DNA from: Thunnus maccoyii
Taxonomy: Eukaryota; Chordata; Actinopteri; Scombriformes; Scombridae
Assembly: GCF_910596095.1 (NCBI RefSeq)
Contig: NC_056539.1
Location: 13,898,501 to 13,962,500 of the forward strand
Direction: 5' to 3'
DNA: 64,000 nucleotides
Each line of letters opens with the position of its first letter. The stretch's first letter is position 1. The notes under the pieces were generated by a model. It saw nothing but the letters and a program-made list of their open reading frames with translations. It was not told the DNA's origin and did no database searches. Positions 1 to 64,000 of the stretch are shown here, in pieces. The position numbers and the translations under genes were made by a program.

Positions 1-3000
1 CTCATTGTCAAACCACTGCAGTAGAAATGTAGCATGTGCTTCTAAACCACTGTGGGGGGAAATGACAGATAATAGTGTGGCATTACAAGGAAACAAATAA
101 AACCGGTCTTTGAAGACTAAATTGTGCAGTCCCCTTTATGTTATCACAGATATCTCGGCACCATTTGGAGGGGCTGAAAATTGTTTCCATAATGAATGTG
201 GCTCCCAGGGGAATGAGAGAGACATCTGGATGGGAGAGCATGTAGAGGGAAGCCAGGAGTGTACAGAAGTAACAGAGCATTCCCCTTGGGCGATAGAGTC
301 TTTCTTGTCTGTCTTTAAAGAGTTGCTTACTCTGATCAGCTTGTAGTTGCATCCCAAGATATATGCAGATTAGCACAGCATTAGGCTGGTGTGCTGGTGT
401 GCTGTTATTGATCTTTTATTAAGTAATATGTGTCAGTTATGCAGTCCACTGCTAATACCAAGGTTTCTTTCTGCTTACAGCCAACTAAAGCAGTCTGGAA
501 AACATTGTGAAATGTACATGTTTGTCTTGCGCACATCATTTAGTAACACTGTAACTTTCGGTTGTAATTTACATAGTGTGATTTATTCTTGTTTTGCTGC
601 ACCATTATGGTCTTACAGTAACGTTGTTGCAGAAGCTTTCCAACACCACAAGGCCAAGGGTCTGATTTAAACATTGATTTTTTATTTTTTTTTCATTTTT
701 GGCATGAAAATGGTAAAGTAAAGTAAATATCAGATATCTGTAACACAAACCAGTATCAACTGAACCGTAGATGAGGACATTTCTTATCTTTTAGTGTATT
801 TATGTTGTGAAAGTTGGTAGTGAAGCCATTGAGTTTTTTTCTCAGTGAAGGCCACATCCTCTGAAACATCTCTCCCAGGAAGAACTGTTCTTGTTTTATC
901 CATGTGTTGGCTCACAACTACAATCAACAGTGTATTTTCGCATCAACAGCCCGCACACAAAAACATGTATGGTCATAAATGTATGACATACTTCTTGAAT
1001 GGGAGATGATTACTTGAAAATTAACACACTCCCTTTGGAATCTGTCAGCAGTGTGCCGCCAAGGCGAAGCAGCGTGAAGTCAAAAACAGTCTGGTGATTA
1101 TGCGCCGGATTGTTTCGTGATCCACTCAACTTTTTTCCCAGACATGTTATGTTTCAGCAGGTTTGATGCAAGCCCGCCGGCCCCGGGCTTTAAGTAGAGT
1201 CAGCATTTTTCTCTCTCTCAGCACTTCAGCATTTTTTAAATTTTCCGTCAGTGGAAGTGATTCTAGACACACTGACGAGCACCCACTCGCTGCTTTTGAC
1301 GCTGAGAACTTATTTAGCTCTCAGATCAGGGAAGTCATGGCAGAGATGGAGAGTGAAGGGGAGCAAAATAAAGGGGAAGTGGAGGGGGCGGTGGAGAAAG
1401 AGGTCACCCTAGTTGATGTGAACTCTCGTCACTTGCCAGGGGTCAATGATTCACCTCCCGGTACACACGTACACACACACACAGGGGCACACTCACACAC
1501 ACACAGACACTTCCCAATTGCAAATATGCAGTCTTCCTATGTAATGCAGTGCTTATTGTACAGAAAAATGTGACCATGATATCATGTGACTTAAAGAATG
1601 TGGGTGGTACTATTTGACTGTGAAGTCTCGGCCGTATTAAAACCTGCTTTCTAGCTGCCGATCCCTGCACAGAGGATTCCCCACCCACTCCTGCAGAGTT
1701 AAATAAACCACACAGATAGAGGAGGTGTGGCTCTCTGCAGGTATTTGCTCAAGGATTCTATAGCTTGAGACCAGCCATGCTTCAATGCCAACACATGCAT
1801 TAGCACACAATACATACAATAGGTGTATTCCTGGGCCACTTTTGATTGAGTGTGTGTATTTCTGTGTCAGTGTAAAAGAGTGCTTGACTGTGTGCGAGTG
1901 GGTACGTGTGCTAATTGTGAGAACAGGATGAGGGAAAAGAAGGGGCGTAAGGAGGCCACTCTCTGGGCTAATTGCCAGTAATTAGTCATTAGTGAAGAAG
2001 GTCAAAGCCTTGATTTAATTCCAGCTTTAATCAAGCAGAGAACCTTGAAAGGCCCCCGCAGGCTGCAACAGTGTTTGGTTATGAGATGTATATAGCTATT
2101 TCTTTGCTAATTATGCAATGAAAACATACATGTCACACATGGGCGCACATCAACTCTCGTTTTCCACACTCTGAACATTTACTTATGTATGACAGGTCCC
2201 TCTGGTCTTAACCATGTATCAATCTCAGTGTTTGCTTTGAATTAATTCAGCTATTATAAGGCGTAACAGCAAATTATATGACTAAATTCCCATCTCTTCG
2301 TAATGATGCATCTCCTCACAAACAGAGTAAATGCTACCTTTTGCACCAGTGTATGCATTGAGCCATAACTGTTAATGTGCCTGCAAAAAAAAGTTATTTC
2401 CAGTCATCATTGCTACAAACCTTTAAGGGGAGACATTCATTGTTGCCCATTAAAAATATAAGTGTTAAAAAGTGTCCTGTAATACACTCAGATGAAATGA
2501 TTAGTTAATTTATCCGTTGCTGATTAATTTTCTAATCAGCAACGATTGGGATAATAGATTTATCATTTTTCAAGCAAAAACACCAAATATTTGATGGTTC
2601 CAGGTTTTTAAAATTGAGAATTTGCTGCTTTTCTCGATCTTACATTATTGCAAATTAAACATTTTTTGGACAAAACAAGACATTTGGCTGATGTCACTTT
2701 TTATAGATCAAACAATTAATTGATGAATCGAGAAAATAATCAACAATAAAATAATCAATAATAAAAAATAATTGTTATTTGCAGCCCTTTTTGGTTTTGG
2801 ACAGTTGACCGGACAAAGTGAGGAATCTGAAGAAGTCGCCTTAAGCTTCGGGAACTTGTGCTGCACATTTTTCAATATTTTCTAACATTTTACTATTATT
2901 TAAAAATAATCGACATATAATTATAAAGCAAAACAATCGTGTGTTGCAGCCTTATACCCAGAATGAGTCCCAAAGCAAGTTAGTGATTAGAAAGTGTAAG

Positions 3001-5099
3001 CACCAGGGAGCTCATTAACACCATTAATAGGAGTGGGATTGATGAGGGGAGATTTATGGCTCAGTAGAAGTTGGTTTGACTGACCAGGCTGGAGTTCTTC
3101 ATGGCACAAATGGCAGCAACAGGTAACAACTAAGTACATTAGATCTCATTAAACCTCTCCTTGGAGAGGCATGAAGAACACGCTGTAAACCTCGCTTGGC
3201 TATTTTGAGTGCTCCGAGTTCCATTTTAGTGATGATGTTCTGTCTTGCACAGCCGAATGCAAGCGTGTACCCATTAAAACAACACACAAGTATAGCTGTT
3301 CTGAATGAAACACGTTATTTTTCTGCCTTTTTCTGCTTTTCACACATTTCTGCCTTTTCCAACTAAATTGCCACCCAACCAGATATGTTGCATGATGATC
3401 TTTCCTCATGTCAGAATCGTTCATTCTGTCAAAAATCACTGCTAGACGGATTGATAAAATATACGCAATTACTGGACCATAAATATACATGACATTGATG
3501 ACAAACTGCCGATTAAATTAATTGAAATTTGGATTAAACATTTAATGGTGTACCCTAAATTGAGGGTTGCTCGTACTCCCCCCTCTTCCATTTCTTCCGC
3601 GATACATCTATGAATGCTAAATATGGCTCTCGGGTTAATTTGGTGTGTTTTATGTGGGCCACGACATACTATTATAACAGCGTGCATTTAACAAGGGCTA
3701 TTATTTTAGTTTTTCCCTGTGGGATTTGTTAAGTCTCTAAGAGTTGCAAGTGTCTCTTCTCCTTCGCTGTCTTCTTATGTTGCGGCTGCTGAGTCTCTTG
3801 CCAGGTTACTGTCACCGTGAGGATCTGATTACTGAGGGCTATCCTTCAAGCGCTGTATGGACATTTGATCCAGCCACATGCAGGTGCACTGCTCATAAGA
3901 AACTCTGTTGAGTCATGTCAGTAAAATAGACCCACACATGGTGGTGGAAGGCGTCTCAAGTTTTTAGTGCGATCTTCCGATGCAAATGGCTGTTTGAAAA
4001 GCTGAAGGGTATAACATTTGATAGGACGGCAGGATAAATTAAAAGCAGCAGCTGCACACTTAAATCAGTGCCAGTTTCACATTAATTGGCAAGGGCTATT
4101 TTCTGGCGATAATGATATGACACACTTCCATTGCTAAGAATTCCTGCTGTCTCAGTCATTTATTTACAAAATTACTGCTGTGATTTGCACCCTGATTTTG
4201 TTTCACTAAAGTCATTTTATTACTATTTTTGAAAGCCTGTTCTGATTGTTGCTATCTTGTAAAAAAAAAAAAAAAAAAAGGGGGTCAGAGTAAAGACTTA
4301 AACCTCTCCTGGGTGTTACAGTTTATTTAGGCTCCCTTAGGCTTTGCCGTGTATTGTTCTTCGTTGCTTTTAAGGTATATTTTTGGCTTGTGCCTGCATC
4401 TGGGTTTTCGCTTTGCTGTGTGTTTGCTTGACCATCCCGGGGCATTGAAAAAGACAATTCCTGACTTCCTGGAATGCTATATATGTTAAACACTTTCTAA
4501 ACACACAAACATACTAACAATGTGCACTAAGGCAACTCGGCGTGTCAAAATAAGCGTGTATACTGGCCCGATTTCATGGCATCAATGTTTTTTTTGAGTG
4601 AGATAGAAGAGAGAAGAGAGAATTCTGGCTGTTTCTTGTAACTTCTTTCTCAACACCCACAGCCCACACCAGCTACATATTAGACAGAGAGTCTGTGACT
4701 AATATTCTGAAAAAGAGAACAAAACGAGGGGCAAAAAATGCCATTGACACACAAAAACCTCTGTGTACTACAGGAACATCAGTGTCTTCCTGTCTTCCCA
4801 TGCTCTCCAGTCTTGATCCCTTTTAAGAGCGAGTAATCGGAAACTTCTGGTTATACTCTCCTCTCAAGTGTGACCCCCCCACCCACCCCCCCACCCCTTT
4901 TACCCAACCCTTACCACCCAGCCTACCCCCTCTTGCCAGATACCCTGTTCTGCCACTACAACAGGTGTCTCTGCACAGATAGTTTTACCAACACCCAGAG
5001 AAAGAGAGAGAGAGAGACATGAGATGAGTGGGCGGTAGAAGAGCTGATTTGTGCAGCAGTCGGGCAGCAAACAGTTCCTGTGGGATTGATCTCTGGGGA
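1..5099. other. Gene-free stretch upstream of rxrg
   Basis: No exon with credible family similarity was found on either strand. It contains a CA-rich patch (1462-1511), the MITE at 2490-2788, a poly-A run (4260-4279) and a possibly conserved AT/homeobox-like patch around 1925-2110. Confidence 0.6.
2490..2788 (-). repeat. AT-rich inverted-repeat MITE, copy 1
   Basis: Ends in ttatttgcagccct, the complement of the agggctgcaactaat start seen at 9723 and 17845. The internal part carries repeated attaatt/aatcgat-like motifs. Non-autonomous DNA element of a family widespread in percomorph fish (recognised from memory). Confidence 0.55.
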
Positions 5100-5345
5100 A
5101 GGATAATCTGGGTAATCCTATAACCGGCGCCGGTGGACTCCGCCTCTTTTGCTCTTCGCTAACACTCCCCCCCCCCCCCCCCGTCCCTCTCGCCGCCGAC
5201 CCTTCCGTTTCTGTTCTGTCCTGAAAACTGGTTGAGATCCGGAGTGTCCACGTCATTTTTAGTTTGTCATCACGCCAACTGTTGAGTCTGACTCCTCGTC
5301 CAGAGCGACTGGCATCCTGCCAGTGCCACACTTGCACCTGAAGGC

Positions 5346-26293
<20,948 letters not shown>

Positions 26294-26653
26294 CACCAGT
26301 CCCCCTCTTCCCCCTGTATATACTCCCACGTTGTCAGTGATATGAAGATGGATTAAAAAAGACTTGATTCAAATTGTAAAACTGCGTATTTTGTACCAAG
26401 CAAAAAAAAAAAAAAAAAAAGTAATTAAAATTGAAAAGTTATTTTGAGGTTGTGGGGAGGATCGAGTACACTGTTGAAATAAATTCTAATAGAATTGTTA
26501 ACAGATTTCTTTTGTAAATAGATAATTTCAGGTGTCCGTTTTAAAAGCAACCCAATGCAATTTGAAAATGAATCATATTTTATTCAAAGAGGAATTGTAT
26601 AAAAACAGAAAACATTTCTGCATTTCTTAAAACACATTTGAGAATTCTTACAG

Positions 26654-26659
26654 AATAAA
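26654..26659 (+). terminator. rxrg: Likely polyadenylation signal of rxrg
   Basis: AATAAA lies 361 bases after the rxrg stop codon, followed by T-rich sequence at about 26700-26712. An earlier alternative (ttgaaataaattc) lies near 26480, and an A-tract at 26402-26420 also sits in the presumed 3' UTR. Confidence 0.55.
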
Positions 26660-27819
26660 GTTATTTAAAAATTTATGTGAAATGTGTTGTTCATATTGTC
26701 TTTTTTTTTTTTACTTGTATATTATAAAACTTCATCACCCTTAGTGCTCAACTGATTTTGGTTTTTGAAGCCAGTGCCAATATTTTTAATTGATTGATAT
26801 TTTACATGAATTGATCAAAATATGCAAACTTAACCATTTTGTCACCAAATCACCAAAAAGCACAAATGAGCATTTATTTATTATGCAACTAAAACACTTC
26901 AAGGGACATTATTATAGGGTTTAGTTCAGGAGACACAAGAAATACATCACAGGACATTATTGAATCAACAATATAAATCATTTTTAATAGGAGACCAACA
27001 TGTCTTGATACATATCTCTTATGTCAAATCTAATCAATCTTGGCAGCTCACGTTGTACATTTTTCTTTTGATATTTCACAGGCAAAAACAGTTGAGAAGC
27101 ACTTTTTGGGGGTTTTAGGGTGACTGAATCGACTGTTGTAAGGCCACTAGATGGCGTCCACGGAGTGTCCACATGACAAGACAGATGCTTCATGGCATGT
27201 TTGATTTCCATCTATCTGCAGATTCCAACATCCTCCTCCTCATGGCCTCTGTCAGTTACAGGCCTCAACATCGGGGAAGCACATTTCATCACAAACAACC
27301 TGCGATGGTGTAAAGACGCCACATGGGAATGTAAATGTACAGAGGAAAAAAATATATATACAGTATATATTGAATATAGTGGAGTCTGACTGATAAAGCT
27401 GATATTTACTTATCACAGATATCATTATCAGCATATATGATACAGTTGATATGTTACAATCGATTGTAGTACTGAAATGTTTAAGATATGTTTTAAGTAT
27501 TTTAGAAACATTGTTGCAAAAATGTTTGTTAATATAAGGCTATGTGTTTATGGTAAAAAAAAAAGTAGGCCTACATTAAAAAATTATAAAAATCAGGCGA
27601 TATGTATATACATATTGATATTTGTTTTTATTAGCTCTCAAATATCAATATCGGCCTTAAAATACATTTTTATCTCTTTTTTCCCGAATAATGACCATTG
27701 ACAGATTATAAAATAGAAACCTAATCAAATAAAAACTGATGAATAGATACAATGATTCAGTTTATAGCACTTTTATATAATTATTTTATCATTTTTGATT
27801 TCTACCTTCTCTTCTATGA

Positions 27820-27846
27820 CATCTATCTATCTATCTATCTACCTAC

Positions 27847-27885
<39 letters not shown>
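27820..27885 (+). repeat. (ATCT)n microsatellite
   Basis: About 16 tetranucleotide units with two acct interruptions, in the rxrg-lmx1a intergenic region. Confidence 0.95.
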
Positions 27886-28009
27886 ACAAACGGGAAATGT
27901 ATATATCAATGACCTTTTAACCTGCACTTTACTTGCTGAACACTATATGCATTATTGGTTTGGTAATGAAAGAATGTGCGTCTCTGGTAACTTTGTGGCA
28001 TTCAGCATG

Positions 28010-28101
28010 TGGGGGAGAGAGCGAGAGAAAGAGAGACAGAGACTGAGAGAGACAGAAAGAGGGAGGGGGAGAGAGAGGTAACCTGCACCTGCACATGGAG
28101 G

Positions 28102-28177
<76 letters not shown>

Positions 28178-28205
28178 GTCTGTCTCTCTCTCCCCCTTTC
28201 TCTTT
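28010..28205. repeat. Long purine/pyrimidine inverted repeat upstream of lmx1a
   Basis: A GA-rich arm (28012-28077, ending in gaaagagggagggggagaga) faces a (CT)n arm (28104-28198, ending in ctctctccccctttctcttt). The loop of about 26 bases holds acctgcacctgcacatg. The arms are complementary in composition and partly in exact sequence. Confidence 0.7.
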
Positions 28206-28239
28206 CCCGTTCACTTCTAATAGGATAATTGATAGATAG

Positions 28240-28400
28240 CCTAAATCGTCGATAAGTGAGGTCGTCGGAAGCTCTGAGGAGAAACTTTGATGCGCTGCTC
28301 TTCGCTCGTAGCGGCAAGTTGCAGCCGGACTTTGAGCACCGGAGATGCTCTGAGAGGATCTGAGTTAAACACTCTTCTACCGCCAGCTCACATTTTACAG
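28240..28400 (+). promoter_or_regulatory. lmx1a: Candidate non-coding first exon and promoter of lmx1a
   Basis: A GC-richer stretch ends at CATTTTACAG followed by gtatgg (donor at 28401), and the first coding exon begins after the acceptor at 28504-28505. A 5' UTR exon of about 150 bases here would be spliced to it. The transcription start is not determined. Directly upstream lies a long purine/pyrimidine inverted repeat (28010-28205). Confidence 0.5.
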
Positions 28401-28514
28401 GTATGGACTTCTCCTTCTTAAAAATGTGAACTTTAATGAGCTATTTTAAATTTTGTTTCACATATTCATTGGTGAAAAATATATTTGACAATGGTTTTTT
28501 TTTAGAGGACTGCA

Positions 28515-38418
<9,904 letters not shown>

Positions 38419-38837
38419 AAGTTGCACAGCAGACTCAGTGAGAAGCAGTTCATCTCCCTCACTCAGCATCGCATTCTGGTCGCATTATTTATCTGTCTGG
38501 ACCATGCACAAGGTAGTCGAGGAAGTGGGTGCAAAATTACTACTAAGGGGACGTGGGTACACTGTGATACCATGCAATATACTGTAAATCAGTGGTAATC
38601 AGGCACCTCCATATAAACATAATTACACTACTGCCTCTTATGCTTTACAACCCCACTGTACAACACAGGCTCTTAAAAAGTCTCCTGTGTATGCATGATA
38701 CTGTCAGACCTCTCTCACTATGTTTGAATGTTAGAGATTATAATTGCATTTTAATGTAAATAGCTGTTTGAGTGTGTATTTGTATTTATTCTCACATTGT
38801 GTGTATGCTGTTCATTTTGAATGAATCGACAATGATC

Positions 38838-38843
38838 AATAAA
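38838..38843 (+). terminator. lmx1a: Likely polyadenylation signal of lmx1a
   Basis: AATAAA (in tcaataaataatgg) sits 420 bases after the stop codon and is followed by GT-containing sequence. It is the first good signal in the 3' flank. Confidence 0.55.
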
Positions 38844-38849
38844 TAATGG

Positions 38850-40589
38850 TTATGGTACAGTGAATCAGTCCAGTATGAAGTGTGGCATTGTAAGTATAAA
38901 GCTCAGACAGATTAGTCATGAAGATGGGGTATTCATGCTGAGGGTTAGAGCCGGGTCAGTCCATCCTCAGTCCTTATCAGTCCAATCTAGGTGACGGGTC
39001 AGCGAGGCATCTTCCCCTGGCTGTTGGGTGGATCATCAGATTGTAAATGCTGGGCTATGACAGCAGTATGGGTCAGTGGCAGGTAAGCATCACATCCACG
39101 CCGACATCATCAACGCTCACATTGTGCTCCTCACGGTCAAAGGCCCTCGCTGCATTTTTCTTCCTTTTCCTTCCTCCAATCAAAGAGGACGGGAGGGAGA
39201 GGACCACCCAGGCACTGTGCCCAGCAGGAATGCACCGATCCTGGGGAGGGAGGTTGAGAAAACCCAGGGAGGGGGCTCCATACAACGGAGGGGCTGAAAG
39301 CTGTGTCAGGGGAGAATGCCCAGGGTGACACAGAGATATGAAGCCCCACTATATGGAGTGCCTCCTTGCCCCAGCCATGAACCCTCTCCTGGACCCATCT
39401 CATATTTCCCACTATGAAATCAGACCTTTCAGAGCAGAGAGCGCAAGTCAATGGTCAGGAACAATCTAACTGTCTGTCACCGTGGTATGCTACTGCCAAC
39501 CAGAGCTAAAGAAGTGTGCAGCAGAGTATACTGTGTGTGTGTGTGTTTCTTTGAGTCTGTTTTTGTATCTGTGTCTGTATCTGTTCTAAGTGTCTGCTGG
39601 CATGTGTGCACACTCATGTGTTAGGAGGAACAACACTCTTTGTTGTATGGACTAAAGTATCATGATGCATTTCCCTGTATCTTTAGAGGTAGAGGAAGGG
39701 AGAAAAGCCAGACTTAAATATCAGGGAAGGAAGCCAAGGTGGTCACCTGCGGGGCCTTTTCCCTTCTTGTGTGCAAGTCTGTGCGCAGTTGGCACGAATA
39801 TATGGTTGCCAGCAGCAGTGGGTGGGATGTGAAAAATAATCAAACCGTGATCATACGGTCACAGCAGGTAGCAATAACCTCATTATTATTCTGACGGTAG
39901 CCAAACAGTTTCCTGTCAACAGTTCAGTTATTTATTACACCCTTCATGCCAACCACAGGCCACAAACCCTCTGTCTTTTAACCACTATAATTGGCTTCAT
40001 GCTGTTGCAGCGCCAAAACAGATGCACATGCTTTGCTGAAGATACTCTATTGGCCATTTGCAGCACATATTTAAAGTCTGGGGACATATTTCTTGCGCAT
40101 TATTGGCACAGATAGAGACCATTCTATATAATAGACAGTCACACAGTAAATTAGGAAAGTAAAAAGTATTTCATCTATAATATGAAAGGTCTTATATTTT
40201 GAGTGGGTGGTAAAGTGCCCAGTGTGACACACTGAGCAGAGACGGATAATAGATCACCTCCTCACCACTCAGAGCTTTCTGGCCACTAAATGTGCTAAAC
40301 TGACACTGTGTGGCTGTTTGGCAATCTCAGAGGTTTTCTGCCACTCTGCCCCAATTGACTCCACAGAGTTAGTTCCTATGGAGGAGGTCAAATGTGGGTA
40401 AACTGACCCCATACTGTACCACTTGACACTTAACATTGTTGAAAAGACTGCCAAACACTGGGGTGCCCTCATGTGCCGAGAGGTTCAGGGCGCTGACCAG
40501 TGAACTGCAGCTTCCTTGAGTTTGAGTTTGGTTGATGACCTTTTTTACGTGTCATCACCCCCCCCCCCCCCCCCCCCCCCCCCCACACA

Positions 40590-40620
<31 letters not shown>

Positions 40621-40740
40621 TCATTTCCTGTCATCTCTCTATTGTCAAAGAAGAAGAAAAAAGCCAACACTGATCAGAAAGCTGGATGTGCAGTATTGGT
40701 GAGTCAGCTGATGATTCAGGGGCATACAATGGGGTTTATG
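38850..40740. other. Intergenic stretch between lmx1a and the selectin cluster
   Basis: The two genes converge here. No coding exon was found. GC-richer unique sequence at about 38980-39470 lacks repeat hallmarks; function unknown. Confidence 0.6.
40558..40620 (+). repeat. Poly-C tract followed by (CA)n
   Basis: About 27 consecutive C then a CA run with one interruption, downstream of the P-selectin-like gene. Length may be unreliable in sequencing. Confidence 0.9.
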
Positions 40741-40742
40741 AG

Positions 40743-40748
40743 TTTATT
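40743..40748 (-). terminator. selp: Candidate polyadenylation signal of the P-selectin-like gene
   Basis: AATAAA on the minus strand (tttatt on the plus strand), 306 bases after the stop codon. Another TTTATT lies nearer the stop, at about 40838, so the choice is uncertain. Confidence 0.35.
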
Positions 40749-41053
40749 GACATTAAGAAAAAAAGTAATATACAAGCAGGAAATAAAACAAAAGCTATAC
40801 ACAACCTATACTATATGTGCATCAAGCATGGTTCTAGTTTTATTAATAACAAAAGTTTAAAGTATTCATCTAAAAATTCAGCAATTGCAATTCTTAAGGA
40901 TCTGCTTACTTGAAATTAAACTCAATCCAACTGTGATCCTTATATATATTGATATCATTACTAGCAAGCTTCATATAATAAAAGCAAGCTCAAAAGTATT
41001 TGAGATTATTTGCTGCAGAAGTAAAAACACAAAACAAACAAACAAAAAATCCA

Positions 41054-44000
41054 TCAAAACTCAAATGCTGGATTGTCTCTCTCCTCCCATGTTGGCACAT
41101 CAGAGATGTTCTTATTTCCTGGACAGATCAGAGGTTAGGAATACACAGTTCATGCAACACAGTTAACTGTATATTAATTTGTGTAGTGGTGCAGCTTCAT
41201 TACAGTCGGTCTCACCTCTTTTTGTGAATTGTCTCCTTATCAACAAAGCCAGTCCTATCAGGGCAAGTGGCACGACAGCAGCAGCTGCCCCTACACCAGT
41301 GTACATCAGCATGGCGGCCCCCACAGGCATTCCCTCCTCTGGAACACAGGAAAATCACTGTCAATATAAACTTCTCCCTTTTTTGTTTTATTTTCACCGC
41401 ATGTTTCTTCATCAGCATATTATTCATCATTATTTTGTAATATATATTTTTAGCCACACTGCATGGCTCTAGGCCCACCACTTTGGTCCAGACTGAAATG
41501 TCTCAACAACTATTGGCTGTATTGCCATGAAATATTGTACAGATTTCCTGACTTTTATATCACCATGAGGTTCACATTTCATTTTTCTGTGAAATGTCTC
41601 AAAAACTGTTGGATGGATTGCCATGAAATTTGGTACACACATTTATGGTGTACCAAAGGATGAATTGTAATCACTTTGGTGTTCACCTGATCACCATCAG
41701 GACAAAATTTCAATTAGTCTAATACTTTGGTTTATGACCAAATACCTGCAAAACTGATAACATTACCACCAGCCTCAGCTGTATTTTGTGTTTGTGCTAC
41801 TTACAAAAAGCAAATATTAGACATTAGTATGCTATCATGCTAAATTAAAATGGGGAACATGGTTACCATTACACCTGCTTAACATCAGTATGCTCGTATT
41901 GTAAATATGTTGACGTTCATATTTAGTACAAAGCCCTAAGTACAGAGTCATTAGCATGGCTGCAGACTCTTATTGTTGTTTTAGATAGCCTATTCATCAA
42001 TCCTTTAATAAATCAATAACCACGACTACTGTCATATAGCACACAAAGACTACTCCAATCAAAGATAACTGTATTTTTATTCAGTCAGTAAAAGAAGCAC
42101 TATAATTCCAAAAATTGAGTTACCTGTGCAGGTAGGAAGTGTGTCACTCCAAAACCCAGTGGAGGAGCAAAACAGCACCCCTGTGCCGTTCAGAAGATAC
42201 CCTTCTTTACAGGTGAAAAGACACTTGGAGCCAAAGCTGAAATTCCCCAGGGGATGGGAGCACTTCATAGACAGAGGTAAAGACAAGGCACGGATGGTCT
42301 CACACTGTACCGCTGGAAAGGACAGAAATTGTAATAAGATCAGCTGTTAAAATAACAGTGGCTAGTAAGTTTATGGTAATGCTGGGCAGTGGGAACTCAC
42401 GCTGGCAGGTGGGTAGGTCCTGACTCCAGTGGCCTGAGGTGTTGCATGTCATAGCTGATGTTCCTCTCATCCAGAAACCCCCATTGCATTCAAAGTCACA
42501 GTGGGAACCATAACTGAAAGGGGAGTATGCATGGCTGCAGTTCATGCTCCCATGTTGTGGAGCCTTGGCCAGTAGGGGGCATGGGCGTGCTGTAGATAAC
42601 ATTAAACATAAAATATGACCATCAGCTTCACATCAAATAATCCTCATCATCTGAATCAAAGTGGAAAAGAAGAGTATTTCCTACAAGGCCAAACCCTTCT
42701 TATGGGTTAATGGCATAGCTGTGCTAATTAAGCTACCAGTGAATGTTTGCACTAATATAAACACACATTTTAAACACACATTTATAGTAATGAGTGGAAG
42801 GAATATATTTCAAGTGCAACTCTCTTTTATGTGACTTATTACCCAGACAGCGGGGTATTTCTGTGCTCCACGTGCCCACGGAGGTACACTCTGTCTCAGC
42901 AGTTCCATTCATGACAAAACCCTGCTCACACGTTGAGTTGCACTGAGAGCCAAAACTGAACACTCCATGGGGATCAACGCAGGCTAAGGAGCCATGAGCG
43001 GGAGAGTTCAGAGCGAGACATTTCTTAGCTGGAGGTGAACAGGGAAAAGGAGAGATATTCAAGAGCCATAGTGTACAGTGTAAAGAAGTACGGTCAAGGC
43101 ATCTAAACCTTTAAATGAATTGCTCCTCTGTTGATTTATGATTAACAGATTATGATGCAGGGATTTTTTTTTACCCAAGCAACGTGGGATGTTTGTGCTC
43201 CATGTGCCCACAGACGTGCACTCTGTGTCAGCCGTCCCATTCAGGACAAAACCCCTCTCACAAGTTGATGTGCAATGAGAACCAAAACTGAACTCTCCAT
43301 GTGGATCAGAGCAGACAAAGGAGCCATGAGGGGGAGAGGTCAGAGTGGGACATCTTTTAGCTGGAACAGAAAGAAGGAAACACCAGCAATATATTTCAGA
43401 GCTGCATGTGGTAAAGAGATACTGGAATGTAATCTTATCTTATGAAAATGTTTCTGTTTTCTTACCCAGGCAATGTGGGATGTCGGCACTCCACACGCTC
43501 AAGGAAGTGCACCCAGTTATAGCTGTTCCATTCAGGAGAAAACCCTCCTCACATGCTGACACACACTTAGAACCAAAACTGAAGGAACCATTTGGGTCAG
43601 AGCAAGATAAGGAGCCATGAGGGGGAGAATTGATAGGACGGCACCTCTTAGCTTGAAGACAAACAGACAGAGATTACTTACACTTGAAAAAGTGACTTCA
43701 TTACTTGATGTTTAAGATGTTGTTTCCCTGAGCTGGATGAGCAATGAGAACAGAATGAGCAGCATTTATTCTGATTGTATATCTGCTTTCATACTTATCT
43801 ACAGTCAGCAATTAGTGTGTACTCATACCCTGGCAGACAGGAAGTGCGTGACTCCAGTTGCCCTGTGACAAACATTTTGTCATGTTTGTGCCAATCAGAT
43901 CAAATCCCTCTTCACACTGGACTGTGCACACTGAGCCATAGCTGTACACACTTAGACGGTCTTGGCATTGCATGGTGCCATGGGGAGGAGCCTTTAGACT

Positions 44001-46242
44001 GTTGCACTGTACCGCTGTAAAAGAAGAAAGAGTCAATCATTGTCAGAGGAGTGAACATTTTTATATATTTTCGGGAAGCTTGGGTCACTTTCAGGGAGGT
44101 GTGAAAGCAATGACTATAAAAATCATAAAGGTTACAGACCTTTGCATGCAGGTGTAGGTTTGCTCCATTGTCCAGAGGCCAGACAAGTGATTGTGTTCTC
44201 TCCAGTCAGGTAGAAGCCTTCCTGGCAGGTGAAGTTACAGCCTGAGCCATAGGAGAAAGGCTCCACAGTGTCCACACATGTCATGTTGCCCGGTACAGGA
44301 AAGATAATGGGGGAGCACTTTTTCACTGTGGTGGGATACAGATATCAATCAGTCAGCTTGAACAGCTTTGTATTATGAATGCGCTTTTATAAACAGAGTG
44401 TGAGAATAAAGTAGTGGCATGAATAATAACGCTGACATAATTCATAGTCAAGGGAAACAGCAACTTATCACCCACATTAAACCACAATGTTGTTTACCCA
44501 ATGCAGAAATAAATGAGTGTGAAGTAAAGCGATAACAGATGTGACCTGGATCTGATCTGTGGTACAGTCTGGGCAGGATATGGCTACACACTGAGGCCAG
44601 CTAAATATTAGTAAAAGGTGACCATCAGTCTATTAAAGGAGTATTACAAAAAAGGAAGTCACAAGAAAAGTGACAGTTGCAGAGTATTAAGTAAGAGTAT
44701 TTCAAAAATAACATTCACATAGGGCTTCACAGAAGAATCACAAAGAATTATTAAAATTGAAGCATCATTTTTTTTATCATGATAAAGCTTAAAACATCAT
44801 TTGGTCTAATTTTACTATTCAAAGGTAATGACAATCACCTAACCTGTACATGTTGGGACACTGGCTGTCCACTGGCCTGTGTGGTCACATTGTGTATGGT
44901 CGTGTCCACTGAGCCCATAGCCTTCGTCACACCTGAACTCACAGGTGGAGTTGTAGCTATAAGGTGCAATAGGGTGGCTGCAGTTCATGTTACCTCCACT
45001 GATATTGGTGTTGTTCAGAACTGGACACTGTTGAACTATCTCAAGCAGTAAAAAATATTTTCTGTGTAACTTGGACATCTGAAAGAACAATTATTTTTAC
45101 ATTGATTGATACCCAGTGGCCATACCTTGACACAGAGGAACAGGGTGGTCCCAACGTCCACTAGCTTGGCACAGCAGTTGGGGCGCGCCTACCAATCGAA
45201 AGCCAAGTTCACAGTGGAAATGGCAGGAAGAGTTGAACTGACTGGACCCAAAGGGATGCAAACAGTTGTGAGAACCTTGTTCTAGATCTGGCAAGGGTTC
45301 GCATGAGATTGCTGACCCAAAGTATTGAAGAGAAAACAAATAAGTTATTTAACTTATCACGGAGAGAGCTCATGGCTTTTTTCAAGATTATGACAATGTT
45401 TGCTCACCCTCTTCACAGCGTGGTCCCTGGAAACCAGGATGGCACCGGCAGGTGTAGTTCCCTATGGTCTCCACACAGTCTGCATGGGCACTGCAGGAAT
45501 CCTGTTTGCAAGAGACTAAATACATACAGAGAGATATCTCATATGCATATTATAGACATATTAGAGTCAGTAAATGTGTCCATGAAACAAAATAAAGTGT
45601 GTTTTACCAGTGTAGCAGACAGTTCCTTTCTTTTTTTTGCAGTCCGCATTGTTCCATTTGGCCGTGTCGTCTGTCCTCTTGATGTATATCTCCACACAGT
45701 GGTCGTTTCCGTCATTTGGCTCCCCAGGTGCCCAATTCTGTTCCTCTTCAGACACAGTCTTGTTGGTTCCTACCCAGGTCCACTTTCCTGCCTTTCTGAG
45801 GATGCCTGCCCAATAATAATTGCGGTGCTGTGGCAGCATACTGTTGAGGAAGTCAGCCTCCTCCTGGTTCTGGATGACTACCATGTCTGTGAAGTGCTGC
45901 TGGCACCACTTGCGGGCCTCTTCCCATCTACGGTTTGGACTGATGCTGTAGTTGTACATCCATCCCTGTGCTCCTCCTCCACTGCTCAGGTCTAATATTA
46001 GATAAATATATATGATGAGACAAAATCGAACTGGTGAAGCAAAGAATTTGGTGTCTATAGGATTATGCAGACCTACCGTGGGCAAGTACAATCAATGCAG
46101 CTATCAGCACCCTGTGATGCAGGCTTTGTCTAACATTTACTGATTCTTGCAACATCTGAAAGAGAAAGATCATATATAAGAATGAATGTACAGTGTATGT
46201 ATGTATAAATGTTCAACACTGATATTTTACAGGTCTTACCAT
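41054..46242 (-). CDS. selp: P-selectin-like adhesion receptor (lectin, EGF, nine CCP, TM)
   Basis: Type I membrane adhesion receptor of the selectin family, expected on platelets and endothelium, binding sialyl-Lewis-x-type glycans. Exons in transcript order: 46242-46240 (ATG only), 46155-46077, 45991-45608 (C-type lectin), 45515-45408 (EGF), CCP1 45311-45126, CCP2 45035-44844, CCP3 44325-44140, CCP4 44014-43829, CCP5 43651-43466, CCP6 43360-43175, CCP7 43028-42843, CCP8 42589-42401, CCP9 42312-42124, TM 41338-41216, tail 41118-41054. Every domain exon is phase 1-1; total 815 aa against about 830 in human SELP, with the same nine CCP repeats. The signal peptide ends near LIAALIVLAH; the lectin domain starts GWMYNYS (about residue 37). 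It carries NWAPGEPN but KWNNADC instead of WND. The TM helix is about residues 765-785 (GAAAAVVPLALIGLALL), then IRRQ. The short tail ends NPAFEF. CCP5-7 are recent mutual duplicates. The one-codon first exon follows the E-like gene's structure. Confidence 0.88.
41485..41975 (+). repeat. selp: Interspersed fish repeat (gtccagactgaaatgtctca family)
   Basis: Contains the internally repeated phrase attggatggattgccatgaa-like twice (about 41508 and 41604) and ends near gctgcagactctt. Another copy in the opposite orientation lies at about 60230-60545. It sits in the intron before the TM exon of the P-selectin-like gene. Confidence 0.55.
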
Positions 46243-46775
46243 ATGATCTGTCTTTAGTCACTCAGCGTGTGTCATTGCATTTACTCCACTTGGCTGAAGT
46301 TCACAAGAAAAATGGCATTAATTGTCCTTCAGTGAATGTGCCAATGTCAAATGTCGCAATATCACTTTTAACACAGCTTCCTCTCAGGAAGAAAACCACA
46401 ACACCACCCATAAAACTCCAATCGGAAAACACACACATGGTCACACATCTACATGCATGCACACACTGCACATACACATATAACCACAGAGATACTCACA
46501 AATGGTGTTAACAATTTTATTTATTTAATCAAATGTAATCTTTAACAAAGAAGGAAAATACCACAGAAACACAACGCTAGTGTTATTAAATACAAATATT
46601 TTAAGTTAACATGTGCACTATCATGTATACACTTAATATCCAAGCAGTATATTAAATTTAAGCTTTAACATACAGTATACAGTATATTAGACAAAACAAT
46701 TCACATACTGGCATATCCTGGTACATATAGCCTGTGCAGCCCGAAAAGGTTATTAATATTATAATTAGTTCACTA

Positions 46776-47100
46776 GTAGAGCTGCCATGATTAGTCGATT
46801 GACAGCAACAATTTTGATAAACGAAAAGTTGTTTAAGCAATTTTTAATTAAAAACACACAAAAATTTACTGGTTCCAGCTTTGTGGTTTTAACACTCCTC
46901 TGACAATAAAGTGGTTATTTTTGGGTTTTAGACTTTTGGTCGGAAAAAACAAGATATTTTGAAAAGTAACCATGGTCTCTGGGAACTTGTGATGGACATT
47001 TCTCACAATTTGCATTTTACACACTACACGAATAATTGATTAATCAAGAAAACAATCAGTAGATTCATTGACAATGAAAACAATGGTTAGTTGCAGCCCT
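46776..47100 (-). repeat. AT-rich inverted-repeat MITE, copy 4
   Basis: Starts tagagctgccatgattagtc and ends ggttagttgcagccct, so both ends of the family are present in inverted orientation. Located just downstream of the L-selectin-like stop codon, possibly within its 3' UTR. Confidence 0.6.
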
Positions 47101-47186
47101 GTGCACTAGTGCACTATGAACATGATTAAGTGCATGTGGCTGATTATAGATCTGTTTCAAAACATAAGCTAAGTTTCCAGTTGCCT

Positions 47187-50100
47187 TCATCCCTGAACCT
47201 CACTGGATGGACTTGTCACTTCTTCAGGCTGCCTGTGAATGAATAACATTGACATGATTTACTAGATAATATATATTACAGATACAGTAAAAAGAATTTG
47301 CATTTTAAAGGACAAAATCAATACACTTTTCAACAGCAATATACTGTACATTTTTTGTAAAAAAAAATTAACTATGAAATGTCGAACATCAACATAGAGT
47401 GCATAAAGGGTGGAGCTGCTTTGGACAAGTGCCAGAAATTTCAACACTGACCTTTCTTGAGCAAGTTTCTTTCCTGTGAGAAATGTACAGAGGAACAGAT
47501 TATTGAGGTCTATTGCAATATGATTGCATTGCATCTCATTTCTGTGAAGTGTAATTGAGAAACACTGACTTTTTCTGCGCTTCATCCAGCAAAAACAGAT
47601 GCAGCAGCAGGCAGTGAGGGCTCCACACCCAGCTACAGCCAACAGAGCTTGTTTATAGCCTGAGAAAATACAACACAGTTTTATCCTGAGTCATACAATA
47701 CTTGTCAAAGTTATACTTATTTCCTTAAAACAAGTTACTACTAGGGCCATTGCTGCTGCTGCCAATAATGATAACAATAACTTCCAGTTGAAGTAGAATC
47801 ATTTGGACAGAGAAACAGCAAAACGTGTGCAATAAATTACTCTTGTTTAAAAAGTATTTAAATAACTTCAATTAATTACTTTCACAAATGGGCCTCGGGC
47901 CGCTCCAGGCACCAGTGATCCCACAGGTAACATTTGGTGAACCTATCATCAGGAAGCCCGGGTTGCATTTAAAATGGCAGGTTGAGTTGAATGTCTGGTT
48001 TCCTTCTGTGCAGTTATGGTATGCGTTAGATTGAGACAGAGGGGGGCATTCCACAGCTGAGGGCACACACAGGATGAGGTTTAACAGGGACACAGTTATG
48101 AAATGTCTATTGTGACAATATTGCACTTTTAGAGCACATAAATGCTGATGTAAGTATTTTGTGAGAGAAACAGAAAAACCTGTGCAATAAATTACTCTTG
48201 TTTAAAAGGTATTTAAATAACTTCAATTAATTACTTTCACAAATGGGCCTCGGGCCGCTCCAGGCACCAGTGATCCCACAGGTAACATTTGGTGAACCTA
48301 TCATCAGGAAGCCCGGGTTGCATTTAAAATGGCAGGTTGAGTTGAATGTCTGGTTTCCTTCTGTGCAGTTATGGTATGCATTAGGTTGAGACAGAGGGGG
48401 GCATTCCACGGCTGGGGGCACACACAGGATGAGGTTTAACAGGGACACAGTTATGTAACGTCTATTGTGAAAACATTACACTTTTTAGAGCACATACATG
48501 CTGATGTAAGTATTTTGATCAGTATTTTGAATTTGATTCCCAGCCTGCATGGCACCAGGAAACAGAGGAAACAGATGCCATGCGTAAGATGACAAGTCAA
48601 ATGTCATGTTCTGAAGAAATGCAGTAGAATCAGTACTATACAGAGGATATTCAGGAGGTGATTAAAAAAACTCATCAGAATGTGAATTTGTAAAATAATA
48701 CAAAAACAGACCTGGTCTCATCTCTAACGAGTAACCCCTGATTTTGCTGACCATGATAGTTTTCATTTATGCTTCCACTTTAATTGTCTGGGAAAGGCTT
48801 CAAAAGGCTTCTAAGGGGATAAGAGCATCACAGACAACATCTAAGATTTTACTGGTGCCTTATGTTTAAAGAAATAATCAACATGAACTACCTCTTGTTA
48901 ATCTTAAACCTGTGATAATGGATTTTTTGCCACTTTGGGGGCAGATGAAACAGGCTGTGAAAACAACACTGACATTATCACCACCAATATGATACAACAT
49001 GGTGAAGTTGTTGGCAATTAGTGTTAGCCTGTTTACACATCCAGCAGTCACAGAGCGAGATAAGCATTCATTTGGAATTGTATCTCTGGCCATCTGGTGA
49101 ATGTAAGTCAAATATTTACTCTCCTTTTAGCTCTGTTTTTGGTCTCCACCAGTTCCTGAGGAAATGTGGTAAATCTGACAATGTTATTGTGAACTGCACA
49201 TGAGCCGTGCGGGAAAAGAAAACTTGACAAACATGGCAACAGTAACTGAGGGGGGTTGAGCTTAGGGAATGGTAACATCTCTGTGGCTTCATCACTATTA
49301 CATGCAAGTACTGTATGTGATCCATTGTCAATATAGAAATATTGGTTACAGCCGCTTCAAAGAATAGGTTTGTGTTTTTTCAGGTCTATCGTAAAACAAA
49401 ATTCACATGCACATATGTCCATTTGAAACAGCTTTTAGTCACCGTCATTGTACTTTTGAATGCTTTTTTTTTGTACAAAATGAGGACTGTTGATTTTTTA
49501 CATTGGAATTACATCTCTTTACAGTCAGTATATTCAGGATGAACAATGACAGTGACCAAAAACTCTTTCATAGTATATATAGACATGTGAGTATTGTTTT
49601 AAGATAGGCTTGAAAAATGTGACCCTATCCTTTAAATAAACATTACCCATGGTATTAGTTGGTGACTTATTTTCAAATAGCTCTCTCCTTACCTGTTTGG
49701 CACCTGTCTCCCTTAAAGCCAGGATCGCAGTGGCATTTAATGTTTTCTATGGTCTCCTCGCATCTTCCTTTGCCACATATAGTTGTATTGCATTGGGCTG
49801 TCAAGAAAAGATGCAATATTAAAACAACCTCTCCCAGTTTTGAAACAACCTTCAAAAACAACCAGCTTTGAATACCTTTATAACATGCCGTGTATTTCTT
49901 ATTGATGCATTTCTCATCATTCCATTTCCCTCGGTTTTCTCCTGAGTTGGTGTAGATCTCCACACAAAACTCGTTGCTGAAGTTGTTGTTGGGCTCGTTT
50001 GTTGCCCATGACTGCTCACCAATCCATGTGCTGTTATTCCCAACCCAGGTCCAAGTTTCATTCTTGTGGTTTTTTGTGATGCCAATCCAAAAATATGGAC

Positions 50101-50478
50101 TTTTAGTTCTGTTTGGCAGCAGGGAGACCAGATAGTCGTTCTCTTTTTGGTTTTGGATGACCACCATGTCTGTGTAATGCGTCTGGCACCACTGTCTTGC
50201 CTGGGTCCAATTCATGGCTGTGGGTGAGTAATGATATGTCCAACCTAAGGTAGTCTCAGCTAAGGGGCCACCTAATAGTATTAAATATAAAAAAATAAAA
50301 ATATTATGAAAGAAAAAAATGTAAGGACTACTCATAATGTGATATTAAGCAGAATTGATTGACAGATAATCTTCATGTTCAAGTCTCATGCCAACAGATC
50401 AAAACCCAGCAAATATATATTTATGCCATATTGTTAATAGCAGTACTCACCAAGGAGGAGGATAAGTGTCCACTTCAT
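47187..50478 (-). CDS. sell: L-selectin-like adhesion receptor (lectin, EGF, two CCP, TM)
   Basis: Selectin with the L-selectin layout, expected on leukocytes for rolling and homing. Exons in transcript order: 50478-50451, lectin 50271-49876, EGF 49797-49693, CCP1 48411-48235, CCP2 48056-47880, TM 47659-47570, a 22-base exon 47473-47452, last exon 47232-47187; all in phase, 346 aa (human L-selectin about 372-385). The signal peptide begins MKWTLILLLGG; mature start is near GWTYHYS (residue 20). The lectin domain keeps NEPN with the Glu before the next Cys (SNEFC) and GKWNDEKC, so the calcium site looks complete. The EGF domain is residues 142-177. The two CCP exons are nearly identical copies. 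The TM helix ALLAVAGCGALTACCCICFC is followed by a very basic WMKRRKRKKLAQER and the tail end EEVTSPSSEVQG. The micro-exon and last exon were placed by splice signals and phase only. The small CCP count, middle position and tail favour L-selectin. Confidence 0.87.
47807..48517 (-). repeat. sell: Tandem duplication (about 355 bp unit) carrying the two CCP exons
   Basis: Unit one spans about 47807-48161 and unit two about 48162-48517. Each holds a 177-base CCP exon with its flanking intron. By eye only three differences separate the exons, and the flanking intron is also near-identical, with a few substitutions and a one-base indel. The duplication therefore includes non-coding DNA and is recent. 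Confidence 0.9.
49358..49635. repeat. sell: Second copy of the ttaaaggata inverted-repeat element
   Basis: Ends caaagaataggtttgtg ... tcaggtctatcgtaaaac and gttttaagataggcttgaaa ... ccctatccttt are inverted copies matching the element at 13531-14299. Located in the intron between the EGF and first CCP exons of the L-selectin-like gene. Confidence 0.5.
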
Positions 50479-50738
50479 TTTTAGTGAGTGACCTACAAAC
50501 ACCTGCTGTCTGTCTAAAGAAAAATAATCAGAAGGCAAAATAGTAATGCATATAACAAATTCATTATGGAAAGTAAATGAATAAGAACCTGCTTACTTAC
50601 CTAGAATTGGTATTGTATTATATTAATGAAATTGTTTCCAAATCCTTGTTTTTCTAATCATATCAAACATAAAACATTACACCACCGCGGTACAGCACGT
50701 GCATGTTAGTTTGCTGCAAGCAGGGGCCAGTGTCAGGC

Positions 50739-50745
50739 TTTTATA
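50739..50745 (-). promoter_or_regulatory. sell: Candidate TATA box of the L-selectin-like gene
   Basis: The minus strand reads AAATATAAAAGCC here. A plausible 5' UTR exon downstream ends at CCAATTCTAG before gtaagt (donor about 50600) and would splice to the exon holding the ATG (acceptor at about 50516). Spacing is typical for TATA to start site, but the start site is not known. Confidence 0.45.
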
Positions 50746-50759
50746 TTTGTCTAGGCCAT

Positions 50760-52183
50760 TCAGCACAATTATCATAGAATACATGGATGTTTACTGTACA
50801 GACTTAATGTAGGTGTTGATAGATTAGCTGAATGACTTAATGACTTGTTAAACTTGAACAGACATTCTGGGAAATGCCATGTTTCTGGTAAAGGTGGGCA
50901 AAAATTAAACAAAATTTAAAATGAAAGTAAAGCACAGTGAGGGTCACCCAAAGAAATGATCACCCCAAAAAAGAGTTTAAAAGGGATAATTTTGCAACTT
51001 AATTACATGTTCTGGGTCACTTTTGCTGCTTTTTTATTGTCTTTACTTGAACACAATTTGGGTTTCAGAGCACACCAGGATACTGGGATAGACACTATTT
51101 ATTGAGGAATTACATTAAAAAACAAATGGAGCGAACTACGCCTTTCGCACATTGCTTCATCAGATTCGCTCTGTGCTTGATTGCTCAATAGAGGGTCAAA
51201 CCAGTTCACACACAGCATCTCATTTTCTAATACAAATGCAAAAAAGGTAAACAACAGGCCATGATTACACCTTACAAAATCAGACATAAACATACATTCC
51301 CATAAGACTCATATCCACAGATAATGAGATGCAGTTATCCCATCTCTAATATCACAGAGGATGAGTACATCCATGCACACCTTTACATAAAATACCATAT
51401 ATCATAGAGTACAAAATACAAGACTTTACTCATAATAGGTACTGTACAAAATACATAATACATTTCAAAATAAACATTACATCATAATACATCTCAAAAA
51501 TAGGGAGAGAATACTATTACAGACTGGATATACCTGTCTTAATGGAGGAGGGGAGGGAACACTTTTTTGACTTTCTGTAACTTGCCCTGCATCAGCCGGC
51601 ACCCAGGAGAGAGGCATTGCTGTGCACGGGGTGCTTTCATCTTTTTTTCAACAATTTGGGTTTATTGAAATAATCTTTTTCTTTAAAATACTGACTAAAA
51701 CCACTTGTAGCTTGTGACTAGTGTTTCAGTATCCTATTTGGCGGTTTTTAGTGACACTGCTGCTCTGCATTCTGACATGTTGAGAGCTAACGCTGTCACC
51801 TTCACTCTCATGATGTAAGATATTGGATCTATTTCTGCCTCCTTCAAAATGCTGACATAGAAGACTCTGAAACAAATGATGATGAACTGTAAAACAGATT
51901 ACTCCTGTGATATTCCCCTTCCTCACCCACATATCTTTTACTATCCTGTTATGACCCCTGTAATGAGGGTGACAGAGACAGACAAGAGGTCTGTATTGTA
52001 GTTGGAAAAGGTCCTTCCTGGACCCCTGAAAAAACACAATGTCCTGCAAAGTCAGGAGGAATGTCACTACTCAAAGTGTGGGAATGGGTTGTTGTGTGTG
52101 TGGAGCTGAACCCTTGTACGGGTGAATCATAGTAGTGACACAACAAATGCACACTGCTGCACAGTATACCAGTATATAAATAT
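50760..52183. other. Intergenic stretch between the L- and E-selectin-like genes
   Basis: No exon was seen. Sequence at 51090-51240 (gcctttcgcacattgcttca, gattcgctctgtgcttg) resembles an interspersed fish repeat. The rest is AT-rich and unremarkable. Confidence 0.5.
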
Positions 52184-52189
52184 TTTATT
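52184..52189 (-). terminator. sele: Candidate polyadenylation signal of the E-selectin-like gene
   Basis: AATAAA on the minus strand, about 630 bases after the stop codon. The implied 3' UTR holds four ATTTA pentamers (52177-52181, 52269-52273, 52374-52378, 52385-52389). In AT-rich DNA these could be chance. Confidence 0.35.
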
Positions 52190-52814
52190 ATGTAATATAT
52201 ATTGTTGAACAGACAGCAGATATTAATCATGATAAAGGAAGATACATAAAAATGAATTTTGCCAAAAGTAAATGATGGTTTTAAGTTTTGTTATGAACAA
52301 AAAAAATCAACAAAGCAATACAGAAAGAACGGGAAAGTTCTCAACATTTCAAATGCAATAACTATCTACTGAATAAATAGTACATAAATACTGACATCAA
52401 CCCTGAAATTCACAGTTCAGCAATGACATGGCAATGCACAAAGTTATGTAACATTTACAATAACATGAATAGAGCCACCTTTCCAGCATGTTCATAAAGA
52501 TATAGAACAATGTGTTCAATTTAAAACTCCCCTTGGGAGGAATCACATGTCAACATTACAGAACAAATCATAGATTAGTTTTGAAGTTCAAGCAAACCTC
52601 ATCAAATCATCAAATGCAAAGGTCTGAAAAAACATTCCTCTCATCATTGATAGCTCTGACACATTGAGTTTTTCCAGTTAACCATCTAAGTTTCATACTA
52701 ATGTAAAATAATAGATACCGTTCACATTACTGTGAGTAATGACTCATACAGTTTTGTTTTTTAAAAAAAGACAATTCTTTTGTCAAATCCTTTGTTGTCC
52801 CTGGAGAACATGCT

Positions 52815-55800
52815 CTATATGAGGCTGTCAACACTGCTTTTGTAGACCTGTGGAGGGGCTTCTATGTCAGAGTTGCTGTAAGAAAAGACAAAAAAAGAAG
52901 ATGAGCACTGTAATTCAACAAACTTATGTTAAAAAATGTACGATTTAAGAGAGTTGAATGCTTATCTAACCTGTTCAGCTCAAACTTGGTTGCTTTCTGC
53001 TTCATTCGTTTCAGGATCCACATAGCCAGAGACAGAGCGGATAATGACAGAGCGCCCCCTCCTGCCACACTAGTGGCAATGGTGGCAATCTGAGATGCAG
53101 GAGCTGTGGAAACATCATCAAAGGTGAATTATTTTACTTTTGAGACCAAAACTGGTATTTTAATCTTGTTTTGTATTTAAATCTAATTTTATATACAGTA
53201 TGAATTTCATTTATTTGTTATACCTTGGCAGCTTGGTTCCTTTCCAGTCCAGTTGCCGTGATGATTGCATGTCAGCAGCTCATGTCCATCTAATGAGTAA
53301 TCTTGATTGCATGTGAAGGAGCACTGAGAGTTGTATACCAGCTCACTGTTTGAGCAGCTGATCTGACCGTTTTCAGGAGACTTAAGCAGCGGGCATCTTA
53401 CGGCTGTAGGAAAAAAACAGCAAGAATTTTGACGTTAACCATCACGAATATCTCATTTCAGCAATGTGACAACAGGCCACAGCCTTGAAACCTTTGAGCA
53501 TCCAAATAAGTAAGAATTACAATAGTGCAGGTGACATGGGTTCACGTGTATACCTGTGCAGGTTGGTGGTGTGGAGGTCCACTGGCCTGAATGTACACAC
53601 TCCATGCTGAGTGCACCTTGGAGCTCATGGCCTTCATCACAGCTGAAGGTGCAGACTGTACCAGATGCATGAGGGGTCCCAGCAGAAGCAGGTGAAGAAA
53701 GAGAAGGGGTGCAGCTGATATAGCCTCTTGTCGGAACCTCAGGAGCGGGACATACTATTGCTGCAAAAAAAGATGAATGAGATGTTATTACATAGTACAA
53801 ATAGACTGGGAAGTTCTGTAGTAAGTAAACAGTGCTGTAAGCACAGATTTATCTTAAGATATGCTACCATACCTTTGCAGGTAGGTATGGCTTCGGTCCA
53901 CTGTCCGCCCTCAGAACACTGAATAGTTTGCACTCCTTGCAATTCAAAGCCTGCTTCACAGCTGAAGCTGCAGGTTGAGTCTGGCCGCAGTTCAGTTAAA
54001 GGCTGGCTGCACTTGGGGATCAGGTGAGCTTCTGCCTCTGGATTTTGGCAAGTGATGGCTAACAAAGAAAAAAAAAGCAAAATACATTAAAAAAAAACAC
54101 ATATATAGTGTGTACTTGTCACAAAGTCACAGAACAAGTGAACGTTTCCTAATCATAAAAAGAGGGTGGTGGGATTACACCTGAAGTGTGCCCTTACCTT
54201 CACAGCGAGGCATCTCCTCACTCCACTTAGCTGCTGATGTGCATGTCACCTCGCTCTGTCCCACCAGGTTATAGCCGGGGACACAGCTGAAGCTGCAGGT
54301 GTTCCCATAGCTGAGCCTCATGTCTGCATCGTCTCCACAGCTGACAATGCCATTCTCTAGGTGGAGAGCAGGGCACCGGACGGCTGCAAACCAGAGGAGG
54401 AATACAAGAGGTCAGCTGCAGCCTTTAAAAAAAAAAATCCTACAGCTTTTCCTGCATAATTTCAGACTTAAATACAAAACTGTGAAAGGTACATAACATG
54501 AAATATGTGCACTTACGAACACAAAACGGTGTTGAGGCATCCCACTTTCCTGATGCTTCACATTGCAGAGTGTTAGATGGGGAACCAGCAAGTTCATAGC
54601 CTTCATCACAGGTAAACACACAGGTGGACTGGTAGCTGGAGGGGCCCAGTGGATCGGAGCACTTCATGGATCCACTTTCTGGATGGGACAGCTTCGGACA
54701 CTGAACCACTGTGGACAAGAGGCCAATCAAAAACTCATTACAGCAGGGTTCTTCATTGTGATGATAACATTTAGTTGCTCTGAATGTGATCACTTGAAAT
54801 TGCAGCCACAATGGTCAGTATCACCTTTGTGTGGGTATTAATGCAATAAAACTCAACTCACATTGACATGTAGGAGGCTGCTCTGACCAGGTTTTATTTT
54901 CAGTGCATCTCAGGGGTCTCTGCATACTCAGCTGGTATCCTTCCACGCAAGAATAGCTGCACTGGGAATCGTAGGAGAAGTTTCCATACTTAGCAGTGCA
55001 ATTTACACTTCCGTTATCTGGGTCGGTCACATTGTCTTTGTTACACTTAACAACTGCCAACAGAGAAAACAAGACACAGTTAGATATCAAGTCCTGGCTG
55101 TAAGTGACTTAAAGTGATATAAACTTTAAACAAGAATACCATCAGTGTATTTTCTTACCTTGCTCACACTTCTCTCCATAAAAGCCTTTATAGCAGTTAC
55201 ACCTGTGGCTGTTAATGGTTTCTACACATTCTCCATAGAGACATGAGTCATTCTTACAGGCAGCTGGGAAAAGAAGACATACTTCAATTTGGCTTGCATA
55301 GAATATAATATTTCTCTGAGCTATGAATTATTTTAAATAGTTAAATCAACAGTTTTCTTGATAATGAACAACAATACAAAAACAAAGGCAGCTAAAATAG
55401 GCAGTTTTTGTATACTGATCCCTAACATTTTCTCACCTGTGTAGCACAGAGCGGTCTTGCTTTTCCTACAACTTTCATCGTTCCATTTGCCCGACTCTGT
55501 AGGTCTTTTAATGTACATCTCCACACAATCCTCACTTTCCCCTGTATTCGTTGTGCTCTGGGCGTTGTTTGGTTCTCCTTTTGCCCAGTTGGTTGCTTCT
55601 AGTGTCAGAGTCTTGTTGGTGCCCACCCAGGTCCAGACATTATCTTTCTTGCGGATCCCAATCCAGTAGTGGCCTTTTTTCTCGGGCAGCCAGCTGCTGA
55701 GATGCTTGATCTCCCCCTGGTTCTGGATGGCCACCATGTGTGTGTAGTGATTCATGCACCAGTCTCTTGCTTCTGTCCAATTCATGGTGTTGTTGGAGTA

Positions 55801-56145
55801 GTGGTACGACCAGCCTTCTACACTAGTCAACATGCACAGCACTGAAGATGTAGGACAGAGATGCATGTTAGATGGTGGAGCAATAAGGATGAATTAAAAA
55901 AGTAAAAAAAAAAATGCTGGGAGTGGTAATGGTTCCATTTGATTTACATACTTGAGAAAAGAATGGCCAAACTGATCCATGAGGCAGAGTGGTTCGATCC
56001 ACGGGTCTGAAGTAATCCAAAGCAGAACTCCTGTGAGAATAAAACAAAAAAAAAGAAGATAAATTAAGGTAAATCTATAGATGCATCACTGACCACAGGC
56101 AAACAATGAAGACATTTTCTCTGAGCAAACCTCAACACTTACCAT
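52815..56145 (-). CDS. sele: E-selectin-like adhesion receptor (lectin, EGF, six CCP, TM)
   Basis: Selectin expected on activated endothelium, capturing leukocytes. Exons in transcript order: 56145-56143 (ATG only), 56030-55952, lectin 55841-55437, EGF 55263-55159, CCP1 55053-54862, CCP2 54708-54517, CCP3 54383-54198, CCP4 54058-53873, CCP5 53760-53554, CCP6 53403-53224, TM 53103-52971, tail 52875-52815; all phases agree, 642 aa (human SELE 610, also six CCP). The signal peptide includes SWISLAILFSMLCMLTSVEG; mature W38 (WSYHYSNNTMNW). The lectin domain has NWAKGEPN, an extended loop (STTNTG) absent in human, SEDC and GKWNDESC, so the calcium ligands are present. CCP5 carries an extra Ser/Pro/Ala-rich insert. 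The TM segment is ATSVAGGGALSLSALSLAMW, then ILKRMKQK, and the tail ends APPQVYKSSVDSLI. CCP3 lacks an ATG, so it is easily missed in ORF scans. Assignment to E rests on six CCP and the end position in the cluster. Confidence 0.89.
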
Positions 56146-56248
56146 TTTAAGTGGTGTGTGATATCCAACAGAAGTATTATAGTATGGCTTTAGTCTCAGC
56201 ACATCTAAGGATAAGATGAGTCTGGGTTTTGAGATCAGGGCTGCCCAC

Positions 56249-56366
56249 TTTTATGCACCTCACCAGCTATTTTCCTGGAAGTCATCTACAAGTGGACTTT
56301 TCAGTGGAATTCCCCACTCCCCTCCCTCAACTGTCCCATCCCACCGGAGGCCTTGGAAACTTTCCC
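56249..56366 (-). promoter_or_regulatory. sele: E-selectin-like promoter with NF-kB sites and TATA-like box
   Basis: On the minus strand a TATA-like GCATAAAAG lies at 56248-56256, about 105 bases before the ATG. Upstream are GGGGAATTCC (56306-56315), a perfect match to the kB consensus GGGRNWYYCC, and a kB-like GGGAAAGTTTCC (56355-56366). A weaker GGGAATTTTT follows near 56397-56407, and a STAT-type TTCCAGGAA lies at 56272-56280. Mammalian E-selectin promoters are known to use clustered kB sites just upstream of a TATA box. The arrangement is seen; function is inferred. Confidence 0.6.
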
Positions 56367-56454
56367 TACCTCCTTTGTACTTACTTGCTATGAGGAAAAA
56401 AATTCCCTTTGTTTTAAACAGAGTTCTCTGTTAATATTATTGTCATTATTATTG

Positions 56455-56800
56455 TCAATAGGTACTTTTACACAAGTATCTTCACCTAAGTAAAATTTTG
56501 AGGCACTTGAGTATTTCTATTTTATGTTGCTTTATACTTTAATCCACTGCAATTCAGAGGGTCACTTTTCAGATTTTATTTTACATCCCAAACATATGAT
56601 GAATGAATTCATAAAATATATATAATATATTCATGTAATAATATTACACATGGAAAGTGCCCATTCTACCTAATAAGTAGTTTGCATATTTAGGTACATT
56701 TTGCTGCTATACTTTGCTTTTTGCTTGCTGCTTGCACTTTTTTTGTCAATGCAGGACTTTTACTTGTAATGGAGTATTTTAAATTGTTGTATCAGCACCT
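56455..56800 (-). repeat. Interspersed fish repeat related to 35573-35890
   Basis: Ends in gacttttacttgtaatggag, the complement of the ctccattacaagtaaaagta phrase at 35640. It lies just upstream of the E-selectin-like promoter, so promoter-proximal unique sequence is only about 300 bases. Confidence 0.45.
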
Positions 56801-58470
56801 TCCCTTAAGGAAAGGATTGAAATAATTGCCTACAAAATGTGCTAATGTAATGTGTGTAAAACATGGCACATTAGAACACTGTAACAAAATAAAATAAACT
56901 GCACAACATAAAAAACGTTTCCTTATCTTACCCTATGTATGAAGTGAAAGGCGACTGAGAAGGAAATTGCCTGTTTTGGAAACTGTGAAATCCTGTGAGC
57001 TAATAAGGAAGAGTGTGTCTGAGAGATATTTACAGTCCCAAAGATAATCCCACAGTTTCCTTTTATTTGGATTTAAACCTTTTAGATATTGCTCACCAAA
57101 TGACAGCAAAGAGTGTTATCAGCACTAATGATAAAACAATGTAAAACAACATGGACCAGTTTAGACTTCATGAGTGTGCATGATGATTCATTAGGTTAGA
57201 AGTAGTACAAAGAATGCCAACAGAAAATCTATAGACTGAAACACACTTTTCACAGTTAAAAAAAAGACATGTCCTGTATCACGTGTCTTATATCTTATAT
57301 ATTATTATCTTATATCAAGGTATTATTGTATATTTATGTTTGTAGTAGATTGTAAGCAAAGCCCCATGGTGGAAAGCATGAAATGAAATAACGATAATTG
57401 TAAAAAAAAAAGAAAAAAAAAGCTCCAGACACTCTCAAAACCGGATGCTCTCTTCTTTTGTACTTCTCAAAAGAAGGGAAAAAAAACAATGCACTGGCAG
57501 TTAACAAACATTTTACTGGTATCTTTTTTATGAGCGTCCAGGGACAGGAAATATGTGGTGCAGGAGCAGAAGCAGAGGCGCCTGTTTACTGCCTGTGTTA
57601 CTAGATGTGACAGTTCATATCCTTCTTTTGTGACCTGAGGCACAGGATAGTAACCGCTGTTGCTTGACACCTCTTAACCTTCACCCCTTCCCCTGACAAA
57701 CAATATGAACTCTTGAATTAACTCATACAAAACAAGTCCCAAAGGAAAAACTCACTTTCAGCTTTGTTTGGATATTCTTAACAGGAAGCCCATTTAACTT
57801 TGTTTCAGGGGTTCAACATCTGACTAAACATAAAAAAAAAATCACTTTATGTAAGTAATTTTACTACAACTACATTATTATTACTATTACTGTTATAAAC
57901 TACTATGTGTGTCCGTAATAATAAATCTCCTACTGAATTTTGATTGAACTTTGTGTCTAATATTATGAAGGAATATATCATCAATTCAACATATAAATAC
58001 AGAAAACATCTCAGGACATGATCACTTCACTGTCTTATTTGCTGTGAGCAGCAGCAGGAAACCCCTCCCTGAGGAGAGGCTTGCAACTGTCTCTTGAACT
58101 TCTGAGTGTTTTGGCGCCTAATTAAGAGCTGAAGGAGCTGGATGACTGGATAATGAGACCATCCAAATAGCCAGAGGTTCAAGCACCTCCAACAAAAAAG
58201 ACATCCATCCTGCTGAAGTGTCCTTGAGCAAAAAAGCTACATCCCTACCATATCCATCCCTGCACCTCTGACCTCCCTGACGGACACTAGAGGAAAATCT
58301 TCTCTGGCCACAGGAAGATACAAATTAAAGATAAAATGAAAACAATCTGCAGAGAAAACTGGTCTCTTCCCTTGCTATGAAGTAGGTTGGTTGATGTAAA
58401 CGGCCCTTAACTGATGCTAATCTACGGTGGTTGCACGATTTCTTGGTTTTGAAGGCTGTAATTCAAGCAC
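56801..58470. other. Intergenic stretch between the E-selectin-like gene and phpt1
   Basis: AT-rich and unique with A-tracts (57400-57420). No coding exon or RNA gene was recognised. The two genes are transcribed divergently from its ends. Confidence 0.6.
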
Positions 58471-58472
58471 TT

Positions 58473-58487
58473 CCATCTTGCTGCCAT
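58473..58487 (+). promoter_or_regulatory. phpt1: Candidate YY1-type element upstream of phpt1
   Basis: CCATCTTG followed by GCCAT (58473-58480 and 58483-58487) resembles YY1 sites near the start of housekeeping genes. Another gcc/cagtatggc-type stretch lies at about 58518-58527. No TATA box is evident. The role is inferred. Confidence 0.35.
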
Positions 58488-58671
58488 TTGGGGTCGCTAG
58501 TGCGAGCTTGCCTTATCCAGTATGGCTGCAGAGCGTCTGTCCCTTTAAGGAAATAAACGTACTCGGCCAAATAAGGCATTAGTATGGTATGAGCGCACCA
58601 TGTTGTCTACCGTTGGAAGACCTCTGAGCATTTTGAGAGTGTCCGGTGCTTGGTGCAAAGTGACAGTCGCG

Positions 58672-59518
58672 ATGGCAGACGCTCTGACTAAAATCCCAGA
58701 TGTGGAGATTGATCCTGAGGGAACCTTTAAGTACATACTGGTCAGAGTGAAAGTAAAAGATGGCGATGTTCATAAAGACATTGTCCGGGGCACAAAAAGT
58801 GCACAGTACCACAGTAAGTTCATGAATGTAGTTTGCTGCTGAGCGTCAAGTGCGTCAGTTCAGCTCGAGATATAACACGCAACACAGATGATGATGATTA
58901 TTATTGCAGCGGCATATGTCTAATTTGACCCATTATAGTGTTCTTAGAGTGCAACGTGCAAACGTGCACTGTGCATAAATCCCGGTGACAGTGCACACAC
59001 CACGGACAGCAACAGTTTGCCAATATTTACAAACTGGCAAAAAATGGAGGCATCAGCTGCAGGAGATGAAATGATGCCACAGTAATTTGTTAAATTTGAT
59101 CATTGCTGTTATTTGCCTTTCCTGTAACTAGTGAAACCAGATTGTATTTTTTCATTAATGGACATTTTTTGAATTATTTACAGATCATATTTTTGAGAAG
59201 GTCAGTCCAGCTATGGAGGCTTTGGGAATGGAGTGCAAATGCCTTGGAGGAGGGAAGATAGAGCACAACAGCCAAGCGAAAAAAATAAGAGTGTTTGGAG
59301 AATCAACTGTGAGTTCATTTGATTGCAAATGTTTTAATGTGGATTGGATACCAAGTTTTTACTTCTGTGCATACTGGATAATATTTTAATATGTGAATAT
59401 CTTTTGCTTTCTCTGTTATTTTCAGGGCTTTGGTAAAGCAGACCACTCTGTGTCTGCAGAGAAGTTGAAGAGTGCCTTCAGTGACTATGAGGTCACCTGC
59501 AGTGACGACACTAAATAG
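58672..59518 (+). CDS. phpt1: 14 kDa phosphohistidine phosphatase
   Basis: Removes phosphate from histidine in proteins, with no metal needed. Exons 58672-58813, 59184-59308 and 59426-59518 join in phase to 119 aa (human PHPT1 125). The protein starts MADALTKIPDVEID, matching the human IPDVDID start region, then GTFKYILVRV, DIVRG and SAQYHNHIFEKV; the His here is the equivalent of catalytic His53. The exon-2 segment CECLGGG-type loop reads CKCLGGGKIEH, and KKIRVFGES and YEVTC close the fold. It is shorter than human after RV because the APRSGAP-like loop is reduced. An in-frame upstream ATG at 58600 would add 24 residues (MLSTVGRPLSILRVSG...), but the start at 58672 fits the family. The neighbour is the divergently oriented E-selectin-like gene, about 2.5 kb away. 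Confidence 0.93.
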
Positions 59519-62374
59519 ATCATACACCTGCATCTCATTTCAAATGTCCGCTGAATTGTATTCGTTTCAATATGATCACCACTAATTAATGCTATCACCC
59601 CTCTGTACAACTTGTATTTAATTCAATAACACCATTCTGCGTTTCACTGCTTGCTGTTTTTTATTCTCTGATGGCACAAAAACAATTTTTTGAAAAAAAT
59701 ATTTGCACGTATTTGCAGATGTTATCATTTTCAGTCTCATAAAAAGTGGTTTAAATGTAAGCATAATCCCCTTAAAAATACGATGACTTCTTCTCACTTT
59801 CACTCGTTGTTTGATTTACTTCATCAGAAATGGAGACAGTGTGCCAAGCGTAAATTCCATACAGGAAGGGGGGCGTGAGGGCAGTTGGAATAACAAACAT
59901 ATCCTGTTACTCACAGGGAAAGTTTTATGTTTTAAAAAAAAAAAACAGATAAGGGGTGCTTTGACGTGTCAACATGGATATACACTTGAATTTCTGTGTA
60001 ATGCTAAAAAATGATAAGCATTGCAAAAGAAAAACCAGGAAAATGAAATGCTGACACAAGAATAACGAAAGCAAATATAGAGTGGAATAAAATAGCCTGA
60101 TATGAGTCAGACGGAAATAATTACATGCCTGATCCGTTTGTTACTTTACTTTCACCTCTATTTTCAGCTTTCAAGGGTTTTCTCCAGTTTGATGATAAAC
60201 TTGCTTTAGCAGGTATAATGTGTACTGTGCAGCATCTTAGTTTAGTTTGTTAGTGCATACAAACATTTGCTAATTAGCACTAAACACAAAGTGCAGCTGA
60301 GGCTTATGGGGATGTCGTTAGTTTTGCAGACATTTGTTCATAAATCAGAGTATTGGACATATTGATAATTTGACCTGATGGCACTAGGTGAAATGTTAAG
60401 GATTCACCAAAGTTCTTACAATTCATTCTCAGGAGGACAGAAATATCTGTAGCAAATTTCATAGTTATCCATTCAATAGTTGGTGACACATTTCACTAAA
60501 AACCAAAAACCCTATGGTGGTGCTAGAGGAAAAGTCAGGAGATTACTGAAGTCAGGAGAAAGTGTGAACAAAATTTCATGAGTTCCTTTCATGAACCATG
60601 TTATTAAGCATCAGTTTGGAAACTGCAAAGCCCACCAGAAAACAATTCACACTGGATGCTCCTAATATTTTGAACAGTTTCGTCGCTATTATCATGTATC
60701 TATTATCATCGTGTGTTTTCAACAAGTGATGATACATGAGATGCTCAGATGACTTTGAAGTGGAGACTGATTTGCTGCCTTGATAGAATATTCAGTTTTC
60801 TTTCATTTGGTTTTGCAAATCTATGTCATCAACCACAAAGTATTTACTTTTTTCCTGTGAGATTGCAATGTCTATCTCAATGGAGTCTACATCCTCTTCT
60901 CCAGGGTTTTCCCACATGAAGTAGACTGGGTTTTTAAAAGGTATGTGTACTCCAGCAGTGGAGCCATTCCTGTCTTTTTTGCTTATGACTCATTGGTAAG
61001 TTATAGAGAAGCCATTTACAGGAAAAGTGACACACAACTCTGCCAAATGTATAAACAGAATTAGCTACTGTTGACATACCGGAGAAACCTCCATTCAAAA
61101 GAATCATCCTCCCTTTCATCCTAAAGCCGGTGCCAGTTTCCTGTTAACAGATAACCTATCCATTATCCGCAAACAGGGAGGTCAGCCTGAGAGGAAGAAA
61201 TAACTGCGTTAGACTCACTCGTCTCTGTGGAAAACATGTGCTCCAGTTAAGAGTCTAATGAGTTTTCTCATAAGAAATAGTCTTGACCATAATAGAATCC
61301 TTATCAGTCTGTGTGGTTAAAGGGAAACATGATGTAATTTAGTAGGAAGCCTTCATCATAATTTGACATAACATTTTCTTGAATTTAGATTCAATTACCC
61401 TGGATGTTGTGTATTACTTTTGGAGTACTTACCAGTAATGTTCACTTATATTGTAAAAAAAAGAAATTATTATTTTTTATGAGCTTTTCAGATGATAGAT
61501 TAGGTTGACTTTATTCTCTGATTTCTCTAAAAAAATGTCTAACACCAAAAGCATACTCTCTGGTTCAGACATTCATGGTTTCAGATAGAACAATGGTGTC
61601 ATGATGATGGAGAAGCTAGTATAGTCCACAATTTCTTCAAGTATCTGTGTTGAAGTGCACTTCAACACAATCAATAGAGCTGCTGCCCTTTGACCTCCTT
61701 GTGGAAAAGGCAAGTGAAAAAAAATATTTGAGAAGTAATAAAAAAAAACCAAACAAAAAAAAAAAACCCATCAGAAACATACTTTCTATCATCTTGCAAT
61801 AACCACTACTAAGAATAACTACTGTAATTGACAGGATTTTTTTCCCTATAACGTATTTATTAGCTTTAAATTTAGGCCACACTAGTATGATATAATTAAC
61901 TAAAGAAATCTATTATTAATTATTTTAATTATAGAATTATTAATTGCATCATAATTATCAGCTCTGCATGGGATGTGATCATCCTGATTCAGTGGTACGG
62001 GAAACTGTCACATATACATTCTGGTATTTATCTCCAAATGTAAGCACAATGCAAGCGGTGCTGCAATATACTGTATCTGAAAAGAGATAAGCATCAGTGT
62101 CGAGTTGTGTTTCCTAAACAAGAAGTTAGCCCCTTCCTATAGCGACAGCACCTAACATCTAAAGCTGCCAGGAAACTGAACCGGAGACAAAGGCGTGATG
62201 GTTTACGTCACAGTTCAAGATCTTATCAGAGAAACAATAGCTCACTGATTTTATAGGGCAATCAAGTCAGAGCCAACAGAACTTCCAGATTCCTTCCCAA
62301 TAACTTTAACACAATGTAAAAGTTATACATCTCAAATATTTTCTATGAGGTATACCGTCTGGGTAACAAACTAA
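59519..62374. other. Intergenic stretch downstream of phpt1
   Basis: Contains the reverse repeat at 60230-60545 and AT-rich sequence. No gene was recognised. The phpt1 polyadenylation site is not obvious; AATAAA-like sequence lies near 60084. Confidence 0.55.
60230..60545 (-). repeat. Reverse copy of the 41485 repeat
   Basis: The plus strand shows agcaaatttcatagttatcc, attcaatagttggtgacaca and tggtgctagaggaaaagtca, the reverse complement of the family at 41485-41975. Intergenic, downstream of phpt1. Confidence 0.5.
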
Positions 62375-62885
62375 AGGAAAAACCCACATAGTGTCTTAGT
62401 AAGGTGTCGGGCCACCATGTGCTGCTAGAACAGCTTCAAAGGGTCTTGGCATTGATTCTACAGTCTCTGAACTCTTCTGGAGGGATGAACATAATTCTTC
62501 CAAAAGATATTCCCTCATTTGGTGTTTTGATGATAGTGGTGGAGAGCGTTGTCTAACATGTCGGTCCTAAATCTCCCATAGGTTTTGTATTGGGTTGAGA
62601 TCTGATGACTGAAGGCCATAGCATTATTTACATCATTTTCATACTCAAACCATTCAGTGAACCCTCGTGCCCTGTTGATGGGAACACTGTCATCCTGGAA
62701 GAGACCACTCCCATCAGGATAGAAATGTTTCATCATAGGATAAGACTAGATGATGACTCAGAACAACAACAAGAGACCCTTCCCTCTAAGAGGACAAGTG
62801 GACCCAAACTATGCCAGCAAGATGTCCCCCACAGCATAACAGAGCCACCAGATCCCCCAAGCATTCAGCATTATATATATAAAAC
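62375..62885 (-). mobile_element. Tc1-like transposon fragment, transposase C-terminal part
   Basis: Reading the minus strand from 62736 down gives GLFQDDSVPINRARGFTEWF and a following ENDV, the DDE-region pattern of Tc1 transposases (FQDDNAPIHRAR type). The frame then decays with no Glu-containing block left intact. The plus strand at 62395-62640 is the familiar fish repeat beginning gtcttagtaaggtgtcgggcc. Non-functional relic. Confidence 0.7.
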
Positions 62886-62889
62886 AATT

Positions 62890-63425
62890 AAGAATTAATG
62901 AGGTCGCTGTCTTCTTGGGAACCTTCATTGCAGCAGAATTTTTTTGTAGCCTTCCCCAGATCTGTGCCTCAACTCAATCCTGTCTCTGAGCACTGCAGGC
63001 AGTTCCTTCAACCTCATGGCTTGATTTTTGCTCTGATATGCATTGTCAGCTGTGAGACCATATATAGACAGGTGTGTGCCTTTCCAAATCAATGTCCAAT
63101 CAATTGAATTTACCACAGGTGGAATCCAATCAAGCTGTAGAAAAATCTCAAAGATGATCAAGAGAAATGGAAGGCACCTGGGCTAAATTTCAAGTGTAAT
63201 AGAAAAGGGTCTGAATACTTATGTCAATGTGATATTTCAGTTTTTCCTTTTTAATCAATTTGCAAAAAATTCTAAAATTTTGTTTTTGCTTTATTTTGTC
63301 ATTATGGGGTATTGCGTGTAGATTGATGAGGGAAAAAATGAGTTTAAATGATTTTAGCATAATGCTGCGACATAAAATGTGAAAAAAGTGAAGGGATCTG
63401 AATACTTTCTGAATGCACTGTATAA
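62890..63425 (-). mobile_element. Tc1-like transposon 5' end with terminal repeat and helix-turn-helix remnant
   Basis: The outer end on the minus strand begins near 63420 with cagtgcattcagaaagtatt, the terminal repeat of a common fish Tc1-like family. At 63020-62925 the minus strand encodes MRLKELPAVLRDRIELRHRS followed by GEGYKKI, the paired-like N-terminus of Tc1 transposase. The remainder of this copy is missing and a different Tc1 fragment abuts it at about 62885. Confidence 0.7.
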
Positions 63426-64000
63426 AAACATATATAAATATATACACACATATACATATGTATGTCCAGTTATATCAAGTTACAAAGTATGTAACTAGAA
63501 TATATTGATTTTCATTATCATATTTCCCATGATGTGCCTCAGTAGATTTTGTCACCAGGTCACAATGTATAAGTAGCCTGAAGTGGAATTTCTCAAACCA
63601 AGATAATGTGTTTTGCCCAGTTTGATAGGATGGAGACTGCTACCTCCCTAGATGTAGGGCTGTATGTATCCTAAAAGCCATCTTTCCTTCTTTATATGGT
63701 CATGTAAGCTTGATATGTTGTCATAAATTCATCTAATATCATTATTTTAATCACAATATATAACCAAATATGTCTGTTGTCTATTCTTGCTGCATTGGCT
63801 TTTTAATTCCTGTAAAAGCATAATTGTTTATGCTAATTAATTAGTTGAAGTCTGGCTTTATAATTATTATTATGCTCTGTTAAATTCTTGCATTCGTAAA
63901 GAAGTTTACCTTTTTACTTCTCATTCTGGCCATTTTGAAGCCCAGTATAAGATATAATATATCACAAGTACGTGTAACATAAGTCTGACATATCCTGTGA
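63426..64000. other. AT-rich window end
   Basis: Beyond the Tc1 terminal repeat I see short TA-rich runs (63425-63460) and otherwise unremarkable sequence with no gene. Confidence 0.6.

Follow-up and report, generated by a model that had tools for sequence, protein, structure and literature searches.

Selectin genes and their CCP numbers

Three selectin-like genes of Thunnus maccoyii carry nine, two, and six CCPs, the same numbers as the human P-, L-, and E-selectin genes. We asked whether this agreement records an architecture that already existed before fish and tetrapods parted, or whether the two sides came to the same numbers separately. The genes lie within the window, by which we mean the whole stretch of 64,000 nucleotides analyzed here, and are referred to as P-like (fP), L-like (fL), and E-like (fE). 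Our answer is that this is probably an ordinary teleost P/L/E-like tandem locus, and that its 9, 2, and 6 match the human numbers by coincidence. Separate tandem duplications of exons in each lineage would have produced the equal counts.

Gene models and domain content

We rebuilt the locus exon by exon and obtained three complete predicted selectin genes in tandem on the minus strand. The cluster spans 15 kb of the window, from the last base of the fP stop codon (41054) to the first base of the fE start codon (56145), and its reading frames, each running from ATG to stop, encode 814 (fP), 346 (fL), and 642 (fE) amino acids. The SELP-like gene (coding span 41054..46155) consists of a signal exon (46077-46155), a lectin exon (45608-45991), an EGF exon (45408-45515), nine CCP exons (CCP1-9, from 45126-45311 to 42124-42312), a TM exon (41216-41338), and a tail exon (41054-41118). 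In the SELL-like gene (47187..50478), exons for the signal (50451-50478), lectin (49876-50271), and EGF (49693-49797) are followed by CCP1 (48235-48411), CCP2 (47880-48056), the TM exon (47570-47659), and two tail exons (47452-47473 and 47187-47232), which are the least certain portion of the model. The SELE-like gene (52815..56145) has an ATG that closes exon 1 (56143-56145), then a signal exon (55952-56030), lectin (55437-55841) and EGF (55159-55263) exons, six CCP exons (CCP1-6, from 54862-55053 to 53224-53403), and TM (52971-53103) and tail (52815-52875) exons. Borders of the internal exons carry GT/AG in all three models, and the lectin, EGF, and all CCP exons are phase 1-1. Exon use is predicted from genomic sequence in each case, with signal peptides and TM segments assigned by eye.

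Pfam found one Lectin_C domain per protein and Sushi stretches numbering nine in fP (E 1.6e-79), two in fL (1.4e-17), and six in fE (1.4e-57). The EGF exons were recognized through their six-cysteine pattern, and those of fP and fE also fell within the PDB alignment; at E<=0.001, Pfam gave an EGF domain for fP alone, scoring under the curated cut-offs. When fP and fE were used as PDB queries, the top six sequences for each were human E-, L-, and P-selectin, and the lectin-EGF-CCP1 portions of both were far closer to human selectin structures than to other lectins. All three proteins have the layout of the selectin family: an N-terminal C-type lectin, one EGF-like domain, CCPs, a TM segment, and a short tail. 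The first-pass annotation had described a P-L-E cluster with 9, 2, and 6 CCPs, full exon sets, phase 1-1 domain exons, signal peptides, and TM segments, and the gene models and Pfam confirmed this description, the last two features by eye. The cluster is intact and is ordinary for a teleost, a cluster as such being already known from Fugu (excerpt of PMC514892). The papers and excerpts consulted gave no CCP counts for teleost selectins, which does not prove them unpublished.

Judging from the family they belong to, these proteins would act as rolling-adhesion receptors. The lectin would bind fucosylated, sialylated glycans with calcium, with the EGF domain bracing it; the CCPs would keep the lectin off the membrane, and the TM segment and short tail would anchor the protein. 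In selectins, E80, N82, E88, N105, and D106 (human numbering) serve in the calcium site. The lectin exons encode all five residues in fE and in fL. This five-residue site fails in fP alone, where the calcium/fucose site reads E80, N82, D88, N105, N106, and A107, and the D88, N106, and A107 residues suggest that the fP lectin is probably weaker or altered in specificity. The fP lectin also has a shortened loop and WAG in place of WIG. The fE lectin carries H at the position of Y48, and an insertion lengthens its loop following EPNN(x)Q by six residues. Mammalian L-selectin possesses a membrane-proximal shedding stalk; in the fL model the last CCP is separated from the TM segment by only about five residues, and a mammal-like shedding stalk is not apparent there. 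With regard to P-selectin in fish, a zebrafish single-cell study describes thrombocytes without P-selectin expression, contrary to an earlier report that it cites (excerpt of PMC4742565).

Origin of the CCP numbers

The fish CCP exons record part of their own duplication history. In fL, a CCP exon and its flanking intron have undergone a young head-to-tail duplication (47801..48517, minus strand), seen by base alignment. The copies occupy 47801-48161 and 48156-48517, overlap by 6 bases at the junction, and are identical at 345 of 361 aligned bases, with one gap column. Mismatches are rarer inside the exon (3/177) than outside it (13/184; Fisher p 0.019), so the copies look constrained. The 7% divergence outside the exon suggests an age of about 9-18 million years if the neutral rate is assumed to be 2-4 per billion sites per year. 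Two older L CCPs homogenized by gene conversion might look like a young duplication, but the contiguity of the copies argues against this; an assembly error is a possible source as well, though a divergence of 4.4% is high for alleles.

A second duplication is found in fP, where CCP5, CCP6, and CCP7 (42843..43651, minus strand) are exon duplicates of the fish lineage. They share 62-75% amino acid identity among themselves and 30-48% with every other fish CCP, and the remaining fish CCP pairs, L excepted, reach at most 53%. From these identities, fish P would have had about seven CCPs before the expansion, if no losses occurred. A search of introns across the whole window detected no relics of CCP exons; outside the modeled exons, the best match to a CCP query had an E value of 0.07 and the best match overall (to an EGF query) 0.009.

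To compare ranks with human, we used provisional human CCP sequences, of which E CCP1-2 alone agree with PDB text. Positional homology of the CCP exons was not found with these mostly provisional sequences: of the 17 fish CCPs, 1 had its best human partner in the namesake gene and at its own rank, which is the chance level. With rank disregarded, 10/17 had their best partner in the namesake, against about 7 expected at random. A tree of the CCPs grouped human repeats with one another, namely the L pair (92.8/98), E3 with E5 (97.6/98), and E2 with E4 (92/82). It also paired fish P9 with human P9 (40.2/87), human E6 joining them next (87.3/94), and this pairing across fish and human suggests that the P repeat nearest the membrane may be old. 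Some old identity at the level of genes may thus survive among the CCPs, given the 10 namesake matches and the pairing by position of the last P CCP.

The human counts are 9 for P, 6 for E, and 2 for L (excerpt of PMC7076219), and an excerpt of PMC5395145 gives six consensus repeats for cattle SELP, not nine, which suggests that the CCP count drifts within mammals. The young L duplication, the fish origin of P CCP5-7, the single positional match, and the cattle count together argue that convergence accounts best for the CCP numbers, and not in L alone. As read from the repeat sequences, the case appears firmest for L and P and weakest for E, where it draws on the human side and on provisional human E CCPs. 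The first-pass annotation had held that the L-like count, at least, converged; the near-identical L copies uphold this, and P CCP5-7 extend it to a second gene. It had also offered a choice between an architecture predating the divergence of fish and tetrapods and converged numbers, and each half of that choice now applies to a different thing: ancestral CCP numbers are mostly refuted, and the three-gene tandem cluster itself is plausibly old, since Fugu also has one (excerpt of PMC514892).

Orthology of the three genes

We built unrooted trees of six genes from lectin and EGF sequence, using the three genes of this one fish species and three human genes with sequences taken from PDB output. 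Three trees were compared in particular: one keeping the fish trio apart from the human trio, one pairing fish and human genes for E only, and one with strict 1:1 pairs. We also counted private residues, those common to one fish gene and one human gene alone.

The private residues single out E. fE has nine with human E alone, three with P alone, and one with L alone, so that residues exclusive to fE and human E mark fE as a SELE orthologue. By the same measure fP (two with human P, two with L, four with E) showed no tie to SELP, which for one fish species is no proof of non-orthology, and fL (one with human L, four with P, one with E) showed none to SELL, in one fish species and on the longest branch. 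In simulations, nine residues private to fE and human E were reached in 12/150 runs under the E-only tree, 2/150 under the strict 1:1 tree, and 0/150 under the trio tree; the E-only tree explains the count best, though nine is high under all three. We accept E as orthologous between fish and human, and the sequences support orthology for E only. The one-to-one correspondence that the first-pass annotation had proposed to check by phylogeny therefore held in part, the E genes being linked through private residues and P and L lacking a link to their namesakes.

What happened to P and L is less certain. One reading, which we regard as possible but somewhat unlikely, is that E is orthologous and that fP and fL are each other's closest kin, with the human pair P and L related in the same way; independent duplication, or conversion between neighboring genes, would have produced this within each lineage. 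On lectin, EGF, and CCP1 together, fP and fL were sisters with support of 94.7/96 under LG+G4 and 86.9/83 under LG+C20 (with provisional human P and L CCP1 sequences), fP CCP1 grouped with the fL CCPs (91.2/81), and human P and L have seven private residues in common. The E-only tree was rejected in no run, its lowest AU value being 0.18. Furthermore, the signal against strict 1:1 pairing was confined to alignment columns 16-45, about 30 lectin residues (scan statistic, 85/3000 shuffles), as expected of a conversion tract. However, with these columns removed no tree was preferred (AU 0.19-0.66), the likelihood of the E-only tree was 4.3 units under that of the trio tree (LG+G4), and the two longest branches belong to fP and fL, making long-branch attraction possible. 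Recent conversion is also not clear, as codons of identical residues in columns 16-45 were no more alike for fP-fL (13/21 versus 36/54); they were somewhat more alike for fP-fE (12/17 versus 31/61) and fL-fE (12/18 versus 33/60). Long branches and local conversion are the likely causes of the P/L signal.

We are more doubtful of a reading in which E is the only stable orthologue, P and L of fish are a fish-specific pair that would have been remade, either through duplication or through gene conversion acting tract by tract on CCP1 and the lectin domain, and 9-2-6 was reached again by independent exon duplications in the three genes. If this were true, the cluster would amount to a module rebuilt again and again, in which length classes converge and sequence identity does not.

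A fish-specific triplication, in which all three genes descend from one ancestor after the split and calling them P, L, and E is mere analogy, is very unlikely. The best of the 105 possible six-gene trees did place the human trio together (78.8/73), and hence, being unrooted, the fish trio too. Among the three compared trees this one had the best likelihood on lectin and EGF under all four models, and six sites are common to the three fish genes and absent from the human genes. Against this, its advantage over the E-only tree was not significant (AU 0.26-0.34 for the latter on lectin and EGF), and none of the 150 simulations under it gave the nine residues private to fE and human E or their excess of six over the next partner. 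Gene order and the E-type residues would, in addition, have to arise twice.

The least probable reading is that the whole architecture, CCP numbers included, predates the fish-tetrapod split with each gene a strict 1:1 orthologue: gene order, orientation, and CCP counts are equal, the nine E residues and 10/17 namesake CCP matches agree with it, EGF alone preferred no tree (1:1 AU 0.39-0.48), and LG+C20 did not reject it (AU 0.137 on lectin and EGF, 0.113 with CCP1 added), but its tree lay 12.5 log units below the best, AU values were 0.024-0.030 under the three site-homogeneous models (LG, WAG, and JTT+F), 0/100 simulations under strict 1:1 (LG+G4) reached the observed likelihood difference of 12.4, CCP1 alone spoke against it (AU 0.018 and 0.024; provisional human P and L CCP1), and the inherited CCP numbers it needs conflict with the duplications in L and P and the single positional match.

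Cytoplasmic tails were tried as evidence of orthology and rejected, as shuffle z-scores against provisional human tail sequences proved unreliable at choosing the namesake. The score of fP with human P was 2.17, the best of three, that of fE was higher with human P (2.86) than with human E (2.17), and fL did not fit human L (-0.23). An alignment of the six selectins searched against viral and prokaryote contigs found no relatives. Studies that set leukocyte rolling in fish beside that in mammals would seem more safely anchored on the E gene.

A candidate promoter element of the E-like gene

Upstream of fE we located a match to the NF-kappaB consensus, GGGGAATTCC (56306..56315, minus strand), a candidate promoter element with a TATA-like CATAAAAG about 60 bp downstream of it. 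The consensus has five matches in the 64 kb, counting both strands, and of these, this one alone lies in the 600 bp that precede any of the three modeled ATGs. The chance of a match is about 2% within 300 bp upstream of E, and about 14% within 600 bp upstream of any gene. The SELE-type ATF2 sequence TGACATCA was absent from both strands of the 600 bp upstream of fE. For human SELE, an excerpt of PMC4973847 places four promoter sites within 150 bp of the start, three for NF-kappaB and one for ATF2/c-Jun. Through the candidate NF-kappaB site, fE is probably cytokine-inducible in endothelium. AU-rich elements showed no excess in the 3' regions, where ATTTA occurred 2, 3, and 4 times against shuffled means of 2.7, 4.3, and 4.0.

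Further selectins and neighboring genes

We searched the genome (782 Mb in 54 contigs) for additional selectins. With the E lectin-EGF query, the lectin exon of fE scored 292 bits, that of fP 124.9, that of fL 105.6, and the next lectin exon in the genome 54.6; no fourth selectin gene or second cluster was present among the 150 candidates scored out of 189. In the search for other lectin exons, none close to the three in the window appeared among the 150 candidates scored out of 510.

A lectin fragment on contig C19 (45% identical to the fE lectin), lying within 10 kb of an F5/8 C match, was suspected to be part of an F5-selectin pair. We rejected it because the stretches show a multi-CTLD gene, as seen by eye in the ORFs of two of four stretches. 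The region G000:C19 18985001-19005000 holds this multi-CTLD gene and an F5/8 C-type domain (by eye), and the 45% match covers query positions 62-130. Elsewhere, F5/8 C-type matches recur nine times in G000:C10 22092481-22099380, spaced at exactly 834 bases and eight of them scoring the same, which probably makes this a very young tandem array. In G000:C15 18991926-19113041, more than 20 C-type lectin exons are densely clustered on a single strand. The F5/8 C and Cu-oxidase matches yielded no clear F5 gene as a neighbor of the cluster.

On the P side of the cluster, an RXR gene lies on the plus strand within 15700-40000, with a zf-C4 exon at 21079-21411 and ligand-domain exons near 23673, 24259, and 26213; its best PDB match was RXR-gamma, 0.7 bit ahead of RXR-alpha. 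It is followed on the same strand by a LIM-homeodomain gene with LIM exons near 28923 and 34875 and a homeodomain near 36508, which by eye we take to be of LMX1 type. Just past fE is PHPT1, the gene for 14 kDa phosphohistidine phosphatase (58549-59386, plus strand), with two exons identified by Pfam Ocnus. We take RXRG and LMX1A to lie on human 1q23, near the selectins at 1q24. The RXR and LMX1-type neighbors would fit the same ancestral region, though they are not the immediate human neighbors.

Comparison with known systems

The order and orientation of the fish genes equal what we take to be those of human SELP-SELL-SELE, and the domain exons of the human genes are presumably phase 1-1, as in the fish. 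The immediate neighbors differ: the LMX1-type gene and PHPT1 stand in place of F5 and METTL18, which we take to flank the human cluster. In the proteins, the calcium/fucose site of fP is altered relative to human selectins, fE departs from them at position 48 and by its insertion, and fL does without a membrane-proximal stalk of human L length. Human and fish CCP exons are not positionally equivalent, the human sequences being mostly provisional. Equal domain numbers are easily taken for deep conservation; turnover fits better here, and fish selectins should not be named by CCP count.

Human SELP, SELL, and SELE have the domain order of the three fish genes, and their CCP counts (9/2/6; excerpt of PMC7076219) are also equal. 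In Fugu rubripes, fSELE, fSELL, and fSELP also lie in tandem (Zelensky and Gready 2004; excerpt of PMC514892); these three genes occupy about 10 kb, compared with 15 kb here, in an arrangement that the excerpt calls the same as in other vertebrates. Cattle SELP belongs to the same cluster but has six consensus repeats, fewer than the nine of human SELP (excerpt of PMC5395145).
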